Part shown: positions 1 through 64,000 of the stretch, in pieces
Layout: each line of letters starts with the position of its first letter
Numbering within the stretch: position 1 is the first letter of the stretch
Assembly: GCA_015660865.1 (NCBI GenBank)
Contig: JACTUA010000001.1
Location: 264,304-328,303, forward strand
DNA: 64,000 bases
Source of the DNA: Methanomicrobiales archaeon
GTDB taxonomy: Archaea; Halobacteriota; Methanomicrobia; Methanomicrobiales; JACTUA01
Reading direction: 5' to 3'
The notes under the pieces: model-generated
What the model was told of the DNA's origin: nothing
The model's input: the letters and a program-made list of their open reading frames with translations, nothing else
Databases searched by the model: none
Program-made: the position numbers and the translations under genes

Positions 1-729
1 CTCGGGGAGCTGGTGCTTCCTGACGAGGAGATCGAAGAGGTAGGCCACCACCTCGGTGTCGGTGAACATGGTGCAGTGGTAACCGAAGGACTGGATGTAG
101 CGCTGGTTGGTCCCGTAGGAGGTGATCTCGCCGTTGTGGACCACGGACCACCCGAGGAGGTTGAACGGGTGGGCCCCGCCCCACCACCCGGGGGTGTTCG
201 TCGGATACCGGTTGTGGCCGAGCCAGAGGTAGCCGTTGTAGTCCTGGATCCGGTAGAAGTCGGCGACGTCCTCGGGCCAGCCCGATGCCTTGAAGACCCC
301 CATGTTCTTCCCGGATGAGAAGATGAGGGCCCCCTTCTTCTCGGTGTTCACGCTCATGACGAGGTTCGTCACGATATCGTCCTCGGGCGACGTACTCCAG
401 GACATCATCTTCGGGTCGGGCCTGAAGAAGTAGCGCCAGGGGGTATGGACCCTGCGGAGGTTCGGCTGGTCGCGGGTGGGGATCTCCTCATCGTGGACGA
501 TCTCTCCCCAGCGCCGGAGGGTCTCATCGAGCGCCCCCTTCGTAACATGGATGTCATCAAAGAAGACGTGGAGTGCATAGCAGTCTTTGAACTCAGGGTA
601 ACACCCGTAGACCGCGTACCCGGCGCCCTCGCCGCTCCCCCGTTCCTTCATCAGGGAGAGGGCCCGCCTGATCAGCGAGCCGTCCATCTCCTTCCGCCCG
701 CGATCGATGACACCGATGATACCGCACAT
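1..729 (-). CDS. Class II glutamine amidotransferase, glutamate synthase type (3' end cut off)
   Basis: The protein starts MCGIIGVIDRG, so Cys2 becomes the N-terminal nucleophile of a class II (Ntn) glutamine amidotransferase after removal of Met1. Further along are LGHNRYPTNTPG and VVHNGEITSYGTN, the substrate-binding motifs of the GltB/PurF-type GAT domain. All 243 visible codons are open and the gene runs off the left edge. In methanogens the glutamate synthase domains are often separate genes (GAT, FMN/Fe-S, GXGXG), and this looks like the GAT piece, releasing ammonia from glutamine. It is divergent from glnA. On the minus strand TTTATATC at 873-866 could be its TATA box. PurF or GlmS is less likely because no phosphoribosyltransferase or SIS domain is seen in this stretch. 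Confidence 0.85.
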   Translation of the reverse strand, partial: MCGIIGVIDRGRKEMDGSLIRRALSLMKERGSGEGAGYAVYGCYPEFKDCYALHVFFDDIHVTKGALDETLRRWGEIVHDEEIPTRDQPNLRRVHTPWRYFFRPDPKMMSWSTSPEDDIVTNLVMSVNTEKKGALIFSSGKNMGVFKASGWPEDVADFYRIQDYNGYLWLGHNRYPTNTPGWWGGAHPFNLLGWSVVHNGEITSYGTNQRYIQSFGYHCTMFTDTEVVAYLFDLLVRKHQLPE

Positions 730-866
730 GGCTCTTAACAGTTTGGACTCATACTTCTTTAGTGTTCAGGTTCTGCTCCGTGAGCGGGCAGGACCGGCTC
801 CCGATAACCTCACCTCACGACGCGAGGGATGCCCGGAGGATGCCCTGTACATATTGAATAACTAGA

Positions 867-897
867 TATAAATAGAGCTAGGTAGAACCTGTATTCC
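867..897 (+). promoter_or_regulatory. glnA promoter with degenerate NrpR-type operator
   Basis: TATAAATA at 867-874 is a good archaeal TATA box about 120 bases upstream of the glnA start. It is followed at 884-897 by AGAA-N6-TTCC, seven of eight matches to the GGAA-N6-TTCC operator of the methanogen nitrogen repressor NrpR, at exactly the right spacing. The site lies between the TATA box and the expected transcription start, where a repressor would act. The assignment is inferred from sequence only. Confidence 0.5.
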
Positions 898-996
898 ATG
901 TCGTTCCCGGATTCCCCGAAGATCCCCGGGATAACGGCGAACCATCCAGATTCATGAGCCTCGTGGAGTCTGCGGGGCCAGACGGAGGGTGAAAGA

Positions 997-2466
997 TTGG
1001 CTAAAAGCATGAAATGGAACGGAGTTCAGAGCGATGAGTCGATCGAAGGCGTATCGAAGCTCATCAAGAAGAACGGGATCGAGATCGTGGACCTCAAGTT
1101 CAACGATCTCCCCGGCCTCTGGCAGCACTTCTCGATCCCGTCCTCCGAATTAACAGGGATCGACGACCCCGTAACCAGCATCTGGGGCGAGGGTATCGGG
1201 TTCGACGGCTCTTCCATCAGGGGGTTCCAGCAGATCCAGGAATCGGACATGATCCTCCTTCCGGACGCCGAGACCGTTGTCGTGGATCCGATCTGCGAGG
1301 TTCCCACGGCGAGCATCATCTGTGATGTCTACGACCCCATCACCAAGCAGCCCTATTCCCGGGACCCGCGGTACATTGCCAAGAAGGCGGAGAAGTACCT
1401 GGCAGAGTCCGGCATCGCCGACACGAGCTTCTGGGGACCGGAATACGAGTTCTTCCTCTTCAACGACATCCGGTTCGGCCAGACCGTGAACCAGGGGTTC
1501 TACTTCATCGACTCTGTCGAGGGCGAGTGGAACTCCGGGAAGGAGGAGAACCCCAACCTCGGGTACAAGCCCAGGTTCAAGGAGGGCTACTTCCCCGTTC
1601 CGCCGCATGACTCCATGCAGGACATCAGGAGCAGGATCATCCTCAATATGATCAAGGCTGGCCTTGACATCGAGGTCCATCACCACGAGGTCGCAACAGC
1701 GGGGCAGGCCGAGATCGATATGCGGTTCGACTCGCTCGTCAGGATGGCGGACAAGTGCATGATGTACAAATACATCGTGAAGAACATGGCCAAGAAGGCC
1801 GGCATGGTCGCCACCTTCATGCCCAAGCCCCTCTTCGGCGACAACGGTTCAGGGATGCACACCCACCAGTCCCTCTGGAAGGGCGGGAAGAACATCTTCT
1901 TCGACGCGAAGGGCTATGCAATGATCAGCCAGATGGCCAAGCACTACATCGGCGGGCTGCTCACGCATGCAAATGCCCTCATGGCCTTCTGCGCCCCCAG
2001 CACGAACTCCTACAAGAGGCTCGTGCCCGGGTACGAGGCACCCGTGAACCTGGTGTACTCCATGAGGAACCGGTCCGCAGCGGTGAGGATCCCGATGTAC
2101 TCCGAGAACCCGAAGACGAAGAGGATCGAGTTCCGGCCCCCTGACCCGGCCTGCAACCCGTACCTCTCCTTCTCTGCCATGCTCATGGCCGGCCTGGACG
2201 GGGTGAAGAGGAAGATCGATCCCGGCGAGCCCTTTGAGAAGAACACCTACGAGGTCTCGGGAGCAGAATCAAAGAAGATCCCGACCGTCCCGGGCTCTCT
2301 CGATGCTGCCATCGACGCCCTTGAAGAGGACCACAAGTTCCTCCTGCAGGGCGGGGTCTTCACGAAGGATGTCATCGATGTCTGGATCGATTACAAGAGG
2401 ACCGAGATGGACAAGGTGCGGCTCCGGCCCCACCCGTACGAGTTCCACCTGTACTTCGACATTTGA
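997..2466 (+). CDS. glnA: Glutamine synthetase, GSI-beta-like
   Basis: Makes glutamine from glutamate, ammonia and ATP in the cytoplasm. At 489 residues it carries the extra segment typical of bacterial GSI-beta enzymes ([12 protein letters not shown] to YFPVPPHDS, about residues 175-205). Catalytic motifs are [50 protein letters not shown] and [10 protein letters not shown]. The adenylylation loop reads [11 protein letters not shown] where enterobacteria have KNLYDLPPEE, so the tyrosine stays but the motif is lost. I chose the TTG at 997 because GGAGGGTGA (984-992) sits four bases upstream; the ATG at 1009 would be too far. It is followed by a different GS subtype, and both lie upstream of amt-glnK. 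Confidence 0.95.
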
Positions 2467-2467
2467 A

Positions 2468-2489
2468 CCGGTTGAACTCCCTTTTTTTT
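2468..2489 (+). terminator. Terminator after the first glnA
   Basis: A short palindrome AACCGGTT (2467-2474) is followed by eight consecutive T residues (2482-2489) just after the stop codon. Archaeal transcription ends at such T-runs. It suggests the two glnA genes are at least partly separate transcription units. Confidence 0.5.
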
Positions 2490-2565
2490 CCCGGTCGCCG
2501 CTCCTCTTCCATTACGAAATTTCAAATGACCAATTTTAATGTATATCAGGTTGAGATCATGGCGC

Positions 2566-3894
2566 ATGCCAAGGGATAACCAAGGATCGATCCTCAAGAA
2601 GATCAAGGACCAGGAGATCAAGTTTCTCAGACTGCAGTTCTGCGACATCCAGGGGCAGCCGAAGAACGTGGCGATCCCCGCTGACCAGGCCGAGAAGGCG
2701 CTGTCCCAGGGGATCTATTTCGACGGATCCTCCATCGAGGGGTTCGCCCGGATCGAGGAGTCGGACATGCTCCTCAAACCCGATCCCCAGACCTACTCGG
2801 TCCTCCCCTGGAGGCCGGCCATCTCGAGGGTCGCCCGGATGATCTGCGATGTCTACACCTATGACGACAGGCCCTACATCGGCGACCCCAGGTATATCCT
2901 GAAGCGGACGCTCGAGGAGGCGAAGAAGATGGGGTACGTCTTCAACACGGGCCCTGAGCTCGAGTTCTTCCTCTTCAAGACGATGGATGGCAGGCCGACG
3001 ATCATCCCCCAGGACTCTGGGGCCTACTTCGACCTCGGGCCGAACGACCTCGCCGAGAACGTGCGGCGGGATATCGTCCTCACCCTGAAGGAGATGGGCT
3101 TCGAGATCGAGGCCTCCCACCACGAGGTTGCGGCCGGCCAGCATGAGATCGACTTCAAGTACGGCGATGCCCTCCACACCGCCGACAATGTCATGACCTA
3201 CCGGACCGTGACGAAGACCATCGCGCTCCAGCAGGGCCTCCATGCCACCTTCATGGCCAAGCCCATCTTCGGGATCAACGGCAGCGGGATGCATACCCAC
3301 TGTTCCCTCGCAAAGGCCGGGAAGAATGCCTTCTATGATCCCGGGAAACCCCGCGAGCTCTCGGACCTCGCACTCCATTTCATCGGCGGGCTCCTCTCGC
3401 ACGTGAAGGGTATCACCAGGGTGGCGAACCCGACCATCAACTCGTACAAGCGCCTGGTGCCGGGGTACGAGGCACCCGTGTACATCAGCTGGTCTGTCAC
3501 CAACCGCTCGGCCCTGATACGGGTCCCGGCGGCACGGGGGAGCAGCACCCGGGCCGAGTTCAGGTCCCCGGATCCCATGTGCAACCCGTACCTCACCTTC
3601 GCCTGCATGCTCGCCGCCGGACTGGACGGGATAAAGAATAAGATTGAGCCTCCTGCAAGCACGGATAAAAACATCTATGAGATGACCCCGAAGGAGCGGA
3701 AGCGGGCGAAGATAGACACGCTGCCCGGCGACCTGGTCTCCTCCATGCGGGAACTTGCGAGGGATCCCATCCTCACCGAGACCCTCGGTGCCCATATCAT
3801 GGAGAACCTGCAGCGTATCACGGTGCTCGAATGGGACTCGTTCCGCACAGCGGTGCACCCCTGGGAGCATGACCAGTACCTCGCCCGGTACTGA
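2566..3894 (+). CDS. glnA: Glutamine synthetase, GSI-alpha type
   Basis: Second glutamine synthetase, 442 residues from the ATG at 2566, the usual GSI-alpha length. It lacks the beta-type insertion. Motifs include [60 protein letters not shown] and FRSPDPMCNPYL. The region matching the adenylylation loop reads KNIYEMTPKERK, as in archaeal and Bacillus-type enzymes not controlled by adenylylation. The ATG at 2539 is in frame, but the 2566 start (MPRDNQGS) fits the family N-terminus and has AGGTTGAG ten bases upstream. No NrpR-type site was found directly upstream. In methanogens this class is the one usually controlled by 2-oxoglutarate and GlnK. Confidence 0.94.
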   Translation: MPRDNQGSILKKIKDQEIKFLRLQFCDIQGQPKNVAIPADQAEKALSQGIYFDGSSIEGFARIEESDMLLKPDPQTYSVLPWRPAISRVARMICDVYTYDDRPYIGDPRYILKRTLEEAKKMGYVFNTGPELEFFLFKTMDGRPTIIPQDSGAYFDLGPNDLAENVRRDIVLTLKEMGFEIEASHHEVAAGQHEIDFKYGDALHTADNVMTYRTVTKTIALQQGLHATFMAKPIFGINGSGMHTHCSLAKAGKNAFYDPGKPRELSDLALHFIGGLLSHVKGITRVANPTINSYKRLVPGYEAPVYISWSVTNRSALIRVPAARGSSTRAEFRSPDPMCNPYLTFACMLAAGLDGIKNKIEPPASTDKNIYEMTPKERKRAKIDTLPGDLVSSMRELARDPILTETLGAHIMENLQRITVLEWDSFRTAVHPWEHDQYLARY

Positions 3895-3896
3895 AC

Positions 3897-3903
3897 TTTT
3901 TTT
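3897..3903 (+). terminator. T-run terminator after the second glnA
   Basis: Seven T residues directly after the stop codon of the second glnA, a plausible archaeal termination signal that separates it from amt-glnK. Confidence 0.45.
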
Positions 3904-3968
3904 CTGGATTTATCGGCGCATTCTGCAATCTCCTTGTACGAAGAATTTCATGATCAAGATAAGATAAA

Positions 3969-3976
3969 TTTAAATA
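3969..3976 (+). promoter_or_regulatory. amt-glnK promoter TATA box
   Basis: TTTAAATA fits the archaeal TATA consensus. Transcription would start near 3998-4002, giving a leader of about 110 bases before the TTG start of amt. Confidence 0.65.
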
Positions 3977-3980
3977 CAGT

Positions 3981-3994
3981 GGAAACGAACTTCC
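3981..3994 (+). promoter_or_regulatory. NrpR operator (GGAA-N6-TTCC)
   Basis: GGAA at 3981-3984, six bases ACGAAC, then TTCC at 3991-3994. This is the exact consensus described for the NrpR nitrogen repressor of methanogens. It begins four bases after the TATA box and precedes the expected start site, so binding would block initiation. NrpR releases DNA when 2-oxoglutarate rises (nitrogen limitation), so amt-glnK should be induced then. The NrpR gene itself is not in the window. Confidence 0.7.
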
Positions 3995-4112
3995 TTCTCG
4001 CACAGAAAAGAGGTGCATGTGTGAGACAATTACTCTCCCCAACACGTAATCCCAAAAAACTGGGCGCGATCCGGTGTGCGAGCACCTCCGGAGACGCCCT
4101 GAGGTGGTAGCG

Positions 4113-5315
4113 TTGGTTCTCGACTCAGGTGATACGGCATGGATCCTCGCCTCGACGGCACTTGTCATGCTCATGACGCCGGGCGTAGGGTTCTTCTACG
4201 GGGGCATGGTGCGGAGGAAGAACGTCATCTCGATGATCGCCCTCTCCTTCGTCGCCTTCGCCCTGGTGAGCATCCAGTGGGTCCTCTGGGGCTACAGCCT
4301 CGCGTTCGGCCCTGACATCAAGGGTTTCGTCGGGGGGCTCTCGGCCCTCGGCCTCGCGGGGGTCGGGATGGCGGCGGGCCCGTACTCCCAGACGGTGCCG
4401 GGCCTCGCGTACATGGTCTTCCAGCTCGTCTTTGCCACGGTGACCCTTGGAATCCTCACCTCGGTCTTCGCCGAGCGGGTGAAGCTCTCGTCCTTCATTA
4501 TCTTCGGCCTCCTCTGGACGACCCTCGTCTACGACCCCCTCGCCCACTGGGTCTGGGGCGGCGGGTGGACCGCTGCCCTGGGAGCCATCGACTTTGCCGG
4601 AGGTACGGTCGTGCACATCAGCTCGGGCTTCTCGGCCCTAGCCATCGCCCTCGTCATCGGGAAGCGGAAGGGCTTCGGCAAGTACCTGATGGAGCCCGCG
4701 AACATCCCGATCGCCCTCCTCGGGGCTGCGATGCTCTGGTTCGGCTGGTTCGGGTTCAATGCGGGAAGTGCGCTCGCCGCGAACGGCCTCGCTGCGAACG
4801 CCTTCGTCGTGACGAACACCGCGGCAGCGGCAGGGGCGCTCACCTGGATGTGCGCGAGCTGGTACCATGGAAGGCCTTCCTCCCTGGGCGTGGTGACGGG
4901 GGCTGTTGCGGGTCTCGTGGCCATCACACCCGCAGCGGGATACGTAACACCTCTCGCGGCCATCGTTATCGGCGTTGTCGCCGGGCTCCTCTGCTACTCG
5001 ATGATGCTCCTCCGGATCAGGAAGGGGCTCGACGAGTCCCTGGACGCCTGGTCAGTCCACGGAATGGGCGGTCTCTGGGGCGCACTCGCGACAGGCATCT
5101 TCGCATCGGCAGCGGTGAACTCCTATACCGGCCTCCTCTCGGGCAACCCGGGGCAGTTCGTGTCACAGCTGGTGGCCGCGCTTGCTGCGGTAGTCTACGC
5201 CTTTGTGGTGACCTACATCCTGGCAACGGTGGTCGAAAAAACCATCGGCCTCCGGGTCACGGAGAACGAGGAGTATGTCGGTCTCGATATCTCCCAGCAC
5301 GGGGAGCGGGTGTGA
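4113..5315 (+). CDS. amt: Ammonium transporter Amt
   Basis: Membrane ammonium channel of the Amt/Mep/Rh family, 400 residues and about 11 membrane segments. The N-terminal segment reads [20 protein letters not shown]. The two pore histidines of the family are in [14 protein letters not shown] and [14 protein letters not shown] chose TTG at 4113 because GAGGTGGT (4101-4108) lies four bases upstream; the in-frame ATG at 4074 lacks such a site. glnK follows after 12 bases, the classic amt-glnK pair in which GlnK plugs the channel when nitrogen is plentiful. The C-terminal tail [18 protein letters not shown] is cytoplasmic and resembles the GlnK-contact tail of AmtB. Confidence 0.95.
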
Positions 5316-5657
<342 letters not shown>

Positions 5658-5663
5658 CGGGCA

Positions 5664-5697
5664 GGAAAGATTCCTTTTCATCCCATCCTCTTTTTTC
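5664..5697 (+). terminator. Terminator after glnK
   Basis: A small palindrome GGAA-AGA-TTCC (5664-5674) is followed by TTTT and, slightly further, a run of six T. This T-rich tract is a likely end of the amt-glnK transcript. Confidence 0.45.
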
Positions 5698-5732
5698 CAG
5701 GAACATCCCCCGTAAAAGAGATCAACGCTATT

Positions 5733-6035
5733 TTTATATATGCGAGAAAGCCATCTCCCTGTATCCCCGAAACCGGCCCCCCTGCATGAACGGGGTGGCA
5801 ACCCACATATCCGGAGGCTGGCGGCTGACAGTGCTCCGGCACCGGGCGATCGTTTCTTTTTGTATGCAGGGCAGGTGGCTGCAGGGGCAAGATGACGCTG
5901 TACCATGGCTGGAGAACCCCTGATCTGGGGGAGATCAAACAGGGTCCTGTTTCCCGGACCGGGTTGGTAATGCGCAGGATCCATGAGCCCGGGGAGGCAG
6001 GTACCGGGGATGGATCCAGGAGAGTGGGGAGAAAG
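5733..6035 (+). other. Strong TATA box with about 270 bases lacking a convincing gene
   Basis: A consensus TTTATATA at 5733-5740 predicts a transcript starting near 5763. The next convincing start codon is at 6036. In between, only short weak ORFs exist (for example 45 codons from 5786). A T-rich stretch TTTCTTTTT near 5850 could end a small RNA of about 90 bases. It may be a small RNA linked to the neighbouring nitrogen genes or a long leader for the gene at 6036. No NrpR-type site is visible at this promoter. Confidence 0.35.
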
Positions 6036-6413
6036 ATGGGGAAGACCCAGAAAATTAAACGCGTGGAGAAGGAAGAGAACGACAACAGGCCCCCTGCCCT
6101 GTCGGCGGATGAAGAGTCATCCGGTCAGGGACTCGACGAGTTCGTGTGCTGCGTGAGGGAAGAGATCCGGGCCATGGTGGGGGGGCACTATTACTTCATC
6201 CAGGTGAGGGAGGAGTGTGCCATGCTCTGCAGGGTTCCGCTCTTTGCACAGGAGAGGATCCGCCACGAGGTGATGGATCATATCCAGCACGGGATCTCAG
6301 ATGACGATCTCTGTCATGCGATCGGGGTGAGAGGAGGAAACGCCCCCCCGCCTGGATTCTACGAGATCTCGGATCATATCGAGCGAAAGTTGCGGGCCCT
6401 CCTTGACGCATAA
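6036..6413 (+). CDS. Hypothetical protein, 125 residues
   Basis: Not recognised. I start it at ATG 6036 (MGKTQKIKRVEKEE) because AGGAGAG lies 14-20 bases upstream; an in-frame ATG at 5892 would add a 48-residue leader with unlikely composition. The first 35 residues are charged and low in complexity. The rest looks like a small helical domain (EEIRAMVGGHYYFIQVREE, then HEVMDHIQHGISDDDLCHAIG) with three cysteines and no clear metal site. It is convergent with the nre gene. Real coding is likely but not certain. Confidence 0.5.
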   Translation: MGKTQKIKRVEKEENDNRPPALSADEESSGQGLDEFVCCVREEIRAMVGGHYYFIQVREECAMLCRVPLFAQERIRHEVMDHIQHGISDDDLCHAIGVRGGNAPPPGFYEISDHIERKLRALLDA

Positions 6414-6500
6414 TCCGGGCACAGTCGCCCTTCGCTTTTCCTCCCCTGCAGTCTCTCGCGAACCCGTACCTTTTCCCCGGGCACTCCGTTCCTTCACCAG

Positions 6501-7694
6501 TTAAACCGGCAGGGGGGCAGTGGGTTCCCCCTTACCGGCAAAAGAGGAGAGGGTCGTCTGCCGGGTCTTCATGAGCTGGCGCAGCAGGGTGCTCTCCTCG
6601 ACGAACTGCCGGAGGGGGAGCTTCATGCGGGTTGATATATGGGCGAGGGCCGCCTTCATGTCCTCGAACTCGTGAGGCTGGTTCTTCATCGCGTTCCGGA
6701 CATTCTCCCGCACATTGAAGACCCCCATGGGCACGTAGCCTTTATAAGCCTCACGGAAGACGATTGCACCTGCCTGTCTCCCCTCCCGGGCAAGGGCCTC
6801 GAGGACCGCCATCTTGCAGGAGTAGTAGCAGCCCCCCACCGAGGAATAGCCGGTCTTTCCCGCACCGGTCTCATGATCCGCGAAGATCATCTCCTCATTG
6901 CCCATGATCTGGAGGAAGGCCTCCATCCACTCGTACTGCCAGCCCGTCGGGAGGAGGAGAACGGCATAGCGGTTGTTGAGAGTGCTCGATTCATGGACCC
7001 GGCAGCTGTCGATGACCGGGCTCTTCTTCACCCCCCTGAGGAGATGGTCCCCGATGGTGCTGTCGCACGCGGTGATGGACCACCGGGTGGGGACCAGCCG
7101 CCGCCGTTTCCCTATCCCCATGGTCCCGCAGGAGAATGCCTTCTGGATGGCTGAGAAGGGGATATTGCCCCCATGAAGGGAGATGACCGCCTCCGATGCC
7201 GTGAGGTCGCTGTCATGGAAAACCCGCTCCAGGTCCCTGTCCATCTTCATGGTCCCGAGATCGAACCTCTCGAGGGAGCCGCTCGGCCCGTAGGGGGTAT
7301 GTTCATCGGAGATGGAGAACCCCCTTGGTGTTTCCCTGAAACTGGCCTCACTCTCTACGGATCCGGAAGAGAGGGCGATCTCCTGGAGCTTCCCGATGTA
7401 CCCCGAGCCGAGGTCCTCCACGTGGACCGGTCGCTTCCCCCGGACCAGGTTCATCCGGAACCCGAGGATCTCCTCCTGTGTCTTCTCACCGGGTATCCAT
7501 GTCTCGGGGGTGTCCATGACGAGGGTGTCCCCGTGGATGGGGGCGATCATGGGGCCGGCATAGACCTTCGGATAGTTCCAGGACCCGATGAAGACCGAGG
7601 GGGGGGTGGAACCCTCCAGGTCCCTCCCCACCTCGACAGAAGGGATTCGGGCAGAGGAGGAGATCCTCTTCAGGTATGCCCCCTTGCCCATCAT
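6501..7694 (-). CDS. Nre-family DNA repair protein with PCNA-interaction motif
   Basis: Archaeal Nre protein of 397 residues, reported in haloarchaea to act in DNA damage repair together with PCNA. Family stretches are [17 protein letters not shown] near residue 35 and the C-terminal half with [16 protein letters not shown]. The C-terminus has [10 protein letters not shown], which resembles a PIP box (Q-x2-L-x2-F). Many NreA proteins begin with a cysteine zinc-finger segment; here the reading frame is closed by a stop just upstream of MMGKGAY, so that segment is absent. The start is ATG 7694. The gene is convergent with the preceding hypothetical gene. Confidence 0.82.
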
Positions 7695-7773
7695 TATGGA
7701 TTATTCAGGGATGAACGTTTAAAAAGGCATCAGGAGCGGGATGAAAGTGATCCCCGAAGTCCCGCATGCCCTT

Positions 7774-8082
7774 TCAGTCCCCGGGAGGACGCTCCCGCTC
7801 GAGGAGGAGATCCCCGAAGATCACCTTCTCGAGGACCTGTGCGACGTAGCGGACCTTCTGGGTGCTCTCCATGTCCTCGTACTGGTGGAGGTCGGTGTAG
7901 ACCTGGAGCCTGAGGAGGGCGAACCTGAACCGGTCCATCGTATCCTCGTCAAACCCCTGGACCTCCCGGTAGATGGTCTCCAGGAGATAGGGGAAGGTCT
8001 CGATATTCTCGAGGCAGATGGAGATATTCCGGTAGATGGGGAGAGGTTCCTCCTTCCCGGCGAGGATCTTCTCGAAGTCCAT
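7774..8082 (-). CDS. Conserved-looking hypothetical protein downstream of mrp
   Basis: A 102-residue, probably all-helical soluble protein with no recognised motif. Its ATG directly follows the TAG of the Mrp/NBP35 gene (TAGATG), so the two are co-transcribed and probably translationally coupled. This suggests, but does not show, a role with the Fe-S carrier. There are no cysteines, so it is not itself a cluster scaffold. Confidence 0.7.
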   Translation of the reverse strand: MDFEKILAGKEEPLPIYRNISICLENIETFPYLLETIYREVQGFDEDTMDRFRFALLRLQVYTDLHQYEDMESTQKVRYVAQVLEKVIFGDLLLERERPPGD

Positions 8083-8958
8083 CTACGACTCCACCTCTTT
8101 CACGAGGGCCTCCATGACCCTGTCCACCGCATCCCAGGTAGGGTTCTGCTCGCCCCTCCTGATGATGAAGGGCCTCCCCTCGTCACCGGCCTTGCGCATC
8201 TCGGGATCGATGGGGATGGAACCGAGGAAGGGCACCCCCATCTCCTCTGCAGCTTTCTCCCCACCGCCCTTCCCGAAGAGGTCGATCTCCTTCTGGCAAT
8301 GGGGGCAGACCATCCCGCTCATGTTCTCGATGATCCCGAGGACCCGGAACCCGAGCATCTCCACGAACTTCACCGCCTTCCGTGAGTCGATGGTTGCCAC
8401 GTCCTGGGGCGTGGTGACGATGACAGCGCCCGAGACATTCGGGGCGAGCTGGGCGATGGAGAGGGCCTCGTCCCCCGTCCCCGGCGGGAGATCCACGACG
8501 AGGAAATCGAGGTCCCCCCAGTCCACCTCCTCGAGAAACTGCCTGATAGCGGCCATCTTCATGGGCCCGCGCCAGATCACCGGAGTGCTGATGTCAGGGA
8601 GGAGAAACGCCATGGACATTGCCGAGAGGTTACCGGTGATCTTCACCGGCTCGATCAGGTTCCCGATGGCCTGGAGCCGGTGGTCCTGGATCCCGAGCAT
8701 GATGGGGATGTTCGGGCCATGGATGTCCAGGTCCAGGATCCCGACCTGGTGGCCGTGGGACGAGAGGGCGTAGGCGAGGTTCACGGCGACGGTGCTCTTC
8801 CCGACGCCACCCTTCCCCGAGAGGACGAGTATCACGTGTTTCGCATGGATCTTCGCCTTCTCGGGAGGGGCATTCGGGGCGGTCCTCTCCGCGCATTCAA
8901 CGTCGCATGTCTCGCACTTCTTCGAGCACTCCTCTTCCTTCGCTGGTGTCTCTGTCAT
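8083..8958 (-). CDS. Mrp/NBP35-family ATP-binding Fe-S cluster carrier
   Basis: P-loop ATPase of 291 residues that holds and transfers Fe-S clusters to apo-proteins, an essential function in methanogens rich in such enzymes. It has the deviant Walker A GKGGVGKSTVAVNLA (about 50-64), Walker B-type LVVDLPPGTGDEALS, and the dimer-bridging MVCPHCQ (CXXC) for cluster binding. The N-terminus has an extra cysteine cluster CSKKCETCDVEC, as in NBP35/ferredoxin-like extensions. The ribosome-binding site GAGGAGAAG lies directly before ATG 8958. It is the first gene of a two-gene operon. Confidence 0.92.
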   Translation of the reverse strand: MTETPAKEEECSKKCETCDVECAERTAPNAPPEKAKIHAKHVILVLSGKGGVGKSTVAVNLAYALSSHGHQVGILDLDIHGPNIPIMLGIQDHRLQAIGNLIEPVKITGNLSAMSMAFLLPDISTPVIWRGPMKMAAIRQFLEEVDWGDLDFLVVDLPPGTGDEALSIAQLAPNVSGAVIVTTPQDVATIDSRKAVKFVEMLGFRVLGIIENMSGMVCPHCQKEIDLFGKGGGEKAAEEMGVPFLGSIPIDPEMRKAGDEGRPFIIRRGEQNPTWDAVDRVMEALVKEVES

Positions 8959-9083
8959 CTTCTCCTCTGCAGGGGATAAGCTGCGGCATTGATCTGATCC
9001 CTGAAAGCCTTAAAGGTAGGAGGTGGGTGAGGTGGGGGGAGAAACAGCTCCCTCCCTGAGGGGGCGATGATCCTGCCTGCCCT

Positions 9084-9506
9084 TCAACCCACGCCTTCGG
9101 GACAATCCAGATCCTTGTAGAAGGGCTTGATGTCGAGGAGAGGGGATCCATCGAGCGCATCGAGGCCGCGGACCATGAGCCGGTTCCCCTCCACCCCGAC
9201 GAGGTCCACGAGGCAGATGGCGATGGGGTTCGGCCGCTCCGGTGAACGGGTGGCAAAGACCCCGTGCTCGCGCTTCTCTCTATCGTGAGGGGGGATGGCG
9301 GTCAGGATATCGCGACGGGAACGATCGCACCAGTAGAGGATGAAGAGGTGATGGTGGTCGGAGAGATCCCTCAAACCCTCGGCATAACCGGGAAAGACCA
9401 GGATCTCGCTCGTCGCCGGTGAGAGCCTCCCCTGCCTGGGTGCCTCCCCCTGCTCATGGTACGGGGATGAGATCACCCCGATGGGCTGGAGGTGAATCCC
9501 TGTCAT
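9084..9506 (-). CDS. trmO: TrmO (TsaA-like), tRNA m6t6A37 methyltransferase
   Basis: Single-domain beta-barrel methyltransferase of 140 residues that methylates N6-threonylcarbamoyladenosine at tRNA position 37 using SAM. Family motifs are IGVISSPY at the start and the hallmark FATRSPERPNPIAICLVDL, followed by LDALDGSPLLDIKPF. The length fits TrmO without the C-terminal extra domain of E. coli. Genes for making t6A (tsaC, pcc1) are elsewhere in the window. Start ATG 9506. Confidence 0.88.
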   Translation of the reverse strand: MTGIHLQPIGVISSPYHEQGEAPRQGRLSPATSEILVFPGYAEGLRDLSDHHHLFILYWCDRSRRDILTAIPPHDREKREHGVFATRSPERPNPIAICLVDLVGVEGNRLMVRGLDALDGSPLLDIKPFYKDLDCPEGVG

Positions 9507-9602
9507 GGAGGAGGATGCACCACCGGACTAAAAGAATGTGCCGGGATTTTCAGGGCATACCTTCAAGAGACGTGAAGGCACAGGGGGAGCCTGAGGCGTG
9601 AC

Positions 9603-10313
9603 ATGGGAGGTATCCACGAGGACATTGCCCTTCGCGACCGGGCTCCCGTCTTCCGCGACAGGGATGATGCAGGCCGGCAGCTCGGGCGGTATCTCGCCAC
9701 GTTTCCAGGCCTGGATGACCCCCTCGCCTGCCCGATCCCTGCCGGCGGGATCCCCGTGGGGATAGCCGTTGCCCGGGCTCTCGGCTGCCCCGTACGGCCC
9801 GTCATCGTCCGCAAGATCCAGATCCCCTGGAACACCGAGGCGGGGTTCGGCGCCGTCGCCTGGGACGGGCACGTCTTCCTCAACAAGGATCTCCTGTCAC
9901 AGCTTCACCTGACACCTGACCAGGTGGAGGCCGCGACCGCGAAGGCCCGGGCGAATGTCAGGGAGCGGGAGCAGCGCTTAAATCAACGACTCGGGGGACC
10001 GCTTCCTGATCCCGCAGGCCGATCCTGCATCCTGGTGGACGACGGCCTTGCCTCGGGATATACCATGGCTGCGGCGTGCCAGGCTCTCAGACCCCTCGGG
10101 CCGCTGAGGATCGTCGTCGCCGTCCCCACAGGATCGCTCTCATCGGTCAGGCAGGTGGGGGAACTCGCGGAGGAGGTGATCTGCCTCAACATAAGGACGG
10201 GGCCCTCCTTCGCAGTCGCAGATGCCTACCGTGAGTGGTATGACCTTACCGAAGAAGAGGGTGTACGCATGCTCCTTGACGGCTGGAACCGGGGAAGATC
10301 GGGCAGAGAGTGA
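9603..10313 (+). CDS. Phosphoribosyltransferase-family protein
   Basis: Type I phosphoribosyltransferase fold of 236 residues. The PRPP-binding motif is CILVDDGLASGYTM (about residues 140-153), and the N-terminal region PIPAGGIPVGIAVARALG is a PRTase-type loop. The target base is unknown. Similar stand-alone archaeal and bacterial proteins resemble the PRTase part of predicted ComF/erythromycin-esterase-linked families. It is divergent from trmO and monocistronic. Confidence 0.8.
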   Translation: MGGIHEDIALRDRAPVFRDRDDAGRQLGRYLATFPGLDDPLACPIPAGGIPVGIAVARALGCPVRPVIVRKIQIPWNTEAGFGAVAWDGHVFLNKDLLSQLHLTPDQVEAATAKARANVREREQRLNQRLGGPLPDPAGRSCILVDDGLASGYTMAAACQALRPLGPLRIVVAVPTGSLSSVRQVGELAEEVICLNIRTGPSFAVADAYREWYDLTEEEGVRMLLDGWNRGRSGRE

Positions 10314-10413
10314 GATCAAGGGAAAGCCGCCTCGCGGAAAGACGCCCTGCCTGGCTCTCCCGAATTCCCGTTTGCCGAAACGACAGGAAGGTGAGGAGGG
10401 CGGGCAGGGCCCA

Positions 10414-11001
10414 TTACTTACCCGGGCCATATGCGAAGATCTGCTTCAGCGCCTTGCCCGACTCATATTTGACCAGGGGATTCGGATCCTCGAGGCACTT
10501 CTCCAGTGCATCGATGGCCCGGAGGCTCCCCGTCCTCCCGAGCGCATCTGCCGCATGGACCCGGATTGACTCGTTCTCCCCCGGGTCGAGGAGGCGTCCG
10601 ACCAGGGACTCGATGGCGCTGTAGCTCCTTATCTTTGCGAGGGCATCGGCCGCGACCTTCCGAGTAAAGAGCGACTCCTCCCTGTCCTCCAGGCACCCAA
10701 TAAAGGCCTGTACGGAACGGATCGACCCGAGCTGGAGAAGCGCCTCGGCGCAGCACCTCCTCAGCCTTGGATCCACGTCCTTCAGGCACCCGATCAGGGG
10801 CAAGATGGCCCTCGGGTCCCTGCTCTGCCCGAGGGCTTTTGCAGCCCTGATCCGCTTCTCGTACTCGTTTGTATCGCCCAGGGAATCGATGAGGAGGTAC
10901 ACGCCTTCCCTCCGGTCGAGATCCCCCTGACCCCCGTTGTCAGCCGTTTGCACGTCCATACACCTCAGACCTTCCCAGATTATACTTCCGAGAACCCGCA
11001 T
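10414..11001 (-). CDS. HEAT-repeat protein
   Basis: A 195-residue protein made of about five tandem HEAT (PBS lyase-like) repeats, for example AAKALGQSRDPRAILPLIGCL, AADALAKIRSYSAIESLVGRL and AADALGRTGSLRAIDALEKCL broken by short linkers. These form a solenoid for protein contacts; the partner is unknown. An in-frame ATG at 10959 (MDVQTADN) may be the true start, because the first 14 residues do not look like a HEAT repeat. It is convergent with the phosphoribosyltransferase gene. Confidence 0.82.
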   Translation of the reverse strand: MRVLGSIIWEGLRCMDVQTADNGGQGDLDRREGVYLLIDSLGDTNEYEKRIRAAKALGQSRDPRAILPLIGCLKDVDPRLRRCCAEALLQLGSIRSVQAFIGCLEDREESLFTRKVAADALAKIRSYSAIESLVGRLLDPGENESIRVHAADALGRTGSLRAIDALEKCLEDPNPLVKYESGKALKQIFAYGPGK

Positions 11002-11233
11002 CTTTCACGCCCTGGTGGCGTTCTTCGGTGGTTAACCCACCTTCAACACGGGAAGAAGAGCTGCCGCTTACCAGGGGTGCCTACGCCCCGATGATGGGAC
11101 ATACGAACCGACGCAGGTAAGTGCATCGGTAGGGCATTGATCTTCCTCGTATTAATAATTTACTTCGTTGATCCCCCCATGCCATTTTCGCCAGCTTTTT
11201 CCATCCCGAGGATGAGGTATCACCCGTGATACC

Positions 11234-11647
11234 ATGGACCTGAAGAAGATCCTGATCGGAGGAATCGCCGGCGGCATCCTCCTCTTCATCGCCCAGTTTG
11301 CCTTTGCGATGGTCGGAAACCTCATCGCGCCCTACGATATCTTTGCCATCGGCGGTATGCGGGCAAGGAACGATCCGGTCATGCTCCTCTTCTTCGCATA
11401 CCCCTTCGTACTCTCCTTCACCTTTGCCATCGCCTTTGACCGGGTGAAGGCAGCTCTTGAGGGCTCCTGCACCGGCCTGGGGCTCACCTTTGGACTCATC
11501 CTCTTCCTCCTCGTCACTGTTCCGGGCATGTTCGTCATCTTCAGCTCGATGAATTACCCCCTCGGCTTCTACATCGGGAACCTTCTTGTCGGGATCATCG
11601 GGTTCCCTGCCGTGGGGATGCTCTACGCCCGGATCTGGGGAACGTAG
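11234..11647 (+). CDS. Small integral membrane protein
   Basis: A 137-residue protein with four predicted membrane segments: ILIGGIAGGILLFIAQFAFA, LLFFAYPFVLSFTFAIAF, LGLTFGLILFLLVTVPGMFV and FYIGNLLVGIIGFPAVGML. Loops are short. The family is not recognised. It starts at ATG 11234 and stands alone between divergent and co-directional neighbours. Confidence 0.7.
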   Translation: MDLKKILIGGIAGGILLFIAQFAFAMVGNLIAPYDIFAIGGMRARNDPVMLLFFAYPFVLSFTFAIAFDRVKAALEGSCTGLGLTFGLILFLLVTVPGMFVIFSSMNYPLGFYIGNLLVGIIGFPAVGMLYARIWGT

Positions 11648-11772
11648 GAGGATCTCCCCTTTCCGGAACTTTTTTACATACAACACAGTGGCAATGGCCC
11701 AGCCGGAGGGAACATGGGGACACCCCCGCCCGGATGGGCATTTTCTTATCTCCAGCCATGGTATAGTATCCC

Positions 11773-12504
11773 ATGCCAGCACCACTCGTGGGCCATAAGT
11801 TCGGCGTTGGCCTCATCCCGCCCCTCGAACACGGGAAGGCGAAGGGCATCAGGGTCCTTGGGATCTCGGGGTCGAGCCGGCAGGTGCCGGGGATCTCCAA
11901 GTCTGAGCGGCTCCTCATCCGCGCCCTTGATCGGTATAAGGGATACGGGTGCGATACCACCTTCCTCCGGCTGAAGGACCTGAAGATCTACGACTGCGAG
12001 GGGAACTACTCCGAGAACCCCTCGTACTGCACCTATCCCTGCCAGTCCTCACTCAAGTATGACGACGACGAGATGCAGAAGGTCTACGACGCGGTGCTCG
12101 CCACCGATATCCTGATCCTCGCGACCCCGATCCGGTGGAACAACCATTCTGCCCTCGTCCAGAAGTTCATCGAGCGGATGAATGCCATCGAGAACCAGGA
12201 CTCCTGGTTCGGGAACCGGCTGATCAGGAACAAGGTGGTCGGCCTCATCATCATCGGGCATGTCGACGGGATCCAGCATGTGGCCGGGAACCTGCTGAAC
12301 TTCTTCGTCTGGTCCGGGTTCCACATCCCTGAAGCAGCCATCGCCTCCTGGGTGGGGGAGAACGACGAGGACACCACCAAGGACTGGGACCAGATCGAAC
12401 GGAACAAGTACACGCAGGAGGATCTCCAGAACATGATCGAAAGCACTCTCAGGCTCTCCTATAACCTCAAGCACGGGATCGGGGAGGCGGAGGAGAAGGG
12501 CTGA
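11773..12504 (+). CDS. NAD(P)H-dependent FMN reductase / flavodoxin-fold protein
   Basis: Flavodoxin-like fold of 243 residues. The FMN phosphate loop is VLGISGSSRQVPGISKSERL (about residues 28-47), and the second flavin-contact stretch is ILATPIRWNNHSALVQKFIE. Methanogens have iron-sulfur flavoproteins of this fold. Here three cysteines (CEGN...CTYPC) sit where ISF proteins have their cluster motif, but the CX2CX2C pattern is absent. It probably reduces quinones or flavins for oxidative stress defence. It ends seven bases before the AT-rich island. Confidence 0.82.
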   Translation: MPAPLVGHKFGVGLIPPLEHGKAKGIRVLGISGSSRQVPGISKSERLLIRALDRYKGYGCDTTFLRLKDLKIYDCEGNYSENPSYCTYPCQSSLKYDDDEMQKVYDAVLATDILILATPIRWNNHSALVQKFIERMNAIENQDSWFGNRLIRNKVVGLIIIGHVDGIQHVAGNLLNFFVWSGFHIPEAAIASWVGENDEDTTKDWDQIERNKYTQEDLQNMIESTLRLSYNLKHGIGEAEEKG

Positions 12505-15420
12505 GGGAAATCAATCATGATTATAGATCACAGAAAGACGCCCAGCCCGCTCTCTGAAATCTATATATTTTCCCGAATAATCTAACATCTCGGCAAGAGT
12601 TTTTTCAAGAATCACGATTGGAACAGTTTCCAGACGATAATACCTTGCAGTGTGGGATAAATAATATATCGCCAGCAGTCTCAAATATCGCTCGCATAAT
12701 TTCTTAAGAGTACTATTTGAGGAAATAAGATCCGCTTTGGATATGAGAAAAGCCATGAATTGATCGCCCGCATCATAAACAAAATATCCAGGAGAACTTA
12801 ATTTAATATTTTTTTTCTCGTCGCCTAATTGTTTATTAAAATAATCAACTAATTCTGGATCTTCAAAAAATAATTCTTTTGCGACTAAATCATGATAATT
12901 ACTCCATTTTATTGAATCAGAAGGGCACATGTTATCAAGAGAAACTGAAAATTCGAATGGTTTAATTTCCACAACAAGACCTTTAAGATCTTGTTGCATA
13001 CGACTGAAATAACTACCTGGAGGAAGCAAAGAATCTAAAGCTGTATGCTCGATTGAATACTCCTGATGTGATAGGAAAGTCGCTAAATGATGATGTTCTA
13101 TGGAATTTATTCCCTTTGACTTTACAGTTTCACAAAAAGAACAAACGAATTTGCGTGGCGTTTTAATGAATTGTAGATGTGGTCCGGGATCAAAAATAAT
13201 TACTTCATCGTTTTTCAATATTGGCCTGAAATTTTTAGTAATTAAATCGATATTCTCATTAAAGTATAATATTGGTAGTATATAATGAAAAACTTTTGAT
13301 GGCTGATTACTAATTGCATCATCTAACGATTTTGTACCTAATCCTTCTTTGGTGAGTACCGGATAGTTACGTTGGGCTATTAGTCTAGGGGGAATTATCG
13401 AACGCATATCCTCGGATTTTACTCCAAATGAATCAAAAAAGAATGGGTTCAAATGAGATGATAATTTGATACTTTTCTGAATTTCTGAGTCACTCGAATA
13501 ATGATCATCAACATACCTGCTGGTTACGTAGTTAAGAGAATCCCCCAAGACACTTAGAAAATTCTTATATTTTTCATTTTGGGTAAAATCTTCACGAGAA
13601 ACGGTCAAATCAACCAGATTAGATTTTAAATTTATTAAGGCAACCCATTTATTGCTATGAGCTGGAAATAGATTAAAATTCCCAATATATATTCCATGAT
13701 TTAGTACAAAGCAATTATTAGATTCAAACCGAACATCATCAAAAAGATAGAATTTGATCTCTAGATCTGGAAGCTCGGCAGAATATTGAATTCTTGGTTT
13801 GCTATGATCGAACCCTGTTTTTATATCTTTGTCGATTATGGCAACAATTTCAGGGGTATCATAGTCCCAATTCTGACGTAATACTTCTGATTCTCCTGTT
13901 TCAATATTTTTAATCGAAATCGGGATTTCAATTTCTTTTGCATAGTGTTTTAATGAATCAATAATATCTAGTTTCTTTCCTTTCTCGTCCAAAATAATAG
14001 TTATTTCAGTACCCGAATTCCGTTTAGCACCTTCCACATAGGTCCAACCTTCCGCAAGGTCCATAATGCAAAATCTACTTGGAGAGCAATTTTCTTTTTT
14101 CGTATTAACTATCAATTTATTCGCAATCATAAAACAGGAAAGAACACCAATTCCGAATTTGCTAATCGGATCAAAATCTCTTCCTCTAAGTACATCCTTA
14201 AAATTTTTTGATGTATAAAAACTACTACCTTTTTTCGAGAAAAAATCAAATGCATCCTCAAAACTCATTCCAATACCATTATCTTTAAAGGTAATGCTCT
14301 CTTTGTTAAATTCAATTTCAATTAACGGTTTATAACTACTTTCAATAACTTTTCTGAACCTACATGTATCTACCGAATTCTGGAGTAATTCGCGAATCAC
14401 GACGTCATCTCTTGAGTAGAGCGAACGCCCTATCAAAAGATTAACAATCATCTTTCGGTCGAGCTCGAAGCCTATCGGTTTATTGATAAAACCACGAGTC
14501 TCAATTTGAGTCTCAATAATGTCCAAAACAACCAAATTAGATGCCAAAATTGTTTTGACAGAATCTAATTGTTTCTGGATCTGTTTTTTGACCCCCTCGA
14601 TTACTTGAACGCCTTTTGGTGAATACGCTACACAATTTAATACGATTTTATACGGATAGTGATCGGGTTGCCCAATCCCTTGAATTAATAGATGTTTTTT
14701 AAAGGCCTCTTCCGATGCACCTTCAGGTCTTAAGTTATAATAAATTATTTCTGGAGTCCTGTTTGCCGTTACGTCACATTCATCTGCTATACGAAGTAAT
14801 GATGCAAGAAATGAAATGCGAATAGAAATGTTACTTCCTAAAAATTGATTTCTATATTCAGGGCCAAGAAGGTCCTCCTCTCGGTGTCCCTTGCATATTC
14901 TCCCTATTATTCTTGCTTCGGATTGGGATAGGTGTAATTTATCATAAAATTTTTCAAAATTTTCTTCTGTTCGGATATGATGTAATTTTCTTACTTCTTC
15001 TTCATTCTCTCTTTCCGAAGCGACCATTCCCCAGTCATGGAACCACGCTGCAATAATAATAAAAAAAAGCTCATATTCGTTCATTTTAGATTTAATATCA
15101 TCTGGAATGAGCCAATTTAAGTTCTCTTCAACATTTTGACTGTGTAAAAAAAAGTGTGGAGTGTAATAGGGGAACTTAGCTGCAGTATAAGGTAAAATAG
15201 CTTTAGCAATTTCCTCGATAGGTTTCAATCTTCCGTATATTGTTTCGTTCTTATCCTTGAGAGTGTTTTGTAATGACTTTGCGTAAGACATATGTTGCCC
15301 AATTTTTATTATGCCAATACGAGGTTTAAAACATTCGGCTGAAATTTAACATAGATTTTCCGAATCCTTTAAAGGGATTGAAAAATTCAAGGCAGTAAAT
15401 TATTTCATTCAGATTATTCA
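12505..15420. other. AT-rich island holding one large gene
   Basis: From just after the flavin-reductase stop to the permease stop the base composition switches sharply from GC-rich to AT-rich, with many runs of A and T and codons such as AAT, ATA and TTA that neighbours avoid. It holds one gene (12511-15291) and about 125 AT-rich bases upstream with a minus-strand TATA-like GTTTTAAA (15332-15325). The boundaries coincide with the stop codons of two convergent host genes. No integrase, transposase, terminal repeat or tRNA is seen. Recent horizontal acquisition is the likely explanation. Confidence 0.8.
12511..15291 (-). CDS. HD-domain + Hsp90-like (GHKL) ATPase fusion, candidate conflict/defence protein
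   Basis: A 926-residue protein. Residues 40-200 form an HD phosphohydrolase-like domain: His50, the HD pair in AAWFHDWGM (85-86), His136 in CKGHREED and acidic LRIADECD (168-173). Residues 270-620 are an Hsp90-like GHKL ATPase: VIRELLQNSVDTC (N box, Asn305), FKDNGIGMSFED (G1), FGIGVLSCFM (G2) and SGTEITIIL (last box), all intact, followed by a middle domain with VDLTVSREDF. The C-terminal third includes VCSFC and EHHHLATFLSH, a possible zinc site, and is not recognised. The Hsp90-type residues suggest ATP-gated conformational change; the HD part may cleave a nucleotide or nucleic acid. Similar HD-HATPase fusions are known from predicted prokaryotic conflict systems. Composition indicates transfer. 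Confidence 0.8.
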   Translation of the reverse strand: MSYAKSLQNTLKDKNETIYGRLKPIEEIAKAILPYTAAKFPYYTPHFFLHSQNVEENLNWLIPDDIKSKMNEYELFFIIIAAWFHDWGMVASERENEEEVRKLHHIRTEENFEKFYDKLHLSQSEARIIGRICKGHREEDLLGPEYRNQFLGSNISIRISFLASLLRIADECDVTANRTPEIIYYNLRPEGASEEAFKKHLLIQGIGQPDHYPYKIVLNCVAYSPKGVQVIEGVKKQIQKQLDSVKTILASNLVVLDIIETQIETRGFINKPIGFELDRKMIVNLLIGRSLYSRDDVVIRELLQNSVDTCRFRKVIESSYKPLIEIEFNKESITFKDNGIGMSFEDAFDFFSKKGSSFYTSKNFKDVLRGRDFDPISKFGIGVLSCFMIANKLIVNTKKENCSPSRFCIMDLAEGWTYVEGAKRNSGTEITIILDEKGKKLDIIDSLKHYAKEIEIPISIKNIETGESEVLRQNWDYDTPEIVAIIDKDIKTGFDHSKPRIQYSAELPDLEIKFYLFDDVRFESNNCFVLNHGIYIGNFNLFPAHSNKWVALINLKSNLVDLTVSREDFTQNEKYKNFLSVLGDSLNYVTSRYVDDHYSSDSEIQKSIKLSSHLNPFFFDSFGVKSEDMRSIIPPRLIAQRNYPVLTKEGLGTKSLDDAISNQPSKVFHYILPILYFNENIDLITKNFRPILKNDEVIIFDPGPHLQFIKTPRKFVCSFCETVKSKGINSIEHHHLATFLSHQEYSIEHTALDSLLPPGSYFSRMQQDLKGLVVEIKPFEFSVSLDNMCPSDSIKWSNYHDLVAKELFFEDPELVDYFNKQLGDEKKNIKLSSPGYFVYDAGDQFMAFLISKADLISSNSTLKKLCERYLRLLAIYYLSHTARYYRLETVPIVILEKTLAEMLDYSGKYIDFRERAGRLSVIYNHD

Positions 15421-16803
15421 AAAGCTCGGCTGCTCCCATGCCGTCCACCTGAACAACGCCTTCCTGAGGATGTACCACCCGGGCGGGATCAGGCACAGGC
15501 TCGAGAGGGCGAACCATGGGTTCGGGATGGAGACGAAGAGGAGAACGAGGAGAACCGGTATGATGAGCCCGAGGTAGGGGAGATAGACCTTTGCGTTGTA
15601 GAGCATGATGGACGGCGAGAGGCCGCCCACGTAGACGGTGACCGCGACCGCGTAGAAGGAGATCGAGGCAAAGGTGAGGAGGGCAGGGAGGAGGAGGGTG
15701 ACCTGGCCAGTTCCCAAACCGGCGGCGACGAGGATGGCGACCGAGACCAGGTTGAGGAGCCCGTAACTCTGGAGCTTCCCCCGGATGACGGTCCCGACCT
15801 CGACGGGCAGGAAGGCGTAGGAGGTGAAGAGATCGAACTCGGTGACCCAGTTGTAGATGGTGGAGGAGATCACCCCAAGGAGGATGGCGAAGACCATGAG
15901 CTGCGAGAGCATCGGGATAAAACGCAGGAGGATGAAGAGCGCGATCCAGATGAACATGACGGGGAAGAGGAAGGAGAAGACGACCTTCCCTGCCCCGCCC
16001 TCGCTCCGGTTCAGGTCGAGGGCATCCTTCGCGATGAGGTGGGAATCGGGCGACCAGGCGAGTATCCCCACCAGCCGGTCCAGGGTCTCGGGAAAGCGCC
16101 TCGTCTCTTCCCTGTACTCGACCTTCAGGAATCGCACCGAGATAGCGCTGGGCACGATGATGAGGACCAGGGTGGTGAGGAGAAGGAGGGGGGATGGCCT
16201 GTAGTAAAGGGCAAGGGGGGGAAGGAGGCTGATCACACCCGCGTTCACCGAATGGGCATAGAAAGCCGCACCAGCCGCCGCGGCGACGAGGATCCCGAGG
16301 AGGGTGCGGGGAGAATGCACATAGATGGTCGAGAGGAGGAAGACGAAGGAGAGGCCGAGGAGGAACGAGAGGGAGAGGGTCGCGAGCATGCGTATGACCG
16401 ACAGGATGGGGAGACCGATAAAGGGCGCGGCGAAGGCGAGGCCAGCGACGAAGGGGAAGACCCAGAAGAAGAGGTAGTAGACCGTGTCCTTGAGGAAGAA
16501 GTTGAGGAGGATGGCCTGCTCGGAGACCGGGAGGCTCCGTGACGAGTACGCGATCATGGACGCCTGCCCGAACCTGCGGTTCATCACCTCGCGGCCGAAG
16601 AGCCCGAACCCCCCGACGCTCGCCCCGGCAAGGAGGTAGCAGGAGTGGATGAGGATGACCGCGGTCTGCGCCGGGAGGACATCGGAGAAGAACGGCCAGA
16701 AGAGGGCCCCTGCGGTGGCGAAGAAGACGAGGAGCAGGGGGAAGAGGGCGAACCCGGCGGACCCGAAGAGCGTCGAGTGGACCCGCCACTCCTCCTTGAG
16801 CAT
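15418..16803 (-). CDS. ABC transporter permease, multi-pass
   Basis: Integral membrane protein of about 461 residues with roughly 12 hydrophobic segments, including GFALFPLLLVFFATAGALF near the N-terminus and LIIPVLLVLLFVSIP near the end. It is the partner of the ATPase immediately upstream on the same strand, forming an ABC-2 type exporter of unknown substrate. I start it at ATG 16803 (MLKEEWRVHS), because the longer frame upstream translates a 54-base tandem repeat into an 18-residue repeat that is unlikely to be part of the protein. The gene ends exactly where the AT-rich island begins. An overlapping ORF in another frame reaching 15326 is a shadow. Confidence 0.82.
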   Translation of the reverse strand: MLKEEWRVHSTLFGSAGFALFPLLLVFFATAGALFWPFFSDVLPAQTAVILIHSCYLLAGASVGGFGLFGREVMNRRFGQASMIAYSSRSLPVSEQAILLNFFLKDTVYYLFFWVFPFVAGLAFAAPFIGLPILSVIRMLATLSLSFLLGLSFVFLLSTIYVHSPRTLLGILVAAAAGAAFYAHSVNAGVISLLPPLALYYRPSPLLLLTTLVLIIVPSAISVRFLKVEYREETRRFPETLDRLVGILAWSPDSHLIAKDALDLNRSEGGAGKVVFSFLFPVMFIWIALFILLRFIPMLSQLMVFAILLGVISSTIYNWVTEFDLFTSYAFLPVEVGTVIRGKLQSYGLLNLVSVAILVAAGLGTGQVTLLLPALLTFASISFYAVAVTVYVGGLSPSIMLYNAKVYLPYLGLIIPVLLVLLFVSIPNPWFALSSLCLIPPGWYILRKALFRWTAWEQPSF

Positions 16804-16812
16804 CGCGGTGAA

Positions 16813-16920
16813 GATCGTGTTCGTGGGAACACGATTCGAGAGGATCCCTGAAAGTGATCTTCGAGGGATCGTGTTTATGGGAACACGATTCGAGAAGATC
16901 CCCGATGGGGATCTTCGAGG
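16813..16920. repeat. 54-bp tandem repeat (two units) with hairpins
   Basis: Two units, 16813-16866 and 16867-16920, with a few differences, between the ABC ATPase and permease genes. Each unit holds a perfect 8-bp stem ATCGTGTT/AACACGAT with a 6-base loop (CGTGGG in unit 1, TATGGG in unit 2) and a second stem ending in GATCTT. In unit 2 this is a perfect 9-bp AAGATCCCC/GGGGATCTT with loop GAT. Stems are kept while loops vary, as expected for selected RNA or DNA structure. Confidence 0.85.
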
Positions 16921-16924
16921 GATC

Positions 16925-17650
16925 TCAAGCATGGGGATCCCCGCGGACTGCGTCGAGGAAGAACTCCTCCAGGTGCTTCGACGAGGATCTTATCTCCGCA
17001 ACCGGCCCCTCGCGGATGAGGTTCCCCTGATGGATGATCCCAATCCTCGTGCAGATCTCCTCGGCGATCTCGAGAATGTGGGTGGAGAGGAAGACCGTCC
17101 CCCCGCCCTTCACATATTCGGTGAGGTAGTTCTTGATCTTGCGCTGCATGATGGGGTCGAGGTTGATCAAAGGCTCGTCGATGAGCACGAGCCCTGGCTT
17201 GTGGAGGAAGGCCTGGGCGACCATGAGCTTCTGCCGGGTGCCCCTCGAGAGGTCCTTGCAGAGCACGTCCCTCTTGTCGCCGAACTCCAGGAAGTCGAAC
17301 CAGAAGCCGCACTGGCTCTCGATGTCCGCTATCCGGCGGATATGCCCCACGAAATGGAGGTACTCCTCGGCCGTGAGGAACGAGGGCGGGGTCTCCTGCT
17401 CAGGTGTGATCCCCACAAGCTCGCGAACCCTGACGGGTTGTGCAACTGCATCCAGCCCCATGACCCGGACCTCGCCGGACGTAGGCTTCAGCTGGCCGGT
17501 GAGGCACTTGATCATGGTCGTCTTCCCCGACCCGTTTGGGCCGAGAAGGCCGAAGAGCTCCCCCTTCTGAACCGAGAGCGAGATGTTGTTCACGGCGGTT
17601 ACATCGCCGAATGTCCTGGTGAGCCCCTTCACATCGATGATGATCTCCAT
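16925..17650 (-). CDS. ABC transporter ATP-binding protein
   Basis: Cytoplasmic ATPase of 241 residues that drives the adjacent permease. Walker A is GPNGSGKTTMI (about 38-48), the Q-loop region is ITPEQE, the signature is the variant DLSRGTRQKLM, and Walker B is GLVLIDEPLINLD followed by the switch STHILE. I chose ATG 17650 (MEIIIDVKGL), preceded by GAGGGGGT; a longer frame to 17740 translates GC-rich hairpin DNA. Two hairpins in the leader (17662-17707) and the tandem repeat after the gene make this operon unusually structured. Confidence 0.9.
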   Translation of the reverse strand: MEIIIDVKGLTRTFGDVTAVNNISLSVQKGELFGLLGPNGSGKTTMIKCLTGQLKPTSGEVRVMGLDAVAQPVRVRELVGITPEQETPPSFLTAEEYLHFVGHIRRIADIESQCGFWFDFLEFGDKRDVLCKDLSRGTRQKLMVAQAFLHKPGLVLIDEPLINLDPIMQRKIKNYLTEYVKGGGTVFLSTHILEIAEEICTRIGIIHQGNLIREGPVAEIRSSSKHLEEFFLDAVRGDPHA

Positions 17651-17661
17651 ATTACCCCCTC

Positions 17662-17707
17662 GGGCAGGCCTTGCCGGCCCGCCCTCTTGGGCCAGCCCTG
17701 ATGGCCC
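17662..17707 (-). repeat. Two GC-rich hairpins in the ABC operon leader
   Basis: On the minus strand, transcribed towards the ATPase, GGGCCA-N7-TGGCCC (17707-17689) is followed by a 9-bp stem GGGCGGGCC/GGCCTGCCC with loop GGCAA (17684-17662), with a single G-U pair. The second stem ends 11 bases before the start codon at 17650, so it could affect ribosome access. Confidence 0.55.
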
Positions 17708-17828
17708 GGCCCACATTCTCCGGTAGCCCCTCCCCCGCAATAAGGGTATATGCGGAGAATGAGGGAAATTGCGGTCCCCCGAGCCTGAAAAATGGCTTTA
17801 ATACCTCGCCCTCCCATCCCTCTAGTGG

Positions 17829-18314
17829 ATGAGGACGAACAGGCACCAGTATTTCCTGGATCTCGCGCTCCGGTGCGCTCACCAGGGTACCTGTCTCCGG
17901 CGCAACTTCGGGGCCATCATCGTCGACCAGTACAACACCATTGTTTCCACGGGATACACGGGTGCCCCGCGGCAGCAGAAGGACTGCACCGAGATCCAGA
18001 GGTGTTGGCGAAAAGAGCACAACATCCCCTCGGGCTCGAACTACGAGAGGTGCCGGAGCGTCCACGCCGAGATGAACGCACTCATCCAGGCGGGGAAGCA
18101 GGCACGGGGGTGTATCCTTTACCTCGCCGGTTATGATGTTGAGACCGAGGATCTCACGAAGATCTGGCCCTGCTTCCTCTGCTCAAAGATGCTCGTGAAC
18201 AGCAGTGTCATGAAAATCGTGATGAGGACAGGACCGGCCGAGTATATCGAGATGGACCCGGAGGCTCTCTACCAGATGAGGAGCAGGGAGGCTCTTGGAG
18301 AGGACGAGGATTAA
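17829..18314 (+). CDS. dCMP deaminase-family protein
   Basis: Zinc-dependent cytidine/deoxycytidylate deaminase fold of 161 residues. The catalytic motif is CRSVHAEMNALIQAG (His zinc ligand and catalytic Glu in HAE) and PCFLCSKM gives the two cysteine ligands (PCXXC). GYTGAPRQQKDC is a stretch shared with dCMP deaminases. It would convert dCMP to dUMP for thymidylate synthesis. TATA-like TTTAATAC at 17797-17804 places transcription at about the start codon, so the mRNA is probably leaderless. Confidence 0.9.
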   Translation: MRTNRHQYFLDLALRCAHQGTCLRRNFGAIIVDQYNTIVSTGYTGAPRQQKDCTEIQRCWRKEHNIPSGSNYERCRSVHAEMNALIQAGKQARGCILYLAGYDVETEDLTKIWPCFLCSKMLVNSSVMKIVMRTGPAEYIEMDPEALYQMRSREALGEDED

Positions 18315-18386
18315 AAGAGATCAGGAGGTTCCTGTCCCCAGGAAACACCCGAGCCCCAGAAAAGGCACCCATGGGAATCTCCCCGC

Positions 18387-18674
18387 CTACAGCCCCCTCA
18401 GCTCCTTCTCCGACCCCTTGATGCAGTAGTACCCATGCTTCAGCCCAAGCATGGAGGTCACCGGGCATGCCGGGCACAGGCACGCCTTCTTCGTGATTGC
18501 GCACGCGCTCTTCCCCAGTGCGCAGAACAGGGCCTCCTTCTTGCCCTTCATGCAGTCGTTATATGTAGGGCACTTCCCGCAGATGCACCTGGCCATGAGG
18601 GACGATACCGTCTTCTTCAACTCGTCCTCAGGCATACCTGCCATCTTCTGTGCCATCTCTTCGTATCTGTCCAT
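18387..18674 (-). CDS. DUF2769-type cysteine-rich protein
   Basis: A 95-residue protein with ten cysteines in two blocks: CICGKCPTYNDC (30-41) and CALGKSACAITKKACLC-PAC (about 51-69). The spacing matches the N-terminal 60 residues of the glutamate synthase-like protein encoded at 19588, so the two share a domain. DUF2769-type proteins are common in methanogens and have no known function; metal or Fe-S binding is likely. A TATA-like ATATATTTA (minus strand, near 18738-18730) lies about 55 bases upstream. Confidence 0.8.
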   Translation of the reverse strand: MDRYEEMAQKMAGMPEDELKKTVSSLMARCICGKCPTYNDCMKGKKEALFCALGKSACAITKKACLCPACPVTSMLGLKHGYYCIKGSEKELRGL

Positions 18675-18885
18675 AGAACACCATCCCTCTCAGAAAGAGG
18701 CTTTGAGCTACTCCGGTGCACGCAGGTAATAAATATATGCCCCGCCCGTCGGAGATACCTCTCCGGAGAGCCCCTGCGAGGGTGTAAAAAGTTTCCGGAA
18801 GGGGCCAAAAGGGAATCCTCTCCCAGCCTGTGGGCCATGACCGGTCCGGCTCCCTTTTATATGTGGGCATACCTAGCTCTCCTCA

Positions 18886-19497
18886 GTGATCGCAGTGAGT
18901 GCTCCCCGACGAGACAGAGCAGGGATACGGCAACCGGGCCCGGTGACCATCTGTATCATCTTTCTCCTGTTCGGCGCCATCTGGATTCTCTTTGCGGGCA
19001 TCCTGCTCCCCTCGGTAGTTCGCGACCCCGTCCTCTATGCCAGCATCTTCGCATGGAAGGACTGGGTCTTCCTCGTCATCGCTACCCTGCTCATCTATGT
19101 GCTCATCCGGCACTACACGGGGACGCTCTCCGCGTCGGAAGAACTCTACCGCACCCTCGTGGAGAACGCCGGAAGCATCATCCTCGCCATGGACCGTGAA
19201 GGGAATATCACCTTCTTCAACCGGCATGCCGAGGAGTTCTTCGGGTTCCCGCGCAGGGAGATCCTCGGGAAGAATGCCATCGGGACCATCGTCCCCGCGA
19301 CAGAGAGCTCGGGCCGGGACCTCGATACGCTCATGCACGAACTGCTCACCTCGCCCGGCCAGTACCTGAAGAACCGGAACGAGAACGTCACATCGACGGG
19401 CAGGCGCGTCTGGATCACCTGGACCAACCAGGCAATCTGCGACGAGACGGGTTTCCCTGTAGGTGTCGTGTCCGTGGGAACGGATATCTCAGGGTGA
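18886..19497 (+). CDS. Membrane-anchored PAS-domain protein without output domain
   Basis: A 203-residue protein with two membrane segments (ICIIFLLFGAIWILFAGILL and WVFLVIATLLIYVLIRHY) followed by one PAS domain (about 85-203; ELYRTLVENAGSIILAMDREGNITFFN ... GVVSVGTDISG, shown in part). The stop falls exactly at the usual PAS end, so there is no kinase or other output domain. It could sense a ligand and pass a signal by protein contact, or be a truncated histidine kinase. TATA box TTTTATAT at 18855-18862 puts the transcription start at about the GTG 18886, so it is probably leaderless. Confidence 0.78.
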   Translation: MIAVSAPRRDRAGIRQPGPVTICIIFLLFGAIWILFAGILLPSVVRDPVLYASIFAWKDWVFLVIATLLIYVLIRHYTGTLSASEELYRTLVENAGSIILAMDREGNITFFNRHAEEFFGFPRREILGKNAIGTIVPATESSGRDLDTLMHELLTSPGQYLKNRNENVTSTGRRVWITWTNQAICDETGFPVGVVSVGTDISG

Positions 19498-19587
19498 ACC
19501 CGGCGGCGTCATCCTTTCACCTGCCGGGACCTTTTATAGGGTAGTACTCCATACATCCTTGAAGAACGACCCCAGGAGCTGTCGATC

Positions 19588-21069
19588 ATGGAGGTTCCCG
19601 ATACACCAGAGAACCGGAGCTCGTGCATCTGCCCCCAGTGCCCGAGCTTTCCCGGAGGTCCATGCAGGAGCGAGGTCCTCTACTGCAGCACCGGGGCAAG
19701 TGCATGCGGGATCCGGCCCCGGGGGTGCCTCTGCACCGGGTGCCCGGTGTACGACGATTATCATCTCATGTCCCTTTACTTCTGCGATAAAGTGGTGATG
19801 GGGGAGTCCGTGCACAGGGTCCGGAAACAGCGGGCTGCCGAGAGCGATGCCACCTACGGGTCGATGATCGGGATCAAGATCATCGCCGATACGGGAACGG
19901 GGATCACAGGTGCCATGGGTTCGCAGAAACGACTTCCCTTCACCCTTGACGACCTTCATTTCATCCCTGCCCAGGTCCACCGGATCCCCCTCAACCGCGA
20001 AGATCCGGTTGATATGGCGTTCACCCTCGGGCCGGGGGCGAAGCGGCCTCTCGTCCTCCCTATCCCTATCCTTATCTCGGGGATGAGCTACGGCGCTGTC
20101 TCGAAACGGCTGAAGATTGCCATCGCAGGCGCTTCTGCACGGCTCGGCTTCGGGTGGAATACCGGGGAAGGGGGCATCCTCGACGAGGAGCTGGCAACGG
20201 CTGCGGGGACCCTCATCATGCAGTACTCGACGGGGAGGTTCGGGATAACCGAGGAGAAGCTGAAGAAGGCGGCAGCCGTCGAGATCCGGTTCGGACAGGG
20301 GGCCTACCCGGGCAAAGGGAGCTACCTGCCGGCTGAGAAGATCACTCCTGATATCGCGAGGATTCGGGGCCTCGGCGACGGCGAGGCGGCATACTCGCCT
20401 GCCCACCACCCCGACATGACAGACCTCGCCGGGATACGGGGAAAAGTCACCTGGCTGAAGGCCCTGACCGGTGGTGTTCCGGTAGGTGCGAAGATCGGGT
20501 GCGGCAATGTCGAGGAGGATGTCACCGATCTCGCGGGGGCTGGGGTGGACTTCATCGCCCTGGACGGTTTCGGCGGAGGAACGGGGGCTACCGATCTCGC
20601 GGTAAGGGAGAACGTGGGGATCCCCCTCCTCGCCGCCCTCCCGAGGGCGGACCGGGCGCTCCGGTCGCTCGGAGCACGGGAGAGGATCAGCCTCATCGGC
20701 GGAGGGGGCCTGCGCAGCTCGGCGGATTTTGCGAAGTGCCTTGCCCTGGGCGCCGACGCGGTCTACCTGGGCACGGCAGCCCTCATTGCCATCAATTGCG
20801 AGCAGTACCGGATCTGCCACACGGGCCGCTGCCCCACCGGAGTGACGAGCCAGGACCCGATCCTCGAGGAGCAGCTCGATGTCGAGAAGGGGATCGAACG
20901 GCTTAGCAACTTTATCCGGATATCAACAGACGAGATGGCGCAGTTTGCACGCATCGCGGGTAAGCACCGGATCCAGGATCTGGATATCACCGATCTCGTA
21001 GCCCTGAAGAAGGAGCTCGCGGAGATTGTCGGATGCGGCTGGCTGGGTGGACCGGGAACGGAGGAATAA
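19588..21069 (+). CDS. Glutamate synthase-like FMN/Fe-S protein with DUF2769-type N-terminus
   Basis: A 493-residue protein. Residues 12-60 are a cysteine-rich DUF2769-like domain (CICPQCPSFPGGPC, then CLCTGCPV). Residues 100-450 are the FMN-binding TIM barrel of the glutamate synthase central domain: PILISGMSYGAVS, FGWNTGEGG, GGTGATDLA, SLIGGGGLRSSADFAKCLALG. The three-cysteine motif CEQYRICHTGRCPTG (about 404-418) would hold a [3Fe-4S] cluster. There is no amidotransferase or GXGXG domain. It may work with the amidotransferase at 1-729 or be an oxidoreductase of other function. TATA-like TTTTATAG lies at 19532-19539. The adjacent PAS gene is on the same strand. Confidence 0.85.
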   Translation: MEVPDTPENRSSCICPQCPSFPGGPCRSEVLYCSTGASACGIRPRGCLCTGCPVYDDYHLMSLYFCDKVVMGESVHRVRKQRAAESDATYGSMIGIKIIADTGTGITGAMGSQKRLPFTLDDLHFIPAQVHRIPLNREDPVDMAFTLGPGAKRPLVLPIPILISGMSYGAVSKRLKIAIAGASARLGFGWNTGEGGILDEELATAAGTLIMQYSTGRFGITEEKLKKAAAVEIRFGQGAYPGKGSYLPAEKITPDIARIRGLGDGEAAYSPAHHPDMTDLAGIRGKVTWLKALTGGVPVGAKIGCGNVEEDVTDLAGAGVDFIALDGFGGGTGATDLAVRENVGIPLLAALPRADRALRSLGARERISLIGGGGLRSSADFAKCLALGADAVYLGTAALIAINCEQYRICHTGRCPTGVTSQDPILEEQLDVEKGIERLSNFIRISTDEMAQFARIAGKHRIQDLDITDLVALKKELAEIVGCGWLGGPGTEE

Positions 21070-21107
21070 GGAGATGATGGAGGGGAGCAGAACATCTCCG
21101 GATCATC

Positions 21108-21293
21108 ATGGTAAAGCTGATCATTGAGCCGAAGAAGGCAAAGGACGGGCAGGTCGAGTTCACCGTCAATTACCAGGACCCGAAGACCGATAACTCCTTC
21201 ACCATCACCATCACGAACAGCCTCGACGAGGCCATCGAACGGCTGAAGGCGACCCTCGAGGCCGAGGTCCAGGCGATGCTGCAGAAGAAGTGA
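21108..21293 (+). CDS. Small hypothetical protein, 61 residues
   Basis: Starts MVKLIIEPKKAKDGQ and contains an alternating beta pattern (VEFTVNYQDPKTDNSFTIT) followed by a helix DEAIERLKATLEAEVQAML. Codon use matches neighbours. It begins 38 bases after the glutamate synthase-like gene and may be co-transcribed. Family not recognised. Confidence 0.65.
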   Translation: MVKLIIEPKKAKDGQVEFTVNYQDPKTDNSFTITITNSLDEAIERLKATLEAEVQAMLQKK

Positions 21294-21408
21294 GAAACAA
21301 CCCCTTTTCTTTCCTCCATCACCTTCACCGGATGAGAATGCATCTCCTGAAGGTAGGAAGATCTGGCCATCTCCGGGACGTGCTCCTGCGCGAAGACGCC
21401 AGAAAAGG

Positions 21409-21978
21409 TCACAGGAGGTACGGGATGAGCGCTTTCACCTCCTTCCTGTACAGGATATAGGCTTCGCCGAACTCCTCAAGGAGATACTTCTCCTCCACCC
21501 GGATCTTCATCAGGAAAACTGCCAGAATAAACAGAATCAGGACGAAAGCCCATAATTCACCGATAACGATCGCGGTTCCTGCATACCCGGAGAGGATCCC
21601 GGTGTAGATGGGGTTCCGCACAAACTGGTACGGCCCTGTCCGGATCAGTGTATGGTCCACTTTGATCCCCGGCCTGCTGCTCCAGTTCTTCCCCAGGTGA
21701 ATTCGTGCCCAGACAGCAAACCCCAGGCCGAGGATTGTGATGAATATTCCGATGAGTCCCGAGGCGATTCCGTCAGGGATGACGCGCCATTGCAGGAGGT
21801 CTGAAGATACCTCCTCCGAGAGAAAAATCCCGATAAGCACCAGCAAGGGCAAAACGGGGAGCAGGAATCGGTTGGTCTGCCTGCGCTTGTACGTGGACCC
21901 GAATCGTATTGCAGAGACGAGCCAGAACAGCCAGAAGCTTATCTGGATAGCGGCTGCGGTCAGTACGAGGATCAGCAC
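21409..21978 (-). CDS. Isoprenylcysteine carboxyl methyltransferase-like membrane protein
   Basis: Integral membrane methyltransferase-like protein of 189 residues with about five membrane segments. The C-terminal motif KVDHTLIRTGPYQFVRNPIY, followed by a glycine-rich membrane segment and a final EEKYLLEEFGEAYILYRKEV, is the ICMT/PEMT-family signature for SAM binding and catalysis. In prokaryotes the substrate is usually unknown (lipids or small molecules). Confidence 0.85.
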   Translation of the reverse strand: MLILVLTAAAIQISFWLFWLVSAIRFGSTYKRRQTNRFLLPVLPLLVLIGIFLSEEVSSDLLQWRVIPDGIASGLIGIFITILGLGFAVWARIHLGKNWSSRPGIKVDHTLIRTGPYQFVRNPIYTGILSGYAGTAIVIGELWAFVLILFILAVFLMKIRVEEKYLLEEFGEAYILYRKEVKALIPYLL

Positions 21979-22164
21979 TCTCCCTCAACTCTTACCTATC
22001 CTGTCCCTGCCCGGTTGAAAAATCTTCGCGGATCTTTCCACCGGTCCGAAAGATCGATGGAAGGCAGCTTATTCCCGGCATTATCCCCTCTCTCGGATCA
22101 TCATTTCCCTGGAAAAAGATCCATTTTATATCCCTTGAGATGGTCAAGCACGTAAGGAATCTCC

Positions 22165-22695
22165 ATGAGTACGCAAATCCCGAGAAAATGGTATCCAGTT
22201 ATCGGAGCGGCGGCCATACTGTTCGCCATCTTGCTGGCGGGTTGCACAGGGACAAACAACGGCCCGGCGCCGGTTACCACCCAGGCAACACCCGTAGCCA
22301 CATCCCCACCGGCCACCCCCGAAGAGACGACGGCTGTGACGACCACGACCGCAACTCAGACCACCGCAGTCACCTTGCCTGTGGCAACGACCATCACGGA
22401 GGCCCCGACCACCCCGTCGCCCCCGGCCGCTGTTGCGGTCACCATCCAGAACTTTGCCTTCACTCCAGCATCGATCACGGTCCCGAAGGGGACGACGGTC
22501 ACCTGGACAAACCAGGACTCGGCCTCTCACACAATCGTCAACGATGCAACCTCGACTACCGCGCTGGGGAAGCTATTTTCAAGCAACCCGCTCGGAATGG
22601 GCCAGACCTTCTCCTTCACCTTTCACGACGAGGGCACATTCGCGTACCACTGCGGCATCCACACCTTCATGAAGGGTACCATCACAGTCACGTGA
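22165..22695 (+). CDS. Cupredoxin-domain lipoprotein (plastocyanin/azurin-like)
   Basis: A secreted, membrane-anchored blue-copper protein of 176 residues. The signal peptide ends in a lipobox ILLAGC (Cys27). A Thr/Pro/Ala-rich linker (about 30-90), probably glycosylated, leads to a cupredoxin domain (90-176) with copper ligands His in SASHTIV, Cys in YHCGIH, the following His, and Met in HTFMKG. It probably passes electrons outside the membrane or binds copper. An upstream in-frame stretch is not needed; the start is ATG 22165. Confidence 0.9.
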   Translation: MSTQIPRKWYPVIGAAAILFAILLAGCTGTNNGPAPVTTQATPVATSPPATPEETTAVTTTTATQTTAVTLPVATTITEAPTTPSPPAAVAVTIQNFAFTPASITVPKGTTVTWTNQDSASHTIVNDATSTTALGKLFSSNPLGMGQTFSFTFHDEGTFAYHCGIHTFMKGTITVT

Positions 22696-22747
22696 CGGTG
22701 AAGGGAGACTTCCCCTCACCCTTTCTTTCCCCTTCGGCGGCCAGCTT

Positions 22748-22990
22748 TTAGAAGAAGGTCCAGTACACGACCAGCCCGTGGATCAGGGCGAGGGCGATGG
22801 TGAGCCGCGCCATGTTCACGTGCCAGGCAAACGGGACACTTGATCCTTCCCTGAGGACGAGCATCCCGAAGGTTGCGGTAGTGATCAGGGCGATGATGGT
22901 TGCTGCTCCGAGGTAAAATGCGAGGGGAATTCCGAGGATCACGATCTGGGCGACGGGTAAGAAGGGCATACTAATCATTAATCTGTTCAT
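22748..22990 (-). CDS. Small membrane protein, 80 residues
   Basis: Three hydrophobic segments: IVILGIPLAFYLGAATIIAL, with TFGMLVL after it, and RLTIALALIHGLVVYWTFF. Two histidines (WHVNMAR and LIHG) at the membrane faces could bind heme or metal, but this is speculative. It is convergent with the cupredoxin gene. Family not recognised. Confidence 0.62.
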   Translation of the reverse strand: MNRLMISMPFLPVAQIVILGIPLAFYLGAATIIALITTATFGMLVLREGSSVPFAWHVNMARLTIALALIHGLVVYWTFF

Positions 22991-23145
22991 CGGCTATCGT
23001 GATAATCCTCTCGGTATTCTCCCGACCACCTGAAACGAAGGGATACACCTGCCTATCTGACTGGATATGAGGGGAATCATGGTGGGACAGGTGTGTCTGG
23101 AAAAGCCCCCCGATAGCATGGATCCTGAGGCCTACCCCAGCGGTT

Positions 23146-23799
23146 TCACAAAATGAGTGGATTGAAACGGCTATATATCACATATACCACGAAAAAATTC
23201 AATACCCATGCGAGCATTGCCAGAAGCGGACTGAAGATCGCGATAAAAATAGATAATGCAAAAACAGCAACCGGGATCAGACTCCTGATCGAGAGATATC
23301 GAATAAAATCATCATCGAGATCCGGGTCGATGAGATGATGGCCCTTCGATGCATGAATCCACATCCGGGACAGGATAGCGCTGCTCACCGCGATGTTTGC
23401 GGCATAGAAGATAACAATGGTATAATGGTCGCCGTACAGGCCGAGCAGATAGGTGGGGAAGGGCATGAAGACAATACAAAAGAGGAACAGGGTGTTCCAT
23501 TGCACCAGAATTCTGTCGATTTCACGGATGAAATGAAAGATACGGTGATAGGACAGCCAGTACATCGCAATGATAAAAAAGCTCAGGATTAAACCCAAAA
23601 TTTTCGGGGATATAGCAACCATGCTCTCCAGGAAACGGGCATCGATCTCAGCAGACGGGATCTCGGGAAGCCGTATCTCGAGGATGAGAAGGGTGATGGC
23701 AATGGTAAATATCCCGTCGCTGAAACTCATCAATCTCTCTTTATCCAGGCCTAAAGGTTCAAGAAAAGATCTCCTGGCATTCTTCAGATCGGCTCCCAT
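23146..23799 (-). CDS. TMEM175/DUF1211-family potassium channel-like protein
   Basis: A six-segment membrane protein of 217 residues. The first segment holds RLMSFSDGIFTIAITLLILE, the FSDG pore-helix signature of the TMEM175 (DUF1211) family, which form K+-selective channels without the usual selectivity filter. Bacterial and archaeal members have one such unit per chain and assemble as tetramers. AT content is higher than in the surroundings, though less so than in the HD/Hsp90 island. It lies next to tRNA-Thr. Confidence 0.88.
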   Translation of the reverse strand: MGADLKNARRSFLEPLGLDKERLMSFSDGIFTIAITLLILEIRLPEIPSAEIDARFLESMVAISPKILGLILSFFIIAMYWLSYHRIFHFIREIDRILVQWNTLFLFCIVFMPFPTYLLGLYGDHYTIVIFYAANIAVSSAILSRMWIHASKGHHLIDPDLDDDFIRYLSIRSLIPVAVFALSIFIAIFSPLLAMLAWVLNFFVVYVIYSRFNPLIL

Positions 23800-23940
23800 T
23801 TCGATCCCTTGAAGATACGTCAGAGATTCCGGACATTTAACATTATCGACGGTTCACTTTATGAGATCGCCCTATTCGCGCCAGGATCAGAAAAACCCTG
23901 GAGGAAATAGGGACCAAAGGGAGTTGAACGAAATGAAAAG

Positions 23941-24012
23941 AGCCGCTGGAGGGATTCGAACCCTCGACCTGCGGTTTACGAAACCGCCGCTATGCCTCTA
24001 AGCCACAGCGGC
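23941..24012 (-). tRNA. tRNA-Thr (CGU)
   Basis: 72 bases. Acceptor stem GCCGCTG/CAGCGGC pairs fully. The anticodon stem GCGGT/ACCGC encloses loop TTCGTAA with anticodon CGU. The T arm carries GAGGG-TTCGAAT-CCCTC. The discriminator base is U, as in archaeal tRNA-Thr. CCA is not encoded. Confidence 0.95.
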
Positions 24013-24133
24013 ACTCAGGTAGATCAGGTGGGCGGGAAAGGGTATTAAGGTTGATCCATCCACGCCTTATTCTCTGACCTGCCGGCACATTTTTTCCAAA
24101 CCTTCATATCCTCCTCCCTCCCTACCCTCCCGC

Positions 24134-24328
24134 ATGCAGCGAATCACGACAAGCGAGCGCCTGCCAGGCGGAATCACTGTGTACTGGAACCAGGGGAGCG
24201 AGGAGATGGTGACCTCCTTCTCATTCATGGAACTTATCGACCGAAGGATCAACTCCCTGGACCTTCTGGAGCATCCGACCAAGTATGTCTTCGACGAGGA
24301 TTCAGGAGCCCTGATCCTGAAACCCTGA
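24134..24328 (+). CDS. Small paralogous protein A, 64 residues
   Basis: Starts MQRITTSERLPGGITVYW and ends ALILKP. It aligns over its whole length with the next gene (MQ-IT-T-ER, shared FSF-LID and LDLLEHP). A beta-helix-type small domain is likely; function unknown. The gene pair has codon use like its neighbours and each ends in a T-run, so they may be transcribed separately. Confidence 0.7.
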   Translation: MQRITTSERLPGGITVYWNQGSEEMVTSFSFMELIDRRINSLDLLEHPTKYVFDEDSGALILKP

Positions 24329-24422
24329 CCTTTTTTTCGTTTATCCGGGCTCCCATTGTATCATCTTCTCTATTCTGAAAAGTACCGTTATCTCCAAATA
24401 CCTGCATGACAATTCCACGGGT

Positions 24423-24617
24423 ATGCAGAAGATCACAAGAACCGAGCGGTGCGGTGACGGAGTGAACGTATTCTGGAAGAAGGCCGGGAAGGAGACGACC
24501 ACCTACTTCTCCTTCACCCAGCTCATCGACATGCAGGTGAACGCCCTGGACCTCCTCGAGCACCCCCGGAGCTGGGGCATGGACGAGAAGACCGGAAAGG
24601 TTATCTCGATCGTGTAA
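24423..24617 (+). CDS. Small paralogous protein B, 64 residues
   Basis: Paralog of the preceding gene: MQKITRTERCGDGVNVFW, FSFTQLIDMQVNALDLLEHP, ending VISIV. Same length and the same core motif LDLLEHP, with roughly half of the positions identical by eye. The tandem arrangement indicates duplication followed by divergence. No functional motif is recognised. Confidence 0.7.
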   Translation: MQKITRTERCGDGVNVFWKKAGKETTTYFSFTQLIDMQVNALDLLEHPRSWGMDEKTGKVISIV

Positions 24618-24654
24618 GGGCGCATCGCCCCTCCCCCCTTTTTCCCGGAGATAC

Positions 24655-24948
24655 TTACGAGTAGCCCCGCATGGTCACGTTCTCGACAGGCTGTTTCTCC
24701 TTCGGGGTCTCGATCTTCCCGAACTTCCCCTCGTAGTCCTGCATACTGTTCCCCAGGACCTCCAGAAAGTTCTTGGCATGCCGGGGGCTGATGGAGACGA
24801 TGGACTTCGCCCTGGCCTGGTTCGTCCCCGGTATCTCGTGGAGGAAGATGAAGGTGAACTCGTCCTCCTTGTAGGCGATCTGGATGCGGTTGCTGTATAC
24901 GGGGTCCAGATCCTGGGGGATGTGGACCGAGATCTCCCTCGGGTTCAG
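24655..24948 (-). CDS. DUF3467-like protein with non-canonical (CTG) or frameshifted start
   Basis: The reading frame encodes about 97 residues (NPREISVHIPQDLDPVYSNR, then TNQARAKSIVSISPRHAKN, LEVLGNSMQDYEGKFG and ending VTMRGYS). This resembles DUF3467 proteins, small beta-rich proteins of unknown function. No ATG, GTG or TTG exists in frame upstream of residue 60. The best start is CTG at 24948 with GGAGG eight bases upstream. Fifty bases further upstream an ATG (24998) begins a near-copy of the same start (ATGAACCCGAGCGAGATCTC) in another frame that stops at a TGA overlapping the CTG. A 50-base duplication seems to have split the start. Confidence 0.6.
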   Translation of the reverse strand: MNPREISVHIPQDLDPVYSNRIQIAYKEDEFTFIFLHEIPGTNQARAKSIVSISPRHAKNFLEVLGNSMQDYEGKFGKIETPKEKQPVENVTMRGYS

Positions 24949-25104
24949 GAGGTCTCCCTCCTTCTCCCGCGTGAGATTGAGATCTCGCTCGGGTTCATAG
25001 AGAAAAACTTTACTCTTCCCGCAATAAGGCTAATGTTTGGAGGCAGGATGGCAGGGTGGAACGCGGATCCGGGGAACCGGAGCAACCGAGGAGGTGGTTG
25101 AAAG

Positions 25105-25776
25105 ATGGCTGGAACCCTGGTATCGGTCTCTGAGATCGTTCGGTGCCACTTCTGCCCTGTCCGCTTCTCCCTCGAACGCAAACTGGAGGTCCGGGAATCC
25201 CCCCGGTACACCATCGCGAAGCAGGTCTCCTCTCACCTCGGGGGGGACCTGGATGCAGGTGCAATCTGGGAGGAGGTGGCGGCGATCCTCCCGGAGATCG
25301 ACCCCTCGTTCCGGGCGTATCTCAACGCATCGGTTGAACGGTGCAGGAGCGGCGCCTGGAGGATTCCTGCCGAGACCGAGGTTCCCGTCAGATCGGACAG
25401 GTTCGGAATAAGAGGGCTTGTCGACAAGATCTTCGACGAAGAGCCCTCCTTTGCCATCACACGGCCGACCGAGTCCCCGGCAATCGGGGTCTCCACGGCT
25501 GACCGGATCCGGGTCGCGGCATATGCCCTCTGCCTCCGGGAGAGCCTGGGTATTCCTTCGGGGCAGGGTGCGGTGGAGTATATTCCCTCCGGCGAGATCC
25601 GCGTCTGCACGCCCCAGCCCCGGGACCGGAGGGCCGTGATCCGGGCCGCAGAGGTTGTGCGGCACATCCGGGAGGGGCGCATCCCGAAGAGGCCGGTTCA
25701 TGCCCCCTGTACAGGATGCCCGTATCGTGAGAAATGCCACACCGGTGGAAAACCCCTCTCCGATCTCTTCAGGTAG
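25105..25776 (+). CDS. Cas4-like Fe-S protein with degraded nuclease motif
   Basis: A 223-residue protein of the Cas4/RecB-like (DUF83) family. Cysteines C14/C17 in RCHFCPVRF and C202, C205, C211 in CTGCPYREKC match the Cas4 [4Fe-4S] ligands, and AAYALCLRE is the family helix. Asp107 in IRGLVDKIF fits the metal-binding aspartate, but the following E-x-K motif is missing: the strand reads FAITRPTESP. The nuclease is therefore probably inactive or altered. No CRISPR array or other cas gene is in the window, so it is a stand-alone member. Divergent from the DUF3467-like gene. Confidence 0.78.
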   Translation: MAGTLVSVSEIVRCHFCPVRFSLERKLEVRESPRYTIAKQVSSHLGGDLDAGAIWEEVAAILPEIDPSFRAYLNASVERCRSGAWRIPAETEVPVRSDRFGIRGLVDKIFDEEPSFAITRPTESPAIGVSTADRIRVAAYALCLRESLGIPSGQGAVEYIPSGEIRVCTPQPRDRRAVIRAAEVVRHIREGRIPKRPVHAPCTGCPYREKCHTGGKPLSDLFR

Positions 25777-25795
25777 ATGCCGGGAAGGCCGGGGG

Positions 25796-26803
25796 TTACC
25801 CCTGCTCCTCGATGAGGGTCTTTGAGATGATGTACTCACCCCGCGCGGTCCTCGTGGTGCCCACCACAAGCCAGAGCTCGCCCCCGTGCTCTTCGAGTAC
25901 CCCGCACGCCTCCACTGTTTCGCCGGGGAGGGCCTGGCCGCTGTAGGTGTGGGTGAAGGAGATTATCCGGCTCACCTCTTCGTGATCTACCTCATAGCTG
26001 GCAGGGTTGTCGAAAGAGAAGGAAGCATCGATCACCCTGGCCTCGAGGGTCTTTCTTCCTAGCTTCTCCCCCCGAGGTGACGGCGACGCATCCAGGTTAT
26101 CGTAAGACCGGGTATAGAGGAGGTCGAAGTACGTCCCCCGGATCTCTCCCCTGTTCAGCTTCCTCCGTTCATGGAGGAGAAAGACCTCGAAGGGGATCTC
26201 GGGGTCCCGCTTGTTGTAGACAGCTCTCCACATCCCCGGGGAGAGATCACTCACCTGCCCCCTTTCAATCGCCTGGCGAAGGATCTCCCTTGCGGTGAAG
26301 AAGGCCCGGCCGTAGACGACAAGGTCGATGTCCGAGACCGGAGATTCGATGCCGCAGAGCCTTGAACCGGTGCAACCGAGAGACCCCTCATGGAGAGAGA
26401 AGAGGTCTGCAAGCACACCGACTCGGCTGTCCCTGGCGGTACAGAAGGCGAGCCTCTCTTCAGGTTTGTAGACCCGGGGAATATCCACAAGGGGGATACG
26501 GAGGAGTTCACCCAGGTAGGCGGGTTTCTCCTTCCTGATCAGGCTGAAAGACTCCTCGAAATCGATCTTCCGGTAGCAGACCCCCTCTGGGTTCACCCTG
26601 TCGCCGGAGGGATCCGGGACATAGCGGAGGATGCAGCCTGCCCGCTCGGAGTTGTCATAGGCCGAGACCGCGTAGATCCAGCCGTCGCGGTCCTCGATGA
26701 AGTCGCGGGGGCGAAGGGGCTTTACTCTCCCCCGCCCTGATCCCTTCTCGCGCCCCTCCCACCCTGACCCTTTCACGCGCCCCCCTCGCCCTGATCCCCT
26801 CAC
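25796..26803 (-). CDS. Predicted nucleotidyltransferase
   Basis: A 335-residue protein with a DNA polymerase beta-type nucleotidyltransferase motif CTGSRLCGIESPVSDIDLVV (about 147-166; GS followed by D-x-D), plus a C-terminal beta-rich domain. It resembles archaeal stand-alone predicted nucleotidyltransferases of unknown target. The first 27 residues are a 9-residue Gly/Arg-rich repeat (GSGRGGRVK, GSGWEGREK, GSGRGRVKP) encoded by 27-base tandem repeats. The start is GTG 26803, overlapping the tsaC stop by four bases (GTGA), which implies translational coupling. A GTG at codon 10 is an alternative. Confidence 0.72.
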   Translation of the reverse strand: MRGSGRGGRVKGSGWEGREKGSGRGRVKPLRPRDFIEDRDGWIYAVSAYDNSERAGCILRYVPDPSGDRVNPEGVCYRKIDFEESFSLIRKEKPAYLGELLRIPLVDIPRVYKPEERLAFCTARDSRVGVLADLFSLHEGSLGCTGSRLCGIESPVSDIDLVVYGRAFFTAREILRQAIERGQVSDLSPGMWRAVYNKRDPEIPFEVFLLHERRKLNRGEIRGTYFDLLYTRSYDNLDASPSPRGEKLGRKTLEARVIDASFSFDNPASYEVDHEEVSRIISFTHTYSGQALPGETVEACGVLEEHGGELWLVVGTTRTARGEYIISKTLIEEQG

Positions 26804-26806
26804 ACG
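26726..26806. repeat. 27-bp tandem repeat, three units
   Basis: Three imperfect C-rich units of 27 bases, each containing CCCTGAxCCC, start the nucleotidyltransferase coding region and touch the tsaC stop. The period is nine codons, so expansion or contraction keeps the frame and varies a basic, glycine-rich N-terminal tail. Confidence 0.75.
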
Positions 26807-27387
26807 CCCCCCCCTCTCTGCTCGCGGAGGTAGATGTCAATCTCTTCCGCAAGGGTGCCCCTGCGAAGGATCCTTCCCTCTCCCAGGTCCACAACGGTAC
26901 TCGGGACGCCCTTCAGGGACCCGCCGTCCACGAGGAGGTCGTACGGGACCCGGATCTCCCCGGGGCTCACCGGGTCCTTCTCACCGGAGATATTGGCGCT
27001 CGTGGCGGTGATGGGGGAGTCGAGGCCGCGGATGATATCAAGGGCAAGATCATGGGCCGGGATCCGGACCCCGATCCTCCCAGTCCCCACGGTGAGGAGG
27101 TCCGGGATGCAGGACCGCGATTCAAGGATGACGGTGACGGGGCCCGGGAGGAACCGGCCGATGAAGTCCAGGGAGAAGTCATCCACCCGGGCGATGGCGC
27201 AGAGCATCTCGGTATCCGAGACCGCGACCGAGATCGGCTTTCCCACGGGGCGCATCTTCGCCTCATACACGCGGAGGACGGCATCGTCGGAGAACGCATC
27301 CCCACCGAGCCCGTAGACCGTGTCCGTGGGGTAGACGATGATCCCGTCCCGTCGGAGGACCTGCACGGCCCGTTCCACGATATCCAT
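26800..27387 (-). CDS. tsaC: Threonylcarbamoyl-AMP synthase (TsaC/Sua5/YrdC)
   Basis: YrdC-fold enzyme of 195 residues that makes threonylcarbamoyl-AMP from threonine, bicarbonate and ATP, the first step of tRNA t6A37 synthesis. Motifs: IVYPTDTVYGLGGDA (about 17-31), KMRPVGKPISVAV, FLPGPVTVIL, GRIGVRIPAH and SANISGEKDP. It lacks the C-terminal Sua5 domain, so it is the short TsaC form. It directly follows the ACT-domain gene (TAGATG junction). KEOPS subunit Pcc1, which acts in the second step, is at 31600. Confidence 0.92.
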   Translation of the reverse strand: MDIVERAVQVLRRDGIIVYPTDTVYGLGGDAFSDDAVLRVYEAKMRPVGKPISVAVSDTEMLCAIARVDDFSLDFIGRFLPGPVTVILESRSCIPDLLTVGTGRIGVRIPAHDLALDIIRGLDSPITATSANISGEKDPVSPGEIRVPYDLLVDGGSLKGVPSTVVDLGEGRILRRGTLAEEIDIYLREQRGGGV

Positions 27388-28062
27388 CTAGAACTCCTGG
27401 CCCCGCACCCGGCTGATGTCGAACCTTGCAAATCGGGAGATGTGCATCACGGCAAAGACACCGGCCTGGATGGGGTCGGTGACCACGAGATCGGCGTGCT
27501 TCGGGACCGATCCCGCCATCTTGAGGGCGATGACCGGGATCCCTGCCACCCGGACCCTATCCACGGCCTTGGAGATCTTCCCGCCCATGAGCGATCCCGC
27601 GAGGACGAGGATGGATGCCCTCGGCAGGCGGACGACCGCGTCCACGGCCTGGGCGAGATCGTCCTCCCCGACGAGGGGGATGGTGTCCACCGAGATCCGC
27701 TCGCCCCGTATGTTGTGCCGGTCGGCCTCGTTCACCGCCCCCATCGCCACCTGGGCCACCTGGGCCCCGCCGCCGATGATGATGACCCGGGAGCCGAAGA
27801 TCCGGGAGAACGGCTCGTAGGTGACGACATCCCGGACCGGGGGAAGGTCCAGGAGGTCGGCGATGAGCTTCTCCCTGTCATCCCCGCCCTCGAGCTCGAA
27901 GTAGAGTGAGGCGCAGCCGGTGGCCGGGCCCGACGGGATGAGCGACTGCTGGACGATGAGGATATTCACGTCATGGGCCGCGACCACAGCCGCGATGTCT
28001 CGGAGGACCCCGGGGTGGTGATCGCAGGTGATGCTGATGCCGTAGGTCTCAGGATGTTCCAT
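27388..28062 (-). CDS. ACT-domain protein with C-terminal archaeal domain (DUF5612-like)
   Basis: A 224-residue protein. Residues 5-80 are an ACT domain (ISITCDHHPGVLRDIAAVVA), a small-molecule, often amino-acid, sensor. Residues 90-224 form a second domain with GSRVIIIGGGAQVAQVAMGA and ISVDTIPLVGEDDLA, which resembles the DUF5612 domain attached to ACT in many archaea. It probably regulates or senses an amino acid; target unknown. First gene of the tsaC-nucleotidyltransferase operon, just downstream of tRNA-Gly. Confidence 0.82.
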   Translation of the reverse strand: MEHPETYGISITCDHHPGVLRDIAAVVAAHDVNILIVQQSLIPSGPATGCASLYFELEGGDDREKLIADLLDLPPVRDVVTYEPFSRIFGSRVIIIGGGAQVAQVAMGAVNEADRHNIRGERISVDTIPLVGEDDLAQAVDAVVRLPRASILVLAGSLMGGKISKAVDRVRVAGIPVIALKMAGSVPKHADLVVTDPIQAGVFAVMHISRFARFDISRVRGQEF

Positions 28063-28072
28063 AGGAGCCAGA

Positions 28073-28143
28073 TGCGATAGCCGGGATTCGAACCCGGGCT
28101 AAAGGCTTGGGAAGCCTCTGTCCTGCCGCTAGACTACTATCGC
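28073..28143 (-). tRNA. tRNA-Gly (CCC)
   Basis: 71 bases. Acceptor GCGATAG/CTATCGC pairs fully and the discriminator is A. The anticodon stem GAGGC/GCCTT (one G-U pair) encloses loop TTCCCAA with anticodon CCC. The T arm has CCGGG-TTCGAAT-CCCGG. CCA is not encoded. Confidence 0.95.
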
Positions 28144-28194
28144 ATGGATTTTCTTATAGTATCATGATCTCCAGCATTATAGATTCTTTCTCTC

Positions 28195-29676
28195 TCACGC
28201 CGTGCAGCTCTTCCGTAACGTGAAACGGATGGCCGCCCCTTTCCCCGGTTCCTTCTCCACCCGGTCCGCGACCCAGATCCTTCCCCCGTACCCCTCGATG
28301 ATCATCCTGCAGATGTAGAGGCCAAGCCCCTTGCCGCTCCTCGTAGTCTTCCCCCGCTGGAAACGGTTGAAGATGACGGGTTTCAGCTCGTCGGGGATAC
28401 CCGGGCCGTTGTCTTCGACAGAGACGGTGACCCGGCCCTCATCGTCGATAACCCGTATCCAGAGCTGGATCCCTGGCCCCCCGAACTTGGCACTGTTGCC
28501 TATCAGGTTCCTGAAGACCTCCGAGATGAGGCTGTTGGCGCAGACCGAGGCGGTGGTCCCGTCATAGTGGATGGAGATATCCGGCAGGTGGTCCAGCTCC
28601 GACCTGATGACCGGGTCGAGGTCCATCACCCTGTTCTCCTGGGACCGCTCCTGGATCCTCCGGATGGTGGAGACGTTATGGATGATCTCCACACTCTGCG
28701 AGATAGCGCTCTCCAGCTTCCGAAGCATCTCCCGTCCCCTGTCGGTCACGAGATCCACGAGGAGCTGGGCATAGCCGAGGCTCACCGTGTTCACGTTATT
28801 GATGTCATGGGACATGATGTCGAGGTAGAGGTTCGCCCTCGTGTACGCCTCGCCGAGCTCCTCCTGGAGGAGCGCCTTTTTTACCCCGCTCCCGATGGCC
28901 CGGGAGACCGATTCGAGCATCCGCATCTCGTCCTGGGCAAGAGGACTCGTCTTCCTGCATCCTGCGGCGATTACCCCGAGGAGCTGGGTCCCGGCAGGGA
29001 GGGGGATGACGACAAAGGACTGGATCCCCGGGAAGGGGATATCCCCGAAGAGGCACCCTTCGCACGTGATCTCCGGAACACCTCCGGCAAGGATATGTCG
29101 GAGGGGCTCACCCTGCAGGTTTATCGATCCGAGATCCCTCTGTACAGCATCAGGGAGGCCCTCCTGGTAGCGCAGGGAGGCCTGCTTCCCGTCCTGGTCG
29201 ACGAGGAAGACCATCACCGTCTCGGACCGGAGGATCTCCCGGATCCGCTTCCCCGAGGTCGAGAGGATCTCGTCCAGGGTCGCCGAGGTCGATGCGGCAG
29301 CGATGATCTCGTTCATGGCAGAGAGGATCTGGTTCCTCCTCTCCAGGTTCCCTGACAGGTACGATATGATGGCCGCAACCCAGATGAAGACAAGGACCCG
29401 GATGAGGGCCTTGATAAAGGGATCGACGGCAAAGCCGGTGAGGAGGTAGACGAGCCCTGCATAGACCCCCCCGAGGAGCCCCGCGAACGGGAGTGCCCTC
29501 CTCGGGTTCTGGTAGGCGTTCAGGATAATAGGGAGGTAGTAGAGGTGCGGGAAGACATCGGTCATCTCCCTTGTCACGCTGAAGACGGTGACAAGGATCG
29601 CAACGAGGGTCGTCGTCGGTATCGAGATGCCCCAGAGGATCTTCATGATATCCTCGTCAGAGATCTTCCCGATCAT
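28195..29676 (-). CDS. Membrane sensor histidine kinase with GAF domain
   Basis: A 493-residue kinase: four membrane segments (about 15-110), a GAF domain (about 115-270, including SFVVIPLPAGTQLLGVIAAG), then the H-box LDIMSHDINNVN (phospho-accepting His near 295) and an HATPase domain with N-box FRNLIGNSAKFGG, G1 VEDNGPGIP and G2 SGKGLGLYICRMII. Such kinases are abundant in Methanomicrobiales and often lack an adjacent response regulator, as here. The signal is unknown. Divergent from rps15. Confidence 0.92.
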   Translation of the reverse strand: MIGKISDEDIMKILWGISIPTTTLVAILVTVFSVTREMTDVFPHLYYLPIILNAYQNPRRALPFAGLLGGVYAGLVYLLTGFAVDPFIKALIRVLVFIWVAAIISYLSGNLERRNQILSAMNEIIAAASTSATLDEILSTSGKRIREILRSETVMVFLVDQDGKQASLRYQEGLPDAVQRDLGSINLQGEPLRHILAGGVPEITCEGCLFGDIPFPGIQSFVVIPLPAGTQLLGVIAAGCRKTSPLAQDEMRMLESVSRAIGSGVKKALLQEELGEAYTRANLYLDIMSHDINNVNTVSLGYAQLLVDLVTDRGREMLRKLESAISQSVEIIHNVSTIRRIQERSQENRVMDLDPVIRSELDHLPDISIHYDGTTASVCANSLISEVFRNLIGNSAKFGGPGIQLWIRVIDDEGRVTVSVEDNGPGIPDELKPVIFNRFQRGKTTRSGKGLGLYICRMIIEGYGGRIWVADRVEKEPGKGAAIRFTLRKSCTA

Positions 29677-29826
29677 GGATACCCGTTTCCTGCAATATAC
29701 CTTGGAATAGGGACTCCATATAGGCTATCCCCAAAAAACGGGTATCCGGTCCAGCGATATCCTTATGACCGGTCACGGAGAATGTACACCTGCACCGAGC
29801 AGGGTGCCGGCGATTGTAAGTCCGAC

Positions 29827-29857
29827 GTGCCTTCGGGCATGGCCCAGAGGATGGGCT
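29827..29857 (+). other. Two hairpins in the rps15 upstream region
   Basis: GTGCC-TTCG-GGCAT (29827-29840), a five-pair stem with a UUCG-type loop, is followed directly by GGCCCA-GAGGA-TGGGCT (29841-29857). They lie 70-100 bases before the rps15 start in an otherwise gene-free 249-base interval. S15 leaders regulate translation in bacteria; whether this one does is unknown. Confidence 0.4.
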
Positions 29858-29925
29858 CCGGGATTACTGAAGAGCTGTCCCATGCTCTTTTCCCGACTTG
29901 CAGTCCCTTTCAAGGAGGAGACGTT

Positions 29926-30384
29926 ATGGCGAGAATGCATGCCCGCCGGAGAGGCAAGGCAGGGTCGGTTCGTCCCTACAGGAAAGAACCCCCGGCCTGG
30001 TCCAACACCGATGTGAAGGAGATCGAGAAGATCATACGGGAGCAAAGGAAGCAGGGGAAGTCCTCGGCCGAGATCGGCCTCCTGCTCAGGGACAAGTACG
30101 GAGTGCCCGACGTGAAGCTCGCGACAGGGAAGCGCCTCGGCCAGATGCTCAAAGAGATGGGGATGGAGTCCAAGATCCCCGAGGATCTCCGGAACCTCAT
30201 CGAGAAGGCCCTTGGCCTCCGGAAGCACCTGGCCCAGAACAAGAACGACCTGCACAACAAGCGGCAGCTCCAGCTCATCGAGTCCAAGGTGCGGCGGCTG
30301 GTGAGGTATTACATCGGGGCAGGATCGCTCCCGCAGGACTGGACCTACAAGCCCGAGACCGCAGAGATCCTCCTCTCCCGATGA
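29926..30384 (+). CDS. rps15: 30S ribosomal protein S15
   Basis: Archaeal S15 (uS15), 152 residues, starting MARMHARRRGKAGSVRP. Archaeal-type N-terminal extension and core KNDLHNKRQLQLIESKVRRL are visible; it binds 16S rRNA in the small subunit platform. Start ATG 29926 is set by the strong site GGAGGAG eight bases upstream; the open frame to 29545 is not part of the gene. First gene of the operon rps15-DHH-pcc1-serS-rps3ae. Confidence 0.96.
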   Translation: MARMHARRRGKAGSVRPYRKEPPAWSNTDVKEIEKIIREQRKQGKSSAEIGLLLRDKYGVPDVKLATGKRLGQMLKEMGMESKIPEDLRNLIEKALGLRKHLAQNKNDLHNKRQLQLIESKVRRLVRYYIGAGSLPQDWTYKPETAEILLSR

Positions 30385-30388
30385 GAAC

Positions 30389-31603
30389 ATGCCTCTGGAA
30401 GCCAATGCAGAACAGCTCGCCCTCCACCTCCTCGCGCAGGAGTTTGTCGAGATCTATGCCCACCATGACGCTGACGGGATCGCGGCCGGCGCGATCATCG
30501 CCACCGCGATGCACCGGTCGGGCCGTGCTTTCAGGCTCCGGTGCAGCTCCCGGATCACACCGGGGGATCTCACCGGGGAGGCAGGCGTGCTCCTCTGCGA
30601 CTTCGGGGCATCCCGCGAGGACCTGCCCCCGCATGTCATGGTCATCGATCACCACCCGCCCCGGTTTGACGGGGAGTTCCACGTGAACCCGGCGCTTGCG
30701 GAACCCTCGGGCGGGGGCGAGGTCCCTGCCGCCGGTGCCGCGTACCTGGTAGCGCAGCACATGGGTGAGAACCGCGACCTCGCGGGGATCGCCCTCATCG
30801 GGATGATCGGCGACAACCAGGCATGCACCGGTGCGAACCGCGGCATCCTGAACGACGGGATCGCGAACGGGTATATCACCACCGGGAGAGGTGTCCTGCT
30901 CCCCGGGAGGGATCTTGCCGAGGGCCTGGCCCTCGCAACCCGCCCCTACCTCGCGGGGATCAGCGGTGACGACGCGGGGGCGAGGAAGCTCGTGGAGGAA
31001 TGCAGCTCCGACGGGAAGGTCTCCCTCGACGCGCTCCTCTCCCTCGTCATCCTGAGGGCCGGGACCTCCGCGGCCTCCGGTGCCCTCGAGTTCATCTATG
31101 GCGACACCTATACCCTGGAGAAAGAGGCCATTTCGTCTCTCCACTCCCTGGCAGCCGTGGTGGACGCCTGCGGGAGGGCGGGGATGGGGGGCTTTGCCGC
31201 CTCCATCCTCCTCTCCCGCCGGTTGCCGGGGAATGAGGCCTGGGAGGCCCTCCGTTCCTATCGTGCAAAGGTGATCGCCGCGATCCGTTCGGCGCAGCCC
31301 CTCGATGTGGACGGCTGGTACGCTGTCGGCGATACCTCGGTGAACGGACCTGTCGCCGACGCACTCGTCCTCGCGAGGGAGGGGGAGCGGCCGGTCTTCG
31401 TCTTCTCGCCCGGTGAGGGGGTCTGGCACATCTCCGCCCGCTGCCCGGCCGGTGTGCGGATGGATCTCGAGAAGCTCATCCGCGACCTCGCCCGGAGCTG
31501 CGACGGGGACGGAGGGGGCCACCGGTGCAGGGCAGGGGCCACTATCAGCGACCGGTACCTCGACCAGTTCAGGAAGGGGCTCGCGGAGGCGACGGCTGCA
31601 TGA
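30389..31603 (+). CDS. DHH-family phosphoesterase, RecJ-like (GAN-type)
   Basis: A 404-residue single-strand exonuclease-like protein. DHH motifs: YAHHDADGIAAGAI (about 23-36), LLCDFGASREDL, VIDHHPPRFDG; the C-terminal DHHA1 motif is DGGGHRCRAGATI (about 372-384). Archaeal RecJ-like proteins encoded beside rps15 correspond to GAN, a partner of the GINS/MCM replication helicase. The ATG begins four bases after the rps15 stop; the stop overlaps the pcc1 start. Confidence 0.88.
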   Translation: MPLEANAEQLALHLLAQEFVEIYAHHDADGIAAGAIIATAMHRSGRAFRLRCSSRITPGDLTGEAGVLLCDFGASREDLPPHVMVIDHHPPRFDGEFHVNPALAEPSGGGEVPAAGAAYLVAQHMGENRDLAGIALIGMIGDNQACTGANRGILNDGIANGYITTGRGVLLPGRDLAEGLALATRPYLAGISGDDAGARKLVEECSSDGKVSLDALLSLVILRAGTSAASGALEFIYGDTYTLEKEAISSLHSLAAVVDACGRAGMGGFAASILLSRRLPGNEAWEALRSYRAKVIAAIRSAQPLDVDGWYAVGDTSVNGPVADALVLAREGERPVFVFSPGEGVWHISARCPAGVRMDLEKLIRDLARSCDGDGGGHRCRAGATISDRYLDQFRKGLAEATAA

Positions 31604-31824
31604 TGTCAGTCGAAGGGACCGTCACCACCGTCCACCATGACCCGGAACGGGTGGCGGGCTCCCTTTCACCGGACAACCTCGCGTCCATGAAGACAACCGC
31701 TGGGGCCGGCATGGTGATCACCCGGATATCGGGAGAAAACCTCCGGACCATCATCGCATCGGTGGACGACTACCTGATGAACCTCGCGATCGTGGAGGAT
31801 GTATGCACGTGCACTTCGCCCTGA
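31600..31824 (+). CDS. pcc1: KEOPS complex subunit Pcc1
   Basis: A 74-residue protein. A short beta-alpha domain with AGSLSPDNLASMKTTAGAGM and NLRTIIASVDDYLMNLAIVE matches Pcc1, the dimerising subunit of KEOPS, which transfers threonylcarbamoyl to tRNA A37. ATG 31600 overlaps the stop of the DHH gene (ATGA); a second ATG follows at once. Its position between the RecJ-like gene and ribosomal genes is typical for Euryarchaeota. Its end overlaps serS by 22 bases. Confidence 0.87.
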   Translation: MMSVEGTVTTVHHDPERVAGSLSPDNLASMKTTAGAGMVITRISGENLRTIIASVDDYLMNLAIVEDVCTCTSP

Positions 31825-33317
31825 AGGCAGATCTCTGTTTTTCCAACGAGCTCGGGCCTGATGCCAGGTCGGCGGTGGACGCCGCCGTGAAGGAGGCGAA
31901 CGGGCGGCTCTTCTGCAAGGGAGTCCCCCGCGGGGTCCCGCCGGAGGAGATCGGGCGGATCACCCTCTGGGATGTTGAAGAGAATATCCTCTTCCTCGAG
32001 ATCGAGAGCGGCGGATACACCCGTGCGCATGATGCCCTCTTCAGGTTCCGGAAGCTGATCGGTTCGGCCCTCGGGAAGCACCACCTCGGCCTCCGCGAGA
32101 TCCGGGTCAGGGAGTTCCGCGTCACCCTGACCGGCGATGTGATGGAGTCCGCGATCCCGCGCATCCCCTTCATCCAGAGTGTGAAGTGCGACGAGGGGAA
32201 CGTGGTACTCGATCTCCAGGTCACCACCCAGGACCTGGAGAACCGCGTCCCCGACCGGATCGTGAAACTCATCGAGGAGAAGGTCCAGGCCGCGGGATAC
32301 GGGGGGAAGACCGAGCACTGGGAGCTCCTGTACGAGAGCCCGAAGAAGGAGCGGACGTACACGGGCAACCCGACCGACGAGATGGCCGCCCGGCACTGGA
32401 TCCGCCACGGCTCATCCCGGGGGCAGTGGATCTACGGTCCCCAGCCGATCCAGCTCTTCAGGGCGTTCACCGCCATCGTCGAAGAGGAGATCATAAAACC
32501 GCTCGGGTTCTCCGAGATGGTCTTCCCCAAGCTGGACACCTGGGATGTCCTCTCCCGGTCGGGGCACGCGAAGGGGGTCTACCCCGAGATCTACTATGTC
32601 TGCATCCCGAAGACCCGGGATCCCGCTTTCTGGGAGGATGTCGCGGACTACTTCAAGGTGACGGGCGAGGTCCCCGTGGAGATGCTCCGCGAGCGGATAG
32701 ACGGGCCCATCGGCGCCCTCTGCTATGCGCAGTGCCCGTCCTTCTGGCCCTTTGTCCAGGGAAGGACCGTCGCGAACTCATCCCTCCCAGTGAAAATCTT
32801 CGACAGGAGCGGGACCTCCCACCGGTACGAGAGCGGGGGGATCCACGGGATCGAGCGGGTGGACGAGTTCCACCGGATCGAGATCGTCTGGTTCGGCACC
32901 GTCGACCAGACAACGAGAATGGCTGAAGACCTGCACGGGGCGTACACCCGGGTCTTCAACGAGCTCCTGGAGCTCGAGTGGCGGTGCGCGAAGGTCACCC
33001 CCTGGTTCATGGCCCAGGAGGGGATGGTCGGCGCCTGCGGGTGCGATGCGGTCGGGACCACCGACTACGAGGCCTACCTGCCCTACAGCGACGCCTGGCT
33101 CGAGTTCCAGAACGTCTCGGTGAACGGCGACAAGTACCCGAAGGGCTTCAACGTGAAGATCCAGAGCGGGGAGGAGTGCTGGTCCGGCTGCTCGGGTATC
33201 GGTCTCGAGCGGTGGACCGCCGCCTTCCTCGCCCAGAAGGGCTTTGATCCGGCGGAGTGGCCGGAAGCGGTTGTCCAGCGTGTGGGAACATTGAACGAGG
33301 TATTCAGATTCCTGTGA
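31803..33317 (+). CDS. serS: Seryl-tRNA synthetase, methanogen type (class 2 SerRS)
   Basis: A 504-residue enzyme of the rare SerRS form found only in methanogens. The N-terminal RNA-binding domain (1-165, MHVHFALKADL...) is unlike the coiled-coil arm of ordinary SerRS. The catalytic core has motif 1 near FSEMVFPKLDTWDV, motif 2 DRSGTSHRYESGGIHGIERVD (split here by function) and motif 3 SGCSGIGLERW. The active-site zinc ligands of the family (two Cys, one Glu) fit Cys in GALCYAQC, Glu in HRIEIVW and Cys in SGCSGIG. It overlaps pcc1 and precedes rps3ae. Confidence 0.95.
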   Translation: MHVHFALKADLCFSNELGPDARSAVDAAVKEANGRLFCKGVPRGVPPEEIGRITLWDVEENILFLEIESGGYTRAHDALFRFRKLIGSALGKHHLGLREIRVREFRVTLTGDVMESAIPRIPFIQSVKCDEGNVVLDLQVTTQDLENRVPDRIVKLIEEKVQAAGYGGKTEHWELLYESPKKERTYTGNPTDEMAARHWIRHGSSRGQWIYGPQPIQLFRAFTAIVEEEIIKPLGFSEMVFPKLDTWDVLSRSGHAKGVYPEIYYVCIPKTRDPAFWEDVADYFKVTGEVPVEMLRERIDGPIGALCYAQCPSFWPFVQGRTVANSSLPVKIFDRSGTSHRYESGGIHGIERVDEFHRIEIVWFGTVDQTTRMAEDLHGAYTRVFNELLELEWRCAKVTPWFMAQEGMVGACGCDAVGTTDYEAYLPYSDAWLEFQNVSVNGDKYPKGFNVKIQSGEECWSGCSGIGLERWTAAFLAQKGFDPAEWPEAVVQRVGTLNEVFRFL

Positions 33318-33332
33318 AGAGAAGGTGAAAAC

Positions 33333-33995
33333 ATGGTAAAGAAGAGTCAGATTGGAAGAAAGGTTGAGGGATGGAAGGCGAAGGGCTGGTACAAGATCCA
33401 TGTCCCCGAGATCTTTGGCAAGACCTACATCGGCGATACGATCTCGAACGACCCGGCCACCGTGGAAGGAAGGATCCTCCAGACCACCCTCGGTGAGATC
33501 ATACAGGACTACACGAAGCAGCATATCAAGATCCGGGTGAAGGTCACGAGCGTCACCGGCGATGCCGCCTACACGGAGTTCGTGGGGCATGAGCTGACCC
33601 GTGACTACATGCGTTCCATGGTGAAGCGGCGCACCTCCCGGATCGATACCATCCTTCCCATCAAGACAAAGGATGGGAAGATCCTCCGGATCACGATGAC
33701 CTGTCTCACCCTGACGAGGGCGAACCTCTCCCAGGTGCATGCTATCCGCTCGGCGATGACCCAGTTCATCACGTCCTATGCAGCCTCGAGGGAGTTCGCG
33801 GCCTTCGTAAAAGAGATGGTCTCCGGAGAGATCACGAAGGAGCTCTTCAAGCTCGTGAAGCCCATCTACCCGCTGCGCCGGGTCGAGATCATCAAGTCCC
33901 GGGTCGAGCCCGAGGTGAAGGCCGAAGAGAAGGCAGAGGAGCCCGGCCCCGAGGAGAAGGCAGAGGAGACGGCAGAGGTCCCGGCCCCGGCGTAA
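33333..33995 (+). CDS. rps3ae: 30S ribosomal protein S3Ae (eS1)
   Basis: A 220-residue small-subunit protein. Signatures: VEGWKAKGWYKIHVPEIF, then IGDTISNDPATVEGR and KTKDGKILRITMTCLTL. The C-terminal 30 residues are Glu/Ala/Pro-rich (EEKAEEPGPEEKAEE), an archaeal extension. Start ATG 33333 follows AGAAGGTG. Last gene of the rps15 operon, followed by T-rich sequence. Confidence 0.95.
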   Translation: MVKKSQIGRKVEGWKAKGWYKIHVPEIFGKTYIGDTISNDPATVEGRILQTTLGEIIQDYTKQHIKIRVKVTSVTGDAAYTEFVGHELTRDYMRSMVKRRTSRIDTILPIKTKDGKILRITMTCLTLTRANLSQVHAIRSAMTQFITSYAASREFAAFVKEMVSGEITKELFKLVKPIYPLRRVEIIKSRVEPEVKAEEKAEEPGPEEKAEETAEVPAPA

Positions 33996-34213
33996 GGGGC
34001 TCCTTTCCCACAGGAATCCGGAGAAGGTTTCCTCGTCCCATATCACCTCCCTCTTGTTTTTCCGAGTTCTCGGACGCGATCGGGGCTCCCGATCGTCAGT
34101 ATGAACAGTTGTATCGCTCTGACCCTCAGAGCCGTTATGAGTGCCCAATCCGGCTCCGCACACCCAGGGCCGGACCATGAAAGGTAATGAAGGGGGAGGA
34201 GCAACACTCTCTC

Positions 34214-35446
34214 ATGACTGCGGGGAGAGTTCTCCTTCTGGTCCTGGACGGCATCTCTGACCGGCCATGCAGCGAGCTCGGCGGGCGGACGCCCCTTGAG
34301 GCCGCTGAGACTCCCGTCCTGGACCGGCTGGCCCGCGAGGGCATCTGCGGCATCATGGACCCCATCGGGCCGGGCATCCGGCCGGGCTCGGACACAGCCC
34401 ATCTCTCCATCCTCGGCTACCCCCCCGACCGGTACTATACCGGGCGCGGCCCCCTCGAGGCCGAAGGATGCGGGATCCATATGGAACCGGGGATGATCGG
34501 CTTTCGGGCCAACTTCGCCACCCTGGACCGGGAGGGCAGGGTAGCGGACAGGCGTGCAGGCCGCATCCATGGGACTGCCCCCCTCTGCGACGCCATCGAG
34601 AAGGAGGTCAGGCTGAAACACGGCATCAGCTTCCGGTTCCGGCCCGGCGCAGGGCACCGTGCGGCTCTCGCTCTGAAGGGAGCGGATCTCGGCCCCCGTG
34701 TCTCCTCGAACGATCCCAAGACCGAAGGATTGCAGCCCCCCGAGATCAAGCCCCTCACCCGGGAGGCGAAGGACCGGAGAACCGCCGAGGCCTGCAATGA
34801 CTTCCTCCGGCAGGCCGGCGCCATCCTCGCCGATCATCCGCTGAACAGGAGCCGGAAGGAGGAAGGTCTCCCGCCGGCCAATACGATCCTCCTCCGAGGA
34901 GCAGGCGAGATGGGCCGGTTCGAGCCTTTCGCCGACCGCTTCCACATGCAGGGGAGCGTGATCGCGGCCGCGACCCTCATCACGGGCATCGGGAGAGCCA
35001 TCGGGCTCGAGAGCGTCCCGGTTCCCGGTATCACCGGTTCTGCAGACACCAACCTCGGGGGGAAGGTGAAGGCTGCCCTCGCCGAGCTCGGGAAGAAGGA
35101 GTTCGTGCTCCTGAACATCAAGGGGGCTGATGAGGCAGGGCACGATGGCCTCCCTGTCCAGAAGCGGGAGTTCATATCGAGGGTCGATACCGCCCTGGAA
35201 CCCCTGCTCTCCCTCGAGGACACCCTGGTGGTCGCCTGCGGGGACCACAGCACCCCGTGCTCCATCCGCGACCACAGCGCAGACCCGGTTCCCCTGGTGA
35301 TCCGTGGAGAAGGAGTGCGTGTCGACCGGGTGACCCGATTCAGCGAGACCGCATGTGCCGAGGGGGGCCTCCACAGGATCCCGGGATCAGCCCTTCTGCC
35401 CATCCTCCTTGACCTGGTGAACCGTGCCAGGAAGTACGGTGCCTGA
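34214..35446 (+). CDS. apgM: 2,3-bisphosphoglycerate-independent phosphoglycerate mutase, archaeal type
   Basis: Alkaline phosphatase-superfamily enzyme interconverting 3- and 2-phosphoglycerate. Motifs: LLLVLDGISDRP (metal Asp), DTAHLSILGYPP (catalytic Thr/Ser region), FRANFATLD, NIKGADEAGHDG and VVACGDHSTPCSIRDHSADPVP (metal ligands; longer stretch abbreviated). I chose ATG 34214 (MTAGRVLLLVLDG) because GGGGGAGGAG lies 12 bases upstream and it fits family starts; ATG 34187 would add nine residues. The gene is followed by a methyltransferase-like gene 13 bases later. Confidence 0.93.
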   Translation: MTAGRVLLLVLDGISDRPCSELGGRTPLEAAETPVLDRLAREGICGIMDPIGPGIRPGSDTAHLSILGYPPDRYYTGRGPLEAEGCGIHMEPGMIGFRANFATLDREGRVADRRAGRIHGTAPLCDAIEKEVRLKHGISFRFRPGAGHRAALALKGADLGPRVSSNDPKTEGLQPPEIKPLTREAKDRRTAEACNDFLRQAGAILADHPLNRSRKEEGLPPANTILLRGAGEMGRFEPFADRFHMQGSVIAAATLITGIGRAIGLESVPVPGITGSADTNLGGKVKAALAELGKKEFVLLNIKGADEAGHDGLPVQKREFISRVDTALEPLLSLEDTLVVACGDHSTPCSIRDHSADPVPLVIRGEGVRVDRVTRFSETACAEGGLHRIPGSALLPILLDLVNRARKYGA

Positions 35447-35459
35447 TCGGGGGGGCGTG

Positions 35460-36299
35460 ATGAGAGCCTCCCAGATCCTCGAGCTCGGGGAGCTGACCTT
35501 CCTCGAGCCCACCTTCGCCTCCCTCACGGAGGATCTCTACACGACCGCCCTCCTCGGGATCCCGGCTGTCGAAGGGAGGCTCCTCATCGACAGGGACGAG
35601 AACCCCCTCGCGGTCGCTGTCTCCGACGGGAAAGGATGGTATGCCGCCTCGTTCCTTTACAGGAGCCCGCCCCGGGAGGTCATCGAGCTCTGCGAAGACC
35701 TTGACTCCGAGATCCACGAGGAGGAGCGATCCCTCTGGCTTGCTGCGGTCCGCGAGTACTACAGCCTCATCATCCGAAATACCATCACTCCGGCTCTCGA
35801 GGATCTCCCGCCGGACCGGCCGGCCAGGCTCCGAAGTCTCCTGGAGGAGGTATGGCCCGGGGGAGATGCCATCCCGTGCCTGGACTGCTCCTGCGGATCG
35901 GGGGTGGGGTCCTTATCCGCGAGGGCGCTCGGGATGCGTCCCGTCTCGTATGACAACGATCCCGCCCTCATCTCCCTCGGCCTCTCTTCGGGGAGGCTCC
36001 AGCCCGAAGAGACCATGTGGATCGATGCCACCATCGCAGGAACATACCTGGAACCCGTCCCCCGCGGGATCGCGGTGATGATGGGGGAGATCAACCCCTT
36101 CACCGGGGAGATGTGGGAGGGTATCACGGGTGAGTTTCTCGGCCTCGTGGACGAGGCCCTCATCACCGTCGGGACCGAGCAGGAGGCCCGCAGGGTGGAG
36201 GGATGGTGCAATGCCTCCGGCCACCATGCCGAGGTCACTGAGAACCGGCGGGATGAGTTCTACGACCGCTGGGTCTGCAGGTCGACCAGGGAACGGTGA
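35460..36299 (+). CDS. Class I SAM-dependent methyltransferase-like protein
   Basis: A 279-residue protein with an N-terminal domain of about 130 residues and a C-terminal Rossmann-like half. CLDCSCGSGVGSLSARALG (about 142-160) fits the SAM-binding motif I and PVSYDNDPALISLG motif II. Motif IV (NPPY) is not seen; GEINPFTGEMW may stand in. Target unknown. Start ATG 35460 follows GGGGGGCGTG; co-transcribed with apgM (13 bases). Confidence 0.68.
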   Translation: MRASQILELGELTFLEPTFASLTEDLYTTALLGIPAVEGRLLIDRDENPLAVAVSDGKGWYAASFLYRSPPREVIELCEDLDSEIHEEERSLWLAAVREYYSLIIRNTITPALEDLPPDRPARLRSLLEEVWPGGDAIPCLDCSCGSGVGSLSARALGMRPVSYDNDPALISLGLSSGRLQPEETMWIDATIAGTYLEPVPRGIAVMMGEINPFTGEMWEGITGEFLGLVDEALITVGTEQEARRVEGWCNASGHHAEVTENRRDEFYDRWVCRSTRER

Positions 36300-36335
36300 G
36301 TCGTTTCCTGAAAAAAGGGGTAGGAGTTGAGGCGA

Positions 36336-36554
36336 TCAGGGTCTCGGGATGCGCTTCAGCCTCTCGAGAACGACCATCGGGTTGGGGAGCTTGTGGGCCA
36401 TCCGTTCCAGGAACTTCCGGACAAAGAGGTCGCTTGACCCCTGCTTCTCGATGATCTTCTGGATATCGATCCCCACCGGTGTGATGGTCTCTGATATGTA
36501 CTTGAGCCTCTTGTCGAGCGCTGCATCCAGATACATGGTGTTGACCGTTACCAT
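36336..36554 (-). CDS. Small hypothetical protein, 72 residues
   Basis: A basic, helical protein: MVTVNTMYLDAALDKRLKYI at the start and LERMAHKLPNPMVVLERLKR near the end. No motif is recognised. A TATA box (TATTTATA on the minus strand, 36591-36584) lies about 30 bases upstream, so the mRNA is nearly leaderless. Convergent with the methyltransferase-like gene. Confidence 0.65.
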   Translation of the reverse strand: MVTVNTMYLDAALDKRLKYISETITPVGIDIQKIIEKQGSSDLFVRKFLERMAHKLPNPMVVLERLKRIPRP

Positions 36555-36583
36555 AAACCTTGATTATTATATGCCCACTCTTG

Positions 36584-36591
36584 TATAAATA
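36584..36591 (-). promoter_or_regulatory. TATA box for the 72-residue protein gene
   Basis: TATTTATA on the minus strand, 30 bases from the ATG at 36554, predicts transcription starting only a few bases before the start codon. The rest of the gap to 36772 is AT-rich with no further gene seen. Confidence 0.45.
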
Positions 36592-36772
36592 ACCTTTCGC
36601 GCCACCGCCTGACAGTAAGCTGGTATTCGTTGTATTCTTCCCCCTTTTCCCCTGTTTAATAATGTTCTTTCATTAATATACCGAATGCCTTTGAAACACC
36701 CCATGACAGGGATTACATCCCGTACATGCCCCGATCCGGGCCCTGCGCCGTGTAGCACCGGGGCGCGTTCTC

Positions 36773-37336
36773 TTATACCGGGTGCTTGATCTCCCGCTCC
36801 CGGACGAGGGTAAAAAGGAGGATGCCACATCCCGTGCCCGCGATGACCGCACCTCCTGAAGCGAGAAGGATGCGGGTGATCAGGTTCGGGAAGAGGAGAA
36901 GGGCACTACCCGCGAGGAGCAGCCCGGCCCCTCCCCCGATGAAGACCCGCCTCCCCCATCCACGGACCGAGAGGAGGCCCCCGATGAAGAGAAGGAAGAG
37001 TCCGCCGAGGATCGCGATCACGGTACCGAGGTAGATGATCAGGTCGAATACGAGATCGCGCTCCAGGAAGACGAGGATACCGATCAGGATGGATGTGAGC
37101 CCGGCGATGAAGAGGAGGACCGGGAGGATGCCGGTCCTCCCCATGAAATGCCCGCCGGCGATGAATCCCAGGCCAAGGATGATGGCAAGAATCCCGAGGA
37201 CTATGATGAACAGGTTGACGAGGAGATCGCTCCAGACCATGAGGGAGATGCCTGCTGCAACGAGAAGAGCCCCGGCGGCCGGGAAGAAAGCCGGGGGGAG
37301 GGTTATCCATGTCTCCTGCAGTGCTCCCTCATCCAT
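36773..37336 (-). CDS. HdeD/DUF308-like multi-pass membrane protein
   Basis: A 187-residue membrane protein with six to seven short hydrophobic segments alternating with small loops, such as PAFFPAAGALLVAAGISLMV, LFIIVLGILAIILGLGFIAG and LLFIAGLTSILIGILVFLE. This repeated pattern resembles DUF308 (HdeD-like) proteins. I use ATG 37336 (MDEGALQE) instead of 37459, since the longer N-terminus overlaps the helicase gene and is Ser/Pro-rich. Downstream of and probably co-transcribed with the helicase. Confidence 0.68.
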   Translation of the reverse strand: MDEGALQETWITLPPAFFPAAGALLVAAGISLMVWSDLLVNLFIIVLGILAIILGLGFIAGGHFMGRTGILPVLLFIAGLTSILIGILVFLERDLVFDLIIYLGTVIAILGGLFLLFIGGLLSVRGWGRRVFIGGGAGLLLAGSALLLFPNLITRILLASGGAVIAGTGCGILLFTLVREREIKHPV

Positions 37337-37391
37337 CGGAGTACCGGATCCTGCGTTGTTTAATAAACTGGATCCTTCGGTCACGGCCCGT

Positions 37392-39407
37392 TCATCTCCC
37401 GGCCTCCCCCCCGGTACAGTCCAGCTCGGCGATGATGGCGACGGGGTCATCCATCTCACCGACCAGCCTCTGGAGTTCGAGAAGGCGCTCTATCCCGATG
37501 AAATGCTCGGCCATGACCCGTCCCAGCGGCGAGAGAACAAGGGCCTTCCCTCTCTTCTGCACGAGCCCGTGGGAGATGAGCTCGGGGAGGACGGGTTCCA
37601 CCTCGCCCACCATCATCCCCGAGATCCTCCGGATGGCCTCCTCGTCCCCCCGGGCCACCACAGCATGTGCGGCAAACTCCTCGGAGCTCTCCTCTGCCCC
37701 GTATGAGGGTGCAACCTCCTCCATCTCGCCTTTGAGGAGCCGGATGGCCACCTCCTCCTCCGTTGCCTCAGGGTCGCTCGTGTAGGCACCCCCGGGCTCT
37801 GCAAGGATCACGACCTTTCCCCGGTCATGGTAATCGGGCCTGCCCGATCTCCCGCCCATCTGGGAGAACTCCTGGACCGTCAGCCACTCGATCCCCATGG
37901 CGAGCGAGTCGAAGATCACCTGGGAGGCGGGGAAGTCCACGCCGGCCCCGAGCGCCGCGGTCGTCACCACGGCGGCTATCTTCCCCTCCTCGAACCTCCG
38001 CTCGACGTCCCTCCTCTCCTGCGAGGTGAGGCCGGCATGGTACGGGGCGGCCTTCTTCCCCAGGGCCTCGGCGATCACATGGCACCGTGCCCGGGAGTTC
38101 GTGAAGATGATGGTCTGGCCCCTGAAGCCCTTGGAGGACTTCATCGAGAACTCCGCCTCCATGAGCTGCTTCTCGAACCGGATCTTGTCCTTCCTCGTGA
38201 CAAAGAGGAGGTAGCGCTCGAGGGGCACGGGCCGTTCCGCGTAGGTGACGAGGCGTGCGCCGAGCTTCTCGGCGAGGAGGTGGGGGAGGCCGACCGTAGC
38301 CGAGAGGTAGAGGAACTGGGCCTGGGGGGCAAGGTACTTCAGCCGGGCGATGAGCCCGTCGAGCCGGTGCCCCCGTTCCCGGTCCTCGAGCATCTGGATC
38401 TCGTCGATCACCACCGTCCCGATCTTCGGGAGGCTCTTCCCGCACCTGAGGAGGTGGTCCAGCCCTTCGTATGTCCCGACCACGACCTGGGCGTCCGGAT
38501 CCTGCCTGCCCCTCACCCGGTTCTCGGGGAGGTTCAGCCGGTTCCGGCCTGTGAAGAGGGAGATCCGGGCGATCTTCCCGTACCGCTCGGTGAACCGCTC
38601 GTGCTTCTGGTTCGCGAGGGCGACAAGGGGGACGAGGAAGAGCATCCTCCCCCTCCCCTCGAGGAGGTTCTTCATCCCGGCCATCTCCCCGATGAAGGTC
38701 TTCCCGCTCGCGGTTGCCGAGACCACGAGGAGGTCGGAGCCTGCGAGGAGGCCGGCCCCCACCGCCAGGTGCTGAACGGGCATGAGCCGTTCAACCCCGG
38801 ATGCGGTCTTGAACTCCGGGGGAAGGGGGAGAGCGGCGACGGATGAGGTCTCGGTGACAGGATGTGCTTCTATCCGGTCGAAGAGCGTGCGTGAGAGGTC
38901 CATCCCGTCCGGCTGGAGGGCCGAGAGGACCCGGTCGAGGTCACGGAAGACGGTGAGGAGGTTCTCGATGTAAGAGTAGGAGATCTTCCCGAACCGGGTG
39001 AAGTACCCGAGCTCCCGCCTGACCTCCTTTCGGGCGCAATCCATGCAGATTGATTCCTTACCGAACCGGACCGAGGTGCTGGCATCCAGGGGGGTGACCC
39101 GATCCTCCAGGAGACAGGTGCGGCAGAGGGACTGGAGCTCCCAGGGGATCTGGAGATCCGAGAGGAATGCCTCCCACTCCTTGTCTGGCCGGGTGATCCG
39201 GACCTCCGCCTGTCTGAGGGATGCGATGAGATCCTTTGTCGGGAGGGATCGCCCATGTCTGCTCCCGGGCTTCCTCGTCAGGTAGTCCTTGGGCCGGAAC
39301 CCCTTCGTGGTCCTGACGAGGTCCACCTGCCCAACCGCGGTCACCGCATCCCCATCGAGGAAGAAGAGCCGGTAATAGCCCCGCTGGGGATGGACCACGA
39401 CCCTCAT
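37392..39407 (-). CDS. Superfamily 2 DEAD/DEAH-like helicase, archaeal (Hel308-related)
   Basis: A 671-residue ATP-dependent helicase. The N-terminal 200 residues (DUF5814-like) include two CXXC pairs, CRTC and CMDC, likely a zinc site. The helicase core has motif I SATASGKTFIGEM, motif II DEIQ, motif III LSATVG, motif V GAGVDFPASQVIFD and motif VI QMGGRSGRPDY. A winged-helix-type C-terminal part follows (ISGMMVGEVEPVLPELIS). It probably acts in DNA repair or recombination. The ATG overlaps the stop of the upstream regulator by four bases. Confidence 0.9.
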   Translation of the reverse strand: MRVVVHPQRGYYRLFFLDGDAVTAVGQVDLVRTTKGFRPKDYLTRKPGSRHGRSLPTKDLIASLRQAEVRITRPDKEWEAFLSDLQIPWELQSLCRTCLLEDRVTPLDASTSVRFGKESICMDCARKEVRRELGYFTRFGKISYSYIENLLTVFRDLDRVLSALQPDGMDLSRTLFDRIEAHPVTETSSVAALPLPPEFKTASGVERLMPVQHLAVGAGLLAGSDLLVVSATASGKTFIGEMAGMKNLLEGRGRMLFLVPLVALANQKHERFTERYGKIARISLFTGRNRLNLPENRVRGRQDPDAQVVVGTYEGLDHLLRCGKSLPKIGTVVIDEIQMLEDRERGHRLDGLIARLKYLAPQAQFLYLSATVGLPHLLAEKLGARLVTYAERPVPLERYLLFVTRKDKIRFEKQLMEAEFSMKSSKGFRGQTIIFTNSRARCHVIAEALGKKAAPYHAGLTSQERRDVERRFEEGKIAAVVTTAALGAGVDFPASQVIFDSLAMGIEWLTVQEFSQMGGRSGRPDYHDRGKVVILAEPGGAYTSDPEATEEEVAIRLLKGEMEEVAPSYGAEESSEEFAAHAVVARGDEEAIRRISGMMVGEVEPVLPELISHGLVQKRGKALVLSPLGRVMAEHFIGIERLLELQRLVGEMDDPVAIIAELDCTGGEAGR

Positions 39408-40207
39408 GGGGCGACCGTGTCGTGGATCGTGTACCCGAGGCCTGCAGCCTCAAGCCTCTTCAGGAAATCGGTGAACTCCTCATCGACGATGACGATGGCG
39501 CAGTCCAGGCCATGGAAGGCGGCCTCGATGACCCCCTCCCTCGCGCCGAAGAACATGTCGGGCCGCCGCCCCGCGGCCTCAAGGGCAACCCATGCCTCCA
39601 GGCCCACGGCGGCCACCACCTGCACCTGCCCTACCACCTCCTTCAGGAGGTCACGCCTCACCCTCCGGGACCCGCCCCGCTCGATCCTCGGCACCTTGCA
39701 GACATGGATGGTTCCCTCGCGGTGCTCGATGATCCCGTTCAAGCGTGCCACCCCCACGTCCTCGCGGGCGCGGGCGTCCATGGTGGCCGTTCCCGTGGCG
39801 CTGCGGAAACCCGGGCTCGCGTAGAGCCACCCCTGCTCCATGTACACCCCGACCTGGTCCCCCTTCTTCAGGTTCTCGGCGGCGAGCGCCGTCCAGACCG
39901 AGACCTGGTGGATGATGTCCCTCCTTATGTGCCGGGCATAGGTCTCCAGCACCTCGGCATGGTTGACGACCCACTCGATACCGGCCCGGGTCACCTCGTA
40001 GCGCCCCCTCCCCTGGGCGCTGACCATCCCCCCCTCGACGAGCTCGCGGATGTACTCCGAGACCGCCTGGGGGGTCACCCCGAGCTTCCCGGCGATCTCC
40101 TGCTGCCGGATGGCCGGCTGGTTCTCGGCTATCTCGACGAGGATCTGGAAGCGGGTGGCCTCGCTCTTGGACCTGAGGATGGTGGTGAGGGGATCATCGC
40201 TTCCCAT
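39404..40207 (-). CDS. Winged-helix transcriptional regulator with C-terminal domain
   Basis: A 267-residue protein with an N-terminal winged helix (about 10-70: RQQEIAGKLGVTPQAVSEYI with RELVEGGMVSAQ) and a C-terminal domain of about 130 residues (GARE..AAFHGLDCAIVIVDEE) that may bind a ligand. I start at ATG 40207; an in-frame TTG at 40216 is possible. It overlaps the regulator upstream by 14 bases and the helicase downstream by four, so the three are one operon. Either could autoregulate it. Confidence 0.78.
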   Translation of the reverse strand: MGSDDPLTTILRSKSEATRFQILVEIAENQPAIRQQEIAGKLGVTPQAVSEYIRELVEGGMVSAQGRGRYEVTRAGIEWVVNHAEVLETYARHIRRDIIHQVSVWTALAAENLKKGDQVGVYMEQGWLYASPGFRSATGTATMDARAREDVGVARLNGIIEHREGTIHVCKVPRIERGGSRRVRRDLLKEVVGQVQVVAAVGLEAWVALEAAGRRPDMFFGAREGVIEAAFHGLDCAIVIVDEEFTDFLKRLEAAGLGYTIHDTVAP

Positions 40208-40670
40208 GGTCCACAAGCACCATGCCCTGGCCCTTCACGTCCAGCCTGGGGATCCTCTTCGCGAGCCCCTTGATGACGACCTGGGAGACGTTGTACTTCC
40301 GGGCGATATCGTTGATGGAGGTGTTCCCCTGTTTGATCTCCTCCTCGATCTGGTCGACGAGGTCCCGCACCTTCTCGTCGTTCGAGAGGGCCACATGGAT
40401 CAGGTCTCCGAGGTCGGTCATGTTGCACTGGAAGTTGGCCCTGAAACGGCTGTAGATGGTGCGGTACTCCTTCACGGGCTTCTTGCCGGGCGGGGGGGTC
40501 CGCCACTTCTCCTCGATGAGGTTCCCCTTCTTGAGTATTGCGAGGCATTCGCCCACGGAGTCATGGCCGGCCAGCTTGGCGAGCTCATCCTCGGTCATCC
40601 AGGCCCTGGTCAGGTGCTCGTAGATCTCCTTGTACTGGTCGTTGTTGAAGGTGACAAAGAGGGAGACCAT
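40194..40670 (-). CDS. Winged-helix regulator (ArsR-like), divergent from hypF
   Basis: A 158-residue DNA-binding protein: winged-helix part with EDELAKLAGHDSVGECLAIL and KKGNLIEEKWR (about 25-60), then a C-terminal helix-turn-helix-like stretch TSINDIARKYNVSQVVIKGL. I use ATG 40670 (MVSLFVTFNN). A TTG at 40718 would lie upstream of the transcription start predicted from the minus-strand TATATAAA box (40729-40722). Its promoter overlaps the hypF promoter, so it may control hypF as well as its own operon. Confidence 0.72.
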   Translation of the reverse strand: MVSLFVTFNNDQYKEIYEHLTRAWMTEDELAKLAGHDSVGECLAILKKGNLIEEKWRTPPPGKKPVKEYRTIYSRFRANFQCNMTDLGDLIHVALSNDEKVRDLVDQIEEEIKQGNTSINDIARKYNVSQVVIKGLAKRIPRLDVKGQGMVLVDHGKR

Positions 40671-40721
40671 CTCGATGGGATCGTTCACGATCCTGATATG
40701 ACCGGTCAAAGCGCACAACCC

Positions 40722-40730
40722 ATTTATATA
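40722..40730. promoter_or_regulatory. Bidirectional TATA element between hypF and the regulator operon
   Basis: TTTATATA at 40723-40730 is a perfect TATA box for hypF, giving a leader of about 13 bases. Read on the minus strand the same bases give TATATAAA, a good box for the divergent regulator. One protein binding here would affect both. Confidence 0.6.
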
Positions 40731-40767
40731 TGGTCTCGGAACTCAATAAAGATTTTCAGAATCCTCC

Positions 40768-43014
40768 ATGCGTGACCGGGGAAGGATACTTGTCAGGGGC
40801 ATCGTCCAGGGGGTTGGCTTCCGGCCGTTCGTGTATGCCCGGGCCCATGCCCTCGGTATCCGGGGCACGGTGAAGAACACCGGGAGCCAGGTGGAGATCG
40901 ACGCATGGGGGGACCGGTTCGGGGATTTCCTCGAGGAGGTCTCGAGGGGGCCTCCCCTCGCGAGGATCGACTCGGTCGAGGTCCTTCCCCTCCAGGGCTC
41001 CCCGCCCGCCGGTTTTTTAATCCTCATCTCCTCAGCCGGTACCCTCTCGGGGATGATCCCTCCCGATGTCGCAACATGCACCGAATGCATGGAGGATCTC
41101 TTCGACGAGAACAGCCGGTACAGGAACTATTTCGCCACCTCGTGCGTGAACTGCGGGCCCAGGTACAGCATCATCGGGTCCCTCCCTTATGACCGGGAAC
41201 GGACCTCCATGGCATCCTTCCCGATGTGCCCGGAGTGCGGGAGGGAGTACACTGACCCCGCCTGCCGCCGCCACCATGCCCAGACAATCGCGTGCCCGGT
41301 ATGCGGCCCCAGGCTTACCCTGATGGATTCGGATGGCCGGGCAATGGAGACAGATGATCCGGTCAGGGAGGCGGCATCCCTCCTGGACGCCGGTTCCATC
41401 CTCGCCATCCGTGGCATCGGGGGGTTCCACATCGCATGCACGGAGCCCATGGCGAGAGAGCTGAAAGTGCGGCTGGGCAGGACCGAGCAGCCTTTCGCCA
41501 TTATGGTGAGAGAGGAGATCCTCGACAGGATGGTCCACGTCCGGCCGGAGGAGAGGGATCTGCTCCGGAGCGAGATCCACCCCATCGCCGTTCTCGTGAA
41601 ACAGGATCTTACCGCCCACAGCGAGATATCGAACCTCCACACCATCGGGTGCATGCTCCCCTATGCCCCGCTCCACCACATCCTCTTCTCCCAGCTGAAG
41701 GCCCCGCTCCTGATCATGACCTCGGCGAACATGCCGGGCTATCCGATGATCACCGAGATCGATACTGCGGTTGCAAAACTCAGGGGGCAGGTGGACTACT
41801 ACCTCACCCATGACCGCCGGATCCTGAACAGGTGCGATGACTCTGTCGTCAGGGACGGCTTCATCATCCGCCTCTCCCGTGGGATCGCCCCGAAACGGAC
41901 CCGGATCGATCTCGGCCCTTCCTGTATCCTGGGGGTCGGGCCCGAGTTGAACAGCAACATCACCATCTACAAGGGCGGATATACGATCACCTCCCCCCAC
42001 GTCGGCCATGTCCGGAACCCCCCGACCCTCGCTTACCTCGAGGAGACCGCCGAACGCATCCGGAGCTGGCTCGGGGCGAGGTACGATCTCATTGCCCACG
42101 ACCTCCACCCCTCCTTCCTCTCCACGGGCTACGCGAGGTCCCTCGCCGAAGAGACGGGTGCAGAACTGATCCCCGTCCAGCACCACCGAGCCCACGTCGC
42201 GGCGACGACCCTCGAGCCCTGTATCGGGATCACCATCGATGGCGTTGGCTATGGCGACGACGGGAGGGTTTGGGGCGGGGAGGTCTTTGCGGGACAGGTT
42301 CCCCACCTCTCCCGGGTCGGGCACCTTGAAGAAGTTCCGATGCCGGGCGGCGATCTCGCTACCCGTTTCCCGGAGCGGATGCTCTACGGGATCCTCCCGG
42401 AGGAGAGGACACTCGGTATCCTCAGGGAACGGGGCTGGACCGATGTCCAGACGGGTGTCCTCGCCCGCCAGGTGGAGCGGGGGGTGAACGTGGCCTGGAC
42501 CTCGAGCACCGGCCGTGTCCTCGATGCAGTTGCGGCCCTCCTCGGGATCTGCAGGGAAAGGACCTATGACGGCGAGCCGGCCATGCGCCTGGAAGCCGCG
42601 GCGTATGGCAGGACCCCCTCGGAGTGGCCTCTCGAGTTCATCCAGAAGCCGGGAGCCGAGGTCCTCTCCACGAGAACGCTCGTGCAGAGAGCTCTTGGTG
42701 AATACCTTACAGCCAGGAGCGCCGGCGGAGCTGGGGAAAGGAAAGCCCTCGCCGATATCGCAGCATCAGTCCAGCACAACCTCGCCCGTGGCCTGGCCCA
42801 CCTTGCCATCCATGCTTCCCGCGATCAGGGTCTGACCCGGGTCGCCCTCTCGGGGGGTGTGGCCTACAATGCCGCCATCCGTGAGACCATCCGACGGGAG
42901 GTGGAGGCGGCTGGTCTCTCCCTGCTCATGAACCGCGAGTACCCCCTGGGTGACGGCTGTATCTCGTACGGGCAGTGCGTCTGGGCGGGGCTTGTGAAGC
43001 GGGAGCAGGGATAG
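40768..43014 (+). CDS. hypF: [NiFe]-hydrogenase maturation carbamoyltransferase HypF
   Basis: A 748-residue enzyme that makes the thiocarbamoyl precursor of the cyanide ligands of [NiFe] hydrogenases. Domains in order: acylphosphatase (1-90, VQGVGFRPFVYARAHALG), two zinc fingers (CTECMEDLF, SCVNCGPRY, CPECGREYT, CPVCGPRL; 105-190), YrdC domain (200-390, ILAIRGIGGFHIAC, TSANMPGYP) and Kae1-like domain (390-748, VQHHRAHVAAT, GVGYGDDGRVWGGE, ALSGGVAYNA). All signatures are intact. Methanogens need it for F420-reducing, heterodisulfide-linked and Ech-type hydrogenases, none of which is in the window. Confidence 0.96.
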   Translation: MRDRGRILVRGIVQGVGFRPFVYARAHALGIRGTVKNTGSQVEIDAWGDRFGDFLEEVSRGPPLARIDSVEVLPLQGSPPAGFLILISSAGTLSGMIPPDVATCTECMEDLFDENSRYRNYFATSCVNCGPRYSIIGSLPYDRERTSMASFPMCPECGREYTDPACRRHHAQTIACPVCGPRLTLMDSDGRAMETDDPVREAASLLDAGSILAIRGIGGFHIACTEPMARELKVRLGRTEQPFAIMVREEILDRMVHVRPEERDLLRSEIHPIAVLVKQDLTAHSEISNLHTIGCMLPYAPLHHILFSQLKAPLLIMTSANMPGYPMITEIDTAVAKLRGQVDYYLTHDRRILNRCDDSVVRDGFIIRLSRGIAPKRTRIDLGPSCILGVGPELNSNITIYKGGYTITSPHVGHVRNPPTLAYLEETAERIRSWLGARYDLIAHDLHPSFLSTGYARSLAEETGAELIPVQHHRAHVAATTLEPCIGITIDGVGYGDDGRVWGGEVFAGQVPHLSRVGHLEEVPMPGGDLATRFPERMLYGILPEERTLGILRERGWTDVQTGVLARQVERGVNVAWTSSTGRVLDAVAALLGICRERTYDGEPAMRLEAAAYGRTPSEWPLEFIQKPGAEVLSTRTLVQRALGEYLTARSAGGAGERKALADIAASVQHNLARGLAHLAIHASRDQGLTRVALSGGVAYNAAIRETIRREVEAAGLSLLMNREYPLGDGCISYGQCVWAGLVKREQG

Positions 43015-43178
43015 CCTTCGAAAGCAGGGCATCTCCCCCTATACCTTTCACTTGCCGCCCCCTTGGTATCCGGCACACCTGCAGATTGTTCCCAATCCAT
43101 CCACCCCGATTCCTTTCATTCGTAGGAAAGCATTTTCAGCCATCATCTCCCCTTCAAACATGAGAAGGAGAGAACACC

Positions 43179-43505
43179 ATGGGCGATCATGATCCGATTT
43201 ATACAGTCGGACTCTGGACCGTTCGGCCGGGAAACGAAGATGAATTCATTAGGGCGTGGAAGGATTTCGCGACTGGGACGGCTTCGTACGCGAAAGGGCC
43301 GATCTACGGAAGGCTTCTCCAGGACCTGGAGAATCCGGGCAGGTTCGTCTCCTTCGGCCCATGGGAGGATATAGAGGGTGTCCAGGCCTGGCGCCAGCAG
43401 CCTGAATTCAAGAAGGCCTTTGGCAGGTTCATGGAGCTCTGCGATGAGATATCTCCAGGGACATTCCTGCTGGTAGCCGAGAGCGCCAGGAAAGAGGCGA
43501 GGTAG
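43179..43505 (+). CDS. Antibiotic biosynthesis monooxygenase (ABM)-fold protein
   Basis: A 108-residue dimeric alpha-beta barrel protein. YTVGLWTVRPGNEDEFIRAW is the typical first strand and helix, and FVSFGPWEDIEGVQAWRQQP the second half. Such proteins include quinol monooxygenases and heme-degrading enzymes, and many have no known substrate. Start ATG 43179 follows GAAGGAGAG. Monocistronic. Confidence 0.82.
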   Translation: MGDHDPIYTVGLWTVRPGNEDEFIRAWKDFATGTASYAKGPIYGRLLQDLENPGRFVSFGPWEDIEGVQAWRQQPEFKKAFGRFMELCDEISPGTFLLVAESARKEAR

Positions 43506-43647
43506 CCCGCGACAGACGACCCGACGTTCGGGAGCAGGCAGGAAAAGGTCGCCCGAAGCACCATCATTTGCCTGCCAGCTTCCCTCATCGGCTATTCACC
43601 GTTACCTTAAATTCCCTCCTTTCCCCACCGTACCCGGGAAATCATCC

Positions 43648-45048
43648 ATGGAAGACAGGAGTGCCGGCTGTATCGCCCTCTACATCGCGGTCCTTGCCGG
43701 CTTCCTCGCGCCCTTCGACATCTCCGCGGTGAACATCGCCCTCCCGAGTATCGGGGCCGAGTTCTCCCTGGATGCCGTTTCGCTCTCCTGGGTCAGCACG
43801 GCCTACCTCCTCTCCTCGGCCCTCTTCCTCGTCCCCTTTGGTCGGATCGCCGATATCGTGGGGAGGAAGAGGATCTTCAACCTCGGGCTCTCCCTCTTCG
43901 CCGGGGCCTCATTCTTCATGGCCTTCACAATCACGCCCGTCACGATCATCCCCCTCCGGGTGATCCAGGGGATGGGTGGTGCCCTGATCTACGGTACCGC
44001 GGTCGCCATCCTCACCGCGGTCACCCCGGTGGAGGATCGCGGGAAGGCCCTCGGCATCTACACCACCTCGGTGTACCTGGGGCTCTCCCTCGGGCCATTC
44101 CTCGGGGGGTTCATGACCGGCCAGTTCGGGTGGCGGTCCATCTTCCTCGTGAATGTCCCCATCGGCCTCTTCACCCTCGGCCTCATCAGGTGGAGGCTCC
44201 GCGGCGAGTGGGCAGACGCACGGGGCGAGCGGTTCGACACCCCGGGGTCCGTCCTCTTCGGTCTCTCCCTCGTCGCCATCATGCTCGGGTTCACCTGGCT
44301 TCCCGGGACACCGGGCCTGCTCATGATCCCCCTGGGCATCCTCCTCCTTGTAGAGTTCGTTCAGTGGGAACGGCGGACACGGCACCCGCTCCTGGACGTG
44401 GGCCTCTTCACGGGGAACCGGGTCTTCGCCCTCTCCAACCTCGCGGCCCTCGTCAACTACAGCGCCACCTTCGCCGTGACCTTCTTCCTCTCCTTCTACC
44501 TCCAGTCCATCAGGGGCTTCTCCCCGCTCATGGCCGGGGCGATCCTCGTCACCCAGCCTCTCCTCCAGGCCATCTTCTCCTCGCCGGCGGGGCGCCTCTC
44601 GGACCGGATGGAGCCCGGAAAGGTCGCATCGATTGGAATGGGTCTCTGCGCCGTCGGCCTGTTCCTCCTCGCGTTCATCGGGGAGGGTACCTCCCTCCTC
44701 TTCCTCCTCGCTGCCCTCGCCCTCCTCGGGGTCGGCTTCGCCCTCTTCTCCTCCCCGAACACGAATGCCGTGATGTCATCGGTGGAGAAGAAGTGCTACG
44801 GGGTCGCCTCGGGGACGCTCGGGACCATGCGCCTCGTGGGGCAGATGCTCTCCATGGGTATCGCCATGACCCTGTTTGCTGTCTACATCGGGCAGGTGGA
44901 GATCGGGCCGGCGAGTTACCCGGGGCTCCTCGCGGCCATCCAGGCCGGGTTCCTCATCTTCACCATCCTCTGTGTCGCAGGGATCTACCCGTCCCTTGCA
45001 CGGGGGAGGATGCGGGATGGGGAGAGGGCGACGTGCAAGCTGCCCTGA
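43648..45048 (+). CDS. Major facilitator drug exporter (EmrB/QacA, 14-segment type)
   Basis: A 466-residue proton-coupled exporter. Segment 1 has LAGFLAPFDISAVNIALPSI (motif D1 of the family), followed by WVSTAYLLSSA. Motif A is FGRIADIVGRKRIF and motif C is GLSLGPFLGGFMTGQFGWR. About 14 segments place it in the DHA2 group, which exports toxic compounds or dyes. Substrate unknown. Convergent with the lipoprotein gene. Confidence 0.93.
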   Translation: MEDRSAGCIALYIAVLAGFLAPFDISAVNIALPSIGAEFSLDAVSLSWVSTAYLLSSALFLVPFGRIADIVGRKRIFNLGLSLFAGASFFMAFTITPVTIIPLRVIQGMGGALIYGTAVAILTAVTPVEDRGKALGIYTTSVYLGLSLGPFLGGFMTGQFGWRSIFLVNVPIGLFTLGLIRWRLRGEWADARGERFDTPGSVLFGLSLVAIMLGFTWLPGTPGLLMIPLGILLLVEFVQWERRTRHPLLDVGLFTGNRVFALSNLAALVNYSATFAVTFFLSFYLQSIRGFSPLMAGAILVTQPLLQAIFSSPAGRLSDRMEPGKVASIGMGLCAVGLFLLAFIGEGTSLLFLLAALALLGVGFALFSSPNTNAVMSSVEKKCYGVASGTLGTMRLVGQMLSMGIAMTLFAVYIGQVEIGPASYPGLLAAIQAGFLIFTILCVAGIYPSLARGRMRDGERATCKLP

Positions 45049-45063
45049 TGGCGGGCTTAATCT

Positions 45064-45570
45064 CTAACCTTCAACGATAGCCGTGAACCCATGCGGGTCC
45101 TCCCAGCCAATCTTGAGGCTGGCTTTGGCGAGAATATCTCCCGTAGAGGGTCCCTGCACTGTCAGGGTGATATTCACAGGAGGCCTCTCCTTCTCCCCCT
45201 CGAGGGAGAAGAAGGACCAGTAGACCGGTTCACCGGTTCCGGTATACCTCGGCCCGAGCTCGGTGACCCTGAAGTCTGGCGGCCCCCAGTGGTAGAAGCT
45301 GCCATACGACGTCTCCCAGGTGAAACGGGAATCCTCTGGGAGAAATCCAGAGGTGTTCACCGGTTCCAGGCGGATACCGATGGTGGAGGACATTGCGAGA
45401 TTGTAGCGGGGAGGTGTGGCATTGATCTGGATGGAGAGGGGCACAGCCACGGGTGGGGCGGGCGAAGCCCCTGGGCTTGGAGCAGATTCGGGAGTACCCG
45501 GGATGACGCAGCCGCAGGCGAGTCCCGCCAGAAACGCGAGGGCAATGAGGAGAAGGATCCGCTTCTTCAT
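45064..45570 (-). CDS. Secreted lipoprotein of unknown function
   Basis: A 168-residue protein with a signal peptide MKKRILLLIALAFLAGLACG and a lipobox around LACGC (Cys19 or Cys21), a Pro/Ser/Ala linker, then a beta-rich domain (about 45-168). It resembles small archaeal extracellular domains that occur as anchored proteins, with no catalytic motif. Sited just downstream of the ribosomal operon but 213 bases away, so probably independent. Confidence 0.75.
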   Translation of the reverse strand: MKKRILLLIALAFLAGLACGCVIPGTPESAPSPGASPAPPVAVPLSIQINATPPRYNLAMSSTIGIRLEPVNTSGFLPEDSRFTWETSYGSFYHWGPPDFRVTELGPRYTGTGEPVYWSFFSLEGEKERPPVNITLTVQGPSTGDILAKASLKIGWEDPHGFTAIVEG

Positions 45571-45783
45571 TTATCGTCCTATGAGTGTAGCAGGCGAAAA
45601 AGGTACCGATGAAAAGACGAACATACTCGGGCAGTTGAACGCTCCTGGGGGATTCGCTCCGCTCACCCCCGCCGCTTCGGCGTCCCCCGAATTGCGATAG
45701 CCCATTCGGGAGGTCTCAAAAACAGTCCGACGATAAATCTGCCCTGATGAGCAGGAAATGTGAATGGAGAAAAGAAGGGTGAT

Positions 45784-46095
45784 CTACCCGAACAGTGCCC
45801 CGAGCCCGGCCATCGCGGACTCTTCCTCCTGCTTCTTGTCCTCCTTCTTCTCCTCCGGTGCCGCTGCCGCTGCCGCGGCAGGGGCCGTTGCGGCGACCGG
45901 TGCGGCGGCAACGGGGGCAACCGCGGCCTTTGCGATCGCATCGGCGATGTTCACGCCCTCGAGTGCGGCGATGAGGGCCTTCACCCGGGACTCGTCCGCC
46001 GCGACACCCGCAGCGGAGAGAACAGTCTTCACGCTTGCTTCGTCTACCTTCTTTCCTGCATGGTGCAGGAGAAGTGCAGCATAGATGTATTCCAT
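45784..46095 (-). CDS. rpl12: 50S ribosomal protein P1/L12
   Basis: Archaeal acidic stalk protein of 103 residues that recruits translation factors. [19 protein letters not shown] is the dimerisation domain, an Ala-rich hinge follows, and the C-terminus ends [14 protein letters not shown], the conserved factor-binding tail. Last gene of the L11-L1-P0-L12 cluster. A T-rich tract on the minus strand (CTTCTTTTCTCC near 45780-45769) may terminate the operon. Confidence 0.97.
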
Positions 46096-46130
46096 GTCAG
46101 TTCACCTTCTTTCTCGTTAAAGAATTATCC

Positions 46131-46985
46131 TTATTTTCCACCTACGATTCCTTTCAGGGTCTTTGCCTCGCGGGAGGCCCGGGCGATGATGGCGTCCATC
46201 GCGTCCTTCTCATAGACGCTCGCCTCCACGGCCAGGTTCCTTGCCTCGGAGAAGGCCTTCCCGATGATCGCGGCGACCGTGACCTTTGTCGGGTACGCGG
46301 CGGTCAGCGAGAGGTTGAACGCCTGCCGTGCAGCGAGGGCGATGTCCCGCCGGTATGCCTCGTCGTCGATGGCGAGCATCTCGGGCCGGAAGATGGTCTT
46401 CTCGTAGAAGGCGGCCTGGAGCCGCAGGCCCACGTCCATGGGCTTGATCTCGAGCTTCGAGAGGATATCGGCGACCTTCTTCTGAATCACGGCCCCCTTC
46501 TTCACGACGACCTTCGTGTCCCGGATCCTCACCTTGCCGGCGTCGATGACGGCAGGGATCCCCGCCTGCTGGAGCTCGCCGACGACCGGGCCCGGCTTGA
46601 AGTTCGTGGGCCCTTTGGAGACGACGATGTCCTGGGGGGCGACCTCGCCCGCCTTTGCGGCCATCTTCGTCTTCGTCTTCTCCAGGGTCCTGAAGAGGGA
46701 GAAGGGGTTCTGGTTCGTGAAGATGAGGGCGCTCTGGCCTTCGATGAACCTCTCGAGGTCCGCGTAGTCGCCGCCCAGCTCGGCGAAGGCATGCTCGATG
46801 AGGGTATTCCTCGTCATGCGGAGCACCGCCTTCCCGTGGAGATCCCTCCGGATCCCCTGGAGCTGGGCTGCAGGGATGCCGTGGACGTCCACGAGCGAGA
46901 TCACGGCATAGTCCTTCGCCCACATCTTGATCTTCTCCACCTCGTCCCGCTTCCACTTGGGGAGGTGGTGCGTGTAGAGGGCCAT
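46131..46985 (-). CDS. rplP0: 50S ribosomal protein P0/L10
   Basis: Stalk base protein of 284 residues that anchors L12 dimers. Starts MALYTHHLPKWKRDEVEKIK; contains HGIPAAQLQGIRRDL, GPTNFKPGPVVGELQQAGIP and the long C-terminal helix. It lacks the acidic P1-like tail that many archaeal P0 proteins carry and ends AKTLKGIVGGK, so it is on the short side of the family (others reach about 340 residues). Adjacent to rpl1 with one base between stop and start. Confidence 0.95.
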   Translation of the reverse strand: MALYTHHLPKWKRDEVEKIKMWAKDYAVISLVDVHGIPAAQLQGIRRDLHGKAVLRMTRNTLIEHAFAELGGDYADLERFIEGQSALIFTNQNPFSLFRTLEKTKTKMAAKAGEVAPQDIVVSKGPTNFKPGPVVGELQQAGIPAVIDAGKVRIRDTKVVVKKGAVIQKKVADILSKLEIKPMDVGLRLQAAFYEKTIFRPEMLAIDDEAYRRDIALAARQAFNLSLTAAYPTKVTVAAIIGKAFSEARNLAVEASVYEKDAMDAIIARASREAKTLKGIVGGK

Positions 46986-46986
46986 C

Positions 46987-47628
46987 TCACACCAGCCTCA
47001 CTGCGGGTCCCATGGTGGTCTTCACGAAGACCGAGCGGACGTTTAAGTGTCCCTGCTCGAGGACGGACTCGATCCTCTTCATCACAACGTCGATATTCTC
47101 GGCGATCAGGTTCGGGTCCATCTCGGTCGACCCCACCTTCGCGTGGAAGGTGGTCCGGTCCTTCGTCCGGATCTTCACCGACGAGCGGAGCCGGTCCACC
47201 ATCGGTCGGATATCGGTCCCGGGCTGCACGGGGATGGGCATCCGCCCCCGCGGGCCGAGCCTGGGCCCGAGGTACCTCCCCACCTGGGACATGACCGACG
47301 TCTCTGCGATGAAGAAGCGGTACTCGCCCGCGATCTTCCGCGCCTCGCGGGGGGCGCCTCCCAGACGCTCGATCTCCTCGGAGGAGATGATCAGGTCCAC
47401 CTTGGCGTCCTTCGCCTTCGACGTGATATCCCCCTTCCCGAGCACGGCGATCTTCACTCCCCCGAGCTGGTGGGGGAGGAGGATCGTCTCGTCGATCCGG
47501 TTCTTGGGCTGGGACAGGTCGATGTTCTTTAAGTTCACCGTAATGTCCACGCTCTCCCGGAACTTCCGCTTCGGGGCGCTCTCTATGGCCGTCTTCACGG
47601 TCGCTGCGATCTTTTCCTTCTCAACCAT
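46987..47628 (-). CDS. rpl1: 50S ribosomal protein L1
   Basis: L1 stalk protein of 213 residues. Motifs: ESVDITVNLKNIDLSQPKNR, LGPRLGPRGRMPIPVQPGTD and KVGSTEMDPNLIAENIDVV. In archaea L1 also represses its own mRNA by binding a site that mimics rRNA, located near the start of the gene or in its leader. Between rpl11 and rpl1 there are 54 bases. Confidence 0.96.
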   Translation of the reverse strand: MVEKEKIAATVKTAIESAPKRKFRESVDITVNLKNIDLSQPKNRIDETILLPHQLGGVKIAVLGKGDITSKAKDAKVDLIISSEEIERLGGAPREARKIAGEYRFFIAETSVMSQVGRYLGPRLGPRGRMPIPVQPGTDIRPMVDRLRSSVKIRTKDRTTFHAKVGSTEMDPNLIAENIDVVMKRIESVLEQGHLNVRSVFVKTTMGPAVRLV

Positions 47629-47682
47629 CTGATACCTCCATAGTTCTCGACCTCTTTTCCGATCTCCTATGGTCAGTCTCCT

Positions 47683-48156
47683 TCACGCTAGGCGCTCATC
47701 GAACTCGCCCGCATCGATGGCTGCAAGGAGCTCCTTCGGCTTCCGGCCCTCCACGGTGACTCCCATGGAGACGCAGGTGCCGATGACCTCCTTGACACCG
47801 CTCTTCGTCGTATACGAGAGCATGTCGCCAGTCTTCATGCGGGCGATCCGGATGGCCGCCTCGAGCGGCAGGTTCCCCACCAGCTGCGTGCTGGGTGTGG
47901 GCGATCCCTTCTCGATCCCGGCCTCCTTCTTGATGAGGGCGGTGGTCGGAGGGGTCCCCACGGTCACCGTGAACTGCTTCCTGTCGTCGACCTCGATCTT
48001 GACCGGGACCTGCATGCCATTGTAGTCTGCCGTCTTCCGGTTGATCTCGTCCACGACCGCCTTCACGTTGATACCAAGGGGGCCCAGTGAAGGCCCCAAT
48101 GGCTGGCCGGGTGTTGCCCTGCCGCCGGGTACCAGTACCTCGACGATCTCTCCCAT
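47683..48156 (-). CDS. rpl11: 50S ribosomal protein L11
   Basis: GTPase-centre protein of 157 residues. Motifs: VEVLVPGGRATPGQPLGPSL, GPLGINVKAVVDEINRKT and GTCVSMGVTVEGRKP. Binds 23S rRNA helices 43/44. It has its own TATA box (48207-48200 minus), so it can be transcribed apart from spt5 upstream. Confidence 0.97.
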   Translation of the reverse strand: MGEIVEVLVPGGRATPGQPLGPSLGPLGINVKAVVDEINRKTADYNGMQVPVKIEVDDRKQFTVTVGTPPTTALIKKEAGIEKGSPTPSTQLVGNLPLEAAIRIARMKTGDMLSYTTKSGVKEVIGTCVSMGVTVEGRKPKELLAAIDAGEFDERLA

Positions 48157-48171
48157 GACGTTCCACCAGGC

Positions 48172-48428
48172 GTGACCCTGAAGGGTTCACCGCTTGGGTT
48201 ATATAAAGTCGTGCCGGAGGGTTAAAAAAGTATCAATTGGGTGACGGGGAGGACTCACATGTCCTCTACTTTGGCGGAACCCTATGGGTTCCCGCCAGTC
48301 GAAGACCTACTGGTCCTCGACCTTCGTGAAACCCTTCGGGTTTCACTCTGGTGTCAGACCATTATTGGTCTTCCACCTGGTGGCGACTTCTGGTTGCTCA
48401 CCAGTCGAAGATCCTACTGATCTTCGAC
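48172..48428. repeat. Hairpin array between spt5 and rpl11 (eight stem-loops)
   Basis: Eight stem-loops in 257 bases: 48172-48190 (GTGACCCTGAAGGGTTCAC), 48249-48266 (GAGGAC/GTCCTC), 48273-48296 (GGCGGAACCC/GGGTTCCCGCC), 48298-48321 (GTCGA-GACC/GGTC-TCGAC), 48326-48346 (GTGAAACCC/GGGTTTCAC, loop TTC), 48356-48371 (AGACCA/TGGTCT), 48377-48404 (CTGGTG/CACCAG), 48404-48428 (10-bp GTCGAAGATC/GATCTTCGAC). The last includes the spt5 stop codon in its loop. Several share flanks (GTCGA, TACT, TTC loops), which suggests tandem duplication with stem-preserving changes. Confidence 0.85.
48200..48207 (-). promoter_or_regulatory. rpl11 promoter TATA box
   Basis: TTTATATA on the minus strand, a perfect consensus. 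Transcription should start near 48175, leaving about 20 bases before ATG 48156. The start site falls inside the hairpin at 48172-48190. Confidence 0.65.
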
Positions 48429-48932
48429 CTTCTCCACAACCCGCACATGGTCGCCCCGCACCGTGATGGGGATGGGGACCACAGACTCGTAGAGCTCCAC
48501 CGTGATCTCCTCCTTCCCCATGTCCACCCTCTTCACGACGGCCTTCTCCCCCTTGAACGGGCCGGCGATGAGCTCGACGATCGTTCCCTCGTCGATCCCG
48601 CTCACCACGGGCTTCGGCACCAGGAAGTGGGCCACCTCCTCGAGCTTGGTCTCGCCCTTCACCACAGCGCGCGCATGGGGGATCATCTCGACCAGCTGCT
48701 CGATCCGCGCATGGCTCTCAGGGGTCTCCACGAGCACGTAGCCGCGGAGCTCGTCGGGTACAATGATCGCGACCACCTTGATATCGGTCTGGGTCTCCAC
48801 CGCCTTCTTGATGCTGTCGGCCACCGCCCGCTCCTGCTTTGCAGTGGTCTTGATCGCAAAGATGCGGTTCCCCGCTGTCGCGGGGTTCTCCATCATCACG
48901 GGGGTCTCCGGGGGCTTTGCCTCGTCGGTCAT
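48414..48932 (-). CDS. spt5: Transcription elongation factor Spt5 (NusG)
   Basis: A 172-residue elongation factor that clamps RNA polymerase. The NGN domain begins [19 protein letters not shown] and the KOW domain follows ([20 protein letters not shown]). An extra 20-residue N-terminal tail ([12 protein letters not shown]) precedes it. Start ATG 48932 is 13 bases after secE. A second short ATG at codon 13 is possible. The stop codon lies in the loop of the last hairpin of the array downstream. Confidence 0.95.
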
Positions 48933-48945
48933 GAGAACCTCTTCT

Positions 48946-49134
48946 CTAGTGCGGGAGGGCGCTCATGAACGACTGGATCAGGAAGCCGATGAGCCCAATG
49001 AGGAGGATCCCAGCGGCTGCGACGATCGCGATCTTCTGGAATTCCTCCCGGGTGGGGGTCCGCGCGAGCTTGATGACGCGCCAGTATTTATGGAAGAGCT
49101 CTTCCTCGATCTTGAAAGCCATCTCCTTCCTCAC
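48946..49134 (-). CDS. secE: Protein translocase subunit SecE
   Basis: A 62-residue single-span membrane protein of the Sec61/SecY complex. Amphipathic helix [20 protein letters not shown] precedes the membrane segment [19 protein letters not shown]. It overlaps the ftsZ stop by four bases and precedes spt5, the usual archaeal secE-spt5 order. Confidence 0.94.
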
Positions 49135-50264
49135 TTCATGAAGTCTATCTCGAAATGCTTGGCAACCCTGCGGGGTGCCTCTCTCTCGGATCTCCCGTAG
49201 ATCTGGGGCGAATGAACGCCGGTGACCACGAGCATGGTCCTCATCCGGTGCTGCATGGTCGGGTCCACCATCGCCCCCCAGATGATCCGGGCGTTCGGGT
49301 CCACGCGGTCGAAGACCTCCTGGACGACCCCCTCCGCCTCGGCGATGGTCATGTCGGGGCCGCCCACCACGTTCACGAGAGCCGCGGTGGCACCAGAGAT
49401 GTCCACGTCAAGGAGCGGGGACCGCAACGCCTTCTTCACCGAGTCGGCGGCCTTGTCCTCGGCGTCGCTCTCGCCCATCCCGATCATGGCGACCCCGCCC
49501 CGCTCCATGACGGTCCGGACATCTGCGAAGTCCAGGTTCACGAGGCCAGGGAGGGTGATGAGCTCGGTGATCCCCTTCACGGCCCTCATGAGCACTTCGT
49601 CGGCTACCTTGAAGGCGGCATAGAGAGGGAGCCTGGGAACAACCTCCAGGAGCCGGTCGTTCGGTACCACGATCACGGTGTCTGCGATGTCCCTCAGGCG
49701 CTCGAGACCAGCCTCGGCGTTCTCGCGCCGGATAGACCCCTCGGCGGTGAAGGGCAGGGTGACGATCGCGATGGTCAGGGCCCCCTGCTCGCGTGCGGCC
49801 TTTGCCACGACGGGGGCCGCCCCGGTACCCGTTCCGCCGCCGAGGCCGGTGGTGAGGAAGACCATGTCGCAGCCCGCGACCGCCTTCTTGATCTCCTCGA
49901 TCGCCTCGACGGCCGCCTCCTCCCCCACCTGGGGGATGGACCCGGCCCCGAGCCCCCTCGTCCGCTGCCGGCCGAGGAGGATCCGGTACTGGGCCTGGGT
50001 GCGGATCAGGTGCTGGGCATCTGTGTTCATGGCGATGAGTCGTGCGCCATGGATCCCCTCCTCCATGATGCGGGTGATGGTATTGGACCCGCTCCCGCCG
50101 CAGCCGATGACCGCGATCTCGGTCCGCAGCTGGGAGAGAACCTCCTCGAGCTCCTTATCAGACTGGGGGGCGGCTATCGGTGCAACGGGCGGCTGTGCGG
50201 CGACCGCCACGGCCTTCTGCTCCACCTCGCCCCTCTCCAATGCCTCATCGATCACGGACTTCAT
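49131..50264 (-). CDS. ftsZ: Cell division protein FtsZ
   Basis: Tubulin-like GTPase of 377 residues forming the division ring. The N-terminal 45 residues are a variable Ala/Pro-rich tail. GTP-binding motifs: [16 protein letters not shown], the tubulin signature [15 protein letters not shown] (about 140-154), and [11 protein letters not shown]. The short C-terminus ([11 protein letters not shown]) resembles archaeal FtsZ1/2 anchors. Start ATG 50264 overlaps the dtdA stop by four bases. Confidence 0.96.
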
Positions 50265-51586
50265 AGGTATGACTCCAACCCCGGGATGTGGATCTCTGTA
50301 ACTCTGGCTGTCTGGACCATGGACGGGGTGATAACCCTGCCGTCGAGATCGATCTCCTCGCCTGCTGACAACCTGCCAAAGAGCGGTCCCTTCGGGACCC
50401 CGAGAGAACGTGCTTTCCCGGGGTCGAAACTGAACCTCCTGAGGATCAGGCGATCACCTTCAACAGCCGCATCCTGACGTTCAATAATGATTTTCACACA
50501 CAGGTTTATTAAGTCATGGATAACGCCGTCCTTCTCTCTCTCATCCGTGATGAAGAGGGGGAGGACCACCTTCCCGTCGCCCGAGAGGTGGACAACGGGC
50601 ATGCCCCCCAGCCGGGCGATAAGGCCCTCCTTATCGGCCTTCACGGCTTCGGCGATGAGGACCGGGGCCATTTCAACAACGACGGGCCTCCCGACGGAGG
50701 TGAGCTCATGGGGGTGGCAGCGGGCGCCGGGGTATGCCTTTTCAACCAGCGTCCGGACCGCGAGGTAGGAAGGCCATTCCATATCCCCGAGCGAGAGGAT
50801 CTCCCCTTCGGAGAGGACCGGAAGCCCGAGGTCCCTGAGTATCCCGTCGATGCGGGAGAGAGCCCGGGGGCCGAGGGCCTTCCTGTCGATATAAGCGGCG
50901 ACCGCCCGGCTCCTGTCCCGCATCATCCCGACCAGCTCCCTGTCCAGGGCACCCACCTCCCGGCTGTGGGCCATGTGACCGAAAGCTCCCCGGGATCTGC
51001 AGGCGATCTCCGTCTGGCGGGCGGCGTAATGGTTCCCCCCGAACCCGACAAGGTTGATTCCCCTCAATGGATGTGCGGCGAGGATACTCTCTGCGGCGGC
51101 CCTGCCTGCACGGGGATCTCCCCACTCCGAGGCTGTGGAGCCGATCTCCACGAAGAATGACGGGGTGACGAGCTCCGTGGGTCCATGATGGGTCACCTCG
51201 TAGGAGACTGCATATCCCGGGGGCGCCCTGCGGCGGAGTTCACGGAGGATTGCCTGCATGAAGGACGGGCATGCCGGCGGGAGCGTGCGGGGCTTCCCGC
51301 CAAGTTCGGCGCCGGCCAGGTTCCCGGTCACATGGACGGTGAGAACCGGGGAGGGCTCCCTGCTCGTGTGCCTTGAAACGAAGATGATGAGGTCGGAAGG
51401 GTACTTCCTGTCGATCCCGTCGGCGTGGATGAGCCTGCCTTCCACCTCGTGGAGCTCGAAGGAGGGGCCGTTCCCTCCCCGAGCCCCGGAGGCTGGGAGG
51501 AGCTCCTCCATATGGCGGCGGATGTTCCTTCCTGCCTCGTCTTGGGCCGAGTGAATCACGGCTACCCGAAGGTCCCCACAGTTCAT
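50261..51586 (-). CDS. dtdA: D-aminoacyl-tRNA deacylase DtdA with C-terminal extension
   Basis: DtdA/GEK1-family enzyme that removes D-amino acids from tRNA. Family motifs: [31 protein letters not shown] and [22 protein letters not shown] (split around residue 115-140), [16 protein letters not shown]. Typical archaeal members have about 270 residues; here 441, the last 170 forming a separate domain ([14 protein letters not shown]..) not recognised. First gene of the ftsZ-secE-spt5 operon, divergent from the molybdopterin operon. Confidence 0.87.
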
Positions 51587-51628
51587 CGATGGTAAACACT
51601 ATGGTATTGGAAAGGAATTATTGTTACC

Positions 51629-51805
51629 ATGGACGATGCCCTTATCAAAAAAGCGTTCGACGAATCGGGGGTCGTGAGCGATCTGCCCTGCCCGAAGGCC
51701 TTTGAGATCTCCGAGAAGTACGGGATCCCCAAGCTTGAGATCGCCAGGTACTGCAACAAGCACAAGATAAAGATCAGGAAGTGCCAGCTGGGCTGCTTCG
51801 GATGA
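51629..51805 (+). CDS. 58-residue conserved-looking protein upstream of moeA
   Basis: A small protein starting MDDALIKKAFDESGVV and ending KIKIRKCQLGCFG, with CPKAFEISEKYGIPKLEIAR between. It looks like a small DNA-binding-type helix-turn-helix with a C-terminal cysteine pair (CQLGC) that could bind metal. Its TGA overlaps ATG 51802 of moeA (ATGA), so it heads the molybdopterin operon and may regulate or assist it. I recall very similar short sequences next to moeA in other methanogens, but this was not searched. Confidence 0.75.
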   Translation: MDDALIKKAFDESGVVSDLPCPKAFEISEKYGIPKLEIARYCNKHKIKIRKCQLGCFG

Positions 51806-53004
51806 GCCTCTTTCTCAGGGTCGTCACTCTCGAGGAGGCCGTCAGGGTGATCCTGGGGATCGCGCCCCATCCCGTGGAGGAAGAGGTCCCCCTTGAGAAG
51901 GCACTGCACCGCGTCCTTGCCCGGGATGTGAATGCAGCGGAGAACATACCGGGTTTCGCCCGCACGACCGTGGACGGGTATGGCGTCCAGGCTGTGGACA
52001 CGGTCGGTTCAGGTGAGGCCGTCCCCGCCATCCTCCGGCTGGCCGGGGAGGTCTCCATGGGTACGGAACCGGGCCGTCCCCTGGAGAGAGGAGAGGGGAT
52101 CTACCTCCCTACCGGTGCCATGCTTCCGTCCGGTGCGGATGCCGCCGTGATGATCGAGCATACCGAACGGATCGGGGACGAGATACTGGTAAAGAGACCC
52201 GTGGCCCCCGGGGAGAATATCATTTTTGCCGGTGAGGACTTCCCGAAAGGGGCTGTCATTCTCCCGAAAGGTACGCACCTCTCGCCCCGGGACATCGGGA
52301 TACTTGCTGCTGCCGGTTATGACAGGATCGGCGTATACCGGAAACCGATCGTTGGGATCATCTCCACGGGGAACGAGCTCGTCCCGGTCAATGCAACTCC
52401 GGGTCCCGGCGAGGTAAGGGATGCCAACGGCCCCATGTGCGCAGCCTTCGTGGAGGAGGCGGGGTGCAGCCCCAGACCCTACGGTATTGTCCGGGACGAT
52501 CGGGGTGCACTCGGCGGGGCCTTGGACAGGGCGATCGGCGATTGCGACGCGATCCTCCTCTCCGGGGGCTCGTCCAAGGATCTGCGTGACTTGGCTGCGT
52601 CGGTCATCGCAGAGAAGGGCGAGGTGTTCGTCCACGGGATCGGGATCGCGCCCGGGAAGCCCACGATCATCGGGCAGGCAGGGGGGAGACCGGTCATCGG
52701 CCTCCCCGGGCATCCCGCCTCTGCCTATGTCATCCTCCATACCCTTGCAGGGCCCCTCCTCTCGGCGATGTCCGGGGCTCCCAGGCCCGAGAGGAGGGTC
52801 TCGGTTGTCCTCGCCGAGAACATCCCCTCCCAGAAGGGGAGGGTGGAGTTCGTCCGGGTCCGGATCGAAAGTGGCAGGGCCATCCCGTGCTTCGGGAAGA
52901 GCGGCCTCCTCAACACCTTCGCCGAAAGCGATGGGCTCATCCAGGTGCCTGCCGAGAGCGAGGGGCTCGAGGCCGGCGAGACCGTCGAGGTGATCCTCTG
53001 GTGA
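51802..53004 (+). CDS. moeA: Molybdopterin molybdenumtransferase MoeA
   Basis: A 400-residue enzyme inserting molybdenum or tungsten into adenylylated molybdopterin. Motifs: FARTTVDGYGVQA (substrate loop), GDEILVKRPVAPGENIIFAG, VGIISTGNELVPV, AILLSGGSSKDLRD and GKPTIIGQAGGRPVIGLPGH. I use ATG 51802, not 51781, because it overlaps the upstream 58-residue ORF by four bases. Its stop overlaps the GTG of the next moeA gene. In methanogens it serves formylmethanofuran and formate dehydrogenases. Confidence 0.94.
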   Translation: MSLFLRVVTLEEAVRVILGIAPHPVEEEVPLEKALHRVLARDVNAAENIPGFARTTVDGYGVQAVDTVGSGEAVPAILRLAGEVSMGTEPGRPLERGEGIYLPTGAMLPSGADAAVMIEHTERIGDEILVKRPVAPGENIIFAGEDFPKGAVILPKGTHLSPRDIGILAAAGYDRIGVYRKPIVGIISTGNELVPVNATPGPGEVRDANGPMCAAFVEEAGCSPRPYGIVRDDRGALGGALDRAIGDCDAILLSGGSSKDLRDLAASVIAEKGEVFVHGIGIAPGKPTIIGQAGGRPVIGLPGHPASAYVILHTLAGPLLSAMSGAPRPERRVSVVLAENIPSQKGRVEFVRVRIESGRAIPCFGKSGLLNTFAESDGLIQVPAESEGLEAGETVEVILW

Positions 53005-54854
53005 AGCGTTACCTCTCCCTCACTCCCCTCAGCGAGGCCCTCGAGATCCTCGGTCGCTCCTTCACCTTCACCCCCTCCACCGAGCGGATCCCCGTCTCGA
53101 CGGCCAGCGGGAGGGTGACATCATCTCCCATCTTCGCCCGGTTCTCGGTCCCCGGAGCGCATCTTGCGGCCATGGACGGGATCGCGGTGCTCTCCGAGGA
53201 GACCTTCGGGGCGGGGGAGCAGCGGCCGGTCACCCTGCGGGAGGCGGTGCGGGTGAACACCGGGAACCTCCTCCCTCCCGAGGCCGACTCAGTTATCATG
53301 ATCGAGGATGTCAGGATCGATGGTGACCGGTTCACCATCCGCAGGCCGGCGACCCCCTGGCAGCATGTCCGCCCTGTTGGAGAGGATATCGGGGAGACCG
53401 AGATGATCCTCCCCTCCTCCCACCGTATTCGCCCCCATGAGATCGGGGCCCTCTCGGCCTACGGCATCGCGGAGGTGGAAGTCCTCACCGTGAGGGTGGG
53501 GCTCATCCCCACTGGCAGTGAGCTCGTTCCCCCCGGGGAGAAGCCAGGCCCGGGCCAGGTTGTAGAATCCAATACCGTCATGGCCGCGGCATGGCTCGAT
53601 AGGATGGGGGCCAGATGTACCCGGTATCCCCTTACCCCTGATGATCCCGGCCTCATCCGGTCCCGGCTCGGTGAGGCGGTGGAGGCGAACGATCTCGTGA
53701 TCATCTCGGCCGGCTCCTCTGCCGGCACGAGAGACTTCACCGCTGATGCGATAGCAGATCTCGGGGAGGTCCTCCTCCACGGCGTGGCCATGAAGCCGGG
53801 AAAACCAGTCATCCTTGGGCAGATATCAGGGAAGCCGGTCATCGGCCTCCCCGGGTATCCCCTCTCCGCGGTTACGGTCCTCCGGGAACTGGTGATCCCG
53901 CTCCTCTCCCGGTACGGGCTGCCCCGAGAGCCCGAATCCACGGTTCCTGCCGTCCTCTCCTCCACCCTCGCATCAGAGCTCGGGGTCGAGGAGTTCGTCT
54001 TCCTCTCCCTGGGGAAGATCCAGGGGCGCTGGGTGGCGGTGCCCCACGGACGGGGGGCCGGGGTCCAGATGAGCGGGGTACGGGCAAATGCATACCTTGT
54101 CATCGATGCCGGAGAAGAGGGGGTGGAGGCCGGGGAGGAGGTGCAGGCCCATCTCACAGTACCGGTCCAGGAAGCCGGGCAAGCCCTCATCCTGACAGGA
54201 AGCCATGACCCTGCCCTCGATCTCCTGGCAGACCAGCTGGCGAAGGCCGGGGTCTCTCTCCATAGTGCCCACCAGGGCTCCATGGGGGGCCTCATCGCCC
54301 TGAAGAAGAGGGTCTGTCACGGGGCCCCGATGCATCTCCTTGCTGACGATGGGACATACAACACCCCGTACCTCAGCCGCCACCTGCCGGGAGAGGATCT
54401 GGTCATCTTCTGCCTGGCAGGGAGGGAGCAGGGGATCATCTCCCGCGAGAACCTGGCCCTCGAGGACCTCCCGAAGGTCAGGTTTATCAACCGGCAGAAG
54501 GGATCCGGCACCCGGATCCTCCTCGACCACCTCCTTTCGCTCCGGGGGATCCCGCCGGGTTCCATCGCCGGTTACGACAGGGAGCTGACAACCCACCTCG
54601 CCGTTGCCCTCGCCGTAAAGACCGGCGAGGTGGACGCCGGCCTGGGGGTGTTCTCTGCGGCGAAGGCATTCGGCCTCTCCTTCGTTCCGGTGGCAAGGGA
54701 GCCCTACGAGATCGTCTTCCATGCCGATACCTGGGAGGACCCCCGGGTGAAGGCCCTCGCCTCGACGGTCACCTCGCCTTCGTTCCGGGAAGCGCTGGAG
54801 GCCCTCGGGGGCTATGACGTCAGCCTGACGGGCAGGCTGCGGCGACTGCCCTGA
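53001..54854 (+). CDS. moeA: MoeA fused to a periplasmic-binding-like (LysR substrate) domain
   Basis: A 617-residue second MoeA. Residues 1-400 are a complete MoeA (HLAAMDGIAVLSEE, VGLIPTGSELVPPG, VIISAGSSAGTRDF, GKPVIGLPGYPLSAV). Residues 415-617 are a PBP-like domain (HLLADDGTYNTPYL, VIFCLAGREQGIIS, NRQKGSGTRILLDHLL, EVDAGLGVFSAAKAFGLSFV), found fused in many archaeal MoeA proteins and thought to bind molybdate or tungstate. Start GTG 53001 overlaps the first moeA (GTGA). Two MoeA proteins may serve molybdenum and tungsten separately. Confidence 0.93.
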   Translation: MKRYLSLTPLSEALEILGRSFTFTPSTERIPVSTASGRVTSSPIFARFSVPGAHLAAMDGIAVLSEETFGAGEQRPVTLREAVRVNTGNLLPPEADSVIMIEDVRIDGDRFTIRRPATPWQHVRPVGEDIGETEMILPSSHRIRPHEIGALSAYGIAEVEVLTVRVGLIPTGSELVPPGEKPGPGQVVESNTVMAAAWLDRMGARCTRYPLTPDDPGLIRSRLGEAVEANDLVIISAGSSAGTRDFTADAIADLGEVLLHGVAMKPGKPVILGQISGKPVIGLPGYPLSAVTVLRELVIPLLSRYGLPREPESTVPAVLSSTLASELGVEEFVFLSLGKIQGRWVAVPHGRGAGVQMSGVRANAYLVIDAGEEGVEAGEEVQAHLTVPVQEAGQALILTGSHDPALDLLADQLAKAGVSLHSAHQGSMGGLIALKKRVCHGAPMHLLADDGTYNTPYLSRHLPGEDLVIFCLAGREQGIISRENLALEDLPKVRFINRQKGSGTRILLDHLLSLRGIPPGSIAGYDRELTTHLAVALAVKTGEVDAGLGVFSAAKAFGLSFVPVAREPYEIVFHADTWEDPRVKALASTVTSPSFREALEALGGYDVSLTGRLRRLP

Positions 54855-54992
54855 GAACTGCCTTCTCGGGGTGATGCATCCCGTCACCTCTTCGATCTCC
54901 CAGGTGCGGAACCTGGTGACGTTCTTCCCTGCCTCAAGCGCAATCGCGATCCCCGAGAGATTCAAAAAATGCTTTCTTATGGGAGATCCAAC

Positions 54993-57900
54993 ATGGTAGA
55001 GAATGACGGGTCGTGGAGAGTCCTCGTGAGGGCGGTGGAGAGCACCTACCAGGCCGGGGAGGTGGAGGAGTCTGTCCGGGAGTTCTGGAGGAGCGGGAAT
55101 ATCTACCGGAAGGTGCGGGATCTTCGGAGCAGGGGGAAACCTTTCTTCTTCGTCGACGGCCCGCCCTACACCACGGGGAACATCCACCTCGGCACGGCCT
55201 GGAACAAGATCCTCAAGGACTCGATCATCCGCTATCACCGTCTGAAAGGGAGGAACATCATCGAGCGGGCGGGCTATGACATGCACGGCCTCCCCATCGA
55301 GGTGAAGGTGGAGCACAAGCTCGGGTTCTCCTCGAAGAAGGAGATCGAGACCTTCGGCATCGGGGCGTTTATCGAGGAGTGCAGGCGCTTTGCCCTCGAG
55401 AACAAGGAGATCATGTCCGACCAGTTCCGCAGGCTCGGGGTCTGGCTGGACTTCGACAACCCCTACCTCACCGTGGCCCCGGGATACATCGAGGCTGCCT
55501 GGTGGACCCTCGCCCGGGCCGAAGAGAGGAAGATGCTCGAGAGGGGCCACCGGGTGGTGAACTGGTGCCCCCGCTGCGAGACCGCCATCGCCGACTCTGA
55601 GGTGGAGTACTGGGAGAGGAAGGACCCCTCCATCTTCGTGAAGTTCCCGGTGAGGGGCAGGGCGGACGAGTACCTGGTCATCTGGACGACCACGCCGTGG
55701 ACCCTCCCCGCGAACGTCGCCGCAGCGGTCCAAGCGGGCGCCATCTATGCGAGGGTCAGGGCAGAGAAGGACGGGCGTACAGAGATCCTCTGGATGGCTG
55801 ACGACCTGGTGGAGCAGGTGCTCAGGAAAGGCCGCTACCAGGACTTCACGGTCCTCGAGAAGGTCCCGGGCTCCGAACTCATCGGCCTCGAGTACGACTC
55901 CCCTCTCGCCGATAAGGTGCCGTTCCAGAGGGAATATACCCATAAGGTCACCGAGGCGGACTTCGTCACCCTGGAGAACACGGGGATCGTCCACATCGCT
56001 CCGGGACATGGCTGGGACGACTACCTCCTCGGGATGAAGGAAGGGCTCCCGGTCTTCTGCCCGGTTGACGGCACCGGCCGGTTCACCGCCGACGGAGGGG
56101 CCTATGCCGGGGTCTTTGTCAGGGACGCCGACGGGATCGTCCTCGAGGATCTCGGGGAGGCCCTCATGGCGAAGGGGGAGGTCGTCCACCGCTACGGCCA
56201 CTGCTGGCGGTGCAAGACCCCCATCATCTTCCGCGCCACCTCGCAGTGGTTCCTCAAGGCGTCGGAGATCAGGGAGCAGATGCTCGCCGAGTGCGCCGCG
56301 GTCACCTGGTATCCCGAATGGGCGGGATCGGCACGTTTCTATGACTGGCTGAAGGAGGCCCGGGACTGGTGTATCTCCCGCCAGCGCTACTGGGGGATCC
56401 CCATCCCCATCTGGGAGTGCGGGAGTTGCAGGTGCCACAAGGTCATCGGCACCATCGCAGAGCTCGAGGCCCTTTCAGGGGTGAGAGTCCCCGATCCCCA
56501 CCGGCCGTACGTGGACTGCATTACGATCCCCTGCGGCTGCGGCGGGACGATGCACCGGGTCGAGGATATCTTCGACGTATGGTTCGACTCCGCGGTGGCC
56601 TCGTGGGCGACCCTCGGTTTCCCCGGCGAGAGGGAGGCCTTCGAGAAGTACTGGCCCGCGGACTTCATCACCGAGGGGCAGGACCAGACCCGTGGATGGT
56701 TCTACTCCCAGCTCGGGGCCTCGGTCATCGCCTTCTCCCGCTCACCCTACCGGAGCGTGCTCATGCACGGCTTCGCCCTCGATGCCGAGGGGCGGAAGAT
56801 GTCAAAGAGCCTGGGGAACGTCGTCGCCCCGGAGGAGGTCATCGGGAAGGCCGGGGTGGACGTGCTCAGGCTCTACATCCTCTCGGCGAACGCCCCGTGG
56901 GACGACCTGAAGTTCAACTGGGAGGGGGTGAAGACGGTGAACCGGGCGGTCAACATCCTCTGGAACGTATACCGCTTCCCCCTCCCCTATATGATCCTGG
57001 ATGGTTTCAAACCTTCGGAGGACGGGGAAGGGCGGTTCGATCCCTCCCGGCTTCTCGGGAACCTGGGCACGATGCGCCCCGAGGACCGCTGGATCCTCTC
57101 CCGGATCGCGACCCTCACCGCCGAGGTGGACGCCGCGATGCAGGTCTGCGAGCTCCACAGGGCCACGAGGGCAATCTCCGAGTTCATCCTCGAGGACCTC
57201 TCCAGGTGGTACGTCCAGCTCGTCCGGCCCCGGATGTGGCTGGAGGGTGAGTCCCCGGAGAAGCAGCAGGCCTATGATACCATCTACTTCGCCATGCGAA
57301 GGCTCATCCAGCTCCTCTCGCCGTTCACCCCGCACCTTTCCGAGGAGATCTACCGGAACCTCCGTCTCCCGGGGGAGCCGGAGAGCGTGCACATGCTCGA
57401 CTGGCCGGGGGCGGACCCGGCCCTCACCGACCGGGATCTCGAAGCCGCCATGTCTGTCGTCCGCTCCTTCGACGACGCGGTGGCGAATGCCCGGCAGGCC
57501 GCGAAACGGAAGCTCCGCTGGCCGGTTGCGGAGTGTGTCGTGGAGACGACATCGCCGGAGGTTGCCCGGGCCCTCCGGGACCTCGAAGCTATCGCCCGGA
57601 ACAGGGCGAATGCGAAAAGGGTGACTCTCGTCGAGGGATCCTGGGACCGGATGGGGATCCGGGCCGAGCCGGTCATGAGGGCCATCGGCCCGGCCTTCGG
57701 GAAGGATGCCCCGAAGGTGAAGAAGCTCATCGAGGCCGCAGACGGGCGGACCCTCCGCGAGTCTCTCGAGAGGGACGGAACATTCCTCTTCACCGGCGGA
57801 GGGAAGTCCTTCGAGGTCACGCCTGCCCAGGTCGCATTCGAGAGGGTCATCCCTGACGGGTTTACGTCTGCACCCATGGAAGAGGGCACCGTGTACGTGG

Positions 57901-58211
57901 ACGGCGGGCTCACCCCGGAACTCGAAGGGGAGGGTTATGCACGGGAGGTTATCCGGAGGCTCCAGGAGATGCGGAGGCAGCTCAACCTTGCGGTTGAGGA
58001 GTTCATCGTCGCCGATGTTCTCATCGGGGACGAGAGGATTGCATCCCTCGTCCGGTCCGGGTGGGCCGACCGGATACGGGGAGAGGTCAGGGCACGATCC
58101 CTCTCCATCCGCCTCTCCGGGGACGCCGGAGCGGCGGAGAAGAGTGAGCTGGAGAACAGCTGGGATATCGAAGGGATCGAGGTCAGGACTGCCGTCTCAC
58201 GGGCTGCCTAG
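54993..58211 (+). CDS. ileS: Isoleucyl-tRNA synthetase
   Basis: A 1072-residue class I synthetase. HIGH-type motif is YTTGNIHLGTAWNKIL, the editing domain holds VIWTTTPWTLPANVAA, and the KMSKS motif is EGRKMSKSLGNVVAPEEV. The C-terminal anticodon part and the archaeal C-terminal domain follow (VYVDGGLTPELEGEGYAREV). I use ATG 54993 (MVENDG) behind GGGAGATC; ATG 54969 would add eight residues. Its last 15 bases overlap the convergent Thg1-like gene. Confidence 0.95.
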   Translation: MVENDGSWRVLVRAVESTYQAGEVEESVREFWRSGNIYRKVRDLRSRGKPFFFVDGPPYTTGNIHLGTAWNKILKDSIIRYHRLKGRNIIERAGYDMHGLPIEVKVEHKLGFSSKKEIETFGIGAFIEECRRFALENKEIMSDQFRRLGVWLDFDNPYLTVAPGYIEAAWWTLARAEERKMLERGHRVVNWCPRCETAIADSEVEYWERKDPSIFVKFPVRGRADEYLVIWTTTPWTLPANVAAAVQAGAIYARVRAEKDGRTEILWMADDLVEQVLRKGRYQDFTVLEKVPGSELIGLEYDSPLADKVPFQREYTHKVTEADFVTLENTGIVHIAPGHGWDDYLLGMKEGLPVFCPVDGTGRFTADGGAYAGVFVRDADGIVLEDLGEALMAKGEVVHRYGHCWRCKTPIIFRATSQWFLKASEIREQMLAECAAVTWYPEWAGSARFYDWLKEARDWCISRQRYWGIPIPIWECGSCRCHKVIGTIAELEALSGVRVPDPHRPYVDCITIPCGCGGTMHRVEDIFDVWFDSAVASWATLGFPGEREAFEKYWPADFITEGQDQTRGWFYSQLGASVIAFSRSPYRSVLMHGFALDAEGRKMSKSLGNVVAPEEVIGKAGVDVLRLYILSANAPWDDLKFNWEGVKTVNRAVNILWNVYRFPLPYMILDGFKPSEDGEGRFDPSRLLGNLGTMRPEDRWILSRIATLTAEVDAAMQVCELHRATRAISEFILEDLSRWYVQLVRPRMWLEGESPEKQQAYDTIYFAMRRLIQLLSPFTPHLSEEIYRNLRLPGEPESVHMLDWPGADPALTDRDLEAAMSVVRSFDDAVANARQAAKRKLRWPVAECVVETTSPEVARALRDLEAIARNRANAKRVTLVEGSWDRMGIRAEPVMRAIGPAFGKDAPKVKKLIEAADGRTLRESLERDGTFLFTGGGKSFEVTPAQVAFERVIPDGFTSAPMEEGTVYVDGGLTPELEGEGYAREVIRRLQEMRRQLNLAVEEFIVADVLIGDERIASLVRSGWADRIRGEVRARSLSIRLSGDAGAAEKSELENSWDIEGIEVRTAVSRAA

Positions 58212-58928
58212 GATCCCCTCGAGGAAGGCCCGCCCCTCGGGGCTCGAGAAGACGGGGAGATCCCTCTCGATCGTGACGACCCTTCTCACCGTCTCTACCG
58301 GCTCCCCGGCGCAGGGATCATAGCCGGGCCGCTCCTCCTTTCTCCTGTATACGAGGACCCCCCGCCTCTGCCAGGCCGGGGTCTTCGCGAGGTTCACCCC
58401 CCGGGAGAACATGAACTCGTGGAGCTCCTCGCTCTTCATGCCCGAGAGCCGGCGGGCCACCTCCCCCGGCCGTATCCCTTCCCTGAGGAGGGCCTCCTGG
58501 CAGTATGCGTTCAGGTGGTTCCGCCAGGCCTCCTGCTGCCTCCCGCACAGGTACTCGAGGACATAGCTTCGGGAGGCCACGATGACCCTCGCGTCGAAGG
58601 CGAGGGGCTGGTCCGCGGAGAGGGCCAGGGTGAGGCTGCTTGCTGCAAAGGATGCCAGGATCGAGTCGATCTTCTCGACCCGGCCCCTGAAGGGGAGGTC
58701 GGGGAAGTAGAGGCTGATCTCGTCGGAGAAGGTGAAGGCGAAGAGGGGGGAAAGGCCGCTCACCACGAGGAACCGCTCGCAGACCCCGGCCATGGCCCGC
58801 GAGAAGCCCTCGTCAAAAGGCCGCGAAAGGCGCAGCCTCTTTGCGAGCCTGTGGAAGGACCGGCCATCAAGCCTGACAAGGATGGGAGGGACGATGGAAA
58901 GGTTCCCGAAGATCTCTCTCTCTTCCAT
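58197..58928 (-). CDS. Thg1-like 3'-5' polymerase (tRNAHis guanylyltransferase family)
   Basis: A 243-residue enzyme that adds nucleotides in the 3'-5' direction, either for G-1 of tRNA-His or for tRNA 5'-end repair. Motifs: PPILVRLDGRSFHRLAKRL (metal Asp), LFAFTFSDEISLYF (second metal residues) and AYCQEALLR near the middle. It lacks the N-terminal extension of eukaryotic Thg1, so it fits archaeal Thg1/TLP. Ends inside the ileS 3' end. Confidence 0.88.
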   Translation of the reverse strand: MEEREIFGNLSIVPPILVRLDGRSFHRLAKRLRLSRPFDEGFSRAMAGVCERFLVVSGLSPLFAFTFSDEISLYFPDLPFRGRVEKIDSILASFAASSLTLALSADQPLAFDARVIVASRSYVLEYLCGRQQEAWRNHLNAYCQEALLREGIRPGEVARRLSGMKSEELHEFMFSRGVNLAKTPAWQRRGVLVYRRKEERPGYDPCAGEPVETVRRVVTIERDLPVFSSPEGRAFLEGILGSP

Positions 58929-59000
58929 AAAAAACAGGTATCGGGTGAGGAGGTCCCCTTTGCCGAAAGAAACGGGGCCCGCTCCTCGGATTTCACATCC

Positions 59001-59252
59001 TTACTCTTGCTTGAACGACGGGGAGAGGTGGCGGATGACGATAATATCGCCGATGGCCTTGATGATCCTGAAGGGGATCTTGATACCTTTGAACCCCTTC
59101 ACGTCCACCAGCTCGGGGTTGAGGTTCCCGATGGCAAGGGCGTCGAGCTTCTTGTTGTCCACATCGATCACGACATCCTCAACGTCCCCCACGTAGATTG
59201 CCTTATCGGTGTACACAGAGAGCCCGAATAGTTCGGTTATTTGCGTTATCAT
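59001..59252 (-). CDS. PRC-barrel domain protein
   Basis: A small 83-residue beta-barrel protein: MITQITELFGLSVYTDKAIY, VGDVEDVVIDVDNKKLDALA and VKGFKGIKIPFRIIKAIGDI. PRC-barrel domains take part in RNA maturation (RimM-like) or photosynthetic reaction centres; stand-alone archaeal ones are often next to division or ribosome genes. Divergent from the site-2 protease gene. Confidence 0.86.
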   Translation of the reverse strand: MITQITELFGLSVYTDKAIYVGDVEDVVIDVDNKKLDALAIGNLNPELVDVKGFKGIKIPFRIIKAIGDIIVIRHLSPSFKQE

Positions 59253-59303
59253 CGTTATCAGAGGAAGATAGCTACTTAAACATTAAAAAGATACTTGTCT
59301 CGC

Positions 59304-60440
59304 ATGGTCGGTTCCATCAAGATCGGGAGGATCTTCGGTATTCCGGTCCTCCTCCACTGGTCCTTTCTCCTCGCAATCCCCCTCTTTGCCTGGATCATCG
59401 GGACTGATATCGCTATATCGAGCGGTTTCGTCTTCGATATCTTCGGAATATCAAACCCGGACACGACACTCATCGTCCAGGGGTGGAACCCGTACATCCT
59501 CGGGGCCGTCGTCGCCCTCGCCCTCTTCCTCTGCGTGCTCATCCACGAGCTCGCCCACTGTGTCGTGGCCCTGCGGAGGGGGATCAAGATCAACAGCATC
59601 ACCCTCCTCATCCTCGGCGGGGTTTCCTCCATCGAAAATGAGCTCCCGGACCCCAGGGATGAGCTGCCCATGGCCCTCGCCGGGCCCCTGACGAGTTTCG
59701 CCCTCGGCATCCTCTCCTGGATCGTGGTCATCGCAGGAGCTCCCCTCATCGGCGACCGCCCGTTGGCAGGCGTGGTGATCTTCCTCTTCGGGTACCTCGC
59801 CCTCCTCAACCTGATCCTCTTCGTCTTCAACCTCCTCCCGGCCTTCCCCATGGATGGGGGGAGGGTGCTCCGGGCATGGCTCGCACAGCGGATCCCCCTT
59901 GCCCGGGCGACGAAGATCGCCGCCGACATCGGGAAGATCTTCGCCTTCCTCTTCGTCATCTTCGGTTTCTTCACCTTAAACTTCGTCCTCATCATCATCG
60001 GGATCTTCATCTACCTGGGGGCAGACCAGGAGTTCTTCGCCGTGCGATCCACGGTCCTCCTCAAGGACGTGGCAGTGAAGGACGTGATGTCCACGAACCT
60101 CGTTACCATCGGCCCAGATATGCCCGTGCCCGAGGTGATCCGGCTCATGTACTCCACAAAGCACCTCGGCTTCCCCGTGGTTGAGATGGGCGTGCCCGTC
60201 GGTATGGTCACCCTGGAAGATGTCCACAAGACCTCGGAGATCGACAGGGATGCGAAGCGGGTGAGGGACATCATGGCAAGGAACCTGATCACCCTCCCCC
60301 CGACAGCCATGCTCTCAGATGCCTTCAGGCTCATGTCGAAGTACAATGTCGGACGCATCCCGATCGTCTCGGAGAATACCCTCCTCGGCATCGTCACCCG
60401 CACCGACATCCTCAAGGTGATGGAGCTCAGGGAAGCCTAG
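59304..60440 (+). CDS. Site-2-protease-like membrane metalloprotease with CBS domains
   Basis: A 378-residue membrane protease. Six membrane segments with zinc motif VLIHELAHCVVALRRG (HEXXH) and, further on, FPMDGGRVLRAWLAQR (third ligand Asp). Two CBS domains (about 250-378, VKDVMSTNLVTIGPDMPVPE and MARNLITLPPTAMLSDAFRL) may sense AMP/ATP and gate the site, as in SpoIVFB-type proteases. Start ATG 59304 is used instead of TTG 59295. It would release factors from membrane-bound proteins. Confidence 0.92.
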   Translation: MVGSIKIGRIFGIPVLLHWSFLLAIPLFAWIIGTDIAISSGFVFDIFGISNPDTTLIVQGWNPYILGAVVALALFLCVLIHELAHCVVALRRGIKINSITLLILGGVSSIENELPDPRDELPMALAGPLTSFALGILSWIVVIAGAPLIGDRPLAGVVIFLFGYLALLNLILFVFNLLPAFPMDGGRVLRAWLAQRIPLARATKIAADIGKIFAFLFVIFGFFTLNFVLIIIGIFIYLGADQEFFAVRSTVLLKDVAVKDVMSTNLVTIGPDMPVPEVIRLMYSTKHLGFPVVEMGVPVGMVTLEDVHKTSEIDRDAKRVRDIMARNLITLPPTAMLSDAFRLMSKYNVGRIPIVSENTLLGIVTRTDILKVMELREA

Positions 60441-62088
60441 AAGCCTGGAAGGAGATGGCCCAGTCCAGGGGATTCACCCCTGCGACGGCCCTGAACGCTG
60501 CCAGGTCTGTGAAGGGACGGGCAGCGGCGATAGCCCCTGCCTTCTTCTTCCCAATCCCCGGGAGCCAGGCCAGCGCCTGGATGGGGAGCCGGTTCACCTC
60601 GATCGGGCATGGGAGGGCGGTGATGGACCGCATCCCCCAGTCCACCACGACGGCATCGAGCACGCTCCTCACCGGAACCTGGAGGGGGATCCCCACGAGG
60701 ACGGGGTAGGATCCCATCTGCCTGCCATAGGAGATCCGGCCGGACACCTCCACGATGACCCGGCGGAGGATGGTCCCGAGGGGAAAGATCCTCGCGATCA
60801 TGGGATGATCGAAGTCCTTCCTCACCTTCTCCTTGAACCTGCGGAAGAGCCGGTCATGCTTCCCGAGGGTGTTGTCCTCGTAGGCCCGGGTGCCGGGAAA
60901 TGCCATGAGCCTCCGGATGTTCACACGGCGGACGAGAAGCCTTTCGGCGAGAATGTCGGCGAGGAACCGCTCGTTGAGGGAGAAGGTCTCTTCGGTCTCG
61001 CCGGCGAGGCCGATCACGAAGTTCAGGCCAGGCAGGAGTTCTGGTATCCCTTCCCTTCGCATCCCCCCCTCCTCGTTCACCACCCGGATGGCCTGCAGGA
61101 CCTGGTCAGGGGTTGCTTTCAGGTTGTTCGCACGCACCACCTCCGGGTCAGCGGTCTCCATCCCGAAGGCTGCCACGTCCCCGGGGGTATGCCCCTCGAC
61201 GATGGTCCGGAGGGCTTCGCGGCTCGCTTCCTCGTGGCGGGCTATGGTCCCGGGGTTCACGTTGTCGATGTGGAGGGTGAGGAGGTCCGGTGCAGCCCGC
61301 CGGATCCCGGTGAAGAGATCACCCAGCAACCCGGGATCCGGCCTCGGGAACTCCCCTCCCGTTCCCCCGTAGGTGAGGAGATCGGGCTGCCTCCCCAGCC
61401 GGTAGTGGCGGGCACCGTTCGCCGAGAGAGCTCTTACCTCTGAAGCGATCTCCTCCACCGTCCGGAACCGGGGCGGGCCGTAGAACGGCTCGGTGCAGAA
61501 GGAGCATCCTCCCGAGACAGACCGGCTGCAGCCCGTCGCGGTCTCGAGCTCGCACATGAGGTGGGGGAAGGAAGGGTGCTCGCGGATCACGGGAGCCCCT
61601 ACAACCAGCCACTCACTCAGCTGGCGATAGTCCCCCTCGCTCCTCGGTTCGCCACCGGAGAGGAACGAGTCCAGGGCACCTGCAGGAGATCCCTCCAGGA
61701 GGACTGAAAAACCGGTGATCTCCCGCTGCAGCGCCTTAGTACCACCCCGTGGCGAGAAACCGAAGAGGATGGGCCCGCCGAGGAAGGTCCTGGGGTGCCG
61801 GAGGGTGGACCCCACCTGCTCGATCTCCCCGAGGGTGGCTGGTGTTCCTCCGAGGTATTTCCCCGGCACCGTGACCCCGGCCACCATCACCACCATCCCG
61901 GCCTTGTCGAGGGAGAGGAGGAGGGAGGGATCCTGCCTCAGCTGGTCGATGGTATGGTAGGTGACACGGTGCCCCCTGCTGAGGAGGACGCCGGCGAGTG
62001 CGCGGACATGGGGTGCAATGTACGGCGGGACCCCGAGGCAGGCGGGTTCGTCGATGTACCCGTCCAGGATGACCGCGTCAGAGGTCAT
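60427..62088 (-). CDS. Radical SAM protein with C-terminal helix-hairpin-helix
   Basis: A 553-residue archaeal radical SAM protein. The N-terminal 160 residues resemble a cobalamin-binding-type domain (SRGHRVTYHTIDQL). The Fe-S motif is C187-x7-C195-x2-C198 (TGCSRSVSGGCSFC), not the usual CX3CX2C. The TIM barrel includes HIDNVNPGTIA, FGMETADPEVV and FVIGLAGETEETF. A C-terminal HhH motif (WLPGIGKKKAGAIAAARPF) suggests nucleic-acid binding. It resembles COG1031; substrate unknown. It overlaps mptE by 11 bases. Confidence 0.85.
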   Translation of the reverse strand: MTSDAVILDGYIDEPACLGVPPYIAPHVRALAGVLLSRGHRVTYHTIDQLRQDPSLLLSLDKAGMVVMVAGVTVPGKYLGGTPATLGEIEQVGSTLRHPRTFLGGPILFGFSPRGGTKALQREITGFSVLLEGSPAGALDSFLSGGEPRSEGDYRQLSEWLVVGAPVIREHPSFPHLMCELETATGCSRSVSGGCSFCTEPFYGPPRFRTVEEIASEVRALSANGARHYRLGRQPDLLTYGGTGGEFPRPDPGLLGDLFTGIRRAAPDLLTLHIDNVNPGTIARHEEASREALRTIVEGHTPGDVAAFGMETADPEVVRANNLKATPDQVLQAIRVVNEEGGMRREGIPELLPGLNFVIGLAGETEETFSLNERFLADILAERLLVRRVNIRRLMAFPGTRAYEDNTLGKHDRLFRRFKEKVRKDFDHPMIARIFPLGTILRRVIVEVSGRISYGRQMGSYPVLVGIPLQVPVRSVLDAVVVDWGMRSITALPCPIEVNRLPIQALAWLPGIGKKKAGAIAAARPFTDLAAFRAVAGVNPLDWAISFQASRLP

Positions 62089-62707
62089 GGCCAGCGAGCC
62101 TGAGGAGCTCCCGGGCGAAGAGGAGCTTCCCCCTCTTCACCGGCCCCACGGTGGGATCGTCCAGGTCGAAGCCCGCGAGAACGACCTCTGATGCATCCAG
62201 GGCGTCGGCGAGGAAGACGGCCCTGTCGCCGTCAGAGAATCCGCCGAAGTTGTGGATGCTCCCGAAGGGCCTGCTCTGGGTTGTGCCGACAAGGGGGCCG
62301 GGGAAACGGGGAACCCAACTGCGGAGGAGGGCCATGTTGTCCCCGTGGGCGTGGACGACGATAACCGTGCCGCCACGGTTCATATCGATGAAGGCATCGG
62401 TGGCGCCGTCCAGGTCCGTGACGATGGCATCAGGAAGGATGCCCCGGGCATAAAGCCGGTTGGCGGCCCCATCCGCGGCAATGACGGTACCCTTGATCCG
62501 GTCCAGTTCTTCGATCAGGTTCGGGCCGTTCCCACAGACCGTGACGGCTCTCCCACGGATGAGCCCTGCGAGAAGGGGCAGATCGTCCCGCGGGAGCAGG
62601 GAGGAGAGGAGGATCGCAGCCTCCTCGTCCCGTGCCCGGTCAAAGGAGAAGTGGTCGAGGATCCGGAGGTAATAGGGTTCCCAGTCCTCAAACCTCGAAA
62701 ATCTCAT
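62078..62707 (-). CDS. mptE: 6-hydroxymethylpterin diphosphokinase, MptE-type
   Basis: A 209-residue archaeal kinase that diphosphorylates 6-hydroxymethyl-7,8-dihydropterin for tetrahydromethanopterin (and folate-like) synthesis. Motifs: VTVCGNGPNLIEELDRI, VIAADGAANRLYARGILPDA and TDLDGATDAFI; the fold is the DUF115/thiamine diphosphokinase type. No relation to bacterial FolK. Start ATG 62707 overlaps the RCK-DHH gene by 20 bases. This supports a methanogen origin. Confidence 0.9.
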   Translation of the reverse strand: MRFSRFEDWEPYYLRILDHFSFDRARDEEAAILLSSLLPRDDLPLLAGLIRGRAVTVCGNGPNLIEELDRIKGTVIAADGAANRLYARGILPDAIVTDLDGATDAFIDMNRGGTVIVVHAHGDNMALLRSWVPRFPGPLVGTTQSRPFGSIHNFGGFSDGDRAVFLADALDASEVVLAGFDLDDPTVGPVKRGKLLFARELLRLAGHDL

Positions 62708-64000
62708 GGGATTCTTCTTTCTCGAGGCCCACGACCCGCATGAACTTGCGCATGACGGGTTCGAGCACCAGGTTGAGGAGGTCGTCCTTCGTCTTCACCA
62801 GGGAGAAGTAGGTGAGGGGGAGGGTCGCGGCTGCCATGTTCGGGTGTCCGCCGGCATCGCCAATATCCCCGAAGGCCTCGGAGAGGACGTTCCCGATGTG
62901 GAGCCGGATGTCCTTGTTCCGTGCCGAGATGTAGATGGAGCTGTCCCCGATGCCGAAGACGAGGGCGGTGTTCACCCCCTCCAGATTGATCAGGAGGTCG
63001 GCAGCCTGAGGGAGGGCATCCCGGTTCCGGACGTACCCGATGTTCGAGAAGAGATAGCCGCTCCGGATCTTCCGGTTCCTGATGGCAGCCCCGAGGACAT
63101 CAAGGGTCTCCTGGGAGACGGCCGGAGAGGTTATCTTCTCCAGGAGCTCGAGGTCGGTGAAGGGGAGGAGATAGGCGGCATAGATGAAGTCTGCCGGGGT
63201 GACGTTCCGCCGGAAATACCGGGTGTCGGCCTGGATGCCATAGAGGAGCGCCGTGGCCACCTTCTTGTTCACGTGGATCCCGAGTTCCTGGAGGTACTGG
63301 GCCATGATGGAGGCAGTGGCCCCGATGTCCGAGCGGATGTCCACGAAGTCCCCCTTCACCTCAGGGATCTCGCCGTTGGTGTGATGGTCGATGGTGATAT
63401 TCACCTGCGTCTTCTTCGAGAGGTCGTTGTTCACCCCGGGGACCATGGAGTCCACGAGGGCCAGGTAGTCGCATTCCTTGAGGACAAGGGGGGTGATCCG
63501 CTCCATGTTGATGTCGAGCAGGTTCACGAAGGCCCGGTTCTCCTGGTGGCCGATATTCCCGCCGTAGAGGATCCGGCAGGTGAGGTTCTTCGGGTTCGCC
63601 TCGGAAGCTATGGCAACGAGGGCCATGGCGCTCGAGATGGAATCGGGGTCCGGGTTTGTGTGGGTGACGATCCCGAAGGTTCCCTCCCAGCCCGACAGGA
63701 GCTTGCAGAGCCTCCTCGCAAGGCGGGATGAATGGAGCCTCTTCAGGTGGGCCTCGACCTCCTTTGCGACCACCTCCTGGGGGTAGATGACGAGGTCCCC
63801 TCCCGCTTCCTGGAGCATGTCGATGGATACCGGATCGGTCGCCCTCGCGATGATGTGGATCTCCGGGTACGCGGACCTGATGGTACGGACAGCGGTGAGG
63901 TTTGCATCCTTGTCATTGGAGAGGACAAAGGCGACGTCAGGTTCAGGGAGCCCGGAGAGGAGGGTGGGGCTGGTGAGGTCCCGGACCAGGGCGTTGAACT
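62688..64000 (-). CDS. RCK_N-DHH phosphoesterase (5' end cut off)
   Basis: The visible 437 codons begin inside a TrkA-N/RCK nucleotide-binding domain (FVLSNDKDANLTAVRTIR, HIIARATDPVSIDMLQEAG) and continue into a DHH domain: FGIVTHTNPDPDSISSAMAL, LVDSMVPG, NITIDHHTNGE, and DHHA1 DIGDAGGHPNMAAATL. This RCK-DHH architecture is archaeal; bacterial DHH relatives cleave c-di-AMP or nanoRNA. The frame is open to the window edge, so the start lies outside. Confidence 0.88.
   Translation of the reverse strand, partial: FNALVRDLTSPTLLSGLPEPDVAFVLSNDKDANLTAVRTIRSAYPEIHIIARATDPVSIDMLQEAGGDLVIYPQEVVAKEVEAHLKRLHSSRLARRLCKLLSGWEGTFGIVTHTNPDPDSISSAMALVAIASEANPKNLTCRILYGGNIGHQENRAFVNLLDINMERITPLVLKECDYLALVDSMVPGVNNDLSKKTQVNITIDHHTNGEIPEVKGDFVDIRSDIGATASIMAQYLQELGIHVNKKVATALLYGIQADTRYFRRNVTPADFIYAAYLLPFTDLELLEKITSPAVSQETLDVLGAAIRNRKIRSGYLFSNIGYVRNRDALPQAADLLINLEGVNTALVFGIGDSSIYISARNKDIRLHIGNVLSEAFGDIGDAGGHPNMAAATLPLTYFSLVKTKDDLLNLVLEPVMRKFMRVVGLEKEESHEIFEV

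Follow-up and report, generated by a model that had tools for sequence, protein, structure and literature searches.

An AT-rich single-gene island in a Methanomicrobiales genome encodes an HD-CE/Hsp90-like fusion protein and is a candidate for a mobile defence gene

The DNA analysed here (the window, 64 kb in length) belongs to the 1.94-Mb genome of a methanogen in which mcrA is present. It contains an AT-rich island that consists of a single gene, an uninterrupted open reading frame that starts with ATG and encodes 926 amino acids, and of a 126-bp upstream spacer, which is presumably its promoter (Table 1). The GC content is 0.340 in the gene, 0.29 in the spacer and 0.62 in the remaining window, while across 222 equally long windows from other parts of the 64 kb the mean is 0.621 (s.d. 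0.026) and the minimum 0.529. The difference is larger at third codon positions, where the island gene has a GC3 of 0.275 compared with 0.84-0.87 in the flanking genes, whose overall GC content is 60-62%. These flanking genes encode an FMN reductase and an ABC-transporter permease, the latter followed by an ABC ATPase gene (16925-17740). They are convergent, and both are complete because orthologues of the permease align up to its last residue. The initial annotation had described an island lying exactly between two convergent gene ends, seven bases after the first; the arrangement is as described, except that the gap between the reductase gene and the stop of the island gene is 6 bp. At the other edge, the GC step is located exactly at the permease stop codon (15418-15420). 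The island gene is foreign DNA, inserted precisely between two host stops.

Mobility genes are absent from the site, as had been noted at the outset, and no tRNA or Rfam match was found within the island. The joins of the island show one 9-base inverted match only when searched for direct and inverted repeats, and no credible target-site duplication. Among 41 genomes searched for orthologues of the FMN reductase and the permease, the two genes are never adjacent in the eight genomes that contain both, and neither an empty site nor alternative cargo was found, so that the initial proposal of a hotspot at the window site is unsupported; the sole genome of the same genus (71% complete) lacks both orthologues. 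A second, milder low-GC patch (46%) occurs in the window at 23146-23799 (- strand), where it encodes a predicted membrane protein of 217 amino acids close to a tRNA-Thr gene (23940-24012).

Table 1. Features of the island and its flanks, in window coordinates
Feature	Position	Strand	Basis
Left flank, host NADPH-dependent FMN reductase	11773..12504	+	PF03358 5.6e-17; orthologues in relatives 69-82% identical
Single island gene, 926-aa HD-CE/Hsp90-like fusion	12511..15291	-	ORF, profile matches, GC
C-terminal region (residues 620-926), no known domain	12514..13434	-	No Pfam hit; pLDDT <50
CxxC (717-720) and HHH (733-735), private to the island protein	13087..13143	-	Sequence; absent from relatives
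SREDFTQ, Hsp90 middle-domain catalytic Arg loop (R566)	13579..13599	-	Aligned with TRAP1 'LSRE' in profile search
Hsp90/GHKL N-terminal ATPase domain (residues 275-476)	13864..14469	-	Profile matches, TRAP1 alignment
DNGIGM motif (D337-M342)	14266..14283	-	Sequence; family alignments
RELLQN motif, catalytic Glu301 and ATP-binding Asn305	14377..14394	-	Invariant in two family alignments
HD-CE domain (residues 40-227), predicted metal-dependent phosphohydrolase	14611..15174	-	Pfam PF24391 1.2e-32; AF2
H85-D86 signature of the HD site	15034..15039	-	Sequence; invariant across 12 fusions
Upstream spacer of the island, AT-rich (29% GC), presumed promoter	15292..15417	-	Sequence and GC
Right flank, host ABC-transporter permease	15418..16932	-	Orthologues of relatives aligned to last residue

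The N-terminal part of the protein matches the Pfam family HD-CE (PF24391) with 114.1 bits against a gathering cut-off of 27 bits. We take CE to denote conflict effector, that is, an effector of biological conflict systems. The HD metal-site residues H46, H50, H85, D86, H104, H136 and D170 are invariant in 12 aligned fusion proteins; this set retains H50, H85-D86, H136 and D170 from the residues listed initially and adds H46 and H104, while D173, which had also been listed, is not invariant. The island protein is a member of HD-CE with an intact metal site. AlphaFold2 applied to residues 1-272 alone returned a confident HD-CE domain (pLDDT 83.7, pTM 0.85). A fold search of the PDB with this model found Ppx/GppA as the nearest match, followed by HD-GYP and PDE4 domains, at values (E 4e-4, TM 0.42-0.55) that are too weak to name a substrate.

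The second module belongs to the Hsp90 type, in agreement with the initial annotation, which had listed N305, DNGIGM and the other ATPase motifs. The GHKL N-domain motifs (catalytic Glu, Asn, DxGxG, GxGxxS and GT) are all present, and R300, E301, Q304, N305, D337, G339, G341, G380, G382 and T428 are invariant or nearly so when plasmid, phage and archaeal relatives are aligned. HATPase_c_3 matches residues 296-403 (2.1e-8), and an HtpG-type N domain matches residues 275-476 (4.4e-26). The homology extends beyond the ATPase domain: the family profile at 334-722 aligns to TRAP1 26-412 through the middle domain (E 3e-28), with the SRE loop aligned and R566 nearly invariant in the family. In Hsp90, the arginine of this middle-domain loop is catalytic. 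Residues 275-620 constitute a genuine Hsp90 module of N and middle domains, in which the catalytic Glu and Asn and the Arg of the middle domain are all retained. HtpG family models give 91.5 and 74.4 bits, below their curated cut-off of 371-455 bits; the region is therefore an Hsp90-like module and not an HtpG orthologue. The protein resembles HtpG, TRAP1 and Hsp90 in its N ATPase and middle domains, catalytic Glu and Asn, DxGxGM motif and middle-domain Arg. It differs from them in having an additional N-terminal HD hydrolase and in not being a core chaperone of the lineage.

The C-terminal third has no Pfam hit and no confident HSP90 family match. The CxxC and HHH motifs that had been proposed to mark a metal-binding part are present, but they are absent from all aligned relatives, and the proposed metal site is unsupported. 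Structure prediction, one of the checks proposed at the outset, gave good HD-CE and ATPase domains in the full-length AlphaFold2 model but a poor model beyond residue 472 (pLDDT <50).

The family to which the protein belongs is neither universal among relatives nor part of a recognised housekeeping family, the two outcomes that had been named as evidence against a defence role. The full fusion is encoded by 2 of the 232 genomes of the order, a third genome having a partial match only, and by 18 of the 393 genomes in a sample of the phylum, and no housekeeping family was matched. A maximum-likelihood tree places the window protein next to a sister from another family (100/98), and its nearest homologue is archaeal. 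The remaining full copy of the order has a bacterial (pro)viral protein as its sister (100/100), and viral sequences are likewise the partners of two more archaeal ones (99/98 and 99/99). The order's two copies are not sisters, and archaeal copies are intermingled in the tree with bacterial (pro)viral ones. This pattern shows horizontal movement across domains. The distribution is thus patchy and non-vertical, as is expected of an anti-phage defence system. A scan of genome contigs with a single protein as query yielded one weak match.

Most archaeal copies stand alone between housekeeping genes with no element genes around, and their GC content is 31-36% (31% in the other full copy of the order), compared with 40-60% in the hosts. 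Two copies have more suggestive neighbours. In the first (L160:1-6490), overlapping genes encode HsdM, a small RecG-C-type ATPase-wHTH protein, the fusion and a SIR2 protein that matches PADLOC PDC-S65 (1.8e-202); this operon is possibly a multi-layer variant of a type I restriction-modification (R-M) system. In the second (L172), a C5 methylase gene lies 72 bp upstream of the fusion gene. However, a PADLOC scan of 103 neighbours of archaeal copies showed no excess of known defence genes over 123 neighbours in regions drawn at random from several of the same genomes, a set in which DISARM and type I R-M genes even occurred. One genus has the fusion near gyrB-gyrA, beside gyrA, in several species (L162, L163, L165 and L166). 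These copies have a GC content of 33-34%, even where gyrB has 53%, and they look more like residents than visitors.

Relatives of the island gene are carried by phages and plasmids. In IMG/VR, 35 contigs encode such relatives, and HD-CE together with a GHKL ATPase was found in all ten that were scanned; a second viral scan for closer homologues returned only the same loci. The phage genes are lone, in most cases with a GC content below that of the surrounding phage, and adjoin repressor, antirepressor or baseplate genes. In one P2-like phage (L122), the HD-CE/Hsp90 gene lies directly between gpA (phrog_91, 5e-261) and the portal gene Q (phrog_68, 3e-168) as single-gene cargo, with 36% GC compared with 57% in its surroundings. 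The same interval contains just a 240-bp ORF in Erwinia phage ENT90, which is 87% identical to this phage over portal and terminase, and other genes in phage Fels-2. According to Rousset et al. (PMC9122126) and Vassallo et al. (PMC9519451), the P2 gpA-Q interval (old/tin) is a defence hotspot, the tested cargo of which is largely anti-phage. The fusion in the P2-like phage resembles this cargo in position and in its single-gene form, and it does not appear among the systems found by text searches of the two papers. This occupation of the P2 hotspot is the one case found, and the protein concerned is ~19% identical to the window protein. Searches of E. coli genomes for two phage-borne homologues gave no near match, and known phage genomes gave Hsp90-domain matches only, without the fusion.

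On plasmids, Shedu, type I R-M, Abi and AbiEii genes lie no more than several kb from the fusion gene. Together with prophages, the P2 hotspot and the HsdM-SIR2 operon, these contexts bear out, for relatives of the gene, the conflict-type setting that had been named initially for such fusions; carriage on mobile elements or in defence slots is a property of the relatives and not of the window copy. The plasmid- and phage-borne HD-CE + HATPase fusions (PF24391), annotated only as 'ATP-binding protein', share both modules, their order and the invariant residues with the window protein, whereas identity reaches at most ~35% and the C-terminal third differs. Literature searches found nothing relevant on HD-CE, no paper describing an HD-CE/Hsp90 fusion and no characterised function for the HD-CE + HATPase proteins. 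In a plasmid of Aliarcobacter butzleri, the copy (L081:7890-10711) is split within the ATPase into two ORFs, which are annotated as two hypothetical proteins.

The gene is foreign and AT-rich, and its relatives occur singly on phages, on plasmids and in the chromosomes of archaea and, once, in an anti-phage slot; it therefore probably encodes a one-gene immune system. We consider it moderately probable that the island gene moves horizontally and is a candidate for one-gene defence, with an Hsp90 clamp that would gate an HD hydrolase. The evidence counted in favour is the foreign GC content, the patchy distribution, the tree, the phage cargo and its P2 slot, the contexts of the L160, L172 and plasmid copies, the invariant active sites, the profile match to TRAP1 and the precedent of VcSduA. 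Against it count the lack of a defence-gene excess near archaeal copies, the lone housekeeping settings, the gyrA-adjacent position, the single case in the P2 hotspot, the missing PADLOC model, the missing literature on the fusion and the poor full-length model beyond residue 472. Foreign origin, domain architecture and patchiness thus agree with the original interpretation, but the unenriched archaeal neighbourhoods and the stable copies beside gyrA do not. The defence reading is plausible and is strengthened by the phage-cargo evidence, short of being established, and an antiviral role of the island protein is an inference.

The presence of two complete active sites, one of them in a putative ATP-driven clamp, fits a sensor-switch-effector design. 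In the mechanism proposed here, a homodimeric Hsp90-type clamp, formed by the N and middle domains and closing on ATP, would act as sensor and switch, and the variable C-terminal third (620-926) would supply dimerisation or target recognition. Closing or opening of the clamp on a protein or complex made by an invader would release the N-terminal HD-CE domain, which may then hydrolyse a phosphoester in a nucleotide, a signalling nucleotide or a nucleic acid, and this hydrolysis would stop the replication of the invader or of the infected cell. That the clamp detects a product of the invader and thereby permits the hydrolase to act is suggested by analogy with VcSduA (Shedu type I-D), the nearest tested precedent, a single protein with a GHKL ATPase and a nuclease in which mutating either abolishes phage defence (PMC12137116). 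In both proteins, a hydrolytic effector would be joined to a GHKL ATPase whose middle domain is clamp-like. They differ in that VcSduA has a MORC-like ATPase and a C-terminal PD-(D/E)xK (DUF4263) nuclease, for which the island protein gave no Pfam hit, while the island protein has an N-terminal HD domain and an Hsp90-like ATPase. A more specific version, in which a stand-alone immune protein uses its Hsp90 clamp to bind viral proteins as clients and an ATP-driven cycle switches on the HD phosphohydrolase, is put forward tentatively, as possible and somewhat doubtful.

If this version is true, prokaryotes would have an equivalent of Hsp90-dependent immune receptors in a single protein, common to archaea, phages and plasmids. 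GHKL ATPases coupled to effectors, as in VcSduA, are a recently recognised single-gene layout of phage defence, and prokaryotic immunity would gain a chaperone-like sensor if a clamp of the Hsp90 type, rather than of the MORC or MutL type, were combined with an HD hydrolase. The HD-CE/Hsp90 family is widespread yet unnamed in defence databases, and the copy in the P2 gpA-Q slot provides a directly testable laboratory handle.

Many phages and plasmids carry the family, which would also be expected if the gene were a non-defensive passenger of mobile elements, a moron that benefits its element by altering host stress physiology or folding or by countering host immunity. Homology to Hsp90 through the middle domain makes chaperone-like handling of clients possible. 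However, the window copy and most archaeal copies are chromosomal and have no element genes around them, the slot occupied in the P2-like phage has yielded largely anti-phage cargo, and an intact HD hydrolase suits an effector better than a helper. A passenger role is thus considered unlikely.

It is slightly less likely that the protein is a host stress or signalling enzyme whose HD phosphohydrolase, under Hsp90 regulation, has an alarmone or cyclic nucleotide as its substrate and which spread by ordinary horizontal transfer. Against it speak the very patchy distribution in the order and the phylum and the carriage by phages and plasmids. The Ppx/GppA, HD-GYP and PDE4 folds nearest to the HD-CE model do speak for it, although these matches are weak, as do the stable gyrA-adjacent place in several species of one genus and the absence of defence-gene enrichment in archaea.

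A restriction-type enzyme, with an HD nuclease and an Hsp90/GHKL clamp that engages DNA, akin to BbrUII/HgiDII and sometimes accompanied by a cognate methylase, is improbable. The GHKL module does match restrict_BbrUII (3.3e-7) and the REase_II models of PADLOC (3.3e-5), and a C5 methylase gene adjoins one archaeal copy (L172), while HsdM is encoded in the operon of another (L160). However, Hsp90 is a far better match than the restriction GHKL domain (4e-26 versus 3e-7), and the window gene and most other copies have no adjoining methylase. The similarity to BbrUII/HgiDII-type enzymes, which share the GHKL core and have no equivalent of the HD domain, ends at the ATPase; likewise, PADLOC-DB 2.0.0 contained no full-length system match, REase_II covering the ATPase only. 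The abrupt change in composition at both edges could also result from an assembly or binning artefact that fused a foreign contig into the genome, but this is very improbable given that both flanking genes are complete with joins at their stop codons, that the nearest homologue is archaeal and that the pattern of a low-GC lone gene recurs in independent genomes.

Taken by themselves, HD-CE domains are frequent in the order: 85 of 232 genomes encode them, mostly as short free-standing proteins. The genome that contains the window encodes a second, free-standing HD-CE protein of 240 amino acids (L087:8012-8734, - strand, 34% GC) at a contig end; the coordinates tied to the second HD-CE observation in this genome (G000) are contig C3 53107-53625. 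The adjoining gene (L087:6956-7858, 37% GC) encodes a 300-aa protein without a Pfam hit, the start of which resembles a proteasome-like Ntn hydrolase (DGVILATDSASSL), and the pair is possibly a two-gene cassette. Genome G092, the second of the order to encode the fusion, also has a free-standing HD-CE gene (L088:7189-7971, + strand); this gene occupies an AT-rich patch, and a few kb away are genes that, judged by eye, resemble type I restriction-modification genes. Larger HD-CE-type proteins of ~1,210 amino acids are encoded at L170:8951-12577 and L171:9354-12992 and match the window protein over its HD part only.

Follow-up and report, generated by a model that had tools for sequence, protein, structure and literature searches.

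The 64-kb stretch of DNA analysed here (the window) carries, at positions 16813-16920, two head-to-tail 54-bp units which we interpret as a lineage-specific, in-frame insertion near the 5' end of an ABC permease gene. The inserted DNA would belong to a propagating palindromic repeat of Methanomicrobiales that is tolerated in frame, with the window copy included as a probable member; to this reading as a whole, family included, we assign a probability of roughly 0.7. Most known palindromic elements inserted in frame come from Rickettsia and Wolbachia, and a single report concerns an archaeon. If the reading is true, the elements described below offer a natural system for palindrome spread, arm complementarity and the gain of protein repeat segments.

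The tandem repeat itself, identified by TRF, is real as the earlier sequence-only reading had it: there are two units, 87% identical to each other. Each is composed of two hairpins, which on the minus (coding) strand come in the order a, then b. The stem of hairpin b is, as also claimed, intact in both units, and hairpin a of U2 carries the family motif TCGAAGAT...ATCTTCTC. One inner stem pair, C-G to T-A, is altered on both sides between U1 and U2. The second stem had been said to change from a G-U to an A-T pair. As the genes lie on the minus strand, this G-U is an A.C mismatch in the transcript, and since there is one further mismatch in U1 the second stem of this unit is decayed and not compensated. 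Compared with shuffled sequences, the 108 nt fold with a z score of -6.3 on the minus strand and -7.0 on the plus strand. Perfect hairpins with a stem of at least 9 bp number ten in the window, two of them in the 54-bp repeat, whereas five simulated sequences had between 1 and 6 each.

Table. Features of the repeat locus and of related insertions and spacers (window coordinates unless a contig or locus is named).
Feature	Position	Strand	Remarks
ABC permease gene	15418..16932	-	504 codons; 36-codon insert between codons 4 and 5
ABC ATPase gene	16925..17653	-	stop overlaps permease start (ATGCTTGA)
Insert peptide stretch			PRRSPSGIFSNRVP
Unit U1, second in transcript	16813..16866	-	18 codons PRRSLSGILSNRVPTNTI; TRF
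U1 hairpin a	16840..16862	-	decayed; two mismatches, transcribed strand
U1 hairpin b	16814..16835	-	9-bp stem ATCGTGTTC / GAACACGAT
Unit U2, first in transcript	16867..16920	-	18 codons PRRSPSGIFSNRVPINTI; TRF
U2 hairpin a	16894..16916	-	10-bp stem GAAGATCCCC / GGGGATCTTC, loop ATC
U2 hairpin b	16868..16889	-	stem ATCGTGTT / AACACGAT; family-like in structure, not sequence
nnrD insert	C5		two 63-bp units in frame, read as VVGRKPALPVFSTTGHSNERP and VVGRKPASGVFSTTGHFNERP, then VVLLKGPVDV
tRNA-Cys/5S spacer b-a-b hairpins	L160 601-716; L178 232-383; L180 1466-1554

The repeat had been placed between the ATPase and the permease genes, which is wrong, both units being within the permease reading frame. 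This frame opens at the overlap with the ATPase stop codon and reads through both units; the insert has no stop codon and its length, 108 bp, is divisible by three. The conserved permease body begins at Met 16803, and the N-terminus reads MLEI-[2 x 18 residues]-FTAMLKEEW here and M-x-[DE]-[LI]-F-x-x-M...EEW in relatives. The junction was compared in 77 of the 80 permease loci fetched from public genomes, the other three being too truncated. A start codon exactly seven codons before the shared Met is kept in 68 of the 77 (ATG in 52, GTG in 16) and overlaps the upstream TGA in 63 of these 68, while the remaining nine have starts at other in-frame positions nearby. None of the 77 junctions contains the 36-codon insert. 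In the 65% relative the sequence ATG CTT GAT CTG TTC GTC GCG ATG corresponds codon by codon to ATG CTT GAG ATC [108 bp] TTC ACC GCG ATG of the window. Likewise, none of four aligned orthologues has the insert; for one of them, L033, the start was set at an upstream TTG, and a short extension of unrelated sequence is present there. The insert would be translated as part of the permease. Its codon log-odds are lower than those of all 167 true-frame segments tested, with a reference set that took in one low-GC gene. Such odd codon usage is as expected if the insert is young or foreign, and the negative coding signature argues against long residence as coding DNA. Close relatives of the permease (L070, L081, L125 and L128) are found in bins labelled Jingweiarchaeum, Aenigmatarchaeota and Nanohalarchaeota, due either to gene transfer or to mis-binned contigs.

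Plain sequence searches do not reveal copies. The sequence-only reading had proposed a genome-wide search for the 54-mer, and by DNA search no second copy was found in the own genome (1.94 Mb, 9 contigs), nor any in the 232 genomes searched across the order. The own genome gives 30 short non-self matches, compared to 22 for a control of native permease coding sequence, which is chance level; the best of them covers 34 bp at 82% identity in a putative RNA polymerase subunit gene (read from sequence). A reversed-sequence control gave 0 matches and was judged unfair, because CTAG, the reverse of GATC, is rare in such genomes. The exact pattern of hairpin b occurs in 3 of the 232 genomes, with different loops in the two others. 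Exact hairpin patterns gave 0 hits in the genome_contigs and 0 in the viral_contigs collections, which may omit the own genome.

A family becomes evident once structure is considered. The discovery pattern GAAGATCN{3,10}GATCTTC matches seven sites in the own genome, two of which proved to lie within a larger repeat, that of the family. One is in an array flanked by a cbiT-like gene and aspS (gene names read from translations), the other in a unit between tRNA-Cys and 5S rRNA. The family unit is 59-64 bp long and is composed of hairpin a, TCGAARAT...ATYTTCTCC, followed by hairpin b, usually GACYGGCC...GCCCRGTC with a C.C mismatch. In five units from two other loci 11 of 21 pairs are altered on both sides, a value reached in 0 of 500 shuffles, and 95% of the cells pair; with nine units it is 12 of 21 pairs, again against 0 of 500 shuffles. 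From the five units, leaving out those of the window, model R1 was built, which on the own genome gives eight matches at E <=0.001, all at C3, C9 and C5; E values from 3e-17 to 3e-8 are seen at the array of four units (C3), at C9 and at the tandem pair (C5). Among the weaker matches, that at C4:144924 (E 0.002) does not have the usual hairpin b and was excluded from both R1 and the second model, R2; the GAAGATC hairpins at C2, C4:13088 and C9:252771 all failed to fall below E 1 with R1. Two of the R1 units (L156 and L160) were first found via the arms of the window copy, and R2 was built for this reason. It is composed of nine units, five from the own genome and four from the other species of the genus, and excludes the window units and any unit with both GAAGATC and GATCTTC; C3a and C9 were deliberately omitted, and the G138, G139 and G073 rows of alignment A9 were dropped since their hairpin b is unalignable. 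The members of R2 were still reached through L156 and L160.

No Rfam family was found over the window units (16600-17900) or over the family units in L156, L160, L167, L171, L176-L180, L189 and L193. A literature search, with most subscription papers outside its reach, found no paper on this Methanomicrobiales family, and the covarying double-hairpin family is probably previously unlisted. In L171 (G000:C4), tandem repeats of about 50 bp with TCGAAGAARGAYTAA are present at 1500-1700, at the 3' end of the gene for a HEAT-repeat protein, whose stop codon is located at the hairpin loop.

Membership of the window units in this family relies on the structure models and not on a genome-wide E value, as in the genome-wide R1 search they did not reach E 1. 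In the 64-kb window R1 ranks them first (E 0.01) and fourth, and R2 ranks U2 first (16882-16919, minus strand, 22.7 bits, E 0.0016) and U1 second (16810-16865, minus strand, 15.7 bits, E 0.06). The R2 matches start at 16919 and 16865, which are the exact unit starts, 54 bases apart. The best R2 score in the permease loci of relatives (52.7 kb, 10 of the 80 loci) is 15.5 bits compared with 22.7 here, while other family members score 48-86 bits against the 22.7 and 15.7 of the window units. The sequence in common is hairpin a alone. The stem of hairpin b has no mismatch and the GACYGGCC...GCCCRGTC trait with its C.C mismatch is absent, a trait which is not universal in the family, as it differs in G138 too. 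The window units do present the hairpin a motif and then hairpin b, in tandem and in one orientation. Taken together, statistical support that the window copy is a member of the double-hairpin family is strong, short of certainty, and we regard membership as very likely.

The second in-frame case is the C5 pair, located inside the gene for NAD(P)H-hydrate dehydratase, nnrD (match to TIGR00196). The blocks flanking the insert are 64 residues apart, against 23 in the solved homologue TM0922 (2ax3), a difference close to 42. The permease and nnrD inserts have identical strand and frame relative to the motif (CGA ARA...). Short direct repeats border both, GATC in the permease and GTCGTC in nnrD, which could represent either target duplication or chance microhomology. 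Of the other traits expected of a miniature inverted-repeat transposable element (MITE), terminal inverted repeats and a transposase were not encountered, and movement between strains was not observed either. By BLASTP the two insert peptides fail to align with each other.

At E 0.001, R1 matches at least 14 of the order's 232 genomes, spread over 4 of 40 genera; the filters were stricter in this search, which makes the count a lower bound. R1 matches the genus's other genome four times, and three of these matches, divided between contig ends, apparently fall in the cbiT-aspS spacer again. Six genomes of another family (G052, G056, G057, G059, G071 and G073) have the match between tRNA and 5S rRNA, as does the own genome, and hairpins in the order b-a-b make up the tRNA-Cys to 5S rRNA spacer in seven genomes from two families; G073 has one a-b copy more. 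In the rRNA operon it is the strand opposite to the motif that is transcribed, while in both coding inserts the motif is on the coding strand. Reading-frame inspection of seven further loci in other genomes yielded no convincing coding copy; in L187 a family unit overlaps the 3' end of a 224-codon frame. One family copy is therefore fixed in place in the rRNA operon across families and others are scattered. A tentative extension, which we consider possible but doubtful, is that the rRNA-operon module (b-a-b) is the ancestral home of the family, and that in one genus it was dispersed, doubled and inserted in frame, its arms being kept complementary at the DNA level and not by selection on RNA.

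As to mechanism, copies may spread within the genome as palindromes and units may multiply head to tail. Those in genes would survive only if the unit length can be divided by three and the site tolerates them, the tolerant site here being presumably the short N-terminal leader of the permease. Copying or correction of the arms may act at the level of DNA, arm-templated correction being an example that would also yield covariation without selection. The rRNA-spacer and aspS copies, contrary to what free mobility predicts, are fixed in place across species.

It could be argued that the 108 nt act as an intercistronic RNA, with permease translation starting at the inner Met 16803 and the hairpin leader tuning the expression or stability of the second gene. 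This would fit the strong folding, the poor codon usage of the insert and the fact that L033, at least, has no ATG or GTG at the overlap and needs the inner Met or the upstream TTG. We consider it unlikely, given that the upstream start and M-x-[DE]-[LI]-F are kept in the large majority of relatives, that the frame stays open for 36 insert codons, and that a second tandem copy is in frame within nnrD, where a leader role is impossible. The pairs of the family helices point in the same direction. In an RNA under selection G-U is expected well above A-C on its own strand, but the 189 helix cells of nine units (alignment A10) comprise 169 Watson-Crick, 5 G-U, 6 A-C and 9 other, so that G-U does not exceed A-C and neither strand looks like an RNA under selection. 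This favours a palindrome copied or corrected at the DNA level over a selected RNA, on the basis of nine related units, which is few. We infer that the copies move as DNA palindromes rather than act as RNA.

A chance palindrome that was duplicated in tandem at this one place, with no tie to a family, would account for the lack of another 54-mer by DNA search or exact hairpin pattern and for the rarity of the b-hairpin pattern within the order. This is more difficult to reconcile with R2 ranking both units at the top of the window and precisely at unit starts, and with nnrD showing the same architecture, strand, frame and doubling. Nor do the flanks appear to be the source of the insert: among 1059 other window segments, 9% align to U2 as well as the junction does, and 54% to U1. 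We therefore judge such a duplication improbable. More improbable still is the original proposal of an intergenic repeat family that includes the hairpins at 48404-48428 and 17662-17707. The GAAGATC arms claimed as common are indeed present at 48404, and both sites are stacked hairpins low in the R2 list. However, the window holds 30 copies of GAAGATC and 32 of GATCTTC, the seven GAAGATC/GATCTTC hairpins of the own genome compare with about 3.6 expected (own arithmetic), close to chance level, and R2 gives only E 0.94 for 48404-48455 and E 0.38 for 17659-17714, the latter having no second genome copy (best other E 0.42). In addition, the 48404 hairpin overlaps the end of the nusG reading frame and the 16813 element lies in a coding sequence. 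What holds of the scattered hairpin family is that a covarying double-hairpin family exists in which the window units score, while the 54-mer is alone, coding and not intergenic, and its named siblings are weak. Finally, programmed ribosomal bypass of the mitochondrial byp or T4 gene 60 type, with hairpins hopped between matching ATC codons at the unit ends, can practically be discounted. Compared with the known features of byp, matching ATC codons do flank each unit and the hairpin insert is within a coding region, but such codons follow from any tandem repeat, and bypass is superfluous for an insert which is in frame and stop-free.

The closest systems to an in-frame insertion of a palindromic repeat are the Rickettsia palindromic elements (RPE) and similar repeats of Wolbachia, palindromic DNA described in frame in unrelated protein genes (PMC10969869, PMC2996958); RPEs are given as about 150 bp, with 44 counted in one genome (PMC10969869). 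The likeness is the in-frame palindromic insertion into unrelated protein genes, here the permease and nnrD. Set against these descriptions, the present elements belong to an archaeon, occupy about five loci and are built of double-hairpin units, 54-64 bp long and arranged in tandem; their stems covary strongly, and the copy in the rRNA spacer is conserved. Palindromic coding repeats of Methanocaldococcus jannaschii (Suyama, Lathe, Bork 2005, as cited in PMC2996958) are, by description, likewise palindromic with coding potential in a methanogenic archaeon, although of a different order. PARCEL repeats are reported as tandem coding repeats with DNA dyad symmetry and a 25-residue amphipathic motif in proteins of unknown function (PMC2996958), while here an ABC permease carries repeats of 18 residues and a metabolic repair enzyme repeats of 21; the 25-residue repeat (DUF285 / TIGR02167) was not found, the permease (504 aa) having no Pfam family at E 0.001. 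Tandem repeats in Borg ORFs, an archaeal system, also have unit lengths divisible by three (PMC9879509). They are near perfect and, in the part of that source drawn on here, not described as palindromic (PMC9879509), whereas the present units are 87% alike and palindromic.

Some further features of the window are listed here. The region 48246-48450, between nusG and the L11 gene, contains stacked hairpins with weak R1 and R2 matches and holds an apparent second copy of the nusG 3' end (AAGGTCGA[AG]GA[TC]CAGTAGG...TCTTCG). At 17659-17714, upstream of the ATPase gene, there are two GC-rich hairpins, one with an inner mismatch like family hairpin b. Other tandem repeats are found at 26729-26814 (period 27) and 33909-33989 (period 39), both periods being multiples of three. 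The 926-codon gene at 12511-15291 (minus strand), with HD-CE and HATPase domains, coincides with a GC dip at 12-15 kb and has a GC3 of 0.28, against 0.77-0.91 in the other nine genes compared; it was probably acquired and is possibly a conflict or defence gene, with only weak PADLOC matches to restriction enzymes.
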